Shown: positions 1 through 64,000 of the stretch, one piece after another
Position numbering within the stretch: the stretch's first letter is position 1
How the letters are laid out: each line of letters opens with the position of its first letter
Origin: Enterovibrio norvegicus DSM 15893
GTDB taxonomy: Bacteria; Pseudomonadota; Gammaproteobacteria; Enterobacterales; Vibrionaceae
DNA length: 64,000 nucleotides
Assembly (NCBI RefSeq): GCF_900115495.1
Contig: NZ_FOWR01000004.1
Location: 62,001 to 126,000 of the forward strand
Direction: 5' to 3'
Made by a program: the position numbers and the translations under genes
Notes under the pieces: generated by a model
What the model saw: only the letters and a program-made list of their open reading frames with translations
Database searches by the model: none
Told to the model about the DNA's origin: nothing

Positions 1-1
1 G

Positions 2-1498
2 CGTACAGATGAATGGGGGGGCAGTTTCGAAAACCGCATGCGCTTTGGTGTTGAAGTGCTAAAAGCCGTGCGCGACGAAGTTGGGCCCGATTTTGCGGTC
101 GGCATTCGTATGACGGGCGATGAGTTTCACCCTGATGGTCTCAACCAAGACGACATGAAAGAGATTGCCGCTTATTACGATAGTCTGGGCATGATCGATT
201 TCTTTAGCATCGTGGGATCAGGGTGTGACACCCACAACACGCTTGCGAACGTTATTCCGAACATGACGTACCCGCCAGAGCCGTTTATTCACTTGGCAGC
301 AGGCATTCGTAGTGTCGTTAATGTGCCAGTGATGCATGCGCAAAACATCAAAGATCCAGTACAAGCGGCGCGTGCCTTAGAGAGCGGCTTGATTGATTTT
401 GTGGGTATGACCCGTGCCCACCTTGCCGACCCCCACCTCATCACCAAAGTGAAACTGGGACAGACAGATCAAATTCGCCAATGTGTCGGCGCGAATTACT
501 GCATCGACCGCCAGTACCAAGGCATCGATGTGCTTTGTATTCAGAATGCCGCGACCTCTCGCGAGCAAACCATGCCGCACATCATCCAAAAAACAGACGG
601 TCCAATTCGCAAGGTAGTGATTGTTGGTGGTGGCCCTGCGGGCATGGAGGCGGCACGCGTCTGTGCGGAGCGTGGGCATCAAGTGACGCTGTTTGAGAAA
701 AACAGCGAGCTAGGCGGGCAGATCACCATTGCAGCACAAGCGCCACAGCGCGAACAAATTGCGGGTATTACGCGTTGGTTTGATCTTGAACTTCGCCGCC
801 TTGGTGTGAACTTAGTGTTTGATGTGACCGCTGATGAAACGATGATCTCGGCAGAAAATGCTGACGTGGTGTTACTCGCTGTGGGCGGTAAACCTTTCGT
901 GAATCAGATGCCTGAATGGGGCGCAGACGATGGTTTGGTCGTGAGCAGCTGGGATGTGCTCAGTGGTGCGGTTGAGCCGGGTAAAAACGTCGTAGTGTAT
1001 GACACGATTTGTGAATTTAGTGGCATGTCAGTAGCGGATTTTCTCGCCGCCAAAGGGGCACAAGTTGAAATGGTCACTGATGACATTAAACCCGGGGTGG
1101 CAGTGGGAGGCACCAGCTTCCCTACCTACTACCGTAGCCTCTATACCCGAGATGTCGTGATGACCTCTGATTTGATGTTAGAGAAAGTCTACAAAGAAGG
1201 CGATGCCTTGATCGCGCACTTTGAAAATGAGTACACGGGTGTGAAAGAAGAACGTGTGGTTGACCAAGTGGTGATTGAAAACGGGGTTAGGCCGGATGAA
1301 GCACTTTATTACGCGTTCAAAGACGGTTCACGCAACAAAGGGCAAATCGACATTGAAGCGCTGTTTGCAGCGCAGCCTCAGCCTACTTTTTCCGAACAAG
1401 GCGAGGGCTATTTGTTGTACCGTTTGGGTGATTGCAACGCGCCGCGTAATATTCATGCGGCGATTTACGACGCCTTACGCCTTTGTAAAGACCTGTAG
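2..1498 (+). CDS. dgcA: DgcA-like flavin oxidoreductase (dimethylglycine/methylamine demethylase), 5' truncated
   Basis: The gene is cut by the left edge: frame 2 is open from the first bases and begins with RTDEWGGSFENRMRF, a signature inside the old-yellow-enzyme TIM barrel, so the true start lies upstream. The visible 498 residues hold the end of the FMN barrel, a cysteine cluster (nt 482-538) and a C-terminal FAD/NAD domain with the dinucleotide fold VVIVGGGPAGMEAA (about nt 613-654). This is the trimethylamine dehydrogenase / dienoyl-CoA reductase architecture. The next genes (DgcB-like Fe-S protein, EtfA, EtfB) match the operon for oxidative demethylation of dimethylglycine in glycine-betaine catabolism, which supports a DgcA-type role. 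The substrate is inferred. Only three cysteines are seen where four normally bind the 4Fe-4S cluster. Confidence 0.82.
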   Translation, partial: RTDEWGGSFENRMRFGVEVLKAVRDEVGPDFAVGIRMTGDEFHPDGLNQDDMKEIAAYYDSLGMIDFFSIVGSGCDTHNTLANVIPNMTYPPEPFIHLAAGIRSVVNVPVMHAQNIKDPVQAARALESGLIDFVGMTRAHLADPHLITKVKLGQTDQIRQCVGANYCIDRQYQGIDVLCIQNAATSREQTMPHIIQKTDGPIRKVVIVGGGPAGMEAARVCAERGHQVTLFEKNSELGGQITIAAQAPQREQIAGITRWFDLELRRLGVNLVFDVTADETMISAENADVVLLAVGGKPFVNQMPEWGADDGLVVSSWDVLSGAVEPGKNVVVYDTICEFSGMSVADFLAAKGAQVEMVTDDIKPGVAVGGTSFPTYYRSLYTRDVVMTSDLMLEKVYKEGDALIAHFENEYTGVKEERVVDQVVIENGVRPDEALYYAFKDGSRNKGQIDIEALFAAQPQPTFSEQGEGYLLYRLGDCNAPRNIHAAIYDALRLCKDL

Positions 1499-1518
1499 CA
1501 TTTGGCGAGGTGAGCGAT

Positions 1519-3414
1519 ATGTCCGCAGCGCTAATTGGTCCTCTTCTCCTCCTTGTGATCGTGCTTGCTGCGATTGGCGCAGGGAGAAGAATCAACATGT
1601 GGCGTCAGGGTAAGCCTGATCACATTCCCTTTTTTAAAGCCATCACCGCCATTCTGCCTCGTTATCTTCATGACTTGCATGATGTGGTGGCGCGAGACAA
1701 AAAATTTGCCAATACCCACGTGGCAACGGCGGGGGGCTTTGTTGCCTCCGTGCTTGTCATGCTGGTGGTGTATGTGTTTGGCGGTGACGCGTCAATAACC
1801 TATGGCTTGCTGGCGGTGACCTTTTCTGTCATGAGTGTTGGCGCGTATCAGGTCAAAAAACGCCGCGAAAACCCGCCGCCGAATTTGTCTAAAGGTGCTT
1901 GGCAACGCCTTCCTTATAGCTTGTTGGTGTTCTCACTCTCAGGCCTTTGTATCTCCATCATCCAACTTCTTGGCTTCGTCAATATATCCATTGTCGTCAC
2001 CTTCTTTTTGATTGCGGGTGTACTGCTTGGCTTAACGGAACTGATATTTGGCATGACGTGGGGGGGCCCGATGAAGCATGCCTTCGCGGGTGCGCTTCAC
2101 TTAGGTTTTCACCGACGCCAAGACCGTTTTGCGGAAGGACGTTCCACAGGGCTTAAACCCATTGATTTGAATGAAAGCAAACTCGGCGTCGAAATGGCGA
2201 CGGATTTCCATTGGAATCAGCTATTGGGGTTTGATGCCTGTGTGCAGTGTGGGCGCTGTGAAAAAGTCTGCCCTGCGTTTGCAGCAGGTCAGCCGCTTAA
2301 TCCGAAAAAGCTGATCCAAGATCTCGTGGTGGGCATGGCGGGTGGCGATACTTCTCACTATGCCGGTAGCCCTTATCCAGGAAAGGAGGCGAGCAAAGAA
2401 AGCGCGAAATGTGGCGCACCGGATACGCCGTTGTTTGAAAGCTTGTTGGACACAGACACCGTGTGGTCTTGCACCACATGTCGTGCGTGTGTTGAAGAGT
2501 GTCCGATGATGATTGAGCATGTTGATGCCATCGTGGACATGCGCCGTCATTTGACCTTGGCCAAAGGTGAAACCGCAGGGAAGGGGTCGGACTCGCTCGA
2601 TAATTTGATCGCGACGGACAACCCGAACGGTTTTTCTCCATCGAATCGCGCCAACTGGTCAATTGATTTGAAGCTTGATGCGATGTCAGACGTGGGTCGT
2701 GCCGATGTCCTCTTGTGGGCGGGAGACGGCGCGTTTGATTTAGCCTATCAGCGCACACTTCGCGCCGTGGTGGCACTGCTTCGCCAAGCCAAGGTGAACT
2801 TCGCCATTTTAGGCAATGAAGAACTAGACAGCGGCGATCTTGCGCGTCGATTAGGCGACGAAGCAACGTTTCAGCGTCTCGCAAACGCTAACGTTAACAC
2901 CCTGAATAAATACAGCTTTGAAACCATAGTCACGCCTGATCCTCATGCCTTTCATGTGTTGAAAAATGAGTATGGCGATTTTGGCGGCGACTATCAGGTC
3001 ATGCACCATACCGAGTTTCTAGCCGAACTGGTAAAAACCAACAAACTGACGCTCACCGAAGCCAAAACGCAAGACGTCACCTATCACGATCCTTGTTATC
3101 TTGGCCGTTACAACGGTGGCTATGACGCACCACGATATCTGCTCACCGCCATGGGGTTTACCCTTAATGAGATGGAACGATCAGGTTTTCGTTCACGCTG
3201 CTGTGGTGGTGGCGGTGGTGCGCCAATCACGGACATTCCTGGCGAGCATCGCATCGCTGATATGCGCATGGACGATGCACGAGAAACGGGGGCGGATCTG
3301 GTCGCCGTTGCTTGCCCTCAGTGTGCAGTGATGTTGGAAGGTGTGGTGATGCCACGACCAGAAGTGAGAGACGTGGCCGTGATGCTGTTGGATCGCATTG
3401 AGAAAGAGGGGTAG
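1519..3414 (+). CDS. dgcB: DgcB-like membrane Fe-S electron-transfer protein
   Basis: Membrane-bound iron-sulfur protein of about 631 residues expected to take electrons from the DgcA-type flavoprotein. Several hydrophobic segments occupy roughly the first 180 residues. Two 4Fe-4S ferredoxin motifs follow, CVQCGRCEKVCP near residue 241 and CTTCRACVEECP near 318, then a heterodisulfide-reductase-like CCG domain with DPCYLGRYN and CCGGGGG near 561 and CPQC near 600. The frame is open from a GTG at 1510, but GAGGTGA at 1507-1513 is well placed as ribosome binding site for ATG 1519, so I use 1519. The gene starts about 20 bases after dgcA and stops 5 bases before etfA, consistent with one transcript. 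Confidence 0.85.
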   Translation: MSAALIGPLLLLVIVLAAIGAGRRINMWRQGKPDHIPFFKAITAILPRYLHDLHDVVARDKKFANTHVATAGGFVASVLVMLVVYVFGGDASITYGLLAVTFSVMSVGAYQVKKRRENPPPNLSKGAWQRLPYSLLVFSLSGLCISIIQLLGFVNISIVVTFFLIAGVLLGLTELIFGMTWGGPMKHAFAGALHLGFHRRQDRFAEGRSTGLKPIDLNESKLGVEMATDFHWNQLLGFDACVQCGRCEKVCPAFAAGQPLNPKKLIQDLVVGMAGGDTSHYAGSPYPGKEASKESAKCGAPDTPLFESLLDTDTVWSCTTCRACVEECPMMIEHVDAIVDMRRHLTLAKGETAGKGSDSLDNLIATDNPNGFSPSNRANWSIDLKLDAMSDVGRADVLLWAGDGAFDLAYQRTLRAVVALLRQAKVNFAILGNEELDSGDLARRLGDEATFQRLANANVNTLNKYSFETIVTPDPHAFHVLKNEYGDFGGDYQVMHHTEFLAELVKTNKLTLTEAKTQDVTYHDPCYLGRYNGGYDAPRYLLTAMGFTLNEMERSGFRSRCCGGGGGAPITDIPGEHRIADMRMDDARETGADLVAVACPQCAVMLEGVVMPRPEVRDVAVMLLDRIEKEG

Positions 3415-3419
3415 CTGTG

Positions 3420-4694
3420 ATGAGCGATGATACAAAACCAAGCGTACCTCTGAGGCGTAATCGACGACTCGAATGCATCGCGCGTAATCGCCTGCATCCC
3501 GAACATGCCGCCCTCATGGCATCGCAAAACATCATGCTCGGCGGCACAAACCGAAAAGATCCGCACCATGTTGGGTTCTTTACCCCTGAAGGCATTAAGC
3601 GTATTGATCGATCTGGCGAGACGTCAGCGGGTGCGGGCATCGCGGCAAAATCGGTTGAACAAAGTTTGCCAAGAAAACACATCGCATCGCCGTCGGGTTA
3701 TGTGGTGGTGGTGTCAGATGGCGACAGCGAAAAACTGTCAACGCTCGATAAAGACATGCTGGGTTTGGCGCAGCAATTGGCGGCGCGACACGGCGATGAT
3801 ACCGCCGTGTTGTTGGTCACTGTTTTTGCGCGACACGATGATTTTTCAGCAGCGGGCGCTGACCGTGTATTGGCGCTCAATGCCCCTGCCACTTACTCTC
3901 CTGAGCAGTGGCTTTCAGCGTTACTTTCGCTTGAATCGTCTCTTATGCCCGTTCACTGGATTTTCCCCGATTCGGGCTTGGTGGGCGGTGATTTAGGGCG
4001 AAAACTCAGTGTCGAATTCAATGAAAGACCCGCTACGCGCGTTCGAGGCTTGGTAGACACACAAGCAGAGAATGTGCAGATCGAGTGTGGTAGCGGTGAT
4101 GCAGGGCGAACGGTGACCCGACAACTCGCTCGCGTCTTGTTGGTAGAAGAACAGGTGGCAGATCCGATTTCCGGCTACGTCACGGATGCGTCGTCAATGG
4201 AATCATCACTGATAGACACTTTACTAAAGATCGCCTTTGACACTGATCAGGCTTGTGCCATTGAAGATGCTGGCAGCGTGGCGGTTGATCCCAAAAACAT
4301 CCCGCTGCCCGAAACAGGTTTTATCCTTTCTGGCGGAAACGGCGTGCGAAATTGGGCGTTGTTTCATCAATGTGCAGACGCGTTAGGCGCAACCGAAGGG
4401 GCAAGCCGCGTAGCGGTCGATAATGGGCATATGCCCAGAACGACACAAGTGGGCGCATCAGGGACTTATGTTAATGCCAAGGTGTATATCGCAGTAGGTA
4501 TTTCTGGCGCTATCCAGCATCTTCAAGGGATGACACAGTGCGATACGGTCATTGCGATAAATGCAGATCCTGCTTGTGACATGGTAAAACGCGCAGACCT
4601 TAGCATCATTGCGGATAGCTCTGAGGTGATGCAAGCCCTCGTGGATGCGGTTCAAGGTTCGACAACCAGCAAGGAGCTCAGTGATGCAAGTTAG
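3420..4694 (+). CDS. etfA: Electron transfer flavoprotein alpha subunit
   Basis: The C-terminal FAD-binding domain is typical of ETF alpha: GASRVAVDNG, then QVGASGTYVNAKVYIAVGIS and GAIQHLQGM, and VIAINADPACD. The N-terminal half (residues about 80-200) is the Rossmann-like ETF fold. At about 424 residues it is longer than classical EtfA (about 310), with an extra basic N-terminal stretch of some 70 residues, as in the EtfA-like proteins linked to dgcAB. A GTG at 3417 directly precedes the chosen ATG 3420; AGAGGGG lies 9 bases upstream. It passes electrons from the demethylase towards the respiratory chain. It overlaps etfB by 11 bases. Confidence 0.85.
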   Translation: MSDDTKPSVPLRRNRRLECIARNRLHPEHAALMASQNIMLGGTNRKDPHHVGFFTPEGIKRIDRSGETSAGAGIAAKSVEQSLPRKHIASPSGYVVVVSDGDSEKLSTLDKDMLGLAQQLAARHGDDTAVLLVTVFARHDDFSAAGADRVLALNAPATYSPEQWLSALLSLESSLMPVHWIFPDSGLVGGDLGRKLSVEFNERPATRVRGLVDTQAENVQIECGSGDAGRTVTRQLARVLLVEEQVADPISGYVTDASSMESSLIDTLLKIAFDTDQACAIEDAGSVAVDPKNIPLPETGFILSGGNGVRNWALFHQCADALGATEGASRVAVDNGHMPRTTQVGASGTYVNAKVYIAVGISGAIQHLQGMTQCDTVIAINADPACDMVKRADLSIIADSSEVMQALVDAVQGSTTSKELSDAS

Positions 4695-5454
4695 TGACGA
4701 CATCATGGTGTTGGTTTCCTGCGGGCATCACCCGCTTTCTGGCAGAGAACGACGTGCTGAGAGAGATGCAAAAGCGCTCGACATCGCGCTGCAATATACG
4801 GCTTCACCACGTGTGGTGTTTGCGGGTGATCCCGAATGCTCGGCATTACGTGACTATTTGGGCATGGGCGTGCCTGAAATCGATGTGCTCTCCCAAAAGG
4901 CAGATGCCGATGTGAGTGTTGCGCTTGCCAGTTACGTACATCAAAAGTCACCGCGTCTAGTCCTATGCGGTCATCGTGCAGAGCAAGGTGAATCGTCGGG
5001 AATGGTGCCGTATTTGGTGGGAAAACGTTTGAATGCCGCAGTGGTGCCAGACGTGGTTGATATTTTGGCTCAACATGCAGAATCCGTTGAAGTGTTGCAA
5101 GCGCTCGCGGGTGGTCAACGCCGCCGATTACAGGTTCAACTTCCCGCCGTGTTGATTGCCAGCGCATCCGCACCTGCGGCGCGGCAAAGTGCGTTTACTA
5201 AGGCGAGAGATGGCGTGATTCATTCATTGAGTGTGGTTGAAATTGAAGACGCAGAGTTGAATACGTGGCACTGGCAAGTGGCAAAAAAACGGGCCAAACG
5301 TGTAAAAACAGTGGCAGCAGCTTCATCGAGCCGGGATCGATTTCGCGCGGCAACAGCAGCGCCTGCTTCATCCGGTGGGAAGGTCATGCACAACCCCACA
5401 CCTGAAGAAGCTGCTGAATCAATCATGCAGCTACTCAAAGAAAAGGGCGTCTAG
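4684..5454 (+). CDS. etfB: Electron transfer flavoprotein beta subunit
   Basis: Partner of the preceding EtfA, 256 residues from ATG 4684. AAGGAG at 4671-4676 gives 7-base spacing, so the longer frame starting at 4645 inside etfA is not needed. The ETF beta fold is visible as VLVSCGHHPLSGRERRAERD near the start, DKAL-like AKALDIALQYT, and LVLCGHRAEQGESSGMVPYL at about residue 95-115, the nucleotide-binding loop region. The C-terminal 50 residues are rich in Ala, Lys and Arg and look flexible. The 11-base overlap with etfA implies translational coupling. ETF alpha and beta form the soluble electron carrier for the demethylase. Confidence 0.84.
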   Translation: MQVSDDIMVLVSCGHHPLSGRERRAERDAKALDIALQYTASPRVVFAGDPECSALRDYLGMGVPEIDVLSQKADADVSVALASYVHQKSPRLVLCGHRAEQGESSGMVPYLVGKRLNAAVVPDVVDILAQHAESVEVLQALAGGQRRRLQVQLPAVLIASASAPAARQSAFTKARDGVIHSLSVVEIEDAELNTWHWQVAKKRAKRVKTVAAASSSRDRFRAATAAPASSGGKVMHNPTPEEAAESIMQLLKEKGV

Positions 5455-5584
5455 GTCGCCTTGAATAAACTGTCGTGTTCTTTGCTGTAATTCATTAGAC
5501 TTTCGCAATTCCCAGCCAGCCTTGATGAGCGCATCTTCAGGTTGCTTGGGGTTGCATTTGAACATGATGAATTCTGGAGGCCGC

Positions 5585-5812
5585 GTGAAGCGCATTACAA
5601 TATATACCAGCCGACAATGTGCGCACTGCAACGCGGCGAAACAATTTTTTGATAGTAAGAAAATTGCTTATCGAGAATGCGATGTAGGCACACCTCGTGG
5701 GAAAAAAGAACATGCAGCATTGGGTGCACGCGGTGTACCCGTGATAAAAATCGGCGATAAAGTACTGCATGGATTCTCCCCAAAAGCTGTCGAACAAGCC
5801 CTTAAATCGTAA
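5585..5812 (+). CDS. Small glutaredoxin-like protein (CXXC)
   Basis: Seventy-five residue thioredoxin-fold protein: beta strand ITIYTSRQC, active site CAHC at residues 10-13, cis-Pro segment ARGVPVIKIGDKVLHGF, and a final helix. This is the minimal glutaredoxin/NrdH-like size. The frame is open from 5522, but GGAGG at 5575-5579 is ideally spaced for the GTG at 5585 and the glutaredoxin fold starts exactly there. It lies 104 bases upstream of an arsR gene on the same strand. It may reduce protein disulfides or glutathione mixed disulfides; a role in arsenate reduction is possible because no arsC is seen nearby, but this is inference. Confidence 0.78.
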   Translation: MKRITIYTSRQCAHCNAAKQFFDSKKIAYRECDVGTPRGKKEHAALGARGVPVIKIGDKVLHGFSPKAVEQALKS

Positions 5813-5849
5813 CCCTCTTCTGCCCCTAATCTTTCTGCTGCAATGTAAT

Positions 5850-5887
5850 CGTCACTTTACATATGGAAAAACATATATAAAGTGACG
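5850..5887 (+). promoter_or_regulatory. ArsR-type operator upstream of arsR
   Basis: Perfect 10-base inverted repeat, CGTCACTTTA at 5850-5859 and TAAAGTGACG at 5878-5887, around a core ATATG-N6-CATAT at 5861-5876. It lies 29 bases before the arsR start. The same ATATG-N6-CATAT core recurs before the ACR3 gene. Autoregulation by ArsR is inferred. Confidence 0.6.
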
Positions 5888-5916
5888 TTATTCAATCAAA
5901 TAATCCCGAAGGCCTC

Positions 5917-6261
5917 ATGTCTCCTGTCAATTTCTATAAATGCTTAGCTGATGAAACGCGCTTGAAAACCCTGTTGTTGTTGGAGCGAGAAGAAGAGTTG
6001 TGTGTCTGTGAATTGATGGCAGCGTTGGATGAGAGTCAGCCTAAAGTGTCTCGTCATCTTGCCCAACTGCGAAAGTGTGGCCTTTTGACAGACAGACGCC
6101 AAGGTCAGTGGGTGTTTTATCGAATCAACGCTGATTTGCCTGCCTGGGCAAAAGATGTATTAACGACCACGATGAAAGCTAACGCTACGTTTTTAGAAGA
6201 CGACATGGCGCGTTTATGCCGCATGGGTGATCGCCCAGCGCGCGCTTCCGCATGCTGCTAA
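5917..6261 (+). CDS. arsR: ArsR-family metalloregulatory repressor
   Basis: Winged-helix repressor of 114 residues, the usual ArsR size. The N-terminal FYKCLADETRLKTLLLL leads into the metal-binding segment ELCVCELMAAL; the CVC motif at about residues 29-31 is the arsenite/antimonite site of classical ArsR. The recognition helix region is ESQPKVSRHLAQLRKCGLL and the wing RRQGQWVFYRI. A C-terminal Cys-Cys ends the protein. Inverted repeats precede both this gene and the following ACR3 exporter gene, so it probably represses both and releases on As(III) binding. Confidence 0.9.
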   Translation: MSPVNFYKCLADETRLKTLLLLEREEELCVCELMAALDESQPKVSRHLAQLRKCGLLTDRRQGQWVFYRINADLPAWAKDVLTTTMKANATFLEDDMARLCRMGDRPARASACC

Positions 6262-6273
6262 AAAATTTGAATT

Positions 6274-6299
6274 GATATATATGAAAAATCATATATATC
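6274..6299 (+). promoter_or_regulatory. Second ArsR-type operator, upstream of ACR3
   Basis: Perfect inverted repeat with 11-base arms, GATATATATGA at 6274-6284 and TCATATATATC at 6289-6299, spacer AAAA. It contains the ATATG-N6-CATAT core also present at 5861-5876. It lies 31 bases upstream of the exporter start, inside the arsR-ACR3 gap. Confidence 0.6.
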
Positions 6300-6330
6300 G
6301 GATTAATGAGATAAAAATGAGGACGATGTA

Positions 6331-7344
6331 ATGGGAATGTTTGAACGCTACTTGTCGGTTTGGGTAGCGACGTGTATTGCTGCTGGGGTGATACTGGGGA
6401 ACCTTGTTCCTTCTGTGTTTGCATCTATCGCCAGTTGGGAGTTTGCACACGTAAATCTTGTTGTCGCTGTGCTTATTTGGGTCATGATTTTTCCCATGAT
6501 GGTTCAAGTCGACTTCAGTGCGGTGAAAGATGTCGGGAAAAAACCAAAAGGGCTTGTGCTGACGCTGATCATTAACTGGTTAGTGAAACCTTTTACGATG
6601 GCCGCGTTAGGTTGGTTGTTCTTCAAAGGAATATTTGCTGATTGGGTCGACCCGCAAACCGCCAGTGAATACATCGCCGGGATGATCCTGCTTGGCGTCG
6701 CGCCGTGTACCGCGATGGTGTTCATATGGAGTCAGCTTACCAAAGGGGATGCAAACTACACCTTGGTGCAAGTGTCGGTGAATGACATCATTATGGTGTT
6801 TGCGTTTGCGCCAATAACAGCATTGCTACTCGGTGTCAGCGATATCTCTGTGCCTTGGCAAACCCTCACCAGTTCCGTGTTTCTTTATGTTGTGCTGCCT
6901 CTAGTGACAGGCGCGATTGTTCGCAAAAACCTGCTTGGCAAGGGTGAGGAGACGCTCAACACGTTTCTTGCTGCCACAAAGCCTTGGTCGATTGTCGGAT
7001 TGCTGGGAACCGTTGTGCTGCTCTTCGGGTTTCAGGCCGAAACCATTGTTAGCCAGCCACAATCTATCCTCTTGATTGCCATTCCTTTGTTGATTCAAAC
7101 CTATGGCATTTTTGCCATTACCTATGGCGTTGCAAAGTGGATGAAGTTACCGCATAACATTGCCGCCCCCGCAGGTATGATTGGCACATCAAATTTCTTT
7201 GAATTGGCGGTCGCCGTCGCGATTTCTCTCTTTGGCTTACATTCCGGCGCCGCGCTTGCAACCGTTGTGGGTGTGCTGGTGGAAGTGCCAGTGATGCTGT
7301 CATTGGTGTGGTTTGCGAATCGGACGCGCCACTGGTTTGTCTAG
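6331..7344 (+). CDS. Arsenite efflux permease, ACR3 family
   Basis: Inner-membrane arsenite exporter of 337 residues with about ten hydrophobic segments, belonging to the ACR3 branch of the BART superfamily rather than the larger ArsB family. The conserved features are the N-terminal [33 protein letters not shown], the core [20 protein letters not shown] with the family cysteine at about residue 130, and [18 protein letters not shown] near residue 286. It follows arsR with a second operator between them. It extrudes As(OH)3, driven by the proton motive force. Confidence 0.9.
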
Positions 7345-7413
7345 CATGAAATGCCAACACCAAGGATTTTCGTCATGTTGAAATGTGCGTAATGCCTGTG
7401 TGAAAAGTGTACT

Positions 7414-7439
7414 AAGCCCCAAATTCTTGGGGCTTTTTT
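7414..7439 (+). terminator. Rho-independent terminator after ACR3
   Basis: Stem AAGCCCCAA (7414-7422) and TTGGGGCTT (7427-7435), loop ATTC, followed by a T run. It ends the ars transcript. The remaining 270 bases to the arginase gene are AT-rich and show no convincing gene. Confidence 0.85.
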
Positions 7440-7708
7440 GTCTCTATGAATGAGGGGAGTGGTGAATGTGAAGGGCTATTTGCGTATCACTTCACGATTG
7501 TTGGATTTTGTTACTTATAACGCTATCAATGTCTTTTGAATAGGTGGTAATTCTGATTATTCGGCAATATATCAGTAGCTTATGCCTTGTATTGTAAATT
7601 GACAAAGTCATGTCATTTAGCGGGCTCATTGAATTTTTCACTGCCGAACACATCAGAATCTCAAACAAAAAAATCCCAAAAATAAAAAGACAACTACAGG
7701 AATTCACT

Positions 7709-8629
7709 ATGAAACGATCCTTCGATCTTATCGGCGCACCTTTCAATCAGTTTGGCTCTGTAAAAACAGAGAAGAACACGCTGGAAGCGTTGCGACGATT
7801 GGACGAAGAGCGTTGGTTAGGTCTTTCTGAATGGCTCGAAATGCGAAACAAACGCTGGGAAGCCGATATCGAAGACAAAGGTGATGTATTACCTGATGAC
7901 GAGGCAAAATTTCTCGTGAACCATGGTGAAGATCTGCAAGGATTAACGCGCTACTGTGAACAATTGAAAACCACGGTGTTGGATTCGTATCGTGCTGGCC
8001 GAACCCCGGTTGTGGTGGGCGGCGATCATGCCGTCACGCTTGGCACCATGCAAGCCACATTGGAGTACTTTCAAAAAGAGCAAGGCGAACATGTTGCTGT
8101 TGTGTGGGTGGATGCACATGCCGATTGCAACACAGGACGTGGAAATCTGCACGGTAAGCCTCTCGCGTTGTTGATGGACAAATACCCTCATGACAATTGG
8201 TCTGTACCCGCCGACATTCGTTTATCGCCCCAAGACATCTACTACGTAGCGGTTCGTGATTTGATGTTGCCAGAAGCGGAACTGATCAAAGCGGAGGGAA
8301 TTGATCTCAATAGCCCAGAAGTGATCGATGCGATTGGTTTTCGAACCATGCTCGACAGGCTGATCGCCGAACTTGAAGGCAACTACGACCGCTTTTTCGT
8401 TTCGTTTGATTATGATGCACTTGATGGTGCGATTTTCCGCGCATGCGCAACACCGAATGTGGGTGGTTTGTCTGCGCGAGAAGCACTCACACTCGTGCAT
8501 GAATTGGCGGCGCACCCTAAGTTTGTCGGCATTGATTTTCTTGAGTATTTACCGGAGAAAGATCCTGAGGGAATATCGAAGGAGATGATGATCAAGTTGA
8601 TTGATGCTGCGTGGGGTTATCGTATCTAA
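7709..8629 (+). CDS. Arginase / ureohydrolase family protein
   Basis: Binuclear manganese hydrolase of 306 residues. Metal-ligand motifs are GGDHAVTLG (about residue 107), VDAHADCNT (about 136), HGKPLALLM just after, and SFDYDALDG (about 232) with FDYD in place of the more usual SxDxDxxDP; the final Glu region is GIDFLEYLP. The upstream open frame from 7610 is not needed; ATG 7709 has ACAGG about 9 bases ahead. Substrate could be arginine, formimidoylglutamate or a related guanidino compound; no hut or arc genes adjoin, so the reaction cannot be fixed from context. Single-gene transcript bounded by terminators. Confidence 0.82.
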   Translation: MKRSFDLIGAPFNQFGSVKTEKNTLEALRRLDEERWLGLSEWLEMRNKRWEADIEDKGDVLPDDEAKFLVNHGEDLQGLTRYCEQLKTTVLDSYRAGRTPVVVGGDHAVTLGTMQATLEYFQKEQGEHVAVVWVDAHADCNTGRGNLHGKPLALLMDKYPHDNWSVPADIRLSPQDIYYVAVRDLMLPEAELIKAEGIDLNSPEVIDAIGFRTMLDRLIAELEGNYDRFFVSFDYDALDGAIFRACATPNVGGLSAREALTLVHELAAHPKFVGIDFLEYLPEKDPEGISKEMMIKLIDAAWGYRI

Positions 8630-8661
8630 GCGACGCATTGTCTTCGTTAGCACGCAAGTTT

Positions 8662-8693
8662 ACGCCTCGATTTTTGGTCGGGGCGTTTTTTTT
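8662..8693 (+). terminator. Terminator after arginase-family gene
   Basis: Stem ACGCCTCGA (8662-8670) and TCGGGGCGT (8678-8686, one G-T pair), followed by eight T residues. Confidence 0.82.
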
Positions 8694-8789
8694 ATGCAAA
8701 AAGTAACGCTATTACATATCATAATTTATTTGTCTCACAAATGATTCAAACATTAATGTGTCGAATTTTTTATGTTTAGGAGGTGAAGC

Positions 8790-10406
8790 ATGGCGCTGCT
8801 CAAGCGACGTTACATTAGGATGTTCGTCGTCATTATCGGAATCGTATTTTCCGCCAGTCTCTCTGCCCTTTTTAGCGCCTCTGAACATGAAAACATTGTG
8901 TCTGATTTTGAATTTGAGGTTGAAAGAAAAGCCGCTGCATTCTCTCAAACGTTAGATATGAACTTCGAAGCGCTTCAATCGATTAGCACGCTTTTTAGAA
9001 CTTACCCCGATACCGGGTATTTGATGTTCAAGCAAGAAGCACAACGTGTTTTGCAAAGGCACTCGGGTATCCAAGGCCTTGAGTGGGCGCCACGTATTTT
9101 TCAAGAGGAACGTACAGACGCTGAACGTGTGATGCAACTTCACTTTCCTGAATTCTCGTTTACGCATATTTCGCCTCACGGCAACATGGCGATCGCCAAA
9201 GAAAGCCAAGAATACTACCCCATTTATTATGTAGAGCCTTATTTCGGGAATGAAAAAGTCTTAGGTTTCGATCTTGGATCAAACCCTCGTCGGATGTCGA
9301 CGCTAATTGAGGCAAGGGATTCCGGTCAAGCTAAGGCAACCGCCAGTATTCGATTGATTCAAGAAACCGAGAACCAACGTGGTTTTTTGACCATGGTACC
9401 TATCTACCAAGGTGCCGTATCAACCCTCGCGCACAGACAAAAGAACATCATTGGCATCGTGCTTGCTGTGAATCGCATTGGCGATATCTTTGTTATGTCC
9501 CAACATGGGGAACTGCCTACAGATCTATCCATTCGGCTGTTCGATATCACTAACCCCAAGCAGGTGGAGTTGCTGTTTGATAGGACTCCGAAAGACGCCA
9601 TCTTATCTGACGATTTACGTTACACCACGTCATTGCCCACGGTTCTTGGGCGTCAATGGAAAATGGAAGTGACCGCCACCAAAGCATATCTTGCGGGAAA
9701 AAAGAGCATGACTCCGATCATTGTTTTCGCTTCTGGCATTATGTTGACGGCCTTTTTTACTGCCTATTTAAGCTTGATGTTTCGCCATTCTGGGTTGGTT
9801 GAGAAAGAGGTGATTGAACGGACCAAAGACCTCGATTTTGCTAACAATGAACTGAGGAAATTGTCGCAGAATGATGCTCTGACAGGGTTGTATAATCGGC
9901 GCTATTTTGATGAGTATGCGAGTCGAGAGTGGTTACGTGCCCAGCGCACGCAAACCCCTTTGTCGCTCCTCCTGATTGATGTCGATCACTTTAAAAGATA
10001 CAACGATTGTTATGGGCACCACGCGGGAGACGTGTGTTTAAAGCAAATCGCATCTGCGCTTCAACATGCGCTAATGCGTTCGCAGGATATTGTGTGTCGT
10101 TATGGGGGGGAAGAATTTGTGATCGTATTACCGGATACCACAGAGCCCGGTAATGTGGCGGAACGCTGTCGCGCGAAAATTGCCGCGCTCGGGATTGAGC
10201 ACAACGGAAATGAAGACAAAGGAAAAGTCTCAATCAGTATTGGGGCTGCAACTGCGGTACCACGCGGTGCTAATCAGTTTCAAGATCTCTTTAATGCCGC
10301 AGATGAAGCGCTGTATGAGGCCAAATCTAGTGGGAGAGATTGCACGGTGATTCGAACGGGCGATGTTGAGAGCGATCCTTTGCCTGATGAAGATTTGAGA
10401 GCGTAG
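8790..10406 (+). CDS. CHASE-domain diguanylate cyclase (GGDEF)
   Basis: Membrane sensor that makes cyclic di-GMP. A transmembrane helix near residues 10-30 precedes a periplasmic CHASE domain (about 35-300; note LEWAPRI and GFLTMVPIYQ), a second membrane helix near 305-325, and a cytoplasmic GGDEF domain (about 360-530). The catalytic loop reads RYGGEEF, an active variant; LLIDVDHFKRYNDCYGHHAGD holds the nucleotide and metal residues. No RxxD inhibitory site is evident just before GGEEF (SQDIVCRYGGEEF). No EAL domain. AGGAGG lies 8 bases before the ATG. The ligand of the CHASE domain is unknown. Confidence 0.92.
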   Translation: MALLKRRYIRMFVVIIGIVFSASLSALFSASEHENIVSDFEFEVERKAAAFSQTLDMNFEALQSISTLFRTYPDTGYLMFKQEAQRVLQRHSGIQGLEWAPRIFQEERTDAERVMQLHFPEFSFTHISPHGNMAIAKESQEYYPIYYVEPYFGNEKVLGFDLGSNPRRMSTLIEARDSGQAKATASIRLIQETENQRGFLTMVPIYQGAVSTLAHRQKNIIGIVLAVNRIGDIFVMSQHGELPTDLSIRLFDITNPKQVELLFDRTPKDAILSDDLRYTTSLPTVLGRQWKMEVTATKAYLAGKKSMTPIIVFASGIMLTAFFTAYLSLMFRHSGLVEKEVIERTKDLDFANNELRKLSQNDALTGLYNRRYFDEYASREWLRAQRTQTPLSLLLIDVDHFKRYNDCYGHHAGDVCLKQIASALQHALMRSQDIVCRYGGEEFVIVLPDTTEPGNVAERCRAKIAALGIEHNGNEDKGKVSISIGAATAVPRGANQFQDLFNAADEALYEAKSSGRDCTVIRTGDVESDPLPDEDLRA

Positions 10407-10410
10407 AACA

Positions 10411-10438
10411 GACAATGCCCCGATATCGGGGCATTGTC
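10411..10438 (+). terminator. Strong hairpin after the diguanylate cyclase gene
   Basis: Perfect 28-base palindrome, each arm 14 bases, GACAATGCCCCGAT and its complement, starting 4 bases after the stop. There is no strong T run, so termination may be partial. Confidence 0.6.
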
Positions 10439-10654
10439 CTTCGTCGCTCTTGTATTTACCGGAAGATTCGCGTCAAACAGTGTTCACCTGTCGTGAAACG
10501 TTTTCGATAAAAGCACGAATATCCACTCAAACTGCGAGTGCGTTGTCGCTTAAGCTGTGCGGCACATCCGCATCGGCTTTACATCCGCGACTACCGAATT
10601 CGCCGAGTCTGGCAAGGCGCGTTCTATGGCAGAACAACTCCGACTTTCTGGCCT

Positions 10655-11887
10655 TTAGCGACGGGCTTTTCCCGATTTTTTAATTAGCTGGCGCTTCAAA
10701 CGACGCTTCTCGCCACCTCGACCACCGCGTTTTTCGTGATGTTCTTTGTCTGCGTTCAAGTCTGGTTCATAGCCTTCCAACCATTCTTGTGGCAGACGCT
10801 GATCGATCAGTGTTTCAATGGCAACTAACATCCCTTCTTCTTCGCGGCTAACCAGTGAGATGGCCTTGCCGCTTTTACCTGCACGGCCTGTGCGACCAAT
10901 TCGGTGAATGTAATCTTCGGGTTGATGTGGCAGTTCATAGTTGAACACGTAATCGAGTGACGGAATATCTAGCCCACGAGCAGCCACATCTGTCGCGACG
11001 AGTACTCGTACTTCTCCAGACTTAAAACCTTCTAAGGCACGATTGCGAGCACCTTGGGTTTTCTCTCCGTGGATCGCTTCGGCCTCCAATCCATCCAGTT
11101 TTAGCTCATTGGCCAAGGCCTCGGTGCTTTGGCGCGTTTTGGCAAACACCAACACTTGTTGTAGGTTTTTGCTCCCAATAAGGTAAGAGAGCAGCTCACG
11201 TTTACGCTTTTTATCAACCGGGTGAACAAGTTGCTCCACGGTATCAGCGGTGCTGTTGCTGGTGGAAATCTCAATGCGAACAGGGGCGTTCAGTAAACGA
11301 TAGGCCAAATCCATCACTTGTTTTGGATAGGTGGCAGAGAAAAACAACGTCTGGCGCTCTTTTGGCATTTTTTTCATCAGGCGTTTGATGTCTGAAATAA
11401 AGCCCATGTCTAACATACGATCGGCTTCGTCGAGGACAAGCGTATCTAAAGCACCGAGATTCAGCGTGCCGATGTGCAAGTGATCAAGCAAACGCCCCGG
11501 CGTGCCCACCACAATTTCAGCCCCTTTCGCCAAGGCGTTTTTTTGTGGATTGATGTTAGCGCCGCCATAAAGTGCAACACACTTCAGTGGTGTGTTCTGG
11601 CTGTATTCCGCCACCTTTTCTAGCACTTGTTGTGCAAGCTCGCGCGTTGGGGTGACAACAAGAACACGGGTTGAGCCTTTCACGCCTTTCTCAAGCAACT
11701 GATGAATCAATGGCAAGGTGAAGGCGGCGGTTTTTCCTGTGCCTGTTTGGGCTGCGCCCATAACATCTTTTCCCGCCAATACTTTCGGGATCGCCTGTTG
11801 CTGAATGTCAGTTGGTTGAGCGTAACCAAGCGCACTTAGCGTCGATTGAAGCGTCTCATTGAGAAGAGTGAAAGCGTTGTCAGACAT
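10655..11887 (-). CDS. DEAD-box RNA helicase, RhlE type
   Basis: ATP-dependent RNA helicase of 410 residues. Motifs in order: Q motif GYAQPTDIQQQAIP, I AQTGTGKT (about residue 44), Ia PTRELAQQ, Ib TPGR, II VLDEADRMLDMGF (DEAD), III SAT, IV VLVFAKTRQ, V ATDVAARGLDIP, VI HRIGRTGRAG. The tail after about residue 370 is short and basic (KRGGRGGEKRRLKRQ), as in the RhlE/SrmB group, and likely binds RNA or ribosome precursors. MSDNAF at 11887 is taken as start; seven codons of open frame upstream look non-coding. It is flanked by unrelated genes and probably transcribed alone. Confidence 0.9.
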   Translation of the reverse strand: MSDNAFTLLNETLQSTLSALGYAQPTDIQQQAIPKVLAGKDVMGAAQTGTGKTAAFTLPLIHQLLEKGVKGSTRVLVVTPTRELAQQVLEKVAEYSQNTPLKCVALYGGANINPQKNALAKGAEIVVGTPGRLLDHLHIGTLNLGALDTLVLDEADRMLDMGFISDIKRLMKKMPKERQTLFFSATYPKQVMDLAYRLLNAPVRIEISTSNSTADTVEQLVHPVDKKRKRELLSYLIGSKNLQQVLVFAKTRQSTEALANELKLDGLEAEAIHGEKTQGARNRALEGFKSGEVRVLVATDVAARGLDIPSLDYVFNYELPHQPEDYIHRIGRTGRAGKSGKAISLVSREEEGMLVAIETLIDQRLPQEWLEGYEPDLNADKEHHEKRGGRGGEKRRLKRQLIKKSGKARR

Positions 11888-12106
11888 TATGTTTCCGGAA
11901 CAGACCAAAATAAAGGAGCGCGAGTTTACCAGATTCTGCCTGAATGTGCAGAGCAGTCACGAAACCAGATGCGTAAAAATCGGAGAAGAAAAACTCATTG
12001 TTAAGACGATGAAATCATCCATCACCAAGCCCTCAACTCCTGCACTGTAATCGCTGCAAAATTGTTCTATGTTAAAAATTCAATCACGCGAGGAGAGGGC
12101 TGAGCA

Positions 12107-13576
12107 GTGGGCCAAAATATAATTAAAACCTCGTTTAGTGCAAGTGACCATACACGGTTTGCTTTGCAACTAAAATCCGAACTGGAACAACTGGAAGCGT
12201 TACTCAACACACCAGGATGGGGCGTTGGAGAGTGTACGTTAGGCGCAGAGCTCGAATTGTACCTGACAGACAAACACCATCGGCCTGCTCACTACAACTT
12301 AGATTTGCTCGAAAAAGCCGCGGACCCTTTAATGACCGCAGAAATTAACCGATTTAATCTCGAATACAATTGTCCGTACACCACCTTTAAAGGCGCGCCG
12401 TTTTCCTTCTTAAAACACCATATGGATGACAGATTACTGTCACTTCAATCGCTTGCTAGCGAAACGGGGATAAACGTCACGCCAATCGGGATTCTTCCCA
12501 CTTTACAACATGGTGATTTCGGTTTGGCCTCCATGACGGACTCTCCGCGTTATCACGCGCTAACAGAAATTCTGTGTGAGTCTCGTGGTGGCCCATTTCA
12601 TATCCGTATTCACGGTGCAGAAAGCTTAGAGATAGATGCAGACGACCTAACACTTGAAGGGGCAAATACCTCATTCCAGGTGCATTACCGCGTCAAGCCA
12701 GATGAATTTGCAACTTGGTACAACGGCATTCAACTTGCCACCATCTTTACCATTGCCATGGGGGCGAATTCGCCCATTTTCCTTGAAAGAAAACTGTGGC
12801 ATGAAACCCGCGTGCCGCTCTTTAAACAATCCATTGATAGCCGAAACCTGTGTGGCATGAACTGGCACACCCCCGCACGCGTCTCGTTTGGTAAAGGGTA
12901 TGTGCGTAAAAGCGCCCTTGAGCTGTTTCGTCAAGGCGTAAGCTTGCAACCCGTGCTATTACCAGACATGTGCGATACCCAAGCCAAAGAAGGCTGTGGG
13001 CCGCCGCTTGAAGCGTTACGTCTACACCAAAGCACCATCTGGAGTTGGAACCGAGCAGTGTATGACGACGCTGACAATGGGCATTTGCGCGTTGAGTTGC
13101 GAAGCTTACCTGCAGGGCCAACAACGATCGACATGGTAGCCAATGCAGCCTTGTGCATTGGATTGGCGCATGCGCTCAGAGATGATCTCGATCGATTGAT
13201 GGATCTGCTGCCGTTTGAGTTTGCCAAATACAACTTTTATCGCGCCGCGCAATTCGGTGTTGATGCCAAGATTTTGTGGGAATCGGAAAACGGCTCGCTA
13301 GCAGAGTTTGCACTGACGGATGTGTTGGTCAAATTGTTGCCGAAGGTGGCGGACTCACTCATCCAACTCGGTGTCTCTCGTCAAGAAGCAGACATGTTGA
13401 TGATGGTGATTGAGCATCGTCTCGCCAAGCGTCAAAACGGGGCGAGTTGGCAGCTTGCTACCTTGACGGCGTTGGAGAAAAAATATTCTGCATCAGAAGC
13501 GCTTGGCAGGATGTTCGGTTTGTATCAAAAGCAATTTTTATCAGGAGAGCCGGTTTCGCATTGGTCCGTTTTGTGA
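12107..13576 (+). CDS. GCS2-family carboxylate-amine ligase (glutamate-cysteine ligase-like)
   Basis: Glutamine-synthetase-fold ATP ligase of 489 residues. The metal/ATP motif is GAELELYL near residue 46; other conserved pieces are NLEYNCPYTTFKG, GGPFHIRIHGAESLEI, GANTSFQVHYRV and VELRSLPAGPTTIDMVANA. It resembles the GCS2 (YbdK-like) group rather than E. coli GshA. The start is GTG 12107 with AGGAGAG 10 bases upstream. It is followed 51 bases later by an aspartoacylase-family hydrolase on the same strand, suggesting a ligase/hydrolase pair acting on an amino-acid conjugate. The amine and acid substrates are not known. Confidence 0.75.
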   Translation: MGQNIIKTSFSASDHTRFALQLKSELEQLEALLNTPGWGVGECTLGAELELYLTDKHHRPAHYNLDLLEKAADPLMTAEINRFNLEYNCPYTTFKGAPFSFLKHHMDDRLLSLQSLASETGINVTPIGILPTLQHGDFGLASMTDSPRYHALTEILCESRGGPFHIRIHGAESLEIDADDLTLEGANTSFQVHYRVKPDEFATWYNGIQLATIFTIAMGANSPIFLERKLWHETRVPLFKQSIDSRNLCGMNWHTPARVSFGKGYVRKSALELFRQGVSLQPVLLPDMCDTQAKEGCGPPLEALRLHQSTIWSWNRAVYDDADNGHLRVELRSLPAGPTTIDMVANAALCIGLAHALRDDLDRLMDLLPFEFAKYNFYRAAQFGVDAKILWESENGSLAEFALTDVLVKLLPKVADSLIQLGVSRQEADMLMMVIEHRLAKRQNGASWQLATLTALEKKYSASEALGRMFGLYQKQFLSGEPVSHWSVL

Positions 13577-13627
13577 TGGAGTATACGAATACACATTGCA
13601 ACAAAACGGATTGAAGAGAGGAAATGG

Positions 13628-14638
13628 ATGAAGTTACACGATGTCAGTTGGCCAAGCGAAGCAGCGTTGAAAGGTGGTCTGCTTCCATGGCTAGAAACGC
13701 TCCCGGGCGCAAGCTGGCTAACATTGCCGGGGCGCGATCCGAACAGACATCGTGTGATTGTTACCTTGCTTCATGGTAACGAGCCTTCAGGCACGAATGC
13801 GTTCTGGCACTTTGTTGAAAACACACCTGAGTGCGCGGTCACGACGCATTTTTGCTTGGCGAACGTCAATGCTGCCAAGACGAATACGCCGTTTACGACG
13901 CGGCATTTAGACGGCAAACCGGACATGAACCGTTGCTTTGGACGACAAGGTGAGGACGACAGCTATGAGATCGCCGATGAGATCTTGGCGCGGATCACCT
14001 CCCTCGCACCGGAAGCGGTCGTGGATTTACACAACACATCGGGCACGAGCCCTGCTTTTGCTGTGTCGATACGCGATGATGATACCCACAAACAAATTGC
14101 GTCGCTGTTCACTAAGAATATGCTTTGTTCGGACGTGCGTCTTGGCGCGTTAATGGAGATGACGAGTGAAACATCGCCCATTGTCACTATTGAATGTGGT
14201 GGCGCAGGTGATCGCGCAGCCCATGATGTGGCAAAGAAGGGTTTGAATGACTTCATGACGGCAGAAAACCTTTTCCAAGGTCACACTGGTTTTTGGCCGA
14301 TAGAGATGCTGTATCGTCCTGTGCGCATTCAAATGCAACATGATTCGGCGTTGTGTTATCACGATCAAAAGATCGACGACGCTGACCTGACACTCGCGCC
14401 AGATATCGACCGACATAACTTTGGTCGGATGGCTGCGGATACGCATATCGGTTGGTTAGGCGGTCGAGGGTTGGATGCGTTAAAAACGGATGATGGTAAA
14501 GGCGGCCATCCGATTGCCTCGCTTTTTTACGAAAAAGACGGTGAACTCAAACTCAAAGCCGCAAGTAAGCTGTTTATGATCACAACGCGACATGATATCG
14601 CTTTGTCCGATTGTTTGTTTTATATGGTGGTGGACTAA
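13628..14638 (+). CDS. Succinylglutamate desuccinylase / aspartoacylase family zinc hydrolase
   Basis: M14-like zinc amidohydrolase of 336 residues. Zinc ligands are H49 and E52 in LLHGNEPSG and the histidine in VVDLHNTSG (about residue 137); the substrate-carboxylate motif usually written RDLNR appears as PDMNRCF (about residue 98). The late acid is in TIECGGAG (about residue 185). It cleaves an N-acyl amino acid or related amide. Neither astABCD nor other arginine-catabolism genes are present, so AstE function is unlikely. It probably shares a transcript with the preceding ligase and perhaps the following 106-residue protein. Confidence 0.78.
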   Translation: MKLHDVSWPSEAALKGGLLPWLETLPGASWLTLPGRDPNRHRVIVTLLHGNEPSGTNAFWHFVENTPECAVTTHFCLANVNAAKTNTPFTTRHLDGKPDMNRCFGRQGEDDSYEIADEILARITSLAPEAVVDLHNTSGTSPAFAVSIRDDDTHKQIASLFTKNMLCSDVRLGALMEMTSETSPIVTIECGGAGDRAAHDVAKKGLNDFMTAENLFQGHTGFWPIEMLYRPVRIQMQHDSALCYHDQKIDDADLTLAPDIDRHNFGRMAADTHIGWLGGRGLDALKTDDGKGGHPIASLFYEKDGELKLKAASKLFMITTRHDIALSDCLFYMVVD

Positions 14639-14677
14639 GGACATCCTGCCCCGAAACTGTGTCTATGGAGTACTAAA

Positions 14678-14998
14678 ATGCATGATTTCATTGGTAAATG
14701 GCGTATCAAGTGGATGTCTAACTGGTCGCAAGAATATGTTGATCTTCTTGAGCCGGGTTACATGGAATTTTCGCGAGATGCGCTAGGAAATTTTGTATTC
14801 GGTGCTGTCAAAGGACACCTTGATGTTCGCATTTCATCGAAGGAGCCTAGCCTCGAGTTTTCATGGCAAGGGATCTGCGAAGGCAAGGAAATGTCTGGTA
14901 GAGGGAAAGTGGATTTCTTGAATGAACAATTAGGTGAAGGTGAACTATTCATTCATAACAGCGATGAAACCGACTTTATTATCGAGCGTCTTCATTAA
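14678..14998 (+). CDS. Conserved-looking small protein of unknown function
   Basis: Protein of 106 residues, no signal peptide or membrane segment. It is rich in aromatic and alternating hydrophobic/charged residues (GKWRIKWMSNWSQEYVDLLE, then VKGHLDVRISS, LEFSWQGICEGKEMSGRG), suggesting a small beta-barrel or lipocalin-like sandwich. No family is recognised. It starts 39 bases after the aspartoacylase-like gene on the same strand, so it may belong to that operon. Confidence 0.6.
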   Translation: MHDFIGKWRIKWMSNWSQEYVDLLEPGYMEFSRDALGNFVFGAVKGHLDVRISSKEPSLEFSWQGICEGKEMSGRGKVDFLNEQLGEGELFIHNSDETDFIIERLH

Positions 14999-14999
14999 C

Positions 15000-15491
15000 T
15001 GCTCTGTTGCTGCGCTGCTTTGATTCTGTCGAATAAGGTGGTGTCATTTTCAGTGCACTGAACCTGTGCTTTCACAAGCTAACTCAGGTGTAACGTTGGG
15101 TTTGAGCGCTATCCACTCATCGATTGATAAGGCAAGCCTGAAATGGCTTGCCTTTGTCGTTTCTAAGCTTGGTCACGAAAGTTATTCCCGCCAATGTGGT
15201 TGCTGTTGGTTAGCCTTGCAAGGCATGAAGAGATACAGGAGATCACGACAAGAGCCTTCTATTTCCAAGCCCTACCTCTCGCGTGCAATGCCCTTGAATG
15301 GGTGAGTTAACGAGATCAAAAGCGGATTCTATTTGTACTTTCAACGTCGGATCAAATTCACATGTAATCACTTGGTTTTTAGTAGATCTTTCAGATTTAG
15401 TCCGCGGAAATTCCAATGTTTGATATGGAACTTGAGCAATGATTCGTGAGAATGTAGGGTGAATAAACACGGATAATTAAAGAGAGCTAAC
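15000..15491. other. Intergenic stretch with one hairpin
   Basis: About 490 bases without a convincing gene. A hairpin with 10-base arms, AAGGCAAGCC at 15129-15138 and GGCTTGCCTT at 15145-15154, could terminate transcripts from the 106-residue gene. The open frame at 15066-15305 lacks a ribosome binding site and coding character. Confidence 0.5.
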
Positions 15492-16046
15492 ATGGATTGT
15501 ACAAGCTGTAAACGCGGCGTTCTGAAGCCAAGTTATATAGAAGGCCAGTTTCGCGCGCACACCTGTTCGCACTGCAAAGGCGATTGGATTCTGATTGAAG
15601 ATTTTATCGCTTGGCGCGAACGAAACCCGGGCTATGAATTCGCAGAAAACGCGACGTTAACCCTGGATGCGTCAGAAACAAAAAAAGCCATGCTGTGTCC
15701 GCAATCGGGCGTCATTATGTCTAAATTCAGAATTTCAGCTGCGCATGATCATAGGGTTGATTACAGTGCGGCGGTTGGCGGCATCTGGCTCGATCATGGT
15801 GAATGGGAGTTGCTGAAAGCTGAAGGTTTAGCAACTTCTGTCGGTGGCGTAGTGACAGAGCAGTGGCAGCACAAAGTGCGTGAACAGAGCGCCAAGCAAA
15901 GCTTCACTGATTTATATGTGTCTAAGTTCGGCGAAGAGGACTACCAAAAAGTGAAAGCGCTGAGAGAATGGATACTTTCACACCCACAAAAAGCCGATCT
16001 GCGTGCATTTTTATTGGCTGAAGATCCCTATTCTGCAGAAAAATAA
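15492..16046 (+). CDS. TFIIB-type zinc-ribbon protein
   Basis: Protein of 184 residues with an N-terminal zinc ribbon: CTSC at residues 3-6 and CSHC at about 26-29, matching the zf-TFIIB family. A second short conserved segment, MLCPQSGVIMSKFRIS (about residue 73), and GGIWLDHGEWELLKAEG (about 99) look like the repeated TFIIB-like motif with most cysteines lost (usual form GG.WLD.GE). The rest is helical and charged. Function unknown; such proteins are cytoplasmic and may bind nucleic acid. It appears monocistronic, with a hairpin at 16053-16077 just after the stop. Confidence 0.72.
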   Translation: MDCTSCKRGVLKPSYIEGQFRAHTCSHCKGDWILIEDFIAWRERNPGYEFAENATLTLDASETKKAMLCPQSGVIMSKFRISAAHDHRVDYSAAVGGIWLDHGEWELLKAEGLATSVGGVVTEQWQHKVREQSAKQSFTDLYVSKFGEEDYQKVKALREWILSHPQKADLRAFLLAEDPYSAEK

Positions 16047-16052
16047 TCATAC

Positions 16053-16077
16053 AGCGCGGCAGCTTGCTGTCGCGCTC
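16053..16077 (+). terminator. Hairpin after zinc-ribbon gene
   Basis: Stem AGCGCGGCAG and CTGTCGCGCT (one G-T pair) with loop CTTG shortly after the stop codon; no T run, so only a moderate terminator. Confidence 0.5.
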
Positions 16078-16079
16078 GT

Positions 16080-16746
16080 ACTTCTACCTAGGCTGCATTT
16101 TTAAAATTAATACGCGACTGCGCTTAAATTCCCCCTGTAAACATAATGTTAACGTGCTGTTCAAACGCATTTCTCTGAATTTGTAAATTTCCCCGCTGTT
16201 TATATGCTACTTAGTTCATACTTCGACTTAGATAAAATCACTATTTGTTCGTGAAATATCATTAGATAAGTGTTGTATATATAAGGCATTTATATATAGA
16301 TTTATATACAAAAATAACTAGAAAAAGCTCAATAAAAGTCTACGGGGTGACTTAACAGAATGACGATTAGTAATGACTGATTAGTAAGTGAGAATAAAAA
16401 GTGTCAATATGTGCAGCGCTGTAAAGTGACTTGAATAATAGACATAAAGAATGTGGTTTATTTGCATATTGTGCATATTGTGCATATTTTGGGCGTTATC
16501 TGGAAACTTTCTATTTTGAAAAATTTGAATCACCTGATTTAGAAGATGCTTATATATCTTTGTTATTCGTGAAAATATAGAAAACTCAGACACTCTCAAG
16601 ATAATGTACAGAAAAATAATCTAAGCCATAAATTAATGTGTATTAGAAATGGAAATGTTAGCGTTTACTATTTTTACAGCTGTAAATTGATTTAATATGT
16701 GTGTTTTTCTGGCTATTAGGAATGTGGCCAAAGAGCAGGAGTTAAG
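16080..16746. other. AT-rich intergenic region with a short tandem repeat
   Basis: About 670 bases, clearly more AT-rich than the flanks, with no gene I can support. At 16463-16489 the 9-base unit TGCATATTG is repeated three times (last copy ends in T). A reverse-strand open frame at 16381-16599 exists but its composition follows the AT-rich DNA and it has no coding signs. It may hold the promoter of the methyltransferase gene. Confidence 0.55.
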
Positions 16747-17688
16747 ATGCTACTAGGGCAGGAAGCCGTTTTAGAATTGTTGTGTTGCCCAGTGTCTGGG
16801 GTAAGTCTTGAGCCATTAGATACTAATGTATTAGTTGCATATTCGACGGATGGTACTCACGAATATGATGTGGTTGATAGTTACCCTGTGTTAATCCGAT
16901 TTGAGAACAGCATTCTCGATAAATCGGATATTCAACGTCTTTCATCAACAGTACACCGCCAGTCTTATGGTGGTGTGTTCAGTGTTGCTAAGCGTCTCGC
17001 GTGCCCTCCAAGCCATGTTACCAAAGGCAATGTTGAACTCCTTTTAGACACCCTTCTTTCCCAGCAGAACTCAGCGCGTGTATTGATCGTCGGTGGTGGC
17101 ACCGTGGGCTGTGGCATGGAGCCTTTCTACACAGACCCTCGTATCGAGCTTGTTTCTTTTGATATTTATGCGTCTCCCTCCGTGCAATTTTTGGCAGATG
17201 CACACAATATTCCGCTGGTTAGCGAAAGCTTTGATGCCGTGATCATTCAAGCCGTGTTAGAGCATGTGTTAAGGCCGGAAGAAGTAGTGGCAGAAGCATA
17301 TCGCGTATTAAAAATTGATGGGTTGGTTTACGCAGAAACACCCTTTTTACAGCACGTTCATGAAGGTGCGTACGATTTCAAAAGATACACAGAGAGCGGT
17401 CACCGTTATCTGTTCAGGTGTTTTTCTTTGATTAAATCGGGGGCATCAGCAGGGGCGGGTACGCAATTGTTGTGGGCGCTTGATGGTTTTTTTTGTGGCC
17501 TCTTTCGTTCCAAAATAATTGGAAAATTCATCAAGTTGTGTTTATGTTGGTTACAATATTTCGATCGCTTAATTCCTGAAGCCTACAATGTCGATGCGGC
17601 GAGTGGGGTATATTTTCTGGGCCGAAAAACCCGTGAAGCCATAAAAGATCTCAGCATCGTCGAATATTACAAAGGTGCGCAGCGGTAA
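16747..17688 (+). CDS. SAM-dependent methyltransferase with Trm112-like N-terminus
   Basis: Protein of 313 residues. Residues about 8-60 form a Trm112/YcaR-like module: LLCCPVSGVSLEPLD, then EYDVVDSYPVLIRFE. A class I methyltransferase follows: motif I VLIVGGGTVGCGME (about residue 114), motif II ELVSFDIYAS, and FDAVIIQAVLEHVLRPEEV (about 174), then YRVLKIDGLVYAETPF. The C-terminal part, with HRYLFRCFSLIKSG and a hydrophobic segment, resembles the methyltransferase type-11 proteins found in polysaccharide or lipid modification clusters. The substrate is unknown. The upstream AT-rich region suggests possible acquisition. Confidence 0.78.
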   Translation: MLLGQEAVLELLCCPVSGVSLEPLDTNVLVAYSTDGTHEYDVVDSYPVLIRFENSILDKSDIQRLSSTVHRQSYGGVFSVAKRLACPPSHVTKGNVELLLDTLLSQQNSARVLIVGGGTVGCGMEPFYTDPRIELVSFDIYASPSVQFLADAHNIPLVSESFDAVIIQAVLEHVLRPEEVVAEAYRVLKIDGLVYAETPFLQHVHEGAYDFKRYTESGHRYLFRCFSLIKSGASAGAGTQLLWALDGFFCGLFRSKIIGKFIKLCLCWLQYFDRLIPEAYNVDAASGVYFLGRKTREAIKDLSIVEYYKGAQR

Positions 17689-17840
17689 CATTGAAGGAAA
17701 ACGGAACGAGAATAACCACATTATACTATACGTTTGAAACACTTGAGTTTTCCTTTATTACCATATGGGGTATAGGAAAGCGCCAGCTGTTTGCCGGCGT
17801 CGTTATCGTAAATACTGGAAACGCGCAACTTAGAAAGTGA

Positions 17841-18458
17841 TTACACCACCTCTAAAGCAGAAAATGCGTGAGGCAACGCTTCTCCTTTCGCCGCAAGTGG
17901 CTTGATGTCACCTGTCTCATGGTGCGGTAATGTGCGGTGCTGACCGGGTGAAAGCGCATTAAATGCGGTGGTGAGAATTTGCAATGCATCCCCATGAGAG
18001 ACCAACAAGATCACCTGATCGTAAAATTGGCTTTCAAGCGCGAGAATCGCACCCATGGTGCGTCTTCTCACCTGCTCAGTGCTCTCGACGTGATTCTCTG
18101 TTTGGGATGATGATACTGCATCTTTCGCCCAGACCTGCTCATACGCTTCGGAAGACTTGCCCTCCCATGTACCAAAAAACCGTTCTCTTAATCGAATGTC
18201 TTGGATGGGTTCACCGATAGACAGTGTTTCTGCCACCAGTGCTGCGGTTTCTCGCGTACGCGTGAAATCGGAACACACAATCACGGAAATACCCGCGTCT
18301 TTAACTGCCAGAGCAGAAGCAACAGCTTGCTCCTCGCCCAATGGAGACAAACCATACTGATGGCAACCAATGCTTGGATCGCTTACCACTATATCTGCGA
18401 CGTTGGCCTTGCTTTGCCCATGACGCATCAGAAAATAGCTGTTTTTAAACACGGTCAT
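17841..18458 (-). CDS. Histidine phosphatase superfamily protein
   Basis: Phosphoglycerate-mutase-like phosphatase of 205 residues. The RHG signature is YFLMRHGQSKANV at residues 9-21; the phosphohistidine is H13. SDFTRTRETAALVAE (about residue 62) and LRERFFGTWEGKS (about 88) are typical of the branch, and the second catalytic histidine is in LLVSHGDALQI (about 155). It dephosphorylates a small molecule or phospho-sugar not identifiable here. It lies 59 bases downstream of the Na/phosphate transporter gene on the same strand and may be co-transcribed. Confidence 0.86.
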   Translation of the reverse strand: MTVFKNSYFLMRHGQSKANVADIVVSDPSIGCHQYGLSPLGEEQAVASALAVKDAGISVIVCSDFTRTRETAALVAETLSIGEPIQDIRLRERFFGTWEGKSSEAYEQVWAKDAVSSSQTENHVESTEQVRRRTMGAILALESQFYDQVILLVSHGDALQILTTAFNALSPGQHRTLPHHETGDIKPLAAKGEALPHAFSALEVV

Positions 18459-18517
18459 TCGATGTCCTCGTTCGAATTAGATATTGCACATAAAGTTCGT
18501 GGCTTATAGCTCAAAGC

Positions 18518-20218
18518 TTATAGCGAAGAACGATCAGCGTTGACGGAAAGTGTAGGTTCCTTGGTGTCTGCAGGCATCGCTTTTAAACGATTTGACCGCA
18601 ATTCGCCTGCTTGCTCAAGCAAGGGATAGGCGATGGAAGAAAAGTGCGAATTAATACGATTTAGGTCTCGCAAGAGATCTAAATACAGGCTGCTACCTTC
18701 AGCCGGTAACCCTGTTTGATCGCGTAACCCTTCTTGATGTGCCAAAGCGGCACGTCTTTCAATGTCCTTCACGACACTCTTTTGTTCCAGCAATGCGCGG
18801 GCGTTTTTAATGTCACCGGTGAGTAGCACACTGCAGGCAAGCTCCATATTGCTGTTGATGTATTTTCGCAATGCATCAATGGCTTTTAGCTCATAATCGG
18901 GCAGCACCACATTGTTGGTAATGATTTTTGACACCACATCAGTGAGGCTGCATTCAAGAATATCCCCTGCATGCTCTAAGTTAGTGGTGTACGCATAAAT
19001 ACGGTAGCAACGACGTCGATATTTTTTGGGGATATCTTGTCTGCTTAGTTCCGTGAGATACAAACTGATTTTGTCATGAAATTCATCCACCAAATCGTCT
19101 GAACGCTTCACGCTCTGCAATTTTGCACCATTGCGCGTACTTAACGCGTCGAAAGTCGTATCCAGCATGGTTCGCAGTAAATCTCCCATCCTGAGCACTT
19201 CACGCACACTGTTTGATAGGGCGACAGACGGTGTTTTGAATGCATTACGATCGAGATAGCGTGGTTTGTTATCCACGTCGGGACTTTCCTTATTGGGAAG
19301 CCAACGTTCCATCATTTTTCCTGAGGTTTTCACCCATGGAAGAAACAGCAATGCTAAGCCGATATTGAACAAAAGGTGAAAGTTGACCAATTGACGGGCG
19401 ATGTCGGTGGAGGCAAAAAACGCATGGTCTGCGAGTTGATTGATCATGGGAAGACATATCAAGACACCCATTAATCGGAACAACAAATTACCCATTGGGG
19501 CACGCCTTACCGAAGGTTCTGCACGTGATGTGTTTACGACAGCGGGGAGTGCGGCCCCCAAGTTTGCGCCTAAGATCAGGCCAAACCCCACATCCAATGC
19601 AATCACACCTGAGCTGGAAAGCGCGGCAATCAACAGCACAGTCGCAAGGCTAGAATGCGCGAGAAAGGCAATGGATACGCCGACCAATACTGCGAGAACA
19701 GGCTCGCCGCTAAGTGAACCCAACAAGGATTGAATCAAAGGGGACTCACGCATGGGTTCAGAGGCTTGCAAGATCAGGCTTAGGGCTAACAACATCAAGC
19801 CTAAACCTATTGCTATGCTCGCTGCGTGTTTGGTTTTTTCTTTTTTAGCGCGTGTAAACACACCGACGCCAGCAAGCATAACAATGGGTTGAAGCCAGGA
19901 AAGATCGAGTGTGAGCACTTGCGCGACGATCGTTGTGCCAACATCTGCACCTAATAACAATGCCAATCCCGATGCCGTTGCAACGCCATGGGTCGCGAAA
20001 GAACTGGCGAGAAGCGCCGTGGCTGTGCTGCTTTGAAGCAAGCACGTCACGCCCATTCCCACGAAAAAGGCATTGAAACGGTTAGACAAACTTCGTCCGA
20101 GAAGGCGACGCATCTTGCCGCCATACGCTTTGATGACACCTTGCTTAACAAGGTGTAACCCGAAAAGAAGCAGCGCAACCCCTCCGAGTAATTGAATGAG
20201 AACTGACGTTCCGCTCAT
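18518..20218 (-). CDS. Na/phosphate transporter with C-terminal PhoU-like domain
   Basis: Inner-membrane protein of 566 residues of the PNaS family. The membrane half (about 1-300) holds the two inverted-repeat signatures, LLQSSTATALLASSF (about residue 60) and AHSSLATVLLIAALSS (about 185), plus GADVGTT and GANLGAALPAV. The C-terminal 230 residues are helical with a PhoU-like bundle. E. coli YjbB of this type exports phosphate. The gene is transcribed away from the DeoR-Ugp-like operon with a shared 257-base control region, suggesting coupled handling of phosphate esters and phosphate. Direction of transport is inferred. Confidence 0.85.
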   Translation of the reverse strand: MSGTSVLIQLLGGVALLLFGLHLVKQGVIKAYGGKMRRLLGRSLSNRFNAFFVGMGVTCLLQSSTATALLASSFATHGVATASGLALLLGADVGTTIVAQVLTLDLSWLQPIVMLAGVGVFTRAKKEKTKHAASIAIGLGLMLLALSLILQASEPMRESPLIQSLLGSLSGEPVLAVLVGVSIAFLAHSSLATVLLIAALSSSGVIALDVGFGLILGANLGAALPAVVNTSRAEPSVRRAPMGNLLFRLMGVLICLPMINQLADHAFFASTDIARQLVNFHLLFNIGLALLFLPWVKTSGKMMERWLPNKESPDVDNKPRYLDRNAFKTPSVALSNSVREVLRMGDLLRTMLDTTFDALSTRNGAKLQSVKRSDDLVDEFHDKISLYLTELSRQDIPKKYRRRCYRIYAYTTNLEHAGDILECSLTDVVSKIITNNVVLPDYELKAIDALRKYINSNMELACSVLLTGDIKNARALLEQKSVVKDIERRAALAHQEGLRDQTGLPAEGSSLYLDLLRDLNRINSHFSSIAYPLLEQAGELRSNRLKAMPADTKEPTLSVNADRSSL

Positions 20219-20276
20219 GTGACATCTCTTTTTAATATTTTTTTGTTATCACTCTCTCATCTAAGTGAAGGATGGG

Positions 20277-20344
20277 CATGTGCTCATTTTGTCGCTGATT
20301 TGAGTCATATGAGGCGACAAATGAACAATTTAATTGAGCACATG
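20277..20344. promoter_or_regulatory. Nested inverted repeats between divergent genes
   Basis: Outer arms CATGTGCTCA (20277-20286) and TGAGCACATG (20335-20344) are perfect; inner arms TTGTCGC (20289-20295) and GCGACAA (20314-20320) are also perfect. Downstream, further GAACAT and TGAGCA words occur to about 20390. This is a candidate operator for the adjacent DeoR-family regulator or another repressor controlling both directions. Confidence 0.5.
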
Positions 20345-20475
20345 AACATAAAAGTACTCGAAAGTGAGCATTTGATCAACAAACGAACATAATAATTAAC
20401 CATTCGCTCAATAAATGTTGGCAAGTTGTTAATTTTGAGCCTAGAGTGAATAAAAAATGGCCGATGTGAACAGTT

Positions 20476-21273
20476 ATGAGTCTCGATTCGAAAATGAAAT
20501 CTAAAACGAAAGCACGCAGAGACCAGATCATCGAATTGACACAAGATCGCGGCAACGTGTCTGTCGAAGTGCTAACGGAAACGCTGGGTGTGTCGGCGCA
20601 AACTATTCGTCGAGACATTAATCAACTGTGTAGCGATAACTTGCTTCGTCGTCGTCATGGCGGCGTTGAACGGTTTGAACGTCAGTTGAACACGCCTTAT
20701 GAACTGCGTGCTGTGACGAACTCTGAAGAGAAACATGCGATTGCAAAAGCTGTCGCGGAAATGGTGCCGGACGGATCAACCGTGTTTATTTCAATTGGCT
20801 CAACGCCCGCGATCGTGGCTGAAGCCTTGATTGAGAAAACCGGACTGACGGTCATGACGAACAATTTGAACGCGGCGATGGTACTGAGCAACGAGCCAAC
20901 CAATCGGATCATTATTCCGGGAGGCGAGGTGCGCATGCCTGACCGCGATGTATTGGGCGATGAGGTATTGAATTTCTTCAATAGTTATCGTGCTGAGTTT
21001 GGCATTTTCGGGGTGGCGGGCGTCGATGAAGATGGCGGCATGCTGGATTTTCATGCTTCTGAAGTGCGGGTACGTGAAGCGATTCGTACGCATTGTAAAA
21101 CCTCCATTCTCGTGATGGACAGTACCAAATTAACGCGCACTGCACCGGCGGTGGGCGGCAGTATTTTTGATGTGGACCAAATCATCATGGATCGACATCC
21201 AGGGGATGATTTCTCGGCGCTCAGCGAGCGGGTGGGAGATCGTTTGAAGTTAGTTGGAGGCAAGGCTTCATGA
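20476..21273 (+). CDS. DeoR-family transcriptional regulator (GlpR-like)
   Basis: Repressor of 265 residues. The N-terminal winged helix reads RRDQIIELTQDRGNVSVEVL, then LGVSAQTIRRDINQLCSDNL and LRRRHGGV, the DeoR signature. The C-terminal sugar-phosphate sensor domain has EEKHAIAKAVAEMVPDGSTV, IIIPGGEVR and FGVAGVDEDGGMLDFH. Its stop overlaps the start of the ABC ATPase by 4 bases (ATGA), so it is the first gene of the transport operon. GlpR-type relatives sense glycerol-3-phosphate; that effector fits the Ugp-like cargo but is not shown by sequence. Inverted repeats in the divergent region are candidate sites. Confidence 0.87.
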   Translation: MSLDSKMKSKTKARRDQIIELTQDRGNVSVEVLTETLGVSAQTIRRDINQLCSDNLLRRRHGGVERFERQLNTPYELRAVTNSEEKHAIAKAVAEMVPDGSTVFISIGSTPAIVAEALIEKTGLTVMTNNLNAAMVLSNEPTNRIIIPGGEVRMPDRDVLGDEVLNFFNSYRAEFGIFGVAGVDEDGGMLDFHASEVRVREAIRTHCKTSILVMDSTKLTRTAPAVGGSIFDVDQIIMDRHPGDDFSALSERVGDRLKLVGGKAS

Positions 21274-22289
21274 ACGTAGAACCTTTTGTGACGTTTAACA
21301 AAATTGGCAAACGATGGAACGGTCAGTTGGGTGTGGAAGACATCACAATTCAGATCCCTGAAGGCGCATTTGTCGCATTACTAGGCCCGTCAGGGTGCGG
21401 AAAATCCACCACATTACGCCTGCTAGCAGGGCTTGAAACGCCTGATGAAGGCGAAATTATTATCGACAGCGTAGACGTGACAGAAATGGCACCCTCCGCG
21501 CGCAATCTCTCCATGGTGTTTCAGTCTTATGCACTATTCCCTCATCTCTCAGTGGCAGAAAACGTCATGTTCGGGATGAAGGTAAGAAAAGTGCCAAAAG
21601 AAGAGTGCATGGAAAAGCTGCATAACGCGTTAGAAATTACTGGCCTGCTTGGTTATGAAGAGCGTAAACCTGGCGAATTGTCGGGCGGTCAACGCCAACG
21701 TGTCGCTTTGGCGCGCGCCATTGTTGCAAGGCAGCCTCTGTGTTTGATGGACGAACCGTTATCAAACCTTGATGCCAAGCTGCGTAACTCCGTCCGCAGA
21801 GACATCAAGAAGCTGCAACGTAGTCTTGGTATGACCGTGGTTTACGTTACGCATGATCAAACTGAAGCCATGAGCATGGCCGACATGATCATCTTGATGA
21901 AAGATGGCCGCATCATGCAAATCGGTTCTCCACAAGAGCTTTATAGCGAGCCGCAAAATACTTTTGCCGCAGAATTTGTGGGTGCACCACCCATGGCGTT
22001 GATTTCAGGCTCTGCCATTAAAGGGGCAGAGCATGCGAGCAAAGTCGGTGTAAGAACAGAAGATGTCACTGTGGTGGAGGCAGGCAAAGGCCGCCTGACG
22101 TGCACTGTGTCAGAAAGCGAATATTTGGGTGTGGAAACGCACGTTCAGTTAGAACACCCAGAAGGGAAAGGCCTAGTGGTGAAGCTTCATGGCTATGCCT
22201 CGCTGGTTGAAGGCAGTTCGGTGGACATCGATTTTGATGATTCGGCGCTGCATTACTTTGATGAAAACGGTAACCGCATGGCTTCGTGA
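21270..22289 (+). CDS. ABC transporter ATPase, UgpC/MalK type
   Basis: ATP-binding subunit of 339 residues. Walker A GPSGCGKST (about residue 39), Q-loop VFQSYALFPH, signature LSGGQRQRVALARAI (about 136), Walker B LCLMDEPLSNLDAKLRN, switch THDQTEAMSMAD. A C-terminal TOBE/OB domain from about 235 (GVRTEDVTVVE) is typical of the carbohydrate-importer group CUT1 (UgpC, MalK). The start overlaps the DeoR stop by 4 bases. It powers uptake of the ligand bound by the next gene's product. Confidence 0.92.
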   Translation: MNVEPFVTFNKIGKRWNGQLGVEDITIQIPEGAFVALLGPSGCGKSTTLRLLAGLETPDEGEIIIDSVDVTEMAPSARNLSMVFQSYALFPHLSVAENVMFGMKVRKVPKEECMEKLHNALEITGLLGYEERKPGELSGGQRQRVALARAIVARQPLCLMDEPLSNLDAKLRNSVRRDIKKLQRSLGMTVVYVTHDQTEAMSMADMIILMKDGRIMQIGSPQELYSEPQNTFAAEFVGAPPMALISGSAIKGAEHASKVGVRTEDVTVVEAGKGRLTCTVSESEYLGVETHVQLEHPEGKGLVVKLHGYASLVEGSSVDIDFDDSALHYFDENGNRMAS

Positions 22290-22385
22290 AGCATGCTGAC
22301 GATGCTGAGGATATGTGTGCATTCGCATATATCTCCACAGCCAACTAACTTGAGATTAATGTTCAACTAAAACAATGGTGAAACT

Positions 22386-23651
22386 ATGAAGTTCTCTACG
22401 TTATTCAGTTGTGCCTTTGCAGGTGCATTTGCGATGTCTGCACACACGGCTTCTGCACAAACCGAACTCAACATGTATTACCCGATTGCGGTGGGTGGAT
22501 CACTCACGAAAGTGGTTGATGGCATGGTGACTGAGTTTGAAAAACAAAACCCAGATATCAAAGTAAATGCTATCTACTCAGGCAACTATGATGACACGCG
22601 TGTTCGTGCGTTGTCAGCGTTGAGTTCCGGCGAACCTGCACAACTGGCTGTGATGTTTTCTATCGATGTTTATGACCTTATCGAACAAGACTTGATTACC
22701 CCTTTTGATGACGTCATGAATGGTGAAGAAGACCATGCGTGGTTGAACGATTTCTATCCAGCATTGATGGAAAACGGCCAAGCGGAAGGCAAAACATGGG
22801 GCATTCCATTCCAACGTTCCACCATTGTTGCTTACTACAACAAAGAGATGTTTAAGGCTGCTGGATTAGACCCTGAGAAGCCACCTAAAACGTGGGACGA
22901 ATTGGTAACAATGGGCAAAAAGCTCACCAATGATGATACCTATGGCTTGATGATTCCATCGACGGGTTACCCTTACTGGATGTTCCAAGCGCTGGCGATT
23001 CAAAACGGCCAAAAGCTCATGTCTGATGACGGTCTAGAAACCTACTTTGATGATCCAAAGGTGTTAGAAACCCTCAAATACTGGAAATCACTGTCTGCGG
23101 AACACGGCATTATGCCAACAGGTACGGTTGAGTGGGGCACCCTGCGCCAAGCGTTCTTAGAAGGCAAAACCGCGATGATGTGGCACTCCACGGGTAACCT
23201 GTCATCGGTGAAAAAAGGCGCGAAATTTGATTTCGGTGTTGCCATGTTGCCAGGTAAAGCACGTTTAGGTTCACCAACAGGTGGCGGTAACTTCTACCTG
23301 TTCAAAGACACGTCTCAGAAAGAAAAAGAAGCGTCACTCAAACTGGTTAAGTTCATGACATCGCCAGAACAAGCGGCTAACTGGTCGATTGCTACAGGCT
23401 ACATGGGCGTATCGAAAAGTGCTTATGAAACGGAAGCACTCAAGAACTACACCGTTGAGTTCCCACCTTCATTAGTTGCTCGCAACCAGCTCGAACACGC
23501 CGTGGCTGAGTTTTCTACCTATGAAACGGCACGTGTCCGTGAAGGGTTGAACAACGCGATTCAATCGGCACTGACAGACAGTAAAACGCCAGAAGAGGCG
23601 TTGGGCGAAGCGCAAAAATCTGCAAAACGCTTACTGCGAGATTATCAATAA
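22386..23651 (+). CDS. Periplasmic solute-binding protein, UgpB-like
   Basis: Periplasmic ligand-binding component of 421 residues. A signal peptide is clear: basic start, hydrophobic core FSCAFAGAFAMSA, cleavage after ASA near residue 24. The mature protein follows the cluster-B fold of UgpB and MalE-like proteins: PDIKVNAIYSGNYDDTRVRA, WGIPFQRSTIVAYYNKEMFK, KPPKTWDELV, and GGGNFYLFKDTS. UgpB binds sn-glycerol-3-phosphate or glycerophosphodiesters; assignment here rests on this resemblance and on the downstream metallophosphoesterase. A stem-loop separates it from the permease genes, which fits high expression of the binding protein. Confidence 0.85.
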   Translation: MKFSTLFSCAFAGAFAMSAHTASAQTELNMYYPIAVGGSLTKVVDGMVTEFEKQNPDIKVNAIYSGNYDDTRVRALSALSSGEPAQLAVMFSIDVYDLIEQDLITPFDDVMNGEEDHAWLNDFYPALMENGQAEGKTWGIPFQRSTIVAYYNKEMFKAAGLDPEKPPKTWDELVTMGKKLTNDDTYGLMIPSTGYPYWMFQALAIQNGQKLMSDDGLETYFDDPKVLETLKYWKSLSAEHGIMPTGTVEWGTLRQAFLEGKTAMMWHSTGNLSSVKKGAKFDFGVAMLPGKARLGSPTGGGNFYLFKDTSQKEKEASLKLVKFMTSPEQAANWSIATGYMGVSKSAYETEALKNYTVEFPPSLVARNQLEHAVAEFSTYETARVREGLNNAIQSALTDSKTPEEALGEAQKSAKRLLRDYQ

Positions 23652-23660
23652 CTGCATCTT

Positions 23661-23684
23661 GCTCCGCTTGACCACAAGCGGAGC
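23661..23684 (+). terminator. Hairpin between binding-protein and permease genes
   Basis: Stem GCTCCGCTT (23661-23669) and AAGCGGAGC (23676-23684), starting 10 bases after the stop, with only a weak T-containing tail. Likely a partial terminator or mRNA-stabilising structure that lowers permease expression. It is followed by an imperfect direct repeat around TAGCGTAGCGGTAC and TAGCGCAGCGGTAC (23696-23727). Confidence 0.6.
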
Positions 23685-23745
23685 CATTTCTCGCTTAGCG
23701 TAGCGGTACTAATTTAGCGCAGCGGTACAAATAACGAGTAATACT

Positions 23746-24639
23746 ATGAATCGATACGCAGAAATGGAGCGTCGTCGGCAGCACCTTTATGGGTGGTTTC
23801 TCCTTACGCCAGCGGCAATTCTGTTAACCCTCTTTGCTTTCTATCCATCGATAGCGACGTTCTGGGAGAGTCTGTTTTCGCGCGGCACGCGCAGACGGCC
23901 TTCGGAATTCTCCGGTTTAGAAAACTATACCGACTTATTCAACGATCCAACGTTTTGGATTGTGGTGAAAAACAACCTGTTTTATGCAGGGATTACCATT
24001 CCTGCATCTATCGCGATTGCACTTGCTATGGCGCTCTGGGCGAACTCAAAGATTCCCGCCACGGGGTTTGTGCGTACGGCTTATTTTACGCCGACCGTGT
24101 TGCCGATGATCGCGGCGGCCAACCTGTGGTTGTTCTTCTATACCCCAGATTTAGGCGTGCTTGATCAGATTGGCGCACTGTTTGGTTTGCCATCCATGAA
24201 CTGGCTAGGGCGACCTGATACGGCGCTTTGGGCCATTATCATTGTGACGATTTGGAAAGAAGCTGGCTTTTTCATGATCTTCTATCTGGCCGCTTTGCAG
24301 ACTATCCCCGTGGACTACAAAGAAGCGGCTGACATTGAAGGCACAAGCCGTTGGACTTATACGCGCCGCATCGTGTTACCTCTGTTGATGCCAACCACCA
24401 TGTTCATTGTGGTGAACGCGATGATCAACTCGGTCAAACTCATTGACCATCTGTTCATCTTGACCAAAGGCGGGCCGTCAGACGCCTCCAAACTTATTCT
24501 TTACTACATCTGGGAGATGGCGTTTGCCTTCTTTGATGCCCCACATGCCGCCGCGATGACCGTAATGGTATTGCTGGTGTTGGGTATCGCAGCTGCCATT
24601 CAGTTTTTGTACCTTGATAGAAGGACGCATTACCAATGA
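23746..24639 (+). CDS. ABC transporter permease, UgpA-like
   Basis: Membrane subunit of 297 residues with six predicted membrane segments; the first is LYGWFLLTPAAILLTLFAFY. The coupling-helix EAA motif reads YKEAADIEGTSRWTYTRRIV with LPLLMPT after it, at about residue 198-225. GLENYTDLF is typical of CUT1 first permeases such as UgpA and MalF-like proteins. It overlaps the second permease gene by 4 bases. Together they form the translocation channel of the importer. Confidence 0.9.
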   Translation: MNRYAEMERRRQHLYGWFLLTPAAILLTLFAFYPSIATFWESLFSRGTRRRPSEFSGLENYTDLFNDPTFWIVVKNNLFYAGITIPASIAIALAMALWANSKIPATGFVRTAYFTPTVLPMIAAANLWLFFYTPDLGVLDQIGALFGLPSMNWLGRPDTALWAIIIVTIWKEAGFFMIFYLAALQTIPVDYKEAADIEGTSRWTYTRRIVLPLLMPTTMFIVVNAMINSVKLIDHLFILTKGGPSDASKLILYYIWEMAFAFFDAPHAAAMTVMVLLVLGIAAAIQFLYLDRRTHYQ

Positions 24640-25445
24640 AATCGTTTAATAAGTTTATTGATTCCTTTGGTGCACACCTTCTTGCCGTTATCTGGATTTC
24701 CCCGCTGGTGTTTGCGTTTTGGGCGGCTTTCCATACCACGTCTGACGCAGTTAATTTCAACCTTCTGTCAGGTTGGACGCTGGATAACTTCCGTGAAGTG
24801 TGGAACGGCGCACCGTGGCTTCGCTACTTCTGGAATACCTTTTGCCTCGTGACGATAGTCCTCATTGGACAGTTCATCATCACCACCTTGGCGGGGTTTG
24901 CGTTTGCACAAGTGAAGTTTCCAGGTAAGGACTTTGTGTTCATTCTGGTATTGCTTCAACTGTTTATCTTGCCGGAAGTGTTGATCGTCGAAAACTATGC
25001 GATAACCTCAAAATTGGGGCTGTTTGATACCATTCTCGGTGTCGGTATGCCCTATATGGCGAGTGCCTTCGGGATATTCTTGATGCGACAATCCTTCAAG
25101 TCTGTGCCTTATGAACTGCATGAAGCGGCGAGTGTAGAAGGTTGTTCCATGTTTGGCATTTTGATGAAAGTCTATGTGCCTCTCGCGAAGCCAACCTACC
25201 TAGCGTATGCCTTGGTGTCAGTGTCTACACACTGGAATAACTTCCTTTGGCCGCTCATCGTCACTAACTCTGATGACACGCGTCCATTGACCGTCGGGCT
25301 ATCTATTTTCGGCGCACCAGAAAATGGTGTAGATATTTCGGTGATTTCGGCGGCAACCATGATGTCGATAGCACCACTGTTGATAGCATTCTTAATTTTC
25401 CAACGTCAGTTTGTTCAGGCATTCTTGCGTGCGGGTATTAAGTAA
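24636..25445 (+). CDS. ABC transporter permease, UgpE-like
   Basis: Second membrane subunit, 269 residues, about six membrane segments. EAA loop: YELHEAASVEGCSMFGILMK then VYVPLAKPTYLAYALVS at about residue 163-195. The N-terminal FWAAFHTT and LDNFREVW and the C-terminal FLIFQRQFVQAFLRAGIK are characteristic of UgpE/MalG-like permeases, whose last residues form the tail GxxKG. It starts within the UgpA-like gene (ATGA overlap) and ends 12 bases before the metallophosphoesterase. Confidence 0.9.
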   Translation: MKSFNKFIDSFGAHLLAVIWISPLVFAFWAAFHTTSDAVNFNLLSGWTLDNFREVWNGAPWLRYFWNTFCLVTIVLIGQFIITTLAGFAFAQVKFPGKDFVFILVLLQLFILPEVLIVENYAITSKLGLFDTILGVGMPYMASAFGIFLMRQSFKSVPYELHEAASVEGCSMFGILMKVYVPLAKPTYLAYALVSVSTHWNNFLWPLIVTNSDDTRPLTVGLSIFGAPENGVDISVISAATMMSIAPLLIAFLIFQRQFVQAFLRAGIK

Positions 25446-25457
25446 CAGGGTAGAAAT

Positions 25458-26258
25458 ATGGGTTCTCGTGTTATTCAGTTAACTGACATTCATCTTGTGC
25501 CGCGCCAACAGCGGGTTTCTAAGGTGCTCGATACATATACCTTGTTTGAGCAGGCTATCGAAAAGATTGCAGATGATCTGCCAAGGCTTGGTCAGGTGGA
25601 TGCTATCGTGGTGACTGGGGATGTCTCGGACCACGGCGATGAGGAAAGTTATCGCGATTTTCATGCGATCATTTCTCGGCTTAATCTGCCTTATGTGGTG
25701 ATACCCGGCAATCATGATAAGCGTGAAGCCATGGTATCAGCCATTGATGGTCTGTCAGTGTGTGGGGAGACAGGGGAGTTAAACAGTGTTTACCCCCTTA
25801 GTGCATTTGACATTATTGCGTTGGACACGGTCATACCTGGGAGTGGTGCAGGTGCGTTGAGCGACAATACACTCGCGTTTCTTGAATCTGCTTTAGCGAC
25901 AGATTTAGAGAAGCCGGCGTTGATTACGATGCATCATCCACCGTTTGATTCGGGTATCCAGTTTATGGATAACATCGGGTTAAAAGGCCGAGATGACATG
26001 GCGCGTATTTTGGCGCAGTCGCCGCGAGAGAAGCGGGTGATTTGCGGGCATTTGCATAACAGTATTGTGTGTAACATTGGCAATGCGACCGTACTTTCTG
26101 CCCCTGGTGTTGCGAGCTCATTTCTGACGGACTATCGCGATGATGCCCCCGTCGGCTTCACGCAAGATCCCGGCGGTTATATGGTGCATGATTGGTCTCA
26201 TGGCTTCAGAAGTACGTATGTTTCTCTCTCGCGTCACGGCGGTTTGTTCGCGTTTTAA
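25458..26258 (+). CDS. Class III metallophosphoesterase, GpdQ/CpdA-like
   Basis: Calcineurin-like binuclear metal hydrolase of 266 residues. Metal ligands appear in order: LTDIHLV (D9, H11), VVTGDVSDHG (about residue 54), IPGNHDKR (about 87), MHHPPFDSG (about 158) and GHLHNS (about 198). This matches the cyclic nucleotide / glycerophosphodiester phosphodiesterase group (CpdA, GpdQ). It has no signal peptide, so it acts in the cytoplasm. As last gene of the Ugp-like operon it takes the place UgpQ holds in E. coli, suggesting hydrolysis of imported glycerophosphodiesters. The substrate is inferred; cAMP remains possible. Confidence 0.85.
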   Translation: MGSRVIQLTDIHLVPRQQRVSKVLDTYTLFEQAIEKIADDLPRLGQVDAIVVTGDVSDHGDEESYRDFHAIISRLNLPYVVIPGNHDKREAMVSAIDGLSVCGETGELNSVYPLSAFDIIALDTVIPGSGAGALSDNTLAFLESALATDLEKPALITMHHPPFDSGIQFMDNIGLKGRDDMARILAQSPREKRVICGHLHNSIVCNIGNATVLSAPGVASSFLTDYRDDAPVGFTQDPGGYMVHDWSHGFRSTYVSLSRHGGLFAF

Positions 26259-26463
26259 AGGGGAAAGCTTAGCCCTATCAATAAGAAACTACGTCAGAAA
26301 TGGCGTGTTTTTTTTGTTTATGCGCCAAAAACTGAGTATTGGTGAACGTTAACATGTTTTGTTCACTCAGTGAGATCTTGCCGATTTGGCGAGGTATTGT
26401 GTAGATAAAATAACTGTTTTTATATACAGTATTTCAGTTTTTTTTATTGGATGAGGATGCAGT

Positions 26464-26889
26464 ATGAGTGAGTCTGAAAACTATACAGGGCAGTGCCTGT
26501 GCGGCAGCGTAAAACTCCATGTCGCTGAAATAAATCCTAAATTTACGGTGTGTCACTGTGGTACATGTAGAACGTGGACAGGTGGGCCATTGTTTGCGGT
26601 GCAGTGTGGCACCGGTGTGGTGCTGGAGGGAGACGAAAACATCACGATTTTCGACTCTTCGCCTTGGGCAGAGCGTGGGTTTTGCGCGAAATGCGGCACT
26701 AATTTGTTTTATCGCGTTAAGAGTACGCAGAGCTACAACTTATCGCTTGGGCTGTTCCCAACGTTGCCAGCGCTTGAAATGGACATGCAGTACTTCAGCG
26801 ATCTCAAACCGGATTACTATTGTTTCTCTAACGAAACTAAAGCGATGACTGAAGCCGAGATCATGGCGTACTTTGCGAGCCAAACGTAG
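26464..26889 (+). CDS. GFA-family (Mss4-fold) zinc protein
   Basis: Protein of 141 residues with the Mss4-like fold of glutathione-dependent formaldehyde-activating enzyme relatives. Zinc sites: CLCGSVKL (about residues 10-12), VCHCGTCRTWTG (about 31-36) and GFCAKCGTNLFYR (about 77-80). Many GFA proteins have no tested activity, and formaldehyde chemistry is disputed even for the founder. The class III alcohol dehydrogenase gene 355 bases downstream makes a link to glutathione/formaldehyde metabolism plausible. It has its own promoter region and no obvious shared terminator. Confidence 0.82.
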   Translation: MSESENYTGQCLCGSVKLHVAEINPKFTVCHCGTCRTWTGGPLFAVQCGTGVVLEGDENITIFDSSPWAERGFCAKCGTNLFYRVKSTQSYNLSLGLFPTLPALEMDMQYFSDLKPDYYCFSNETKAMTEAEIMAYFASQT

Positions 26890-27159
26890 CCACCATCCTT
26901 CTTTGTGCTGCGTTATTCTCTGGCTATGGGACTAACGCAGCTTACATCGTCCATTTTTCTAACAAAACGTCCGTCCTTTGTTGTGTTTATCGTATTTCAC
27001 GCCTTTCGATTATTACCCACAGGTAAAAGTTCTTTTCAATTTTGATGGATTATCAAATCTCAGTAAAAGCCTAAAATGCGCCCCATCGAAACGCGAAACG
27101 GTGTTGACTCGTTTTGGCGGTTTCTTCCTGTTTAAGTCCAAACGAACTGAACACTGTAT

Positions 27160-27180
27160 TTTCAGGTTGTTTGGATATAT
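27160..27180 (+). repeat. Half-copy of the interspersed palindromic repeat
   Basis: The word TTCAGGTTGTTTGGATATAT at 27161-27180 matches the right arm of the repeat at 53897-53920 with one mismatch. No left arm is found upstream, so this is a degenerate half. It lies in the GFA-FrmA gap, which otherwise holds only the expected promoter of the dehydrogenase gene. Confidence 0.5.
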
Positions 27181-27235
27181 CGATGCAGACGTATTTAACC
27201 TGATTTGTTTTTAGTTCTGCTGCATGAATTATTGA

Positions 27236-28375
<1,140 letters not shown>

Positions 28376-28393
28376 TTCTCGTTCCAATACTCG

Positions 28394-28424
28394 AAAAACG
28401 GCCTTTATTCGAAGGCCGTTTTTT
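28394..28424. terminator. Terminator after frmA
   Basis: Symmetric stem AAAAACGGCCTT (28394-28405) and AAGGCCGTTTTT (28412-28423) with T run; works in the forward direction and possibly both. Confidence 0.85.
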
Positions 28425-28515
28425 GTTGTTGTCGGCCCTACAAGGTCAAGCGGTGAGCAGCATCGCTTTGTACATCAAGATTAACCATCAGCTCTACGCC
28501 TAACGGATATTCGTT

Positions 28516-29772
28516 ATGAACCGCAAATTACTCTCATCTCTTCCTGTTCAATTGCTTCTCGCCGGGATTGCGGCTTGGTGCTTTACGGCACTTTTACCTT
28601 CTGATAGTGCGTTTACTGACAGCGCGTTGTATTCCCTGATCGTTCTGGCAAAAACCACCTACATCGGCCTGCTCAAAATGGTTGTTGGTTTGGTGGTGAT
28701 GCTATCTCTGCTACAAGGCATTACCAGCATTGGTTCGACTGTTAAGTTAAAAGCACTCGGCATGAAAACGGTCGTGTTTTACTTCATGACGTCATTGCTG
28801 GCGATTTCTCTTGCGCTTGGGGTATCGCTTTCATTGCCTGAATGGCCAGCACTCATCGAGCCGTCATCCGTGGTTGTTCAACCGGGCGTTGAGTTGATCA
28901 GTGAAGCATCCAGCAGTGCGGGCTCGATTGCGACCAAGTTGTTTTCTATGGCGCTGGTCAACCCCGTTGATGCGCTTGCCAACACCAACTTGCTTGCGAT
29001 TGTCGTTTTCTCATTGATGTTGGGCATGGCATTGTTGGCAACCTTGCCACGCGAGCACGCGGTATTTGAAGTGATTTCAGGCCTCAACACCGCGGTGAAT
29101 TATGTAGTGTCTGGTATCATTCGACTCGCGCCACTTGCGGTATTCGCGATTGTTGTTGAGTTCACGCTGAATAGCGGGGATGCCCTGTTTGGACAACTTG
29201 CCTTATTTGCTTTGCTCGTCTTTGTGCTTACCGCGATACATGGCGGTATTGTATTGCCATTGATCGCGAGGCTGATGACGGGCATTCGGTTGGGTCAGCT
29301 CTTCAAGGCACTATCTGCACCGATGGCAATGGCATTCGCCACCTCTTCAAGCTCTGCGACATTGCCATTGTCGATGCAGGTTGCGGAAGAGGAGCTGGGT
29401 GTTTCTCAATCTACAAGCAGCATGGTGTTACCGCTGGGCGCGATCATGAACATGGATGGCACAGCCTTGTTTGAGGGTGTGGCTGCCATCTTCCTCGCTC
29501 AGTTGTATGGCATCGATTTAGGCACGAGTGGTTTGGTCATGATTTTTATTATGGCGATGGTGTCTTCCATCGGCGCGCCAGGTATGCCCTCGGGCTCGAT
29601 GTCAGGAATGCAATTGGTGCTACTTGCGGCGGGCATCCCCTTAGAAGCCATTGCTATATTGCTGATCATTGAACGCCCGCTTGATACTTTTCGGACGGCG
29701 GTGAATGTAGAGGGTGACTTGATTGCAGCCTTGGTCGTGGACAAATGGCAAGAAGGCAAGGCCACCGTTTAG
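28516..29772 (+). CDS. Dicarboxylate/amino acid:cation symporter (DAACS family)
   Basis: Inner-membrane symporter of 418 residues related to GltP, GltT and SstT-like carriers. About eight membrane helices and two re-entrant loops: the HP1 serine-rich loop AMAFATSSSSATLPLSM (about residue 271) and the TM7 motif GAIMNMDGTALFEG (NMDGT, about 309), then HP2 SSIGAPGMPSGSM (about 352). These residues bind the acidic substrate and Na+. It takes up glutamate, aspartate, serine or a C4-dicarboxylate; the exact substrate cannot be told. Its own transcript follows the frmA terminator. Confidence 0.9.
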   Translation: MNRKLLSSLPVQLLLAGIAAWCFTALLPSDSAFTDSALYSLIVLAKTTYIGLLKMVVGLVVMLSLLQGITSIGSTVKLKALGMKTVVFYFMTSLLAISLALGVSLSLPEWPALIEPSSVVVQPGVELISEASSSAGSIATKLFSMALVNPVDALANTNLLAIVVFSLMLGMALLATLPREHAVFEVISGLNTAVNYVVSGIIRLAPLAVFAIVVEFTLNSGDALFGQLALFALLVFVLTAIHGGIVLPLIARLMTGIRLGQLFKALSAPMAMAFATSSSSATLPLSMQVAEEELGVSQSTSSMVLPLGAIMNMDGTALFEGVAAIFLAQLYGIDLGTSGLVMIFIMAMVSSIGAPGMPSGSMSGMQLVLLAAGIPLEAIAILLIIERPLDTFRTAVNVEGDLIAALVVDKWQEGKATV

Positions 29773-29778
29773 AGACGT

Positions 29779-29822
29779 TATCTCACGCGTTGTTGGTGTG
29801 CATCCCGATAACGCGTGAGATA
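29779..29822. repeat. Long-armed inverted repeat after the symporter gene
   Basis: Perfect 13-base arms TATCTCACGCGTT (29779-29791) and AACGCGTGAGATA (29810-29822), spacer 18 bases, beginning 7 bases after the stop. No T run follows, so it may be an mRNA 3'-end structure rather than a classical terminator. Confidence 0.55.
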
Positions 29823-30373
29823 GATAGGTCTGCCATTGGAGATTTTTAATTACTGTTTTATTTACAATAGGTTAATTAAAATTTTATTGATTCGCATTGA
29901 AAAATAACTTTCTAATATATCCAGTGCAGTTACATACGAATATGCACTTTGTTTTGTTTGAAAAGTGCGTGTGATTTCAGGCTTTAATACGTTAAATCAG
30001 GAAATTAGGAGCATGACTTGATTAATGAAAATTTTGAAAGTTGACAATGAGTAGTTTGTATTAGCTTAATAATAACAAGGTGTTGAGTTGTGTATTGTAT
30101 GCTTAACACCTTGTCTGATTCTTAATGTACCTGGCTCTTTGTGTCTGTTTTTCTCAAAATGTGCAGTTGTAAATATATATGTGCCAATCCGACGTGTTTT
30201 CTATGCAACTCCAGCTCAAGTGTCTCTAATATAAAACAGATCTCATTAGATATTTAGCTTTGTAAATAAAGAGGGTTGTAATTTCAAACTCTCATAGCTA
30301 GCCTCTCACTAACTCGAGTTGTTTCGTCAATTCGCTAAAGCTTAAATGTAATAAAGTGAGTAAGGATCTGGTT
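29823..30373. other. AT-rich intergenic region
   Basis: About 550 AT-rich bases with no gene that I can support. One hairpin, ACAAGGTGTT (30075-30084) with AACACCTTGT (30105-30114), stands out and could end a small transcript. The last 100 bases probably carry the promoter of the next gene. Confidence 0.5.
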
Positions 30374-30904
30374 ATGAATATTGATTTCTTTTCGCTGAGC
30401 CAGGACGCTAGAACTTCATTACTGAATGCAGTCCATGCATTGAGTACATTAGGGACCTATTCGGAAGATCAAAATAGAACAGCAACTACACCTTTTTTAG
30501 ATACGATCAATGTGTCGCTTCTTTCCATTCAGATTGAAACGGCTAACTGGAACAATAAGCTCTATGAAATCATTCATTCAGAGATCCCATCCGGTTACTT
30601 TGATGAGGAAAGTGCACACGTACTCGTAGATGCGGATGCATTCTCTCGCAGTGCAGAAGAAATGTTGCGTATTCAATCTGAAGCGACGTTCAACTCAAAA
30701 GACATTAAATTGGCGACGGACGTGTTATCCGTTATCGGTCAGTTGAAAGTCGCGGTGTTCAAATTGCGCAAATCAATCGAGAACGTCATTAAACTCGAAA
30801 TGCGCATGCAAGGCGCCGAATCTGTCGATGAAGCCAGTTTTGATGCCATGGCAGACGCACTCACTTCTGTCAGAAAAAGCAAAACACCGACGGTTCTTCA
30901 TTAA
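30374..30904 (+). CDS. Hypothetical soluble helical protein
   Basis: Protein of 176 residues without signal peptide or membrane segments. It is mostly helical, with heptad-like runs such as KLATDVLSVIGQLKVAVFKL and KSIENVIKLEMRMQ in the C-terminal half. No known family recognised. AAGGA at 30362-30366 points to ATG 30374; a GTG at 30356 opens the frame but has no ribosome site. It is flanked by an AT-rich gap and a bidirectional terminator, so it is monocistronic, unless a short broken frame at 30927-31096 belonged to it. Confidence 0.6.
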   Translation: MNIDFFSLSQDARTSLLNAVHALSTLGTYSEDQNRTATTPFLDTINVSLLSIQIETANWNNKLYEIIHSEIPSGYFDEESAHVLVDADAFSRSAEEMLRIQSEATFNSKDIKLATDVLSVIGQLKVAVFKLRKSIENVIKLEMRMQGAESVDEASFDAMADALTSVRKSKTPTVLH

Positions 30905-31122
30905 TTTTTTGAAGGAACCGATTAACATGAGCGTTTCTCGCATCTGGCGAGGCGCTCTCGTTAATTCTTTAGTCTCTCAGCACTGGCTTACTCAAGTTCT
31001 GAATATTATGTGAACTTCGAAACAGGGCTGACATCGGAAAACATCACGTCAGCAATGAGCGTGATTAAAATGCAAACGGTGCAACAAACAAACTGATTTG
31101 CTGTTTTCGTCTTGATTAGACA

Positions 31123-31153
31123 CAAAAAAACGCCAGCAAATGCTGGCGTTTTT
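31123..31153. terminator. Bidirectional terminator
   Basis: Stem AAACGCCAGCA and TGCTGGCGTTT with A run before and T run after, between convergent genes (hypothetical protein and site-2 protease). Confidence 0.88.
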
Positions 31154-31174
31154 CATGTGCGCGTTCCGAAAGCG

Positions 31175-32311
31175 TTAGCTTTGCAGGATCATCAATGGCA
31201 GCGCCAGCATGTCATCACCTTTGGTCGCAAAGTAAATGATCACGCCAATCAATGACGCTACCGTCACCAAATACCATGCGGTACTGAATAGCTGCCCATA
31301 GCGGGTGAGCGGCAGTAGGTGAGAGTGGTGACGATACTTCCATTCAAACACAATCTCCGCACTACCTATCAACAGCAAGAAGCCGAGTAGGGCGAGCCCG
31401 AAGGTATAGCTAACAAACACACCGACTGCTGCGCCAGCTACACACGCAATCAAGCCTGCGATACTGTTCATCGAAAAGCTGATGCTTTTGAGTATGTGCC
31501 CTCCATCAAGCGGCAAGATGGGCAGTAAGTTAAACAGGTTCAACAGGGCGTTAAATGTCGCAATGCCTGCAAAGAAAATGTTGCCAGTGATCCAATAAGC
31601 CACCATGGCGGCTAACGACATAAACAAACCGAATGTCGGGCCCATGATAGAGATCACCACGTCTTGCCAGCGTGTGTTTATTTTTTCATCACTGAGTGCC
31701 GCGCCGCCGACGAACGGAATCAGATAGATTCCTTTGGTTTTCATGCCGAAGTATTTCATGGCGCGAATATGCCCATACTCGTGCACGACCAAACACGCGA
31801 TCAACGTGACGGCAAATTGCCAAGAAAAAAGCCATGAATAGGCAGCAACACTTGCACCGGCAAGCACCACTTTAATGACCTTGGCACTTTTGAATAGCTT
31901 CATGCCGAGAGACGCTAAACCAATCAGACTAAATTTTGTCTTGCCTTGCGGTTCAACTACCGGCGTTTGACGCTCGATGTCTTTTTCATCGCGAGAACCT
32001 GATTCCACCACTTCGTCGTTAACGGTAACGCGATAGTCGATCGTAAACGGCTGCCAGGTTACGGTGGAAGCGACGTTGACCGTTAAGATCAGTTCGTCTC
32101 TTGCGAGTTGAAACGAGTGAGTTTTTTCTTCTTCGCTGTCCGCACTTGCTGCCAATTGAGAGACAAGTTGATTATCCCAGTAAAGCGCTTGCCAACCTGC
32201 GAGCGAGCCTTCTAAGCGAAGCGGTTTGCCCAGGCAAGAAATATTGAATAATTCCAAAATGATGCAAAGAGTAGTGAGTGATGGCGCTAATGTACCAGTT
32301 TTTGCTTCCAC
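31175..32311 (-). CDS. Site-2 protease family (M50) membrane metalloprotease
   Basis: Intramembrane zinc protease. HEYGH within LVVHEYGHIRAMKYFG (about residue 178) gives two zinc ligands and the catalytic Glu; LLPILPLDGGHILK (about 264) supplies the Asp ligand in the family NxxPxxxxDG motif (here NLLPILPLDGG). Around five to six membrane segments surround these. The first 130 residues form a soluble, beta-rich domain (GWQALYWDNQLVSQL, LTVNVAS, FTIDYRVTVNDEVVE) that is unusual for M50. Start uncertain: GTG 32311 lacks a spaced ribosome site and TTG 32257 is an alternative. It lies 16 bases after malI on the same strand. Substrate unknown. Confidence 0.78.
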   Translation of the reverse strand: MEAKTGTLAPSLTTLCIILELFNISCLGKPLRLEGSLAGWQALYWDNQLVSQLAASADSEEEKTHSFQLARDELILTVNVASTVTWQPFTIDYRVTVNDEVVESGSRDEKDIERQTPVVEPQGKTKFSLIGLASLGMKLFKSAKVIKVVLAGASVAAYSWLFSWQFAVTLIACLVVHEYGHIRAMKYFGMKTKGIYLIPFVGGAALSDEKINTRWQDVVISIMGPTFGLFMSLAAMVAYWITGNIFFAGIATFNALLNLFNLLPILPLDGGHILKSISFSMNSIAGLIACVAGAAVGVFVSYTFGLALLGFLLLIGSAEIVFEWKYRHHSHLLPLTRYGQLFSTAWYLVTVASLIGVIIYFATKGDDMLALPLMILQS

Positions 32312-32326
32312 CTTACATCAGGCTGA

Positions 32327-33334
32327 CTACGCATTGGTGAGTGTGGGGGCAACAATGACTTTGCGCGGAATCGTGTCACTCTCCTCAAACTGCTCAATCA
32401 GGCGCTTCGCAGCCTGTCGGCCGATTTCCTTCGCATCGGAATTTACAAAAGTAATCGGCGGTTCGGTGAGTTCGGCGTCTTGTACCGCATCAAAGCCCAC
32501 GATGCTGAGTTGCTTGCCGATAAAAATGTCTTCCCCGACAGAGCGGCCCACGCGCGCGATGCCTTGAACCGCGCCCACTGCCGTTGACGAGTAATGGCAC
32601 AACACCGCGGTGATTTGCGGGTGCGTGGCTAACAAGGCTTGAACGGCATCGGCAGCAGGGGCTTGGCCTGCATCACATTCAATCACCCATTCTGGTTTGA
32701 GCGGCAAGCCAAATTGCATCAAGGTGCTGCAATAGCCACCAACACGTTCAGCACGACAAAGAGAGCTGCTTTTTCCGCCGACGTACGCAATGCGTCGATG
32801 GCCTTGATTGATCAGGTGCTCGGTCGCCATTTTGGCCGCGCTGGCGTTATCAGGGCCGACATAGTCAATCTGTTGATTCAATGATGCGCGGGAAATGCAC
32901 ACCATAGGTAATTTGTGCGCCTTTAATACATCAGCATTGACGTGCTGGTTTTCGTTGTTTGGACAAAACGCGATACCGCCGACGCCTTGGCGCGCCATGG
33001 TCAGCATGCAATGCTCGAACTTTTCGTCACTCTCGCCACTTTGTGCGAGGAAAACCATATAGCCTTGCTTTTCTGTTTCTTCGCAAAGCCCTGCAGCAAC
33101 TTGTGCGTAATACGGGTCACTGATGTCTTTTAAGATCAGCCCGATGATTTCGCTACTGTTGGAGCGAAGGTTAGCGGCAGATCGGTTCTTCACGTACCCC
33201 AGTGCTGCAACTGCGTTATTTACCTTTTCTATGGTGTCGGGCGAAATGCGCCCTTTGTTGCTAAGTACCATAGAGACAGTGGTAACAGAGACGCCAGCGT
33301 GTTCAGCCACTTCCGTGATGGTCACTTTTTTCAA
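32327..33334 (-). CDS. malI: LacI-family repressor MalI
   Basis: Repressor of 335 residues. The N-terminal helix-turn-helix is VTITEVAEHAGVSVTTVSMV, followed by LSNKGRISPDTIEKVNNAV; the sensor domain carries GGKSSSLCRAERVGGYCSTL, closely matching E. coli MalI. It faces malX-malY divergently as in E. coli, where MalI represses malXY. A GTG at 33373 opens the frame but would sit inside the MalI operator; TTG 33334 with AGGGA about 6 bases upstream starts the protein exactly before the HTH, so I prefer it. Inducer unknown. Confidence 0.88.
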   Translation of the reverse strand: MKKVTITEVAEHAGVSVTTVSMVLSNKGRISPDTIEKVNNAVAALGYVKNRSAANLRSNSSEIIGLILKDISDPYYAQVAAGLCEETEKQGYMVFLAQSGESDEKFEHCMLTMARQGVGGIAFCPNNENQHVNADVLKAHKLPMVCISRASLNQQIDYVGPDNASAAKMATEHLINQGHRRIAYVGGKSSSLCRAERVGGYCSTLMQFGLPLKPEWVIECDAGQAPAADAVQALLATHPQITAVLCHYSSTAVGAVQGIARVGRSVGEDIFIGKQLSIVGFDAVQDAELTEPPITFVNSDAKEIGRQAAKRLIEQFEESDTIPRKVIVAPTLTNA

Positions 33335-33355
33335 CAGATTCCCTTTTTCAGCATA

Positions 33356-33371
33356 GGTAAAACGTTTTATC
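33356..33371. promoter_or_regulatory. MalI operator, malI-proximal
   Basis: GGTAAAACGTTTTATC differs in one base from the MalI palindrome GATAAAACGTTTTATC. It lies 22 bases upstream of the proposed TTG start of malI and would give autoregulation. Confidence 0.75.
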
Positions 33372-33451
33372 ACTCAAGCATACGGTTATTTTCCCGTTTT
33401 TTAAAGCCGATCAAATTTGCTGACTATGCAATCATGCACAGATCACAAATG

Positions 33452-33475
33452 TTTTGATAAAACGTTTTATCAAAA
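33452..33475. promoter_or_regulatory. MalI operator, malX-proximal
   Basis: Perfect 24-base palindrome whose central 16 bases (33456-33471) are GATAAAACGTTTTATC, the MalI operator known from E. coli. It lies about 100 bases upstream of malX and is centred 100 bases from the first operator. Confidence 0.85.
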
Positions 33476-33572
33476 TTTTTCCTTCCCTATTATCCGCGTA
33501 GAAAACACATAGTCCTAACGATAGGGCTGTAACCAGCACAACTGTCATGTTTCTCAATTTCGGAGAGTGGTT

Positions 33573-35156
33573 ATGACGAACAAAGCAGCGACAAAATCCA
33601 CCATGTGGGAATTCCTACAAAGCCTTGGCAAAACCTTCATGCTGCCAGTGGCACTTCTTGCATTCTCAGGCATTTTATTGGGTGTGGGCAGTTCACTGTC
33701 GAGCTCAGCGATTCGCGAAGCGATCCCATTTTTAGATAACACCTTGCTTCAATACCTGTTTATGTGGATGACCAAGATTGGCTTGGTGGCATTCATTTAT
33801 CTGCCAGTGATGTTCGCGATTGCGATTCCACTGGGTCTGGCACGTGAAGAAAAAGGCGTGGCAGCATTCGCAGGTTTTGTGGGTTACGCAGCGTTCAACT
33901 TGGCGATTAACTTCTACCTGACTGTGGCAAATGTGCTGGGCGACCCTGCGGCGAGCAAAGCTTATGGCGTGAAGAGCATCATCGGCATTGAATCTATCGA
34001 CACAGGCATCTTGGGTGCGGTGTTGGTGGGTATTATTGTTGCCAAACTACACATACGCTTCTACAAATTCAAAATGCCTGATGCATTGGCATTCTTCGGC
34101 GGTGCGCGCTTTGTTCCTATCATTTCAGCCATCACGCTGGGTGTGGTTGGTGTGCTTATTCCTTTTGTTTGGCCTTACTTTGCTGCAGGCATCAACGGTA
34201 TCGGTAACTTGATTGCAAGTGCGGGTGCGTTTGGTCCAATGCTGTTTGGTACGGGTGAGCGTTTGCTTCTACCTATCGGTTTGCACCACATTCTTGTTGC
34301 GCTGGTTCGCTTTACTGAAGCGGGCGGCACCATGGCAGTGTGTGGCGAAACTGTGTCTGGCGCGTTGAACATCTTCTACTCAGAGCTTGCGTGTGCAGAA
34401 ACCAACGGCTTCACGCCAGAAGTCACGGCGTTCCTTTCACAAGGTAAGATGCCAGCTTTCCTTGGCGGTCTACCTGGTGCGGCGCTGGCAATGTACCACT
34501 GTGCAAAACCTGAAAACCGCTCAAAAATTAAAGCGCTGCTTATCTCGGGTGTGGTTGCATGTGTCGTGGGTGGTATCACTGAGCCGCTTGAATTCCTGTT
34601 CCTGTTCGTTGCGCCAGCGTTGTACTTCATTCACGCTATCTTGACGGGCCTTGGTTTCATGGTGATGGGCCTGCTGGACGTGACCATCGGTAATACCGAC
34701 GGCAATATCATCGACTTCTTGGTGTTCGGCGTGCTTCAAGGAACAGCAACGAAGTGGTACTTGGTGCCTGTGGTTGCAGCAGCTTGGTTCGCGGTTTACT
34801 ACGGTGTGTTCAAGTTCGCGATTTTGAAGTTCAACCTAAAAACGCCGGGCCGTGAAGTGGATACCGCAGAAGTGGATAGCGAGCTAGAAGCTGCATTCAT
34901 TAACGAATCAGGCAAAGGTGCAGCCATCCTGAAAGCACTAGGCGGTAAAGACAACATCACGTCTCTAGACAACTGTATTACTCGCCTTCGTCTGACGGTT
35001 GATAACATGGATTTGGTCGATGCAGACAAGCTAAAAGCTTACGGCGCGCTGGGTGTGGTGAAGCTCGATGCGCACAGCCTGCAAGTGGTTATCGGTACGC
35101 AAGTGCATTTGGTGAAGAATGAAATGCAAGCCCTGATGACAGCAACAGCGAGCTAA
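33573..35156 (+). CDS. malX: PTS maltose/glucose transporter subunit IICB (MalX)
   Basis: Phosphotransferase membrane protein of 527 residues, strongly like E. coli MalX. The IIC domain (about 1-430) begins WEFLQSLGKTFMLPVALLAF and contains GTGERLLLPIGLHHILVALV, GKMPAFLGGLPGAALAMYHC, GGITEPLEFLFLF and GNTDGNIIDFLVFG. The IIB domain (about 450-527) has the phosphocysteine in LDNCITRLRLTV. CGGAGAG at 33561-33567 sets ATG 33573 as start. It phosphorylates and imports a sugar using IIA from elsewhere. Repressed by MalI; followed by malY 121 bases later. Confidence 0.93.
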   Translation: MTNKAATKSTMWEFLQSLGKTFMLPVALLAFSGILLGVGSSLSSSAIREAIPFLDNTLLQYLFMWMTKIGLVAFIYLPVMFAIAIPLGLAREEKGVAAFAGFVGYAAFNLAINFYLTVANVLGDPAASKAYGVKSIIGIESIDTGILGAVLVGIIVAKLHIRFYKFKMPDALAFFGGARFVPIISAITLGVVGVLIPFVWPYFAAGINGIGNLIASAGAFGPMLFGTGERLLLPIGLHHILVALVRFTEAGGTMAVCGETVSGALNIFYSELACAETNGFTPEVTAFLSQGKMPAFLGGLPGAALAMYHCAKPENRSKIKALLISGVVACVVGGITEPLEFLFLFVAPALYFIHAILTGLGFMVMGLLDVTIGNTDGNIIDFLVFGVLQGTATKWYLVPVVAAAWFAVYYGVFKFAILKFNLKTPGREVDTAEVDSELEAAFINESGKGAAILKALGGKDNITSLDNCITRLRLTVDNMDLVDADKLKAYGALGVVKLDAHSLQVVIGTQVHLVKNEMQALMTATAS

Positions 35157-35277
35157 ATTAACGATTCCCCCACATGAAATCCCCGGTCTGATAGGTCTCT
35201 AACAGGCTGGGGTTTTTCAGTTTTATTCGTACAAAACACACCGTATTAAGACGGTGTGAGTTCGGAAGATACAAAGC

Positions 35278-36459
35278 ATGACCAAGACCTTTGATTTTGA
35301 CACCACGATTGACCGCATGGGCACGTACTGCACGCAGTGGGATTACGTGCAAGACCGCTTTGGGAAAGCTGGCTTGTTGCCATTTACCATTTCAGACATG
35401 GATTTCGGTGCACCAGAGGCTGTGGTTGAGGCGTTGAAAGCGCGCCTAGAGCACCCAGTGTTGGGTTACAGCCGTTGGAATCATGATGATTTTAAAGGCG
35501 CGATCGTGCGCTGGTATGCCTCTCGATTTAATGTCGAAGTGAATGCTGAACACATTGTTTACGGCCCCTCGGTGATTTATATCATCGCTAAATTGATTGA
35601 GAAATGGAGCCATGTCGTTGATGGCGTGGTATTCCAAACGCCTGCTTATGATGCCTTCGATAAGTTGGTTGAAGGGTCAGGTCGTCGCTGTATTCGTAAT
35701 CCGCTGATCAAAACCGATTCAGGGTGGGACGTGGATTGGACGCGTCTTGAAGAACAGCTTGCCCTGCCAGACACGACGATTTTCCTACTGTGCAGCCCTC
35801 ATAACCCAACGGGGCGTGTATGGCGTAAAGAGGAGCTTACCCGCATTGCAGCGCTGTGCGACAAACATGCGGTGGCGGTCATATCCGATGAAATCCACAT
35901 GGATGTCGCGTTTGAAGCCCACACGCCTTGGCAAGGCTTTGGCATGCAGACGCGTTGGGCGCTCGTCACGTCGGCCTCGAAGTCTTTCAACATTCCTGCC
36001 TTGAATGGGGCGTATGCGTTTATTCCTGATACGCAGTGCCGAGAGCATTACTTGTTCAAGTTAAAAGAGGTGGATGGTTTGTCGTCGCCTTCAATCATGG
36101 GCGTGTTGGGCATGATGGCGGCGTACGAGCAAGGCGAGCCTTGGTTGAATGCCTTGAACGACTATGTGCGAGAAAATCACACGTATGTCGCGTCACGCCT
36201 GAATACGGCGTTTCCTTCCGTGAATTACCGCACACCAGATGCAACGTACTTGGCGTGGATTGACCTGTCATCGTTGAACCTAGACATGGACAGATTGCAG
36301 CGCGACCTTATTGATTCGTTTAGCGTTGCCATCATGAATGGCAGTGTGTACGGCGACGCAGGGAAGGGCTATGTGCGTCTGAACTTGGGGTGTTCACGCT
36401 CGAAAGTCGAAGCCGGTGTTGATGCTTTGATTGGCGCGATCAGGCTTCAACAGCAATAG
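35278..36459 (+). CDS. malY: MalY: PLP-dependent cystathionine beta-lyase / maltose regulon modulator
   Basis: Fold type I aminotransferase-like enzyme of 393 residues. The PLP lysine is in TSASKSFNIPALNGAYA (about residue 233); LLCSPHNPTGRVW and ISDEIHMDVAF (about 197) are conserved cofactor contacts. The N-terminal TQWDYVQDRFGKAGLLPFTI and DMDF are typical of MalY/PatB. E. coli MalY cleaves cystathionine and also binds MalT to dampen the maltose regulon. It follows malX with a 121-base gap and ends at a terminator. The regulatory role here is inferred from homology. Confidence 0.92.
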   Translation: MTKTFDFDTTIDRMGTYCTQWDYVQDRFGKAGLLPFTISDMDFGAPEAVVEALKARLEHPVLGYSRWNHDDFKGAIVRWYASRFNVEVNAEHIVYGPSVIYIIAKLIEKWSHVVDGVVFQTPAYDAFDKLVEGSGRRCIRNPLIKTDSGWDVDWTRLEEQLALPDTTIFLLCSPHNPTGRVWRKEELTRIAALCDKHAVAVISDEIHMDVAFEAHTPWQGFGMQTRWALVTSASKSFNIPALNGAYAFIPDTQCREHYLFKLKEVDGLSSPSIMGVLGMMAAYEQGEPWLNALNDYVRENHTYVASRLNTAFPSVNYRTPDATYLAWIDLSSLNLDMDRLQRDLIDSFSVAIMNGSVYGDAGKGYVRLNLGCSRSKVEAGVDALIGAIRLQQQ

Positions 36460-36483
36460 CATTCGCGCAAACGAACAAAGAAA

Positions 36484-36517
36484 AACGCCATGCATCATGT
36501 GTGGCGTGCTTTTTTAA
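36484..36517 (+). terminator. Terminator after malY
   Basis: Stem ACGCCATGCA and TGTGTGGCGT (one G-T pair) followed by a T run. Confidence 0.75.
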
Positions 36518-36699
36518 ACTTTTCGCCATGTTGAGCTTCAAAAATCCTCTTTGTCTCTCTCTTCCTCGCAATAACAGATACCTGATTTACCATTGACATC
36601 AGGTTCTATGGACGGGGCTCAGACATGATAACCCTCTATTTCATAAGTGATCTCACCCTAATGTGAATATTGTCATTTAATTGATATTAATTTATCAAA

Positions 36700-36714
36700 T
36701 GATAATTGTTTTCA
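36700..36714. promoter_or_regulatory. Possible Fur-box-like site upstream of the FG-GAP gene
   Basis: TGATAATTGTTTTCA fits the 7-1-7 inverted Fur pattern TGATAAT-N-ATTATCA in 12 of 14 positions. A TATAAACT -10-like element follows at 36721. It lies about 170 bases before the secreted protein gene, in an AT-rich 425-base gap that otherwise holds only the malY terminator. Weak, position-based evidence. Confidence 0.3.
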
Positions 36715-36884
36715 TATTCATATAAACTATGGTCGCATAGTCGAGATGTGCATATGCTCGGTTTGTTCGGGCTTTGTATGTTTATTTTCTCTTTCTCGCC
36801 TTTGAAAAACGCAGTTTTGTTTTGGTGTTACCGGTAATGAGGAGTAACTCGATATCTCAATTCTTACAATTTGAAGGGAATGAA

Positions 36885-38402
36885 ATGCGTAATAAAACAT
36901 GGCTCTTACTATTAGGGTGCGTCACTTCATTGGCATGGGCTCAGGAAAAGGTGTCTGATGATTTGATGAGCCGCATGATACCGCTGAATCAAGGGAAGCA
37001 TGCTGCCTCTGTGCATGGCAATACAGCGCTTGTGGGGAATCAACTCTATAAAAAACAAGACGGTTACTGGACGCTCGGTAAAATGTTACCTGTTTCAGTC
37101 TCGAACCAAGGGTCGAATAAAAACATTGCCGTTCATGAGCATAATATTGCAGTTGGCGAGCCTTCTATTTATGGACCTGCGGGGAAAATATCGCTTTTCA
37201 AACGAGACTACACGACTTGGCCTTATCAATGGGAGGCGTCACAAGAAATCGCTCAGACTTCGTCGTCACAAAACCGATGGGGGCAGACGGTATACGTAGA
37301 TAATGATCTGTTGGCGTTTACTGTCTCTGTGCAACGTGTAGATGTGTATAAGAAAAATAATGGGCAATGGGTGTTTAATCGGTCATTGGAATTGCCTGAA
37401 GGCGCTGTCGGTGAGCTTGGAACTGACATTCGACGTTCAGGAGACGATCTCCTCGTCAGTGTTTATAAGGCAAACAAGGTTCATGTTTATTCCATTTCTA
37501 ACCAACTTTCACTCAAGCAAGTGATACGCAAACCCAACGCCATAGGAGAGTATCAAAGCTTTGGGTGGTCGTTTGATGTTGAGGGTGACTTACTTGCCGT
37601 CGCGGCATACGGATCCCCCGGTAACGTTCAAACATATCAAAGAAATGAAGTTGGTGAATGGGAGGAAGAAGCGCTCATCACGGCGTCTAATCCAAATGGC
37701 TACTTTGGGCATGATGTAGAGCTCAGCGAGGGTCAATTGTTCGTAGGCGATGATGAAAATACAAGTATTTATCACTTTGCTCGCGATAACGCTGATGCAT
37801 GGAGCATGGTGGATACGATTAGGGGGAGCGAATACAGCTTTGGGTATGCATTTGATGTCGACAAGGGCGCGATGTTTGTTGCTAGCAGCTTTTCAGCGTC
37901 GCTATTTACCAAAGCTATGTATGAAGTGTCGTTAACTGGGCGTGTTATCGACCGTCTTGGCGTGTCGCTGAAAAATGTCGATGTTTCGGGATACTTGTAT
38001 GATGTAAAAACGGACGAATCGGGTATTTTTCAATTGAACGTTCCTGTCAATTGGAGTGGTCAGTTGACTGCATATAAACGCGGCTTTGATGAGGCAGATT
38101 CGCAGGCTATTCGATGGGTTGGCAGTGATACTGTACTTTCTGATTTTTCGTTGACCTCCTCGAGAGAAACACTAACGATCAAAGCGTTTCTAATGAACGA
38201 TGGATGCGATCTCAACAAGGTCAAATTTGAAAATTTATCCAGTAAACGAAGAGGAAGGGCACAATATCTGATCGCTATCCCCTACGGTTGGTCTGGTGAA
38301 ATCAAACCAGTTGCTGAAAATTGTGAGTTTTTCCCTGAATCTGAATATATCGATTACGCTTCCGATGATGAGGTGTTTGGTTTCTTCGCCTCAGGTTACT
38401 AA
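36885..38402 (+). CDS. Secreted FG-GAP (integrin-like) repeat protein
   Basis: Exported protein of about 505 residues. The chosen ATG 36885 has AAGGGA 5 bases upstream and begins a classical signal peptide, MRNKTWLLLLGCVTSLAWA, cleaved before QEK. Residues about 20-340 form repeated blades, each with patterns such as VHGNTALVGNQLYKKQDGYW, VYVDNDLLAFTVSVQRVDVY and SEGQLFVGDDENTSIYHF, as in FG-GAP seven-blade propellers. A carboxypeptidase-regulatory-like domain follows (about 345-410: LTGRVIDRLGVSLKNVDVSG, TDESGIFQLNVP). The C-terminal 90 residues contain two cysteines. Likely extracellular or periplasmic; partner unknown. Monocistronic. Confidence 0.75.
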   Translation: MRNKTWLLLLGCVTSLAWAQEKVSDDLMSRMIPLNQGKHAASVHGNTALVGNQLYKKQDGYWTLGKMLPVSVSNQGSNKNIAVHEHNIAVGEPSIYGPAGKISLFKRDYTTWPYQWEASQEIAQTSSSQNRWGQTVYVDNDLLAFTVSVQRVDVYKKNNGQWVFNRSLELPEGAVGELGTDIRRSGDDLLVSVYKANKVHVYSISNQLSLKQVIRKPNAIGEYQSFGWSFDVEGDLLAVAAYGSPGNVQTYQRNEVGEWEEEALITASNPNGYFGHDVELSEGQLFVGDDENTSIYHFARDNADAWSMVDTIRGSEYSFGYAFDVDKGAMFVASSFSASLFTKAMYEVSLTGRVIDRLGVSLKNVDVSGYLYDVKTDESGIFQLNVPVNWSGQLTAYKRGFDEADSQAIRWVGSDTVLSDFSLTSSRETLTIKAFLMNDGCDLNKVKFENLSSKRRGRAQYLIAIPYGWSGEIKPVAENCEFFPESEYIDYASDDEVFGFFASGY

Positions 38403-38420
38403 TATCTTGCACTAAAAATA

Positions 38421-38446
38421 AAGTCCGCAAACGCGGGCTTTTCTCT
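38421..38446 (+). terminator. Terminator after FG-GAP gene
   Basis: Stem AAGTCCGC (38421-38428) and GCGGGCTT (38433-38440, one G-T pair) then T-rich tail. Confidence 0.75.
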
Positions 38447-38654
38447 TTAAACGCTGCCATAAATTTGGCGCAGGTATGCATTTTTTGGACATGCCCGCTT
38501 CATTATGCTTGACCGACATTGTACCTCACAGTGACGCGCTGAAATCGAACCTGAACTGAATATGAACAACCTCCTCACGCTGGGTTAAGGGTCACCCCGT
38601 TAAGCTTCTTATCAACTTAAGCAAACATATCAATTGCAAGGTAAGGAGCAACAC

Positions 38655-39386
38655 ATGGAATCAGTTAGCGTCGTCATTATTACTCTGAACGAAGAGAAAC
38701 GAATTGGTCGTCTGCTGGACGATTTGTGCCAACAAACTCACCGCGATTTTGAAGTCATCTTGGTGGATTCAAACAGCGACGATGCAACCTGCGACGTTGC
38801 CCGTTCCTACGCGGAAAGCCTGCCAGCTCTGACCATTCACCGCATGGAAACCCGTGGTGTCAGCCTTGGCCGTAATACGGGGGCGTCGCTCGCTAACAAC
38901 GAACGTTTACTATTCTTGGATGCCGACGTTCGTTTGTCTGCGGATTTCCTAACAAAAGCCGTCAATCAACTGAACGACAAAGACCTCGACGTCGCTGGCG
39001 TTTACATGGGCGCAACCAACCTGCCGATGGTGCAAAAGCTATGTTATGCGGCGTTCAACGGCGGCATGTTCGCCACCCAATTCTTCTTCCCAACCGCGGT
39101 CGGTGCTTGCATCTTTTCGACACGCGCTGCCCACGAAAAACTGAACGGCTTTGATGAAAGGATCACCTTGTGTGAAGACTGCGACTACGTGCGCCGCGCC
39201 AGCAAAAATGCGCGTTTCCGGTTCATCAATACCACGTTTGACTTTGACCCTCGTCGACTCGATCAAGACGGCATGATGGCGACAGGCATGACGTACGTGA
39301 AAGCCAATGTGCGTCGTTTCTTCTTTGGCGAAATGCGTAACAACGAAATGGAATACAAGTTCGGTCACTATCACGAGCAAAAGTAA
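38655..39386 (+). CDS. Glycosyltransferase family 2
   Basis: GT-A glycosyltransferase of 243 residues. The nucleotide-sugar fold starts SVVIITLNEEKRIGRLLDDL; LVDSNSDDATCDVAR holds the first aspartates, LLFLDADVRLSADFL (about residue 92) is the DXD-like metal site, and FDERITLCEDCDYVRRAS (about 175) the late catalytic acid region. No clear membrane anchor except a possible short segment near the end. TAAGGAG at 38642-38648 fixes ATG 38655. It precedes a DedA-LssY fusion gene by 53 bases, so both probably act on envelope lipid or polysaccharide. Confidence 0.86.
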   Translation: MESVSVVIITLNEEKRIGRLLDDLCQQTHRDFEVILVDSNSDDATCDVARSYAESLPALTIHRMETRGVSLGRNTGASLANNERLLFLDADVRLSADFLTKAVNQLNDKDLDVAGVYMGATNLPMVQKLCYAAFNGGMFATQFFFPTAVGACIFSTRAAHEKLNGFDERITLCEDCDYVRRASKNARFRFINTTFDFDPRRLDQDGMMATGMTYVKANVRRFFFGEMRNNEMEYKFGHYHEQK

Positions 39387-39439
39387 CGTGAATGGATTTG
39401 TTAGCGAAACAAACATAAACACGGTAATTCGAGGCAATC

Positions 39440-40717
39440 ATGTTTGAGTCTTTCGGTCTGTTTCTGGGTGCATTTTTCGATGCGCTGATTGGGCCTAACC
39501 TGTTTGTGCCAGCAGAGCCATTTCTGCTGGCCGCAGGATATCAGCTTTACGATGGCATCGTATCAGGCGTTCTTATGGTGTTGCTCGGTGGGTTTCTTGG
39601 CGACCAATTGAGCTATTTGACGGGTAGAAAGTTTGGTAAGCCTGCCCAACAAAAACTGATGAAGTGGCAACCTAAAACCCGACGCGCATTCGCTCGCTGT
39701 CGTCATCTCATGGCAACCAAAGGCACGGCGGCACTTACCTTTTCACGCTTGCTGGGCCCCGTTGCTTGGGTTGTTCCCTTTATGGCAGGCACACAAAAAA
39801 TTTCATGGGCACGATTTACGATCTTCTCCAGCATTGGCTTAATGCTTGGCGCGGGGCAGTTTATTTTCTGGGGCTATTTACTCGCTGCAGGCGTTGAGCA
39901 ATACCCTTATCTCGATGCATTCATGACCATGTTGGTCGAACACAAATACAGCTTAATGGCCACGGTAGCAACAATCGTTCTGGCGTGGGTAGGGTATGTT
40001 TATCGCTGGAAAAAATTACTACCTAAAGTGAGTGCGTTTTTCCTCGCGGCCATGCTAACCGTGAATTACAGCCACTATTTCTGGTTTGCCGATAACTTTA
40101 TCGATACGACGCCAACAACCACGGTTACGCCTTTATCGTTGAACTACAAAGCGTACCCAGGGAAATCGCCGATCTTTGATGCGCAGGGCGTCAATGTACT
40201 GTTTGTCGGCGAGACACCAAGGACCATGATGACGTCTTTAGGATGGATAGAGAATCAGACCTTTTCTCGCAACGACATTGATTGGAATGACTATGTGGGT
40301 TTGCTGAAAGGGCAAACACCGCCTGTGTCTGATTTGTTCTGGAATGGTCGTCCGCAAGACATGGCATTCCAACTGCCGGGTGATTTGCTAAAGCGAGCGC
40401 ATATTCGTTGGTGGCAAGCTGGAATCGATGAAAGGTTGAATCAACCGATGTGGGTGGGCGCAATCAGTTATGACGATGGACTAACGCTCACCATGTATTC
40501 TGGGATCATTACCGTATTACATAGCATTGACCCTAACATAGATGCAGAGCGAGACAAGCTAGCATCGTTGATCAACACAGAATTGCCCGAGATGACGACT
40601 GCCTATTATCAAGCCATGCCTGCCTTGGCGGTCGATGAAGACCATGATTATTACAGCGACGGACGTGTGCTGGTGGTGAACGATCCTCAGCTCGTGCTCA
40701 CGCATCAAGCCCACTGA
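39440..40717 (+). CDS. DedA-family membrane protein fused to LssY-like C-terminal domain
   Basis: Protein of 425 residues. The first 200 residues are a DedA/SNARE-associated membrane domain with GGFLGDQLSYLTGRKFG and the conserved FSRLLGPVAWVVPFMAGTQK motif (arginine at about 103). After a further membrane segment near 195-212, residues about 240-420 resemble the LssY C-terminal domain: NVLFVGETPRTMMTSLGW, DMAFQLPGDLLKRAHIRWWQ, WVGAISYDDGLTL. DedA proteins act in lipid flipping such as undecaprenyl phosphate recycling. The LssY domain is of unknown activity and was first seen near Legionella type I secretion genes. It follows the glycosyltransferase closely. Confidence 0.82.
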   Translation: MFESFGLFLGAFFDALIGPNLFVPAEPFLLAAGYQLYDGIVSGVLMVLLGGFLGDQLSYLTGRKFGKPAQQKLMKWQPKTRRAFARCRHLMATKGTAALTFSRLLGPVAWVVPFMAGTQKISWARFTIFSSIGLMLGAGQFIFWGYLLAAGVEQYPYLDAFMTMLVEHKYSLMATVATIVLAWVGYVYRWKKLLPKVSAFFLAAMLTVNYSHYFWFADNFIDTTPTTTVTPLSLNYKAYPGKSPIFDAQGVNVLFVGETPRTMMTSLGWIENQTFSRNDIDWNDYVGLLKGQTPPVSDLFWNGRPQDMAFQLPGDLLKRAHIRWWQAGIDERLNQPMWVGAISYDDGLTLTMYSGIITVLHSIDPNIDAERDKLASLINTELPEMTTAYYQAMPALAVDEDHDYYSDGRVLVVNDPQLVLTHQAH

Positions 40718-40732
40718 TTTTCCGGTGATAAC

Positions 40733-40772
40733 GGGGTAACACTCAGAGCGATAAAGCGTCGAGTGTCACCCC
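40733..40772. terminator. Hairpin between convergent genes
   Basis: Arms GGGGTAACACTC (40733-40744) and GAGTGTCACCCC (40761-40772), one mismatch. It lies between the DedA-LssY gene and the converging histidine kinase gene; no long T run. Confidence 0.55.
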
Positions 40773-40818
40773 GCATAGTGTGAGTAGATGTGGAGACTGA
40801 GACGGTAAAGAGAGAAAA

Positions 40819-42162
40819 CTAGCGTGCTCGCTTCACGGTTAACACCACTTTCAATCCACCCATGCGCCCGTTACACAGGTCGAGTTTACCGCGATAACTG
40901 TGGGCGATTTCCTTCACAATGTTTAACCCCAACCCTGTGCCAGGAACGGATTCATCCAGACGCACACTGCGCTCGAGCACATTTGCCATTTCTTCTTTGG
41001 GAATGCCGTCGCCATCGTCTTCAATACACAGCTGAACCGTTTCTCTCCCTGCATCAATCTCATACACACGAACGAGCGATTTCGCCCATTTGTAGCCATT
41101 TTCCAGCACGTTTCCGAGCATTTCGTCGAGATCTGCAGGGTCAACCGCCACATCCAATGCATCGTCGAGCTCGTTAACCACGATGATTTCCCGCGAGGCA
41201 TAAACCTTATCAAACGCCATGGTGATGGCATCGACACGCTCACAGGGGTTCGATTTCACCGCCAGAATGTTCATTGATCCCGCCACCCGAGCGCGCCCCA
41301 AGTGATAATCAATTTGGGTTTGGATTTGCGTCACTGAAGGCAGCAGCTTCTTCTGGGTTTCCTCGTCGAGGGTGAGAATGTCATTTTTCAGCACAGACAA
41401 TGGCGTTTTTAGCGCATGGGATAGGTTACCTGCGTGGTGTCGCGCCCGTGAAAGCAGCTCGTGATAATGGAAAAGCAAGGCGTTCAAATCCGATACTAAA
41501 GGCGACACTTCCTGCGGATAATTGGTGCTCAGCGCATCCTGTTTTCCTTCTTTCAGCGCGACCAATTCTCGTTGCATGTCGTTTAAAGGCAACAGCGACC
41601 ACGCGACTTGCAAGCCGATAAGGACCAACACGCCAATAAACAGCATCGACAAAATAACCCATAACTTACTGGTAAGGCTTTTAAGCACATCTTCGGTTGG
41701 GTCTTCATCAATGCCGATCATAACCTTGACGGGATGTTGACTGCCGTCAGGTAGCCATGAATCCGAAATCGTAATCAGGGTTTCTTTGCGCGCGCCATGT
41801 ATTTCTTTGAGGGGGCCTTTCACGTCCTCATAGAAATCTTTGCCTGCGAGAGAAGGGGAGCGAAGCTGTTGGCTGCCTGCACTGATAGACCAATACAAAC
41901 CGCTGAAACGTTGTTGGAATCTTGGATCTGAAAGCGGTTGGGAGAGGCTTAGCGTTTGATCTTCAGCAAGCTGTAAGTTGGTCGAAATCTCGGTCATCGA
42001 AAGCTGTAAGCGCTCTTTGGTGGCGTCGACGAGGTAGTCATTCACCAACACAGGAATGCCCACGCCAGCGATGGACACCATCACGGTCAACCAAATGACA
42101 GTGGCTAATAATAAGCGACTTTTTAAGCTCAGTTTTCCAATGTAACTGACTCTACTGCGCAT
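40819..42162 (-). CDS. Sensor histidine kinase, PhoQ-like
   Basis: Two-component sensor of 447 residues starting at ATG 42162, which overlaps the response regulator stop by 11 bases. Membrane helices near residues 12-35 and 165-187 flank a periplasmic sensor domain of about 130 residues with acidic stretches. The phosphorylated histidine is in GNLSHALKTPLSVLKND (about residue 247). The ATPase domain carries LGNVLENGYKWAKS (N box), EDDGDGIPKEEM (G1) and GTGLGLNIVKEIAHSYRG (G2). The architecture and the paired regulator resemble PhoQ, which senses divalent cations and cationic peptides; the stimulus here is not proven. Confidence 0.85.
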   Translation of the reverse strand: MRSRVSYIGKLSLKSRLLLATVIWLTVMVSIAGVGIPVLVNDYLVDATKERLQLSMTEISTNLQLAEDQTLSLSQPLSDPRFQQRFSGLYWSISAGSQQLRSPSLAGKDFYEDVKGPLKEIHGARKETLITISDSWLPDGSQHPVKVMIGIDEDPTEDVLKSLTSKLWVILSMLFIGVLVLIGLQVAWSLLPLNDMQRELVALKEGKQDALSTNYPQEVSPLVSDLNALLFHYHELLSRARHHAGNLSHALKTPLSVLKNDILTLDEETQKKLLPSVTQIQTQIDYHLGRARVAGSMNILAVKSNPCERVDAITMAFDKVYASREIIVVNELDDALDVAVDPADLDEMLGNVLENGYKWAKSLVRVYEIDAGRETVQLCIEDDGDGIPKEEMANVLERSVRLDESVPGTGLGLNIVKEIAHSYRGKLDLCNGRMGGLKVVLTVKRAR

Positions 42163-42811
42163 TAAATTGATACCCCAAGCCGCGAACTGTCTTGATGATG
42201 TCGGGCGATATTTTCTTTCTGATACGGCCGATGAACACTTCAACCGTGTTCGAATCGCGTTCAAAATCTTGCTTATAGATGTGCTCAGTGAGCTCCGTTT
42301 TGGAGATCATCTTTTCGGGGTTATGCATGAAATGCGCGATAACTTTGTATTCTAATGCCGTCAGGCTAACGGCTTCGCCATGCCAAAGAACGGTAGAGGT
42401 ACGGGTATCTAAACTTAGATTGCCCAGTTGCAACGTCGGGGAGGCACTGCCTGAAGCGCGTCTAAGGTGTGCTCGTAAACGTGCGGTGAGCTCGAGCATT
42501 TCGAAAGGTTTGGTGAGGTAATCATCTGCGCCAGCATTTAGCCCTTCAACGCGCTGCGACAAGGTATCGCGCGCACTGAGGATAATCACAGGCGTGTTGA
42601 TGTTCTCGTCACGGATGCTTTTTAGCACGGTTAAACCGTCTATTTTCGGCAAGCCGAGATCGAGCACGATGGCATCCCACGACTCAGACGTTGCGCGATA
42701 GAGGGCATCAATGCCGTCTTGAGAAAGCTCAGGCATCCAATCATTTTTTTCTAGCGTTTCGAGTATCTGTTCACCCAAACGTGGCTCGTCTTCTACCACT
42801 AAAATTTTCAT
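42152..42811 (-). CDS. OmpR/PhoP-family response regulator
   Basis: Regulator of 219 residues. Receiver domain 1-115: acidic pocket EDEP near residue 7, phosphoacceptor Asp51 in AIVLDLGLPKIDG, conserved Thr/Ser in VIILSARDTLSQR, Lys102 in DYLTKPFEM. Winged-helix DNA-binding domain 125-219 with LTALEYKVIAHFMHNPEK and the recognition helix NTVEVFIGRIRKKI, ending VRGLGYQFNA. This arrangement is PhoP/QseB-like. It is the first gene of a regulator-kinase operon, overlapping the kinase. Targets are not visible in the sequence. Confidence 0.9.
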   Translation of the reverse strand: MKILVVEDEPRLGEQILETLEKNDWMPELSQDGIDALYRATSESWDAIVLDLGLPKIDGLTVLKSIRDENINTPVIILSARDTLSQRVEGLNAGADDYLTKPFEMLELTARLRAHLRRASGSASPTLQLGNLSLDTRTSTVLWHGEAVSLTALEYKVIAHFMHNPEKMISKTELTEHIYKQDFERDSNTVEVFIGRIRKKISPDIIKTVRGLGYQFNAQ

Positions 42812-43105
42812 TCTTTCACTCTCACGAATTCGTGTTTTCTATCCTGCCTGAACACGGGAGTAAAGTACGTCCCATTGCTGAAAAGCGACATAAATCAATA
42901 CGTACTGGATATTGCTCATAACAAAAGTATGGTCGAGAGAATGTGAAAAGAAGGTCGAAAGTCGAAGAAAAATCCAACGATTTGAGTGGTATATAACACT
43001 GATTTCGCCACGAACAACTTTTGATGCACCTGCTTCTTTGAACATACGGTCATAATTCAATGCGCGCTAAATATCGGAATGTGTTGAGACCAACAAGGAC
43101 GAACA

Positions 43106-43573
43106 ATGAAGAAATGGTTAGTTATCTTATTCGCATGTTTTGTTTTGGCGGGCTGTTCAGCGCCTAAATTCACAGTAACGCCTATTGCGACAGACATACC
43201 GCAAGACAAAGTGACGATTGTTGAACACAAGCGCACACGTGCCGTTTTTCTCGATAACATGCTGGATTGGTGCAGAGATTCAGGAAAAGACTGCAAGGTT
43301 GTGCGTCAAGCAAGCGCCCAAGGTGATGCGCCTTTAACCTTGAATTACATCTCTCGCTGGAGCTGGGATTTACGGACTTACATTGCAGACGCAAAAATCA
43401 CAGCTTTCAAGCAGAATGAAAAAGTGGGAGAGGTGACCTTTGTTGCGCCTTATAGCGCGAACCTCGATAAGTTTGGCAATGACAACAAACGCATTCAAGC
43501 CATGATGGCATTGCTCTTTGGAGAACTGACGGAAAAAGAAGCACAACGCAAAATTTCCGACGGTGAAATGTAG
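43106..43573 (+). CDS. Small lipoprotein of unknown function
   Basis: Outer- or inner-membrane lipoprotein of 155 residues. Signal peptide MKKWLVILFACFVLAGC ends in the lipobox LAGC, with lipidated Cys at residue 17 followed by Ser, a residue compatible with outer-membrane sorting. The mature part has two cysteines (WCRDSGKDC) that could form a disulfide, and YISRWSWDLRTYIADAKI, which resembles the Sbal_3080-type lipoproteins of marine gammaproteobacteria; I am not certain of that family. A bidirectional terminator separates it from the converging DUF2846 gene. Confidence 0.72.
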   Translation: MKKWLVILFACFVLAGCSAPKFTVTPIATDIPQDKVTIVEHKRTRAVFLDNMLDWCRDSGKDCKVVRQASAQGDAPLTLNYISRWSWDLRTYIADAKITAFKQNEKVGEVTFVAPYSANLDKFGNDNKRIQAMMALLFGELTEKEAQRKISDGEM

Positions 43574-43600
43574 TCGCACAAAACGCTTAAGAGGATGTAA

Positions 43601-43626
43601 AAAAGCCCGCAGAAGCGGGCTTTTTA
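43601..43626. terminator. Bidirectional terminator between two lipoprotein genes
   Basis: Symmetric stem AAAAGCCCGC (43601-43610) and GCGGGCTTTT (43615-43624), loop AGAA, between convergent genes. Confidence 0.9.
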
Positions 43627-43645
43627 GATATGAGTCAATAGGTTG

Positions 43646-44113
43646 TTATTTTGCCGAGCAAGAACCTTTCACTGCCATGTTGAGCTTTTGGACTTCAGCT
43701 TTACCTGTTGCTTCATCCGCTAACTCTACGCCAGCACCACCGACAAAAGCCCCCATTTTGATGTATTGCTCAACGAAATAGAGCTTTCCTTGTTCTGTGT
43801 CTATCAGAAGATCGTTGGGAGAGAATTCTGATTCAGTCGAGACTTTGGTTCCTTTGCCAGCAAGGACTTCATGATAGAAGAAAATACCAGGAGCTGTCTC
43901 ACCTACACACTCATCATTGATAAACACATCTTTTTTCAATGCGGCGCCAATAGCAGAATCGACACGATAAACATAAATGCCCGCATTGTCTGAAGAGATG
44001 GGCGCTTTAAATTCTTTTGCTGCGCTTGTATCGGCATCTGACACCATAGGTACAGATGCACAGCCAGAAAGACCAAGTGTTGCTATCAAAGCCAAACCGA
44101 GTAATTTTTTCAT
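43646..44113 (-). CDS. DUF2846-type lipoprotein
   Basis: Lipoprotein of 155 residues. Signal peptide MKKLLGLALIATLGLSGC with lipobox LSGC, Cys at 18 followed by Ala. The mature domain has the pattern of DUF2846: AGIYVYRVDSAIGAALKKDV, INDECVGETAPGIFFYHEV, then a glycine-containing end (GAFVGGAGVELAD). The two further cysteines (ECVG and GSCS) may pair. Function unknown; such proteins are thought to be envelope-associated. It is downstream of tnaA on the same strand but 235 bases away with a hairpin between, so it is likely separate. Confidence 0.78.
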   Translation of the reverse strand: MKKLLGLALIATLGLSGCASVPMVSDADTSAAKEFKAPISSDNAGIYVYRVDSAIGAALKKDVFINDECVGETAPGIFFYHEVLAGKGTKVSTESEFSPNDLLIDTEQGKLYFVEQYIKMGAFVGGAGVELADEATGKAEVQKLNMAVKGSCSAK

Positions 44114-44310
44114 TGTTATTCCTTTAACGAAAAGAGTTCATTGTTATGAAAGGCATTGGATCTTTTTGTGATTGGCGTTTGCTGCCCTGCAAATACCGGT
44201 AATCATTCCAGCACAAAATAACAACAAATCGACAGTGTGTGGTGACGAGTTTTTGATATAGGTATGTAAGAGAATTTAAGAAATGCGATCTAACAAAAGT
44301 TGAAGCGATG

Positions 44311-44337
44311 CCTCTTCCTCTCAGTAGGAGGAAGAGG
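44311..44337 (-). terminator. Hairpin after tnaA
   Basis: Perfect 10-base arms CCTCTTCCTC (44311-44320) and GAGGAAGAGG (44328-44337), 12 bases after the tnaA stop on the minus strand. The T tail is weak. Confidence 0.6.
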
Positions 44338-44348
44338 AGTAATAATCC

Positions 44349-45755
44349 TTATGATTTAGTTTGTTGCTTAAATCGTGCAGTAAAGTGCCTCAATACTGCA
44401 GGTTCGTAGGTGAATGCCAATCCCTTGAGCGACGCTGCTTTGTCTTTGAGTTCAATCAGCGCGTCGGCGATGTAATCCATGTGGTCATTGGTATAAACGC
44501 GGCGTGGAATAGTGAGTCGCATCAGTTCCATCGGCGAGGCTTTTTGTTCACCCGTGGTTGGGTTTCTGCCAAGCAGTAAAGAACCAATCTCGACGGCGCG
44601 AATACCCGCTTCCACATAAAGTGCGTTCGCAAGCACATGGCCTGGGAACTGATCGCCAGGAAGATGAGGCAGCATTTTCCCTGCATCAACAAATACAGCG
44701 TGCCCACCGGTTGGATACTGAATGGGAATGCCGCCTTCACGCAGACGCTCGCCCAAGTATTCCACCTGACGAATACGGTAATTGAGGTAGTCTTCGTCAG
44801 CGCCTTCATACAGACCGCGTGCGAGGGCTTCCATGTCTCGGCCTGCCATGCCGCCATAGGTAACGAAGCCTTCCATCGGAACGCAGCGTGTTTGCACGGC
44901 TTGGAACAACTCTTGGTGATCACGCACACAACACAAGCCGCCGATGTTCACGAGCGGATCTTTCTTCGCCGACATGGTGAGCATATCGCCATAGGTATAC
45001 ATCTCACGGATGATGTCCGTGATGGAGGCATTTTCATACCCTTCTTCACGCTGTTTGATGAACCATGCGTTTTCGCAATACCGGGCGGAATCAATCACCA
45101 CGGGGATGTCGGCTTCTTTGGCGATGTCATACACTGCGCGCATGTTTGCCATGGATACCGGCTGACCGCCTGAACTGTTACACGTCACTGTCGTGATGAT
45201 TGCGGCGATGTTTTCTGCGCCATAGTGCGCAATGGTTTCGCGCAGTTTGTCGAGGTCGAAGTTGCCTTTCCAATCGTCATAAGTGTTGGTGTCGAAGGCT
45301 TTCTCGGTTAACACGTTAACGGGAATGCCGCCATTCAGCTCAACGTGACCTGCCGTGGTGTCAAAGTGGTAATTCGAGATGAACACCGGATCGGTGCCGC
45401 CGCGTACTTGGCGCATTCGCTCGATTAAGCAGGGAAACAAAATCTGCTCAGCGCCGCGACCTTGGTGTGTCGGTACAGTGAGCTTGTAACCAAAGAAGTG
45501 CTCTACTGCGTCGCAGAGATGGTAATAGTTTCGGCTACCTGCATAAGATTCATCACCCATCATCATGCCTGCCCATTGATTATCACTCATGGCACCTGTG
45601 CCTGAGTCGGTGAGCAGATCAATGTAGACATCTTCACTGCGCAACAAGAAAGGGTTTAACCCCGCTTCTTGCAGTGCCTTAGCACGGTATTCAGGCGTGG
45701 TCATTTTGATGGGTTCAACCATCTTGATGCGGAAAGGTTCTGGTAATCGTTTCAT
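44349..45755 (-). CDS. tnaA: Tryptophanase
   Basis: PLP lyase of 468 residues that splits tryptophan to indole, pyruvate and ammonia. It starts [15 protein letters not shown] as in E. coli TnaA (471 residues). Cofactor and active-site motifs: [49 protein letters not shown], and the PLP lysine in [14 protein letters not shown] (about residue 266). The potassium-site and C-terminal regions look complete. It lies 269 bases downstream of a tnaC leader peptide, so it should be induced by tryptophan through ribosome stalling and Rho antitermination. No tnaB or mtr permease gene is next to it. Confidence 0.95.
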
Positions 45756-46024
45756 TGTTTTGATCCTATTTTTTGCCCAAAGCTGCGCCCTTATTGGTCA
45801 CGAAGAACTTGTCGCTAAGCATTGTTTTTAAATAACTTATTGCCAAGAACTTACCGTAAAGTGCGGAGCGCGTATGGCATTGGGCGTATCGATCACAAGA
45901 GGTGGCAATTCGCAGGGCTCTACTGCTTGAATGACAAGACGAAGAGATCACAAAAGAAAGCGCTAAACACTCAGTGAACGAGAAAATTAAAAATGTGAAG
46001 GTGACGCGAAGGCGTCAAACAGGA
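45756..46024 (-). promoter_or_regulatory. tnaC-tnaA leader (Rho-dependent attenuator region)
   Basis: Non-coding 269-base spacer between the tnaC stop and tnaA start. In E. coli the 220-base equivalent contains rut and Rho pause sites. The minus strand here has no hairpin with T run, which fits Rho-dependent control. Function inferred from the tnaC peptide. Confidence 0.65.
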
Positions 46025-46126
46025 TCAAACGCGAGGGAAATCGTAGGCGAGTTGAATATCATTGTTGTACCAGTGTGACAGCAAAGCGCTGTCAGAATGA
46101 TTGCTGCAAAGGTTGCAGTAAAACAT
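46025..46126 (-). CDS. tnaC: Tryptophanase leader peptide TnaC
   Basis: Leader peptide of 33 residues, too short for routine gene calling. AAGGAGG sits 9 bases before its ATG. The stalling core is conserved: W19, D23 (W+4) and P31 (W+12), in WYNNDIQLAYDFPRV. These match the E. coli spacing W12, D16, P24. As in Proteus vulgaris TnaC, two codons follow the proline (Arg, Val) before the UGA stop, unlike E. coli where stop follows directly. It contains three cysteine/histidine-rich residues early that have no known role. Tryptophan is expected to stall the ribosome here and allow tnaA transcription. Confidence 0.88.
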   Translation of the reverse strand: MFYCNLCSNHSDSALLSHWYNNDIQLAYDFPRV

Positions 46127-46389
46127 CAGCACTATCCTCCTTGTCGTTGGTAAACATGTCTTTAATGGCCACATTTGCACAGTTCCAAGTTATTCACACC
46201 TTGCGCCGCACAAAATACGTCTCTATCCATTTACCCTAGCTGAACTTTCCTTTTTGTGAAACACCGAGTGTTAAAACAAAAGTATGAGTTTCACGCTGGT
46301 TTCAATTCCGAGACACGTTACTAGGTGCTTTCGTGCATATAGTGTTCGTAGGTTCAGTTGTGAGTTTAGCCAAAGGGAGCGCCTACTTT

Positions 46390-47448
46390 ATGTTACCAGA
46401 CCAATTTCAAATGACGGTGGATAATAAAGTGTTTAAAAGGGGGCGCTTCGTTGATGCATCCCATGCTTCAGGGACAAGCCCGAAACAGCGTCTTTCATTC
46501 TTTGATGATGTTCGCGCGCGAATTTCTGGTCATGCACACATGGATGATGCGTTTAAAGCTTCGTTAACTGATCGCTTGAAAACATTATCTCAATCTTCGT
46601 TAAATATACTCGTCGTGGGGTCGCAGGGGGTGGGGAAAACCGCCACCTTAAAGCAACTGTTTGGCCAACATGAATGGGATCATGATGCTATTCAGTCATC
46701 GTCTGAGCTTATTCGTCATGAACTAAATCAATTGACCTGCTGGGAAGGCTTGTTGCCGAGTGAAAGTGAAAAGCCCGAGCAGACAGATTGCGAAATCAGT
46801 GCATTGCTTTCAGAGACTGCGGCAAATGGCTTGCCGTTGGTCGATTTGGTGCTGGTGGTCTTGGATTCAAGTAGCGCCAATATCGATAACGCCTATGTAG
46901 ACATTCAGAAAACCCTTATCGCTAAATTGGGTGAGCATGCAGAGCAGCGTTTGGTTGTGCTGATGAACAAGGTGGATAAAGTCGCACAATGTATCCGTGG
47001 TGAATATGTTGAAGATATGATGCCACTGGATGCGGAAGTTTGGCTAGATTGCACCTCAGCCGCGATTCGATTCCACCTTCGAGAAAACGTAGGCATTCAT
47101 ATCACGCCATTGCTTTACAGCGCCGTTGCAGTGCAAAAAGGCGAAGCGGTACGCTCTTATAACCTCATTAAATTGATGGCGCGATTGATGGTCGCGCTTC
47201 CGCCAGAAAAACGCTTGATGCTGTTGAATCAGCCGTTGTCACAAGGTGATGAAACATGGCGTTACCACGATGAAAGAAAGATTTACATGCAATCAATCGA
47301 AAACCTGTGTTTCGACGCTTTGCATAAAGGGGCTCGAGATGGCGATCGTTTTGGTGGTCAACTTGGTGCATTTTTAGGTCGACATGGTCGCGCGCTTGGT
47401 GACATTGTGAGTGATGGATTGAGAAAACAATTCGGCACGAGTGTGTAA
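46390..47448 (+). CDS. P-loop GTPase-like protein A (degenerate G3)
   Basis: Protein of about 352 residues from ATG 46390 (AAGGGA 11 bases upstream); the frame is open from GTG 46333. G1 is GSQGVGKT (about residue 77), G4 MNKVD (about 192). At the position where its downstream paralogue has DFPG (G3), this protein has CWEG, so the catalytic switch Asp is lost. The C-terminal segment GARDGDRFGGQLGAFLGRHG (about 322) is shared with the paralogue. The family resembles IRG/YfjP-type GTPases. It could bind GTP without normal hydrolysis and pair with the next protein. Function unknown. Confidence 0.68.
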   Translation: MLPDQFQMTVDNKVFKRGRFVDASHASGTSPKQRLSFFDDVRARISGHAHMDDAFKASLTDRLKTLSQSSLNILVVGSQGVGKTATLKQLFGQHEWDHDAIQSSSELIRHELNQLTCWEGLLPSESEKPEQTDCEISALLSETAANGLPLVDLVLVVLDSSSANIDNAYVDIQKTLIAKLGEHAEQRLVVLMNKVDKVAQCIRGEYVEDMMPLDAEVWLDCTSAAIRFHLRENVGIHITPLLYSAVAVQKGEAVRSYNLIKLMARLMVALPPEKRLMLLNQPLSQGDETWRYHDERKIYMQSIENLCFDALHKGARDGDRFGGQLGAFLGRHGRALGDIVSDGLRKQFGTSV

Positions 47449-47510
47449 CTGATCCTAAATGAAGGCGAGCAGACCGTTGCTCGCACTTCCTAGCCATAGA
47501 GGATAATCCT

Positions 47511-48470
47511 ATGGAAAATAACAGCGCTTTTTCACGCCAACTTTCTCGCTATATCAGCCAATCTCCCATTCTTGATGAATGGAAGACATCAAGCCTTCAA
47601 TTACGCCTTCATCAACTCAATGACCAACCGTTAAACATCCTGTTTGCTGGACCATCGGGTGTGGGCAAAAGTGCCACCATCAACGCGCTTTTTGCGACCG
47701 AAGAGTTTGAAACATCAGGGGCGGAGGATGAAGGTGCGATCGTGCGTTTCTCATCTGGTGAGTTAGTGCTTTGGGATTTCCCCGGTTACCGATTAGAAGA
47801 CACCCAGTCGGCCATGCAACTTGCGGCGACGTTGAGTGAATATGATGAAGCGGGAAAACCTCTCATTGATTTAGTGGTTGTGGTGTTGGATGCCGCGCAG
47901 CAAAACCTGAATGATGGGTATCAGTTGATCAATAAAGTCATTGCGCCTGCACTTGGTGAGTCAACCGAGCAACGCATGTTGGTGATGTTGAATAAAGTGG
48001 ACGCTGCGAACCACAGCTATGAATGGGCATACGTGAATGAATCCTGTTCGTCTGAGGTTGAAATTTGGCCAGAAAGCACTGCCTCTTTACTTCGCCATTG
48101 CTTACTGAGGGATGCAGAGCTTGAGGTCGCCCCTGTGTCTTATGCTGCAGAATTCTCTCGTAAGGCAGATACCATGCGCCCTTACAACTTGCTCAAAGTG
48201 ATGAACGAAATATTGGTGCGCTTGCCTGAAGAAAAGCGTTTAACGCTGCTTGATGCGCCGCTAAATCAGCGTGCCTTGAATTGGTGTGACAGCGACAATC
48301 GATGTAATTATCTCACGCAGCTTGAGAATACCCTGTTTGATTTGGTGTATCAGGATGCAAAAGACGGGGCGCGATTTGGTGGCTTGCTCGGTGCGCACAA
48401 AGGCAAACAAGGGCGTGAGCTTGGGTATTTGTTACGACGACAGCTGCATGCGTCGTTGAAGATTGGCTAA
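47511..48470 (+). CDS. P-loop GTPase-like protein B
   Basis: Protein of 319 residues, paralogue of the preceding gene product and starting 62 bases after it. G1 GPSGVGKS (residues 47-54), G3 DFPG (89-92), G4 NKVD (161-164), so a complete GTPase of the YfjP/IRG-like (COG3596) kind. After about residue 200 the two paralogues run in parallel: MRPYNLLKVMNEILVRLPEE against SYNLIKLMARLMVALPPE, and the tail AKDGARFGGLLGAHKGKQG. No membrane anchor or signal peptide. It ends at a bidirectional terminator. Cellular role unknown; ribosome or membrane association is possible. Confidence 0.74.
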   Translation: MENNSAFSRQLSRYISQSPILDEWKTSSLQLRLHQLNDQPLNILFAGPSGVGKSATINALFATEEFETSGAEDEGAIVRFSSGELVLWDFPGYRLEDTQSAMQLAATLSEYDEAGKPLIDLVVVVLDAAQQNLNDGYQLINKVIAPALGESTEQRMLVMLNKVDAANHSYEWAYVNESCSSEVEIWPESTASLLRHCLLRDAELEVAPVSYAAEFSRKADTMRPYNLLKVMNEILVRLPEEKRLTLLDAPLNQRALNWCDSDNRCNYLTQLENTLFDLVYQDAKDGARFGGLLGAHKGKQGRELGYLLRRQLHASLKIG

Positions 48471-48565
48471 TTCTATTCGTGATGAGATAGAGGCTAGATA
48501 CGAGAAAGCGAATAAAGCCAAGTGATGCGATAGATCGTATCGGTGCACTCAAGGCTAAAGGAAAA

Positions 48566-48594
48566 CAAAAAGGGGCTGTTTAGCCCCTTTTTTA
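48566..48594. terminator. Bidirectional terminator
   Basis: Stem AAAGGGGCT and AGCCCCTTT with A run before and T run after, between the converging GTPase B and K+ channel genes. Confidence 0.87.
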
Positions 48595-48619
48595 TTCGTG
48601 TTTTGTCATTGCGTGAACG

Positions 48620-49645
48620 CTAGTCCCATTTGAAATCATCAATACGCTCATCGGCGATATAGAACAACAAGTCATTCGGCTTGATGTCTGCATCAAGTGC
48701 TGGGTTTAGCATCACTTCGTTGTCACGGCGCAGCCCGATCAACGTCGCATCGTAGTCCGTTTTCATGCGGAGGAACAATGCATTCACTGTGGTGTGGTGA
48801 GCGTTGGCAGGGTATTCGACCGCGTATTGTGTCATGCCTTTACGCGTGTTCAATAGCTCATGGTGAAGTTCTGAAGAACCGGGATCGACTGCGGCTTTTG
48901 CCATCATTTCTACCGACACGGAAGGCACGCACTCGGCATTCGGGCAGTGAGATTTCAGCAAGTTGCTCAGCACTTCATCTTGGAAGTAAGCAAGAATGTG
49001 AACGTCAGGGTTCTTGCTGGCACAGAAGAGTGCGGCAGAGAAGGTGATGTCATCTTCTGGATTATCGATGATGATGCAATCGGCATCTTTTACACCGGCG
49101 CGCGCCATGCTGGCTTCGTCGGTAAAACTGGCGGTGCGAACAAACTCTATTTCTTTGGGAAGCGGATTTTCCATTTCAGGCCGCACACAAAGCACGATAG
49201 GACGTCCGTCTTTTTCTTCATGAAGCAACATGTCAATGAGATGCAGAGTACGATGCTCATTCCAACCCAAAATCAAAATGTGTCCTGACACGTCAACACT
49301 CCTTTTACCTAATAAACCGCGACGCCAATAATTGATTGCAACCCCTGCTAATCGACCCACTGCGATAGCAAAAATACCGAGACCTATAGGGATCACAAAC
49401 AGTGCGACCACCCATTTTCCCGCTACCGTGGTAGGGGACATATCGCCATACCCGACCGTTGAGGCGGTGACGAACAAATAGTAAATAAAATCCACGAAAG
49501 GTGTGGTGAGTGCTGTTTCGCCCGCAAGCGTCAACATCACCCAACTCAGTAACGCATAGGCGAATACTGCCATGGCAACATGTTTGCCACTCAATCGTTG
49601 AAACTGCGAGGTTATCCACCTGCGCACCATGTACCACTTTAACAT
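48620..49645 (-). CDS. Two-TM potassium channel with RCK (TrkA-N) domain
   Basis: Ion channel of 341 residues from ATG 49645 (GGAG 8 bases upstream); the open frame extends to 49771 but without a better start. First membrane helix about 23-45 (VAMAVFAYALLSWVMLTLAG), pore loop with selectivity filter TASTVGYGDMSP (about 66-72), second helix about 85-110. The cytoplasmic RCK_N domain starts ILILGWNEHRTLHLIDML (about 130), with acidic DADCIIIDNPEDD, and an RCK_C-like end. This is the MthK/Kch-type arrangement. It mediates gated K+ flux; the ligand (Ca2+, nucleotide) is not determinable. Confidence 0.87.
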   Translation of the reverse strand: MLKWYMVRRWITSQFQRLSGKHVAMAVFAYALLSWVMLTLAGETALTTPFVDFIYYLFVTASTVGYGDMSPTTVAGKWVVALFVIPIGLGIFAIAVGRLAGVAINYWRRGLLGKRSVDVSGHILILGWNEHRTLHLIDMLLHEEKDGRPIVLCVRPEMENPLPKEIEFVRTASFTDEASMARAGVKDADCIIIDNPEDDITFSAALFCASKNPDVHILAYFQDEVLSNLLKSHCPNAECVPSVSVEMMAKAAVDPGSSELHHELLNTRKGMTQYAVEYPANAHHTTVNALFLRMKTDYDATLIGLRRDNEVMLNPALDADIKPNDLLFYIADERIDDFKWD

Positions 49646-49902
49646 TGACGCACTCCACATCCTTGTGCGGAGACGGTAGTTAGATACGTCATATCGCAAG
49701 AGAAGTTGATCCTCTTCGATGTCTTGATGCCTGTCACGAAAGCTCCGTTTTGTGATGATTGAATGCCACAACTATACCAGTTGCCGGCGGGGTCACTTTT
49801 CTCAAAGTTGCTGAATGTGAATAAGTTCTCATCCTCATTCATGGCGAATTATAGCATTTGCCAGTACAGTCATTGGCAGCAAGAGGCATAGAGGTAACGT
49901 GT

Positions 49903-50271
49903 ATGAGTGATAACAAATACCTAGACGAGTATTCAGACGCCAGCTTTTGGAGCAAGGTGAAGGGTTTTGCGCAGAAGGCTGGGTACGATGTGCTTGAAAA
50001 GGCGCTGAAGCTTTATTATTCAGCAACAGATGATGACACACCAAAGTGGGCAAAAACCACGATCTTTGCTTCCTTGGGGTACTTCATTACGCCGATTGAT
50101 GCGATTCCTGACCTGACACCTGTCGTGGGTTTTTCTGATGATTTGGGTGTGTTGGTTGCTGCTGCAGCCGCTGTGGTGATGCATGTGAAATCGGAGCACT
50201 CTGACAAGGCCAATGAAAAGCTAGGTCAATGGTTTAACAAAGACGGTGACACCGAAAAATCAGATGAATAG
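49903..50271 (+). CDS. DUF1232 (YkvA-like) small protein
   Basis: Protein of 122 residues. The DUF1232 core is KWAKTTIFASLGYFITPIDA then IPDLTPVVGFSDDLGVLVAA (about residues 45-85), where the ITPIDAIPD motif is diagnostic. One hydrophobic segment lies in this core. The C-terminus is charged. AGAGGTAA upstream supports ATG 49903 rather than 49858. Function unknown; members are often membrane-associated. It is followed after 21 bases by a cupin gene on the same strand, probably co-transcribed. Confidence 0.85.
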   Translation: MSDNKYLDEYSDASFWSKVKGFAQKAGYDVLEKALKLYYSATDDDTPKWAKTTIFASLGYFITPIDAIPDLTPVVGFSDDLGVLVAAAAAVVMHVKSEHSDKANEKLGQWFNKDGDTEKSDE

Positions 50272-50292
50272 CTATGTTTAAGGAGACCGACC

Positions 50293-50685
50293 ATGTCTAA
50301 AGCGCCGCGTATTTCTCTCAGTGATGCCTTTTCCAAGGTGTCATTTCTGGATGGCAGAACTCCAGAGCATTCTCTTTCAGGTGATGGACAAGATTGCTTT
50401 GGTACGCTGTCTGACTACCGTGATGGCGGCATCTTCATCGCGCATTACTCTGGAAGCAGTGAATGGGAACGCCATCCCGGCGATGAATTGGTCCAAGTGA
50501 TTGAAGGGGAAACCACAATCTATCTCTTGATCGACGGAGAAGAAAAGCCCGTTTCACTATTAGCGGGGGAGCTCGTGGTAGTGCCGCAAGGTATTTGGCA
50601 CCGCTTTAGCACGCCTGTGGGTGTGAAAGTGATGACCGTTACTCCGCAACCGACAGAACACAGCATTGCTTTTCCAAGCACCTAG
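50293..50685 (+). CDS. Cupin-domain protein
   Basis: Single-domain cupin of 130 residues. Cupin motif 1 is EWERHPGDELVQVIEGETTI (His and two Glu-type ligands, about residues 57-76) and motif 2 is GELVVVPQGIWHRFSTP (about 96-112). Such beta-barrels bind a metal and a small ligand; the specific role cannot be told. AAGGAG lies 7 bases before the ATG. It probably shares a transcript with the DUF1232 gene. Confidence 0.85.
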   Translation: MSKAPRISLSDAFSKVSFLDGRTPEHSLSGDGQDCFGTLSDYRDGGIFIAHYSGSSEWERHPGDELVQVIEGETTIYLLIDGEEKPVSLLAGELVVVPQGIWHRFSTPVGVKVMTVTPQPTEHSIAFPST

Positions 50686-50801
50686 ACGTGTGTTGGAGGA
50701 AATAGTCAGCCCCTGCGCGATTTATCGCTGTCACGCTGCTGCGTGAATGCGTAGAATGCCAGCCCTGCGTTTCCCAGACCAAGCTGCAACTGGATTTCAA
50801 C

Positions 50802-51836
50802 ATGGTAAAGCCAAGTAACAATAGCCCTCAACAGAAGAAAGGTTTGCACCCTCGCAACCCGCATCGTGCCCGTTATGATTTTCCTGTCCTAATGAAAAGC
50901 ACCCCCGCGTTGGTGCCGTTCGTGAAGAAAAATCCGTTCGGTGATCTGTCTGTAGATTTCTCCAATCCAGACGCAGTGAAAACGCTGAATAAAGCATTGC
51001 TGCATCATTTTTATCACGTTGAGTTTTGGGACATTCCGAAAGGCTATTTATGCCCGCCCATCCCTGGGCGTGCGGATTACCTGCACTACCTTGCGGACCT
51101 GCTCGCAGATACTGCGGATGGTGAGATCCCTCAGGGTAAAAAGGTGAAAGGGCTGGATATCGGCATGGGGGCAAACTGCGTTTACCCTATGGTGGGACAC
51201 CGTGTTTACGGCTGGCAATTCGTTGGTGCAGATATTGACCCGGTTTCGGTAAAAAGTGCGACCTTACTGGTGGATGCAAACGTATCTTTAAAAGGCGGTA
51301 TTCAGTGCCGTTTACAAAAAGATGCAGACAACATTTTTACCGGCATGATCAACGCCGACGAGCGTTTTGACTTCACCATGTGTAATCCTCCCTTCCATGC
51401 TTCAATGGAAGACGCGACGAAAGGCTCAGAGCGCAAAGTGCGCAACCTTGCCGCTAACGCGAAGAAAAAAGGGTCAGAAAAATTCAAGGTTCAACCGTTT
51501 GAGAAGAAAGCCGGAAACACGCCACATCAGAAAACCAAACCTGAACTGAATTTTGGCGGCCAAAACGCAGAGTTATGGTGTCCGGGCGGAGAAGCGGCGT
51601 TTATCAAACGAATGATCGAACAGAGCGCCACGTTCAAAACGCAATGCTTATGGTTCACCACCATGGTATCGAAAAAAGAAAACCTGCCCGCGATTAACCA
51701 AGCGTTAAAAGCCGTCAAAGCGAAAGACATTCGCACCATTGAAATGGCACAGGGCCAGAAAATCACCCGCGTGGTTGCATGGACCTTCTTGAATAAAGAA
51801 GCCCGTGATGAATGGTGCGGTGCGTGGAAAGGGTAA
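50802..51836 (+). CDS. rlmF: 23S rRNA (adenine1618-N6)-methyltransferase RlmF
   Basis: rRNA methyltransferase of 344 residues, matching E. coli RlmF (YbiN). The N-terminal [20 protein letters not shown] is highly typical; the SAM site is [16 protein letters not shown] (about residue 123), followed by [14 protein letters not shown]; the catalytic N6-adenine motif is MCNPPFHAS (about 193). It uses SAM to methylate A1618 in the peptide-exit-tunnel region. Isolated gene with its own terminator. Confidence 0.94.
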
Positions 51837-51855
51837 ACATAAAATCTGAAAACAA

Positions 51856-51888
51856 TAAAAATGCAGGTACGTCCTGCATTTTTATTGC
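51856..51888. terminator. Terminator after rlmF
   Basis: Stem AAAAATGCAGG and CCTGCATTTTT with loop TACGT, 20 bases after the stop; symmetrical, so usable in both directions. The following 350 bases to the DUF4177 gene hold only the short repeat at 52138-52184. Confidence 0.88.
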
Positions 51889-52137
51889 CTAGCATTTATA
51901 AAATACATGCATGTTGATTTTATTATGTGCGTGAAATGAATGTATCTTTGATGCACTCGAGTAGGGTTGCCTTCGAACGGAGAGATGATCTTTCTCAGTT
52001 TCATCACTCTCTCCTCATGTATCTCACTGTTAAATATAAATATTGTAAACAGTGCATGGGTCATTTATTATGCGCTCGACCTTTATTCAGGGTGGTATTT
52101 ATTCACTTTATGACATGGGATTTTCAGTGTTTATGTC

Positions 52138-52184
52138 TATACCCAAACAACCTGAATCTTGCATCATCAGGTTGTTTGGGTATA
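52138..52184. repeat. Short (47-base) palindromic repeat, deletion form of the 151-base element
   Basis: Arms TATACCCAAACAACCTGA (52138-52155) and TCAGGTTGTTTGGGTATA (52167-52184) are perfect complements and identical to the outer 18 bases of the element at 53770-53920. The loop is only 11 bases. It lies 60 bases upstream of the DUF4177 gene. Confidence 0.8.
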
Positions 52185-52243
52185 TGGATGCATAAGATCT
52201 TTGTATCAATAAGTTGGCTTGTATTATAAAAAATGGATGAAAA

Positions 52244-52459
52244 ATGACAAAGTTCACGGAATTTAAAGTTGTGCATATTGTTGAAGGCGGTTGCGGAACA
52301 CTTCTATTGGGCGCAAGTGGTCTACCTATTCAAAAAATGGAAGCGGATCTTAATAAATATGCTCAGGATGGATGGCAGGTTGTTTTCCAAATCGTCGAGC
52401 AGAAAAGGTTCATGTTATTTTGGAAACGTGAAGCGGTGATCGTGACCTTAGGTCGCTAA
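52244..52459 (+). CDS. DUF4177-like small protein
   Basis: Protein of 71 residues. The pattern FTEFKVVHIVEGG, then MEADLNKYAQDGWQVVFQIVEQKRFMLFW fits the DUF4177 beta-alpha-beta fold (Leu-x-x-x-x-x-x-GW motif). No membrane segment. It starts a three-gene cluster with a YidD-like and a TM2-like protein, the gaps being 2 bases and a 1-base overlap. The function of the family is unknown. Confidence 0.72.
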   Translation: MTKFTEFKVVHIVEGGCGTLLLGASGLPIQKMEADLNKYAQDGWQVVFQIVEQKRFMLFWKREAVIVTLGR

Positions 52460-52461
52460 AA

Positions 52462-52686
52462 TTGTTGAAGTTTATCTCTTTAACATTGATCCATCGCTAC
52501 CAAGCGAGCGGTGGATCAAAAAAGTTGCTAAACATTGAATGCAACTTCGTCCCTACCTGCTCTGAATACACAAAGCAATGCATTATTAAGTATGGCGCAG
52601 TGAAAGGATGGAGACTCGGCCTGTCGAGAATCAAGCGTTGCAACAAACCTGACCTAGTAGAAAAGATCCATGATGAGGTGCCGTAG
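52462..52686 (+). CDS. YidD-like membrane protein insertion factor (paralogue)
   Basis: Protein of 74 residues with the YidD signature: HRYQASGGSK, then CNFVPTCSEYTKQCIIKYGA and KGWRLGLSRIKRCN. YidD assists YidC in membrane insertion and is usually encoded beside rnpA and yidC; here it stands elsewhere and so is probably a second copy. The usual Pro in the Y-x-x-x-x-s-P stretch is replaced by GG. The start codon is TTG, 2 bases after the DUF4177 stop, with only a weak AGG ahead; TTG 52465 is equally possible. Confidence 0.78.
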   Translation: MLKFISLTLIHRYQASGGSKKLLNIECNFVPTCSEYTKQCIIKYGAVKGWRLGLSRIKRCNKPDLVEKIHDEVP

Positions 52687-53087
52687 TGAAGCTATTAGAG
52701 CCTTTGGCTGAGTTAGAACAGCGCGAAGAAACGCTAAGACAGCGCGTCAATGCGTTGTCAGTAGAAAAGAAGAAAGCGTTTTACGCGGCCCAAGGGGAAA
52801 ATCTAAAAGATCCTGATACCTATGCCTCGTTGAACTGGTTCTTTCTCGGCGGTTTTCACCACATCTACCTTGGGAAATACACCATATTCTTTATCGAATT
52901 CTCGATACTCGTTTTCAGCATTATTGGGTTGTTTGCGGGTGTGTATGCCGTTGTTTATTTGCTAATCGCATTGGCATTGTATGAATTGCCGCAGTTGTTT
53001 TTCTCTCAAAAAATCGCAAGGCAACACAATTACGACATGTCAGTGAGATTATTCAATGAACTACATCCCAATCAAAGATTGAAATAG
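52686..53087 (+). CDS. TM2-domain-like membrane protein
   Basis: Protein of 133 residues. An N-terminal coiled-coil-like stretch (LEPLAELEQREETLRQRVNA) is followed by two membrane segments: LNWFFLGGFHHIYLGKYTIF with the TM2-type turn GGFHHIYLG (about residues 54-62), and IIGLFAGVYAVVYLLIALAL. GTG 52686 overlaps the preceding stop by 1 base (TAGTG), so translation is coupled. TM2 proteins are small membrane proteins of unclear role. It ends before a terminator at 53136. Confidence 0.75.
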   Translation: MKLLEPLAELEQREETLRQRVNALSVEKKKAFYAAQGENLKDPDTYASLNWFFLGGFHHIYLGKYTIFFIEFSILVFSIIGLFAGVYAVVYLLIALALYELPQLFFSQKIARQHNYDMSVRLFNELHPNQRLK

Positions 53088-53135
53088 CGCCGTGATTGTG
53101 TGAGAAACAAACATTGCTTAAAGCTATCCTGATAT

Positions 53136-53164
53136 AAAAAAACGGCCATTCTCGGCCGTTTTTT
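53136..53164. terminator. Bidirectional terminator
   Basis: Stem AAAAACGGCC and GGCCGTTTTT with loop ATTCTC, between converging TM2-like and DUF3087 genes. Confidence 0.87.
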
Positions 53165-53184
53165 ATCGAAAAATCTGCTGATAA

Positions 53185-53691
53185 CTAAAACGCGCTAAGT
53201 GACTCTGAACGGTAGTTAGCAATGTCTAACTGAACATTGTATTCCTGTGCCCACCCATCAAGCTGCGATTGCGCGGCATTAAGGCTGCTCATGGTGATGG
53301 TATTGTCATCAAGCTGCCACAGTTGGCGAGAGCCTTCATAGCTAAATTGCAGCGCAAGCATCGCATCAGGGTTACCTTGCTCGGCTGCGGCAAGGAGCTT
53401 TTTGTTCTTGCGGTAGATAAGGTTGAGCGCTTGTTTGAGATCCCACACGTACGCCACTTCACGCATCTTAGGGTGTGATTTCAGTTTTACTAGCCCCGCC
53501 ACCAGAGCAATCGAACTGACAACAACACCGAGCAAATTCCAGTGAAAATGCGAGCCTGATTCATCAGGGAGTAGGAATATCAAAATTTGAGAGACCGCCA
53601 AGCTTGAAATCGCCAAACTCGCAATACAGGCGATAATCACGATATTTAAACGTGAACGGTAAAGTGTCTTGTCGATCTTCATCAGTTGCAT
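53185..53691 (-). CDS. DUF3087-family membrane protein
   Basis: Protein of 168 residues. Two membrane segments near the N-terminus (IVIIACIASLAISSLAVSQI and NLLGVVVSSIALVAGLVKL) and a soluble helical tail with VWDLKQALNLIYRKNKKLLA, GNPDAMLALQFSYEGSRQLW and QLDDNTITMSSL, closely following DUF3087. Start may be M1 or the Met at residue 4. No function is known for the family. Single gene, converging on the TM2-like gene. Confidence 0.82.
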   Translation of the reverse strand: MQLMKIDKTLYRSRLNIVIIACIASLAISSLAVSQILIFLLPDESGSHFHWNLLGVVVSSIALVAGLVKLKSHPKMREVAYVWDLKQALNLIYRKNKKLLAAAEQGNPDAMLALQFSYEGSRQLWQLDDNTITMSSLNAAQSQLDGWAQEYNVQLDIANYRSESLSAF

Positions 53692-53769
53692 GTGTTATCT
53701 CGTACAGGAGGAGGCTATAAATCATATCTCTTTTCATCGAGGGATTGAGGGAAACTTTGTTGCAATATG

Positions 53770-53920
53770 TATACCCAAACAACCTGAAGATGCAGGATTC
53801 AGCGAGGTTTACTCACGTTATGATCTAGGCGTCCCTTTGCCGATGTAGTGATCTCCATCAAAAAGGGATAACACCGAGCATGGCCTCTGAAATCGAGCAT
53901 CTTCAGGTTGTTTGGGTATA
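53770..53920. repeat. 151-base palindromic interspersed repeat (MITE-like)
   Basis: Terminal arms of 24 bases, 53770-53793 and 53897-53920, are perfect inverted copies beginning TATACCCAAACAACCTGAAG. The 103-base interior carries no gene. A shortened copy is at 52138-52184 and a half-copy at 27160-27180. Size, ends TATACCC...GGGTATA and copy number fit a non-autonomous mobile element or REP-like unit; a TA target duplication is possible but cannot be distinguished from the arm sequence. Confidence 0.8.
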
Positions 53921-54029
53921 TGCGTTAGACGAGGCTGAAACAAAGAAGCCGACTTTGTCGTCGCGCAAATAGATACATTGTTCGCATTCCAACGTAAACT
54001 GCCCTTATTCGTTCAAGTATATAGCTGCC

Positions 54030-54971
54030 ATGCAAACTGACTCTCATACCCTGATTGATATCCCGTTCAACTTTCGCCACACCTGTTGGTTTTGTGGCGA
54101 GCCAGCCTCTCGAGAGTTGAACTTTCCGCGTCGCGCCAATAAAAACGTAGAACATGCATTGTTGGCGATCCCCGCTTGCAAAGAGTGCGAGGCAATCTCA
54201 CACCCTCGTGACATTAAATCGATTTGGCAATTGCGCGCCCATATCAAACAGAAACTGATGACCAAATACACCAAACACCTCGCTGTTGGTGAAAACTGGA
54301 CGAAGGAAGAACTTGAAGACAGTGAGTTTTCAGGCTCGATACTGGGTGGGTTCGGAGAAAGCGCGTGGCAGATGTATGAAATCGCCAAGCAGCGAATCGC
54401 TTACGAAGGTTGGCCGCTTATCGTCGATGGTCTGCCTTTTTACGCCATTGATGATACGAGCAGTTTTGAATTTGACGGCATGCACTATGCCTCGCTTGCT
54501 GCGTGTGTCGAATTCTTCGTGAACGCGAGTGATGTAGACAGAGATCTGCTGACTCAGGTGGTGGATATTGTTACGCCAGCTCGGTTCGGCTACGCATTGA
54601 AAATCGCCAAACTCAACAAACGCATTTCTCCTGCACGACGCACCCAGATCATCGATGATATCGCTGTTCAAGAAGTCGAAGACCGAGAAGCCGAGCGCGA
54701 ACGATTGGCGATGAATGCCCAAGATCATGCCATTGTTGAAATCACGGTATCAGGTGCTATCGCACCCACCTTCGCTATTCAATGGGCGATGGACAGAGGC
54801 GCACATACGCTATCCGCTCTGTGCCTATTGGAAGATGAGTACTTTGATGATTTTCAACACCTCGGCGGCGCTGCGGCATTTGCTTCCTACAACGGCTTGC
54901 AGTTGTATTTAGATGCCAGAGAAGATGAGGCGTGGGTGGAGGAGAATGATCCTAATAAGGATATGTGGTGA
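54030..54971 (+). CDS. Hypothetical protein with Cys4 zinc-binding N-terminus
   Basis: Protein of 313 residues. The N-terminus holds two CxxC pairs, CWFCGEP (residues 19-22) and ACKECEAI (about 49-52), a probable treble-clef or HNH-like zinc site reading like those in HNH nucleases but without a visible catalytic His-Asn-His. The middle is helical (SFEFDGMHYASLAACVEFF); a highly charged segment EVEDREAERERL occurs near 215. The C-terminus is very acidic. No family recognised. It is a lone gene between a repeat and an uncertain region. Confidence 0.65.
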   Translation: MQTDSHTLIDIPFNFRHTCWFCGEPASRELNFPRRANKNVEHALLAIPACKECEAISHPRDIKSIWQLRAHIKQKLMTKYTKHLAVGENWTKEELEDSEFSGSILGGFGESAWQMYEIAKQRIAYEGWPLIVDGLPFYAIDDTSSFEFDGMHYASLAACVEFFVNASDVDRDLLTQVVDIVTPARFGYALKIAKLNKRISPARRTQIIDDIAVQEVEDREAERERLAMNAQDHAIVEITVSGAIAPTFAIQWAMDRGAHTLSALCLLEDEYFDDFQHLGGAAAFASYNGLQLYLDAREDEAWVEENDPNKDMW

Positions 54972-55201
54972 GTAAAATATGCCTGGGATAATAATGAGGG
55001 TGTTAATAGTCCGTTTAATGAACGTAGAAAAGGCGCGTATGAATTTTACGAAGCTATTGAGTTTAGTGGTAGTAAGGGTCAGCGCGTATTCCAAGTGCGA
55101 GATCTGCGCTAATCAATACAGCAAAGGAATTGCTAGTGACGTCGGAGACAACGCTCTTACATAAAAAGTCATGGTATTTTCAGAACTGTTTCCCAGTCGC
55201 C

Positions 55202-55327
55202 ATGAAATGCTTGTACTTGATACCCGTATTTTTCTTCATGATTTTCTGGTTTAAACATGGCTTGGATTTCAAATCGTCTGAGCGATGGATTGCATTGCTC
55301 ATAATTACGGTGTTATCGCTGCTTTGA
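55202..55327 (+). CDS. Possible small membrane protein
   Basis: A 41-residue open frame from ATG 55202 with two hydrophobic stretches (CLYLIPVFFFMIFWF and WIALLIITVLSLL) joined by a charged loop. There is no ribosome binding site, so the call is doubtful. The surrounding gap 54972-55544 otherwise holds only the putative katA control region. Confidence 0.25.
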   Translation: MKCLYLIPVFFFMIFWFKHGLDFKSSERWIALLIITVLSLL

Positions 55328-55473
55328 TGCTTATCGCCAGCATGTGTATGTTTGGATAAAAAACCAACGCATGCCACGGAGACTTATCAATTTATCCCCA
55401 TGAAAACCCCTTGATATTAACATTTATCACCATGGTTATGATTTAAATCAATATTAAATGCCAGTAATCATTT

Positions 55474-55510
55474 ATAACTCTCCCCTATAGGAATGATATT
55501 GATTCTTGTT
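55474..55510 (+). promoter_or_regulatory. OxyR-like binding site before catalase
   Basis: Four quarter-sites with the exact 7-base spacing of OxyR boxes: ATAA (55474), CTAT (55485), ATAT (55496) and TGTT (55507). The second is a perfect match and the first and third differ in one base from ATAG; the fourth is poor. It is 35 bases before the catalase start. Confidence 0.42.
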
Positions 55511-55544
55511 TATGCACGAAGCATTGACGTATTTAGGGAATAGT

Positions 55545-57005
55545 ATGGAAAACACACGCTACCTCACCAGCCAAAATGGCGCACCTGTTGCTGATGACCA
55601 AAACTCATTGACTGCCGGAGAGCGCGGGCCAGTATTACTGCAAGATTGGCACCTCATAGAAAAGCTCGCCCATTTTAACCGAGAGCGTATACCTGAGCGT
55701 ATCGTTCACGCTAAAGGGACGGGCGCTTATGGCACATTCACACTGACACGTGATCTCTCTGAATTTACCTTAGCTGACCACTTCAATGGTGCGGGTAAAC
55801 AGACAGAAACATTTGTTCGTTTCTCTACCGTGGGTGGAGAAATGGGGTCTGCTGATGCAGAGAGGGATCCGCGTGGTTTTGGTCTTCGTTTCTATACGCA
55901 GCGCGGAAACCACGACATTGTTGGCAACAATACCCCAACGTTTTTTCTGCGTGACGGTATTAAATTCCCTGATTTCATCCACACTCAGAAACGCAATCCT
56001 CACACCAACCTGAAAGATGCTCAGGCGATGTGGGAGTTCTGGTCGTTGAACCCAGAATGCATGCATCAGGTAACTGTACTGATGTCTGATCGTGGTATTC
56101 CTGCTAACTACCGTCAGATGCACGGCTACGGCTCGCATACCTATTCGTTGTGGAATGATAAGGGTGAACGCTTTTGGGTGAAGTTCCACTTTAAGAGTCT
56201 GCAGGGTGTTGTGAACCTGACCAATGACCAAGCAGCAACCCTACGTGGTATTGACCCAGATTCAAGCCAACGTGATCTTGTTATTGCGATTCAAGACGGT
56301 AACTTCCCACGTTGGAGCGTGAATGTTCAAATCATGCCAGAGGCGGATGCGAACAACTACCACATTAACCCATTCGATTTAACGAAGGTGTGGCCACACA
56401 GCGACTATCCGCTGATTGAAATTGGTGAGCTAGAGCTCAATCGCCTACCAGAAAACTACTTTGCAGAAGTAGAGCAAGTGGCGCTGGCACCGAGCAATTT
56501 GGTACCAGGTGTGGGTGCTTCCCCAGACAAAATGCTGCAAGCACGTCTTTTTGCTTATGCTGATGCACAGCGTTACCGCTTGGGTGCGAACTATAACCAC
56601 TTGCCAGTAAACTGCCCACATGCGACTCAAGCAAACCACTACCAACGTGCGGGTGCAATGGCGGGAACTCAGTGCCCATACTCTGGTCACCAAACCGGTC
56701 AAAATGCATCACCAAATTTTGGACCAAACCAACAAGACACTTTGGTGGAAGCGCCAGAATTTAAAGAACCCCCAATGCGTTTAGACGGCGAGGCGGATCG
56801 CTACAGTCGTTACAACCAAGATGATTTTGCGCAAGCAGGGAACTTATACCGTTTATTAGGCGACGATGAAAAAGTGCGTTTAGTTGACACTATCTGTGGA
56901 TCACTTTCACAGGCATCTGAAGACGTTCAACGCCGCATGGTCGAACATTTCAGCAATGCCGATGCCGATTACGGTCAGCGCATCGCAAACACCTTGGGTC
57001 TTTAG
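55545..57005 (+). CDS. katA: Monofunctional heme catalase
   Basis: Small-subunit clade 3 type catalase of 486 residues, starting MENTRYLTSQNGAPVADDQN at 55545 with TAGGGA upstream (a longer frame from 55506 looks non-coding). It decomposes hydrogen peroxide. Active-site His is in RERIPERIVHAKGTGAYG (about 55), Asn in IVGNNTPTFFLRD (about 128), proximal Tyr in RLFAYADAQRYRLG (about 338). NADPH-binding residues of the small-subunit type are likely. An OxyR-like site precedes it. A long hairpin at 57061-57096 follows. Confidence 0.94.
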   Translation: MENTRYLTSQNGAPVADDQNSLTAGERGPVLLQDWHLIEKLAHFNRERIPERIVHAKGTGAYGTFTLTRDLSEFTLADHFNGAGKQTETFVRFSTVGGEMGSADAERDPRGFGLRFYTQRGNHDIVGNNTPTFFLRDGIKFPDFIHTQKRNPHTNLKDAQAMWEFWSLNPECMHQVTVLMSDRGIPANYRQMHGYGSHTYSLWNDKGERFWVKFHFKSLQGVVNLTNDQAATLRGIDPDSSQRDLVIAIQDGNFPRWSVNVQIMPEADANNYHINPFDLTKVWPHSDYPLIEIGELELNRLPENYFAEVEQVALAPSNLVPGVGASPDKMLQARLFAYADAQRYRLGANYNHLPVNCPHATQANHYQRAGAMAGTQCPYSGHQTGQNASPNFGPNQQDTLVEAPEFKEPPMRLDGEADRYSRYNQDDFAQAGNLYRLLGDDEKVRLVDTICGSLSQASEDVQRRMVEHFSNADADYGQRIANTLGL

Positions 57006-57060
57006 GACACGAGGCACGTTTGGTGAATCGGGTCAGCCCTAATGAATGGGCGAAGACTAA

Positions 57061-57096
57061 CAAATAGAAACGGCCCACAAGGGCCGTTTCTATTTG
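57061..57096 (+). terminator. Long hairpin terminator after catalase
   Basis: Perfect 16-base arms, CAAATAGAAACGGCCC and its complement, loop ACAA. Forms a very stable stem 55 bases after the stop. The remaining 200 bases before the PAP2 gene hold only its presumed promoter. Confidence 0.8.
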
Positions 57097-57303
57097 TTTG
57101 AGCATCAGTTCAATTGGGCGAAATCAAACAGGTCATCACTCACTGAGGTTTGTCTTCACGGTGAACAGGAAGCTGCATCGGGTGTTGTGCAAGCCTTTTA
57201 GAAAATGAAATCTAAGAATTCACCGGGTTCTTACACGCGGCTTTTGGCTTGGCGGTAAACTGCTGAATCCAATTATCTTGTTTTTAGAGAGTGAAAGGTC
57301 GCG

Positions 57304-58041
57304 TTGTTTATGGTTTTTCAGAAAAAATACGGATTGATGTGCGCCGTATTGCTTTGCATGTTTTTGTCTTTCTCTGCGCTTGTTTCAGTGCGCTTTTCGT
57401 TCGTTGGTGAAGTGAATGACGCGCTCGGTGGAGCGTTTTCTTTTTTGTCCTGGTCTGCGGGATCTAAAGGGTTCTTGTTCACTACTGCACTACTCTGCGC
57501 TATCCCCTTTTTCTTAAAATGGCCTCGTCAGCGAGTGCTGGTGTGTTTGTCGTGCTTTGCGTTTGTACTCGGTGCGAGTTTCGTGACCAAAACCGTGCTG
57601 AAATCGGTCACTCAAGAAGCTCGTCCCTATACGTATGTATTGCAGGATCTAGGCGCTGTGGATTCTGCGGACGGTTTCTATTCGTTGTCTTCAGCACAAC
57701 GTGTCAAGGCGATTGATACGGTGAAGGGCTTAGTAAGCGAATGGCGTTTGCCGCATTGGGAAGGGGAAACAAACTATTCGTTCCCGTCTGGGCATACGAT
57801 TTTTGCGGCTTGCGCTGCAATTTTCTGGGGCGCTATTTTGTTGTCTGAAGGGCATCGCTTGCTCGCGGTAATGTTGGCAATGTGGGCAGGCCTTGTGGGC
57901 ATGAGTCGGCTTTGGCTTGGTATGCATTGGTCTGTGGATCTCTTTGGTTCCCTTGTCTTCGCGACGGGTATCTGTTTGCTTGTACCCATCGCGGAAATCG
58001 CCATTTTTCGGCGAGGTCGGATACAAAATAACCAAGCGTGA
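57304..58041 (+). CDS. PAP2-family phosphatase, PgpB-like
   Basis: Membrane lipid phosphatase of about 245 residues with six hydrophobic segments. The three PAP2 motifs are KTVLKSVTQEARPYTY (about residue 98), SFPSGHTIFAA (about 158) and SRLWLGMHWSVDLFGS (about 202), with catalytic His residues in the last two. It resembles PgpB, which dephosphorylates phosphatidylglycerophosphate and undecaprenyl pyrophosphate. Start is TTG 57304 (AAAGG 6 bases upstream) or ATG 57310. A terminator follows at 58056. Confidence 0.88.
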   Translation: MFMVFQKKYGLMCAVLLCMFLSFSALVSVRFSFVGEVNDALGGAFSFLSWSAGSKGFLFTTALLCAIPFFLKWPRQRVLVCLSCFAFVLGASFVTKTVLKSVTQEARPYTYVLQDLGAVDSADGFYSLSSAQRVKAIDTVKGLVSEWRLPHWEGETNYSFPSGHTIFAACAAIFWGAILLSEGHRLLAVMLAMWAGLVGMSRLWLGMHWSVDLFGSLVFATGICLLVPIAEIAIFRRGRIQNNQA

Positions 58042-58055
58042 TGTAAGGGTTGATG

Positions 58056-58078
58056 AAAAGGGCGTGCGCCCTTTTTTT
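58056..58078 (+). terminator. Terminator after PAP2 gene
   Basis: Stem AAAAGGGCG and CGCCCTTTT closely spaced, then a T run. Confidence 0.85.
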
Positions 58079-58206
58079 ACGCCTGCTTGGTAGATTTTTA
58101 AACCGTGGGTGTTTGCTCAACTTTACGTGTATTCGCCCTGAAAAAATGTTGTCTTTTTTCAGGTTTAGACGTAAATAGTTACTATCTTCATTCTCTTGGT
58201 TCTCGC

Positions 58207-58584
58207 GTGGAAAAACTGCTCAAAAAGCTGCCATTTATCATGGTATTGCTTACTGTGTTATTTTGCAGTTACGCCCTTGGTGTGATGGGGTTAAGTTATG
58301 CTAAAAATGTGATAAATAAGGCTGTCAGCCAAGAATCCGTGCCAGACACTAAAATTGACACATTAGCCCCGCGTATTGCGTCGCCTCGAATACTCGTTTC
58401 AGCGTCATACCCACTGAACAAAGATCCTCTCTCTTGGCCGATGCTGTTTGCTTCTTTTGCAAGCCTGCAAGTGTTGCGACGCATCTTGTATGGGTTGCCA
58501 AGAACACATCTTTCCATCGACACCGATCGCTTAGGAGGTTGGCAAGACGCCAATCTGCAATATCGATTTATTCACTCTCGCTAA
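58207..58584 (+). CDS. Hypothetical protein with one membrane segment
   Basis: Protein of about 125 residues if GTG 58207 is used; the open frame runs from 58105. The N-terminus has one clear hydrophobic segment (PFIMVLLTVLFCSYALGVMG), then a soluble part with PLNKDPLSWPMLFASFASLQ and VLRRILYGLPRTH. It may be anchored in the inner membrane. No family recognised and no strong ribosome site; the exact start is unsure. Confidence 0.5.
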   Translation: MEKLLKKLPFIMVLLTVLFCSYALGVMGLSYAKNVINKAVSQESVPDTKIDTLAPRIASPRILVSASYPLNKDPLSWPMLFASFASLQVLRRILYGLPRTHLSIDTDRLGGWQDANLQYRFIHSR

Positions 58585-58723
58585 AAGCCCAACGTCGAGC
58601 AACACATTGACGCCCCTATTTCCTGTGATCACGCCTCACGTGGCGGAACACATCGTGTAGAACAATAAAAACCAATGACTCCGTAACACGCATTTCTTGA
58701 ACCTTGGTATTTTTGGAGAAACC

Positions 58724-59395
58724 ATGTTTGAAGCAATCCAAGAAGTTTTGGTCGCCATTTGGCACCAAGATTTCAACGCACTTCTCACCCCGGGCAGCGC
58801 AACCCTTATCTACATTCTCGTGGCGATTCTCATCAGCCTTGAGAGTGGTTTTCTCCCTGCGGCACCTTTGCCATGTGACAGTATCGTCGTGCTCGTTGGC
58901 ACCTTGTCAGCGGTGGGTGTGCTGGATCCTTTCCTTGCGTTCCCAATGCTGATCATTGCGGCATCCATGGGCAGTTGGTTGGCATTTTCTCAAGGACGAT
59001 GGCTGAACAGATTGCCGCTGGTTCAGTCATGGTTGGCGAAAGTGCCTGAAAAGCAAATGCGCACAGTCGATGCGCTGTTATGCCGTCATGGTCTGGTGGC
59101 GTTGTTTATCGCGCGTTTTGTGCCAGGTGTGCGCTCTGTGCTGCCAATGATGATGGGGATGCGCGTTCACGAGGCACCGCGTTTTCACTACTTTGCGTGG
59201 TTGAGTGCAACCATGTGGGTGTTCTTGCTGTCGGGATTGGGTTACCTCTTACCGTCGCTGCCTGAGCCGATCAGTCGTTTGGTGACCATGGGGCTGATGG
59301 CAGCACCTGTGATCACTCTGTGTATCGCGATTTTGACGGCGGTAACGTGGCGTATTCGTAAAGCGCTGCAAGGTAACTTGAAACCCTCCGCATAA
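58724..59395 (+). CDS. DedA-family membrane protein
   Basis: Protein of 223 residues with four to five hydrophobic segments. DedA features: LISLESGFLPAAPLPCDSIV with the early acidic residue (Glu), GSWLAFSQGRWLN, and the key FIARFVPGVRSVLPMMMGM (Arg in FxARFxPGxR, about residue 138), then WLSATMWVFLLSGLGYLL. DedA proteins flip polyprenyl phosphate or other phospholipids. TTGGAGA 5 bases before ATG 58724 sets the start. This is the second DedA protein in the window; unlike the one at 39440 it carries no extra domain. Confidence 0.87.
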   Translation: MFEAIQEVLVAIWHQDFNALLTPGSATLIYILVAILISLESGFLPAAPLPCDSIVVLVGTLSAVGVLDPFLAFPMLIIAASMGSWLAFSQGRWLNRLPLVQSWLAKVPEKQMRTVDALLCRHGLVALFIARFVPGVRSVLPMMMGMRVHEAPRFHYFAWLSATMWVFLLSGLGYLLPSLPEPISRLVTMGLMAAPVITLCIAILTAVTWRIRKALQGNLKPSA

Positions 59396-59463
59396 GATTG
59401 CATTTGTGCGCGTTGGCGTTACTATGGCGCGCTTTTTTTTAACTGAGTGAGATAGAGAGTTCC

Positions 59464-60573
59464 GTGTTTAGCTTTCGCTTGCGGATAGATTATCCGCTGT
59501 TTTTTGCGATTTGTGCGTTGATTGCCTTCGGATCGCTAAGTGTGTGGAGTGCGAGTGGCTATAGCTTGCCCACGCTAGAACGCCATTTAGCGCGTGCCGC
59601 GTTGGCCCTTTTGGCACTCATAGGTTTATCAGCCATCCCTGCAAGAAGCTATAAAGATTTTGCACCCAAGCTTTTCATTATTGCCGTGGTGTTGTTAGTT
59701 GGGGTTATCGTTGCTGGTGACACAGTAAATGGTGCAAAACGTTGGTTGGCGCTCGGTCCAATCCGTTTTCAACCCTCTGAACTGATCAAAGTGGCGATGC
59801 CAATGATGGTGGCATGGCTCATTGTGAAAGACCCAGGGCGACCGGGGTTTCATAAAATCGCCATGTGCGGGTTAGTCACGGCGCTACCTGCTGGATTGAT
59901 TGTTATTCAACCAGATTTGGATGGTGCGATTTTCACTGTGATGTACGCACTGTTTGTGCTGTATTTAGCGGGCATGAGTTGGAAAATCATCGGATCCGTA
60001 TTGGCAACCGTGGCAGCGACTGTGCCAGTGATGTGGTTTTTCTTTATGAAAGACTATCAAAAAATGCGTGTTACCCAGTTTTTGAACCCTGAATCTGACC
60101 CTCTCGGGTCGGGCTATCAAATCATCCAATCTTTGATTGCGATTGGGTCTGGTGGCTTTAAAGGCAAAGGGTTCATGAGTGCGACCCAAGGGCAATTAGG
60201 CTTCATTCCTGAAAGTCACACTGACTTCATTTTCTCGACGTTTGCGGAAGAGTGGGGTTATTTGGGTAGCGCGACCGTTATTTTGTTGTACTTGTTTATT
60301 TCAGGTCGAACCCTATGGCTCGCGAGCCAAAGCCCATCGGCGTTTTCTCGTCTTGTGAGTGGTGCTCTGGCAATGAGTTTCTTCCTGTATGCCTTTATCA
60401 ATCTCGGCATGGTGAGCGGGTTGCTGCCGGTGATGGGGAGTCCGTTGCCGTTCATTAGTTACGGTGGCACGGCCATGATCACGCAAGGTGCGTGTTTTGG
60501 TATCATCATGGCGCTTTGCTGTGGGGTACAACAAGCGGAAGCGACCTGGTCTCAACGCAGCTTTGCACGTTAG
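59464..60573 (+). CDS. RodA/FtsW-type SEDS peptidoglycan polymerase
   Basis: Ten-helix SEDS protein of 369 residues, RodA-like in size. Landmarks: GAKRWLALGPIRFQPSELIK (about residue 89), IGSGGFKGKGFMSATQGQLG and IPESHTDFIFSTFAEEWGYL with the catalytic Asp (about 262), and GSPLPFISYGGTAMI near the end. The usual QPDLGT(S/A) reads QPDLDGA here (about 150). It polymerises lipid II when paired with a class B PBP. No pbp2, mreBCD or rlpA gene is next to it, so it may be an accessory copy. GTG start. Confidence 0.85.
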   Translation: MFSFRLRIDYPLFFAICALIAFGSLSVWSASGYSLPTLERHLARAALALLALIGLSAIPARSYKDFAPKLFIIAVVLLVGVIVAGDTVNGAKRWLALGPIRFQPSELIKVAMPMMVAWLIVKDPGRPGFHKIAMCGLVTALPAGLIVIQPDLDGAIFTVMYALFVLYLAGMSWKIIGSVLATVAATVPVMWFFFMKDYQKMRVTQFLNPESDPLGSGYQIIQSLIAIGSGGFKGKGFMSATQGQLGFIPESHTDFIFSTFAEEWGYLGSATVILLYLFISGRTLWLASQSPSAFSRLVSGALAMSFFLYAFINLGMVSGLLPVMGSPLPFISYGGTAMITQGACFGIIMALCCGVQQAEATWSQRSFAR

Positions 60574-60618
60574 TCGTTAGCGAGTTGAACACACCCTAAC
60601 CGAATAGCAGAAATTAAA

Positions 60619-60648
60619 AAGGCAGGTTTAAAAACCTGCCTTCTTTGT
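60619..60648. terminator. Bidirectional terminator
   Basis: Stem AAGGCAGGTTT and AAACCTGCCTT between converging RodA-like and PpiB genes, with A and T tracts at the sides. Confidence 0.83.
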
Positions 60649-60696
60649 GTCTGTTTTTCACTGAATGCTGTGTCGTTAAACAACGGTAAGTCAGTG

Positions 60697-61188
60697 TTAT
60701 TTGATGGTCACGCTTTGGATAACGATCGGATCCATCGGCACGTCATCGTGGCCTGCAACGCGCGTGGTCATTGCGTTACCAATGTTGTTTACCACATCCA
60801 TACCCACGGTCACTTTACCAAACACTGCGTAACCCCAACCTTGGTTGGTCGTTGCGGTGTGGTCAAGGAAATGGTTGTTTTCCAAGTTAATGAAGAACTG
60901 CGCAGTTGCTGAATGTGGGGCATCTGTGCGCGCCATTGCGATAGAGCCTGTGACGTTTTTCAAACCGCGGTTTGCTTCGTTCACAATCGTTTCACGTGTT
61001 GGTTTTTCTTTCATTTTCGCGGTGAAACCGCCGCCTTGGATCATGAAGCCTTTGATCACACGGTGGAAAATCGTGTTGTCGTAGAAACCCTCTTCGCAGT
61101 ATTTCAGGAAGTTTTTAGACGTGACTGGCGCTTTGTCCATGTCGAGTTCGATTTCAATGTCGCCGAAGTTGGTAGATAAAATAATCAT
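60697..61188 (-). CDS. ppiB: Cyclophilin-type peptidyl-prolyl isomerase, PpiB
   Basis: Cytoplasmic cyclophilin of 163 residues without a signal peptide, like E. coli PpiB (164). Conserved: [40 protein letters not shown] (catalytic Arg in FHRVI), [20 protein letters not shown] and [15 protein letters not shown]. It catalyses cis-trans isomerisation of prolyl bonds in folding proteins. Single gene with a bidirectional terminator after it. Confidence 0.95.
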
Positions 61189-61326
61189 AGGTCGTGACCG
61201 ATAAGGGTTGAATCAAAGGGGCGCAGTATACGCAAAGCAAACGTACTCGCAAAGCCAAGATGTGGGCTAAGACTCGTCGTTCATAGTGTTTCCTGCGCTC
61301 GAAATTCGCGCCAACAAAACATGTCA

Positions 61327-64000
61327 TCAATGGCTCGGTTTAGGGGCCTCTTCACCAATTCCTTTATCGCCAAGCGCGACATCGTCGAGATCTGCATCGA
61401 TACCGTCATGCAATGCTTCCTCTTCGACTTCATCCATTTCCCCTTGGTGCAATTTGTGTTGATCCGCAATGAAGGTGTACATCACAGGCAGCACGAACAA
61501 GGTGAATAAGGTGCCCACGGCAAGGCCTGCTACAATCACGAGCCCGATGTTGTAGCGGGATGCTGCGCCCGCGCCTGTGGCAAACAGCAAGGGGATCAAA
61601 CCTGCAATCATGGCGGATGTGGTCATTAAAATAGGACGAAGACGCACAGTGGCAGCTTCAATGATCGCCGCTTGTTTAGACGCACCTTTCAGTATTTGCT
61701 CTTCTTTGGCGACTTCACACATCAAAATGCCGTGCTTGGTGATAAGCCCTACCAAGGTGATCAATCCGACCTGCGAGTAGATGTTCATCGAGGTTTCCCC
61801 TGATACATGTGTCCACCCCAAGGCAATCAATGCGCCACTGATGGCAAGAGGAACGGTGAACATGATCACCAAAGGATCACGAACACTTTCAAACTGGCTT
61901 GCGAGCACCAAGAAGATGATGGCCAATGCCAGCGCGAAGGTTTGGTATAAGGAACTGCCTTCCTCCACGAATTGACGCGCTTCGCCCATAAAGGAATAGG
62001 TGTAACCTTGTGGTAAGTCAGTGACCGCTAATCCTTCAAGGAAGGCGATGGCATCGCCCATTGCAACATTTGGGGCAGGCACAGCTTCAATCGAAATAGA
62101 GTTCATTTGGTTGTAATGGGGCAGTGATTTCGCTTGTCCATCCACGGTGAAGCTGACCAAGCTAGAGAGCGGAATGGCGGATCCGTCTTGTGTCGTCACG
62201 TAGAATTTATTGATGTTATGCGGGTTGGCGCGGTTAACCCGATCAAGTTGCGGAACGACCTCATAAGAGCGACCATCAATGTTGACGCGATTGATGTACC
62301 CGCCACTCATCATGGTGCCTAACGTCGCGCCTATCTCTTGCATGGTGACGCCATACGCCCCGGCTGCATTTCTATCAATGTGCAGACGCACTAAGCCTGA
62401 ATCGTATTTTAAATTCACGTCCGAATAGACGAAAAGCGGGCTGGCTTTCACTTTCTCTAAGATCTTGTTGCCAATGTTGAACAAGGTTTCAAAATCTGCA
62501 GGGCTTGTGATCACGAACTGAACCGGCAAGCCGCCAGATGCGCCGGGCAACGAGGGCATTTGATAGGCAGTTGCATTGATGCCTGGGATGTCTTTCGCCG
62601 CTTTGTTGATGTTGGCGGATATTTCTTTCTGGCTTAACGCTCTGTCACTCCACGGAATCAATGGGCCAATCGCGATGCCTTGGCTGCTGGTCGGCACGCC
62701 GACAAGGGCTAGCGACGCTTCTGCTTGTGGTTGATCGGCGATGATATTCGCAATCAATTTCATGTTGGCTTGAATGTAATCGTTATTCGACGTGGAAGGT
62801 GTGCTGCCTATTACCACGACCACGCCCTGATCTTCATCAGGCGCGAGTTGGGAAGGTACAAAGGTAAACAGCATGGGAAGGGCGACGAACACGGCAATCG
62901 CAAAGACAACCACGACGCGTTTGTGTTCCATGATGGCGTGAAGGCCGTGCTGATAGCGCTGGGTTAATCCACCTAACACGCGTTCAACCGTGGCTTCAAA
63001 GCGGCTCGGTTGGGTGTGTGGTTTGAGCATTTTGGAACACATCATGGGCGACAAGGTGAGCGCCACGAAGCCTGAGATAAACACGGCGCCAGCGAGGGTG
63101 AGCGCGAATTCTTTGAACAATGCGCCTGTGACGCCGCCCATCAGGGCAATCGGTGCGTAAACCGCGGCAAGGGTGATGGTCATTGAGATGATAGGGACGG
63201 CGATTTCTCGTGTCGCTTCGAGCGCGGCTTTAAAAGGTTTGGTACCCATCTTGATGTGTCTATCGACGTTTTCCACCACCACAATGGCATCGTCGACCAC
63301 CAGCCCGATGGCCAATACCATGGCGAGTAAGGTCATCAAATTCAACGTGAAGCCAAAGGCTTGCATGACGACAGCGACGCCAATGAGTGACAAGGGAATG
63401 GTAACAATAGGAATGACGACGGCGCGAAACGATCCAAGGAACAGCAAGATCACCACAATCACAATGAGTGCGGCTTCGCCGATGGTTTTTACGACTTCGT
63501 CGATTGAATCTATGATTGCCAGCGTGGAGTCATACAGTACGCTGGCTTTCATGGTGGACGGCAAATTGTGTTGAATCGACGTGAACAAACCACTGATGCC
63601 TGCTGCCACGTCCAGCGGATTGGCGGTTGGGGTGGCGTTAATACCGATAATGACCGCTTCTCGTCCGTTGGCTAACGCGCGGAAGCTGTCGTTACTTTTG
63701 CTCATGTTCACTTCGGCCACGTCACTGAGCAGCACAACTTGGCCTTTCTGGCTTTTAATGATGAGGTTGCGTAACCCTTCTACCGTGTCAACTTGGCTGT
63801 CGATCGTACTGTTTAACACAGTGAAATAACTGCTGAACTGGCCGACGGCGGATTGATAGTTGTTTTGCTGCAAGATGCCGACAAGATCTGAGGTGGAGAG
63901 CTCGTACTGTCCCAACTTTTCCGGATCTGGCCATATTCGCAAAGCGAACGGGGCGCCGCCCATCATGGAAATATTGGACACCCCGTTGATGGTCGAAAGT
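61327..64000 (-). CDS. RND (HAE1/AcrB-type) efflux pump, inner-membrane subunit, N-terminus off window
   Basis: The right edge cuts the gene; the minus-strand frame is open to the last base and begins inside the porter domain (LSTINGVSNISMMGGAPFAL). About 890 residues are visible. TM4 proton-relay segment LAIGLVVDDAIVVVENVDRH holds the paired aspartates; two porter and docking regions and TM7-12 follow (IFLVLASQFESVRDPLVIMF, LVGLITKHGILMCEVAKEE, RLRPILMTTSAMIAGLIP). The end is acidic, EEEALHDGIDADLDD. It exports drugs or other amphiphiles with an adaptor and TolC whose genes would lie upstream, out of view. Confidence 0.93.
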   Translation of the reverse strand, partial: LSTINGVSNISMMGGAPFALRIWPDPEKLGQYELSTSDLVGILQQNNYQSAVGQFSSYFTVLNSTIDSQVDTVEGLRNLIIKSQKGQVVLLSDVAEVNMSKSNDSFRALANGREAVIIGINATPTANPLDVAAGISGLFTSIQHNLPSTMKASVLYDSTLAIIDSIDEVVKTIGEAALIVIVVILLFLGSFRAVVIPIVTIPLSLIGVAVVMQAFGFTLNLMTLLAMVLAIGLVVDDAIVVVENVDRHIKMGTKPFKAALEATREIAVPIISMTITLAAVYAPIALMGGVTGALFKEFALTLAGAVFISGFVALTLSPMMCSKMLKPHTQPSRFEATVERVLGGLTQRYQHGLHAIMEHKRVVVVFAIAVFVALPMLFTFVPSQLAPDEDQGVVVVIGSTPSTSNNDYIQANMKLIANIIADQPQAEASLALVGVPTSSQGIAIGPLIPWSDRALSQKEISANINKAAKDIPGINATAYQMPSLPGASGGLPVQFVITSPADFETLFNIGNKILEKVKASPLFVYSDVNLKYDSGLVRLHIDRNAAGAYGVTMQEIGATLGTMMSGGYINRVNIDGRSYEVVPQLDRVNRANPHNINKFYVTTQDGSAIPLSSLVSFTVDGQAKSLPHYNQMNSISIEAVPAPNVAMGDAIAFLEGLAVTDLPQGYTYSFMGEARQFVEEGSSLYQTFALALAIIFLVLASQFESVRDPLVIMFTVPLAISGALIALGWTHVSGETSMNIYSQVGLITLVGLITKHGILMCEVAKEEQILKGASKQAAIIEAATVRLRPILMTTSAMIAGLIPLLFATGAGAASRYNIGLVIVAGLAVGTLFTLFVLPVMYTFIADQHKLHQGEMDEVEEEALHDGIDADLDDVALGDKGIGEEAPKPSH

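Follow-up and report, generated by a model that had tools for sequence, protein, structure and literature searches.

A tandem pair of GTPase-fold paralogues with partly lost switch machinery in Enterovibrio norvegicus

Two neighbouring genes of Enterovibrio norvegicus DSM 15893, here called A and B, encode paralogous proteins with a GTPase fold whose switch machinery is partly gone. The pair is retained in most species of the genus, which suggests that it serves as a structural or signalling pair. The explanation that best accounts for the whole, to which we assign a probability of roughly 0.55, is that A and B are a degenerate TRAFAC-type GTPase pair maintained by selection, probably acting as a heteromer and derived from a mobile GTPase family. 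We found no published account of the pair in the open-licence PMC literature.

The genes lie in a stretch of 64,000 nucleotides that was analysed as a whole (the window). Gene A (positions 46390-47448, forward strand; 352 aa) lacks the G3 motif and is by its sequence a pseudo-GTPase; gene B (47511-48470, forward strand; 319 aa) has G1, G3 and G4 and lacks the switch-I Thr. The first-pass annotation had placed two adjacent P-loop proteins with a common GTPase core here, and it was right about them and their coordinates: the genes are same-strand neighbours whose products are 36% identical (112 of 308 columns of a pairwise alignment, 203 bits). The start of A is the ATG at 46390; an in-frame GTG at 46333 was dropped because it falls within a conserved promoter-like element (46302-46343). 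In Pfam, B passes the cut-offs for MMR_HSR1 (30.8 bits, cut-off 21.9) and RsgA_GTPase (31.0, cut-off 30), whereas the GTPase and AAA matches of A are all below cut-off. Both proteins belong by full-length profile match to a phrog_16468-like family of long GTPases, the uncharacterised phrog_16468 profile covering most of each (residues 49-342 of A, E 1.4e-31; residues 21-306 of B, E 5.5e-31). The nearest named record for B, from E. baiacu A649, is 92% identical.

The motifs were compared in an alignment of 74 rows, consisting of 11 A and 11 B proteins, two D1 and two D2 proteins (the A-like and B-like members of the pair in a second genus, g6, with two genomes), 33 canonical long relatives, 14 short relatives and YfjP. 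The broken genes of two of the 13 same-genus loci (G051 and G081) do not enter the motif counts, and the alignment leaves out P. mirabilis H2 and H3, P. toruni H5 (same place as G042) and the second long copy of G222. Protein A was said to keep G1 and G4 and to have lost G3, and this proves correct. Its P-loop (GSQGVGKT, 46618-46641) is present in all 11 orthologues, and its G4 (NKVD, 46966-46977) takes the form [NT]xxD in eight and SKCD in three. At the place of G3 stands WEGLLP (46741-46758; all three on the forward strand), and in every orthologue Glu or Gln takes the place of the G3 Asp and the G3 Gly is missing. No intact G3 turned up elsewhere: DxxG is absent from the G3 place of all 11 proteins, and in the A of the window it is absent from the entire interval between P-loop and G4. 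A DEQG in the A proteins of G078 and G059 was rejected as a G3 motif; it lies about 25 residues downstream, in a linker where B also has DxxG. Every one of the 11 orthologues retains the W, L and P of W[EQ]xxLP, and the site therefore looks re-used, beyond mere decay.

Protein B, as had been claimed, keeps G1 (GPSGVGKS, 47649-47672), G3 (DFPG, 47775-47786) and G4 (NKVD, 47991-48002; all on the forward strand), and each of its 11 orthologues has all three. The remaining canonical motifs are largely lost from both proteins: the switch-I Thr occurs in two of 11 A and one of 11 B sequences (the alignment being gappy here in B), and RDxG in none of either. Canonical long relatives have G1, the switch-I Thr, G3 and G4 in 33 of 33 cases and RDxG in 30; short relatives have G1 in 14 of 14, and the switch-I Thr and DxxG in 12 each. 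In g6, both D1 proteins lack the P-loop Lys and DxxG, and both D2 proteins lack DxxG and a proper P-loop, the Lys itself being present. Neither A nor B carries the full canonical set of G1, switch-I Thr, G3, G4 and RDxG; a pseudo-GTPase, taken as a protein that lacks the catalytic motifs and is under selection, describes A, and B only in part. The suggestion of an active and an inactive partner is an oversimplification: A is without G3, but the loss of the switch-I Thr from 10 of 11 B orthologues means that calling B active goes too far, and in g6 both partners are without a proper P-loop and G3.

The two proteins do share an unusual glycine-rich C-terminal tail, as first described (DGDRFGGQLGAFLG in A, 47338-47400; DGARFGGLLGAHKG in B, 48363-48425; both forward strand), and the best conserved stretch of A is a 20-residue block over the start of the tail (0.92). 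The hydrophobic, often Gly-zipper, C-terminus of the phrog_16468-like long family is missing from A and B. Their maximal C-terminal hydropathy over 19 residues is at most 0.51, compared with at least 0.85 in 30 of the 33 canonical long relatives (it is below 0 in two). Membrane remodelling, which the first-pass annotation had raised, is disfavoured because A and B are without this hydrophobic C-terminus, which most canonical relatives have, and the hydropathy values point to a cytosolic location for the pair.

In a tree with YfjP as outgroup, in which the bootstrap had not settled and the branches are long, all 26 A, B, D1 and D2 proteins fall into a single clade (support 99/100); A groups with D1 (96/90) and B with D2 (92/74, not a starred branch). 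Judged from these relationships the pair is the product of a duplication; the data do not reject a separate duplication event in g6 (p-AU 0.16). Both genes are under purifying selection. Values of dN/dS are 0.058-0.144 for A and 0.045-0.084 for B in six of seven species pairs, dS being saturated in the seventh; the neighbouring channel gene gives 0.029-0.090 in the five pairs that could be computed, in comparison with which A is less constrained in all five and B in three.

Relatives of B (at 1e-5) and of A are each found in 30 of 296 genomes of the family. At the level of the order, 11 of 394 genomes have a relative of A at 1e-10, the window's own genome included, and two of 369 genomes of the class, one of them again the window's own, have a relative of B. 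The locus is present in 13 of the 18 same-genus genomes (own genome counted) and absent from five; 11 of the 13 loci hold intact pairs, and wherever A was found in the genus, B or what is left of it was found too. The pair is also present in both g6 genomes examined. In one of the two broken loci (G051), A has an in-frame stop and the frame of B ends after 70 codons, just past the P-loop; a frame on the opposite strand, which we take to be a piece of a transposase, follows the short B frame and runs to the contig end (L098:4853-5313). In the other (G081) both genes are in pieces, but the breaks may be sequence errors, since the genome is 87% complete and its rlmF gene is split as well. In one genome without the pair (G014; L158:5786-8143) the channel gene immediately adjoins the gene that elsewhere lies upstream of the pair, an arrangement that is an empty or deleted site. 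The five absences, the two broken loci and this arrangement indicate that the pair is dispensable in some lineages. Two scans of viral contigs, which gave 23 and 19 pattern stretches, confirmed no relative, and phages gave no match for B at 1e-5 and four for A, only at E of about 2. A genome of another family of the order (G572:C99; L101, L113) has four long relatives and a short one in tandem, one match containing a stop.

By its neighbours, the pair is largely syntenic and keeps for the most part to a single chromosomal site. In 10 of the 11 intact same-genus loci, including the window, it is followed by a convergent TrkA-type channel gene and a DUF1232 gene, which were not seen in G031. The rlmF gene is nearby in eight of the 11; it was not seen in G031 or G059, and the stretch from G078 ended before it could appear. 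In both g6 genomes the channel, DUF1232 and rlmF genes are downstream of D1 and D2, with other genes between. Upstream of A in the window is a 468-aa gene (44349-45755, reverse strand), presumably a tryptophanase or tyrosine phenol-lyase, which has a relative in four of the 10 other intact loci. Just upstream of A in G078 (L083:5892-7151) is a non-specific endonuclease fused to a lamin tail domain.

A promoter-like element, TCAAnnnCGAGACA-N22-TATAGT, precedes A in the window (46302-46343, forward strand), where it was seen by reading and matches the strict form TCAAnnnYGAGACA-N19-24-TATAGT. That form has 21 matches in the 18 same-genus genomes, every one upstream of A or B, and its reversed control has one. 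Across 276 genomes of the family, a looser form, TCAN5GAGACA, matches 30 times (21 at A or B, one at D1 of G016 and eight elsewhere); its reversed control gives 23, and matches of the looser form away from the pair therefore do not exceed background. With one mismatch allowed, the 17-base box has 22 matches in the 18 genomes, 20 of them at A or B of ten genomes and one before A in G081. The last (G067:C70) is in an unrelated gene, antisense inside a 506-aa frame that is presumably a transporter, and was taken as chance. At 15 canonical loci of the family (10 as upstream stretches, five as whole loci) GAGACA-N19-24-TATA[AGT]T did not occur. A plain sigma-70 promoter would not have the spacing of 21-22 seen here, and a scan for promoters of sigma-70 type found none at the locus; we infer an activator site over the -35 region together with an extended -10.

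In nine of 11 species the A-B gap is longer and holds a separate copy of the element for B. In the window and in its closest relative (G071, where the copy before A ends in TATATT) there is no element before B and the gap is 62 bp. The single operon first proposed fits these two, but less readily the nine species in which B has its own element. A hairpin in the short gap (47465-47484) was listed by the terminator scanner on the reverse strand and has no T run on the forward strand, whereas one after B (48567-48592, forward strand) resembles an intrinsic terminator and can also be read on the reverse strand, for the convergent channel gene. In G078 and G059 a hairpin after A was found by eye, the one in G078 not being reported by the scanner. 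Rfam, at its gathering threshold, had no match in the 64-kb window.

The canonical long relatives, homologous to A and B over most of their length, are 29-34% identical to B in genomes of the family and 30-33% on plasmids, where seven of 72,556 records have a relative of B. Members of the phrog_16468-like family other than A and B, where we looked, are plasmid-borne, lie in an island or have restriction genes as neighbours. One canonical locus from the genomes of the family (L067) is an island with the order RadC-DUF2787-GTPase-YfjJ-like by Pfam; a P. mirabilis plasmid has the same order by annotation, and several further canonical loci have frames of matching sizes, judged by eye only. Other long GTPase genes adjoin McrC, type I restriction and Csx1 genes (L064) or csm6, cas1 and cas2 (L086), or lie inside a type I restriction locus (L088). 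Some have a second, shorter GTPase as a neighbour, in four of five plasmid records opened and five of 15 long loci of the family; such side-by-side genes were seen at L064:4599-13601, L086 and L088, and also at L085 and L087 (other plasmids). We regard this long and short combination as an uncharacterised candidate defence-associated pair. Two of the 14 short GTPases, near-identical partner proteins from G049 and G061 (L072:7720-8451; L028:753-1496), lack both the switch-I Thr and DxxG, a further instance of catalytic motifs being lost within the family. What sets the long relatives apart from A and B is their complete G1, switch-I Thr, G3 and G4 and, in 30 of 33, their hydrophobic C-terminus. 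No published function was found for the phrog_16468 relatives in the open-licence PMC literature.

No family membership of A and B beyond phrog_16468 was found. AIG1 scores of 17.6 bits (A) and 22.9 bits (B) fall short of the cut-off of 27, and the IRG profile IIGP gives B 13.8 bits against a cut-off of 24, although one canonical relative passes (28.3). Structure prediction from four-sequence alignments is of low confidence (mean pLDDT 49 for A and 39 for B). With the model of A, the best PDB matches in Foldseek are Irga6 and Toc34, at a query TM of at most 0.31 among the 50 listed; these matches are weak because the models are poor, and together with the sub-cut-off Pfam scores they give a likeness to IRG, AIG1 and Toc34 GTPases from a model too poor for placement. 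The PADLOC profiles LeoA and LeoBC match in part only (LeoA against B, E 4.5e-6; LeoBC against the G domain of canonical relatives, down to 6.3e-16), being 559 and 601 positions long, compared with about 320-350 aa for proteins of the A/B type. E. coli YfjP is a GTPase encoded in a prophage (CP4-57) with defence genes and scores 22 bits with the family HMM; it differs from A and B in its low similarity, a branch of 4.88 as set outgroup and a G4 that reads SQSD. A functional parallel is offered by septin hetero-oligomers, in which paralogous GTPase-fold subunits are kept although some have lost GTPase activity (PMC10731463). On this reading A and B would work as septin pseudoGTPases are described to. 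Septins are eukaryotic, however, and the Pfam Septin scores of A and B are below cut-off.

Several other explanations have to be weighed against a selected, heteromeric pair. The most serious is that B is a working GTPase switch that cycles, with A as a dead regulator providing a regulatory or GAP-like surface. The complete G1, G3 and G4 of all 11 B proteins, set beside an A that has G1 throughout but no G3, would fit such a division of labour, as would the fact that B alone passes Pfam GTPase cut-offs. However, the switch-I Thr is absent from 10 of 11 B proteins and RDxG from 11 of 11, whereas canonical relatives keep them in 33 and 30 of 33, and the B-like D2 has neither a proper P-loop nor DxxG. 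We consider this explanation unlikely, though to be taken seriously.

It is less probable still that A and B make no contact, being tandem paralogues that diverge separately and are adjacent for historical reasons. The distance-matrix correlation does not speak specifically for an interaction (r 0.91 for A-B against 0.98 for A-rlmF; the partial A-B correlation given the channel is 0.59), and the separate elements and longer gaps of nine of 11 species would agree with independent genes. Nevertheless, no same-genus locus has one gene intact and the other gone without trace, the same rare element precedes both genes, and both have the conserved tail. That the two genes are decaying leftovers of a mobile GTPase cassette, with no present function, seems to us very improbable. 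Broken genes in two genomes and absence from five of 18 could be read as decay, but the low dN/dS of 0.045-0.144 disfavours it; moreover, the frames are intact in 11 species, the promoter element is conserved, and the breaks in G081 may not be real.

Under the preferred reading, a selected degenerate pair, a phrog_16468-like mobile GTPase would have been duplicated and domesticated at one chromosomal place, with loss of its hydrophobic C-terminus. A would then be the non-hydrolysing subunit, for which nucleotide is at most a structural ligand, and B a slow or binding-only subunit. Toc34 and IRG GTPases associate face to face through their G domains. The A-B heteromer that the sequences lead us to infer would most likely form in the same manner, like septins also, and the tail common to both proteins may be a contact surface. 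Matched promoter elements would coordinate A and B, probably by way of a dedicated activator site that overlaps the -35 region. Our best guess for their role is a cytosolic scaffold or sensor, made from a mobile-element GTPase and no longer a membrane-acting enzyme. In a more specific form, which we put forward tentatively and at less than even odds, the pair is a two-subunit pseudo-GTPase system that has lost membrane attachment and hydrolysis stepwise, is an obligate heteromer and has a private, matched promoter element. The successive losses would be those of switch II in A, switch I in B and proper P-loops in both g6 members.

Finally, the pseudoGTPases that we met in the literature are eukaryotic: septins (PMC10731463), and p190RhoGAP, Rnd and CENP-M (PMC10211241). 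If our reading is true, A and B would be a bacterial pair whose members stand at different stages of loss and whose intact relatives are on plasmids or beside restriction genes, an arrangement in which domestication of a mobile-element gene could be tested. The almost private element before A and B offers a clean route to their regulator, and the pair would allow one to ask what a GTPase fold serves once hydrolysis is gone.
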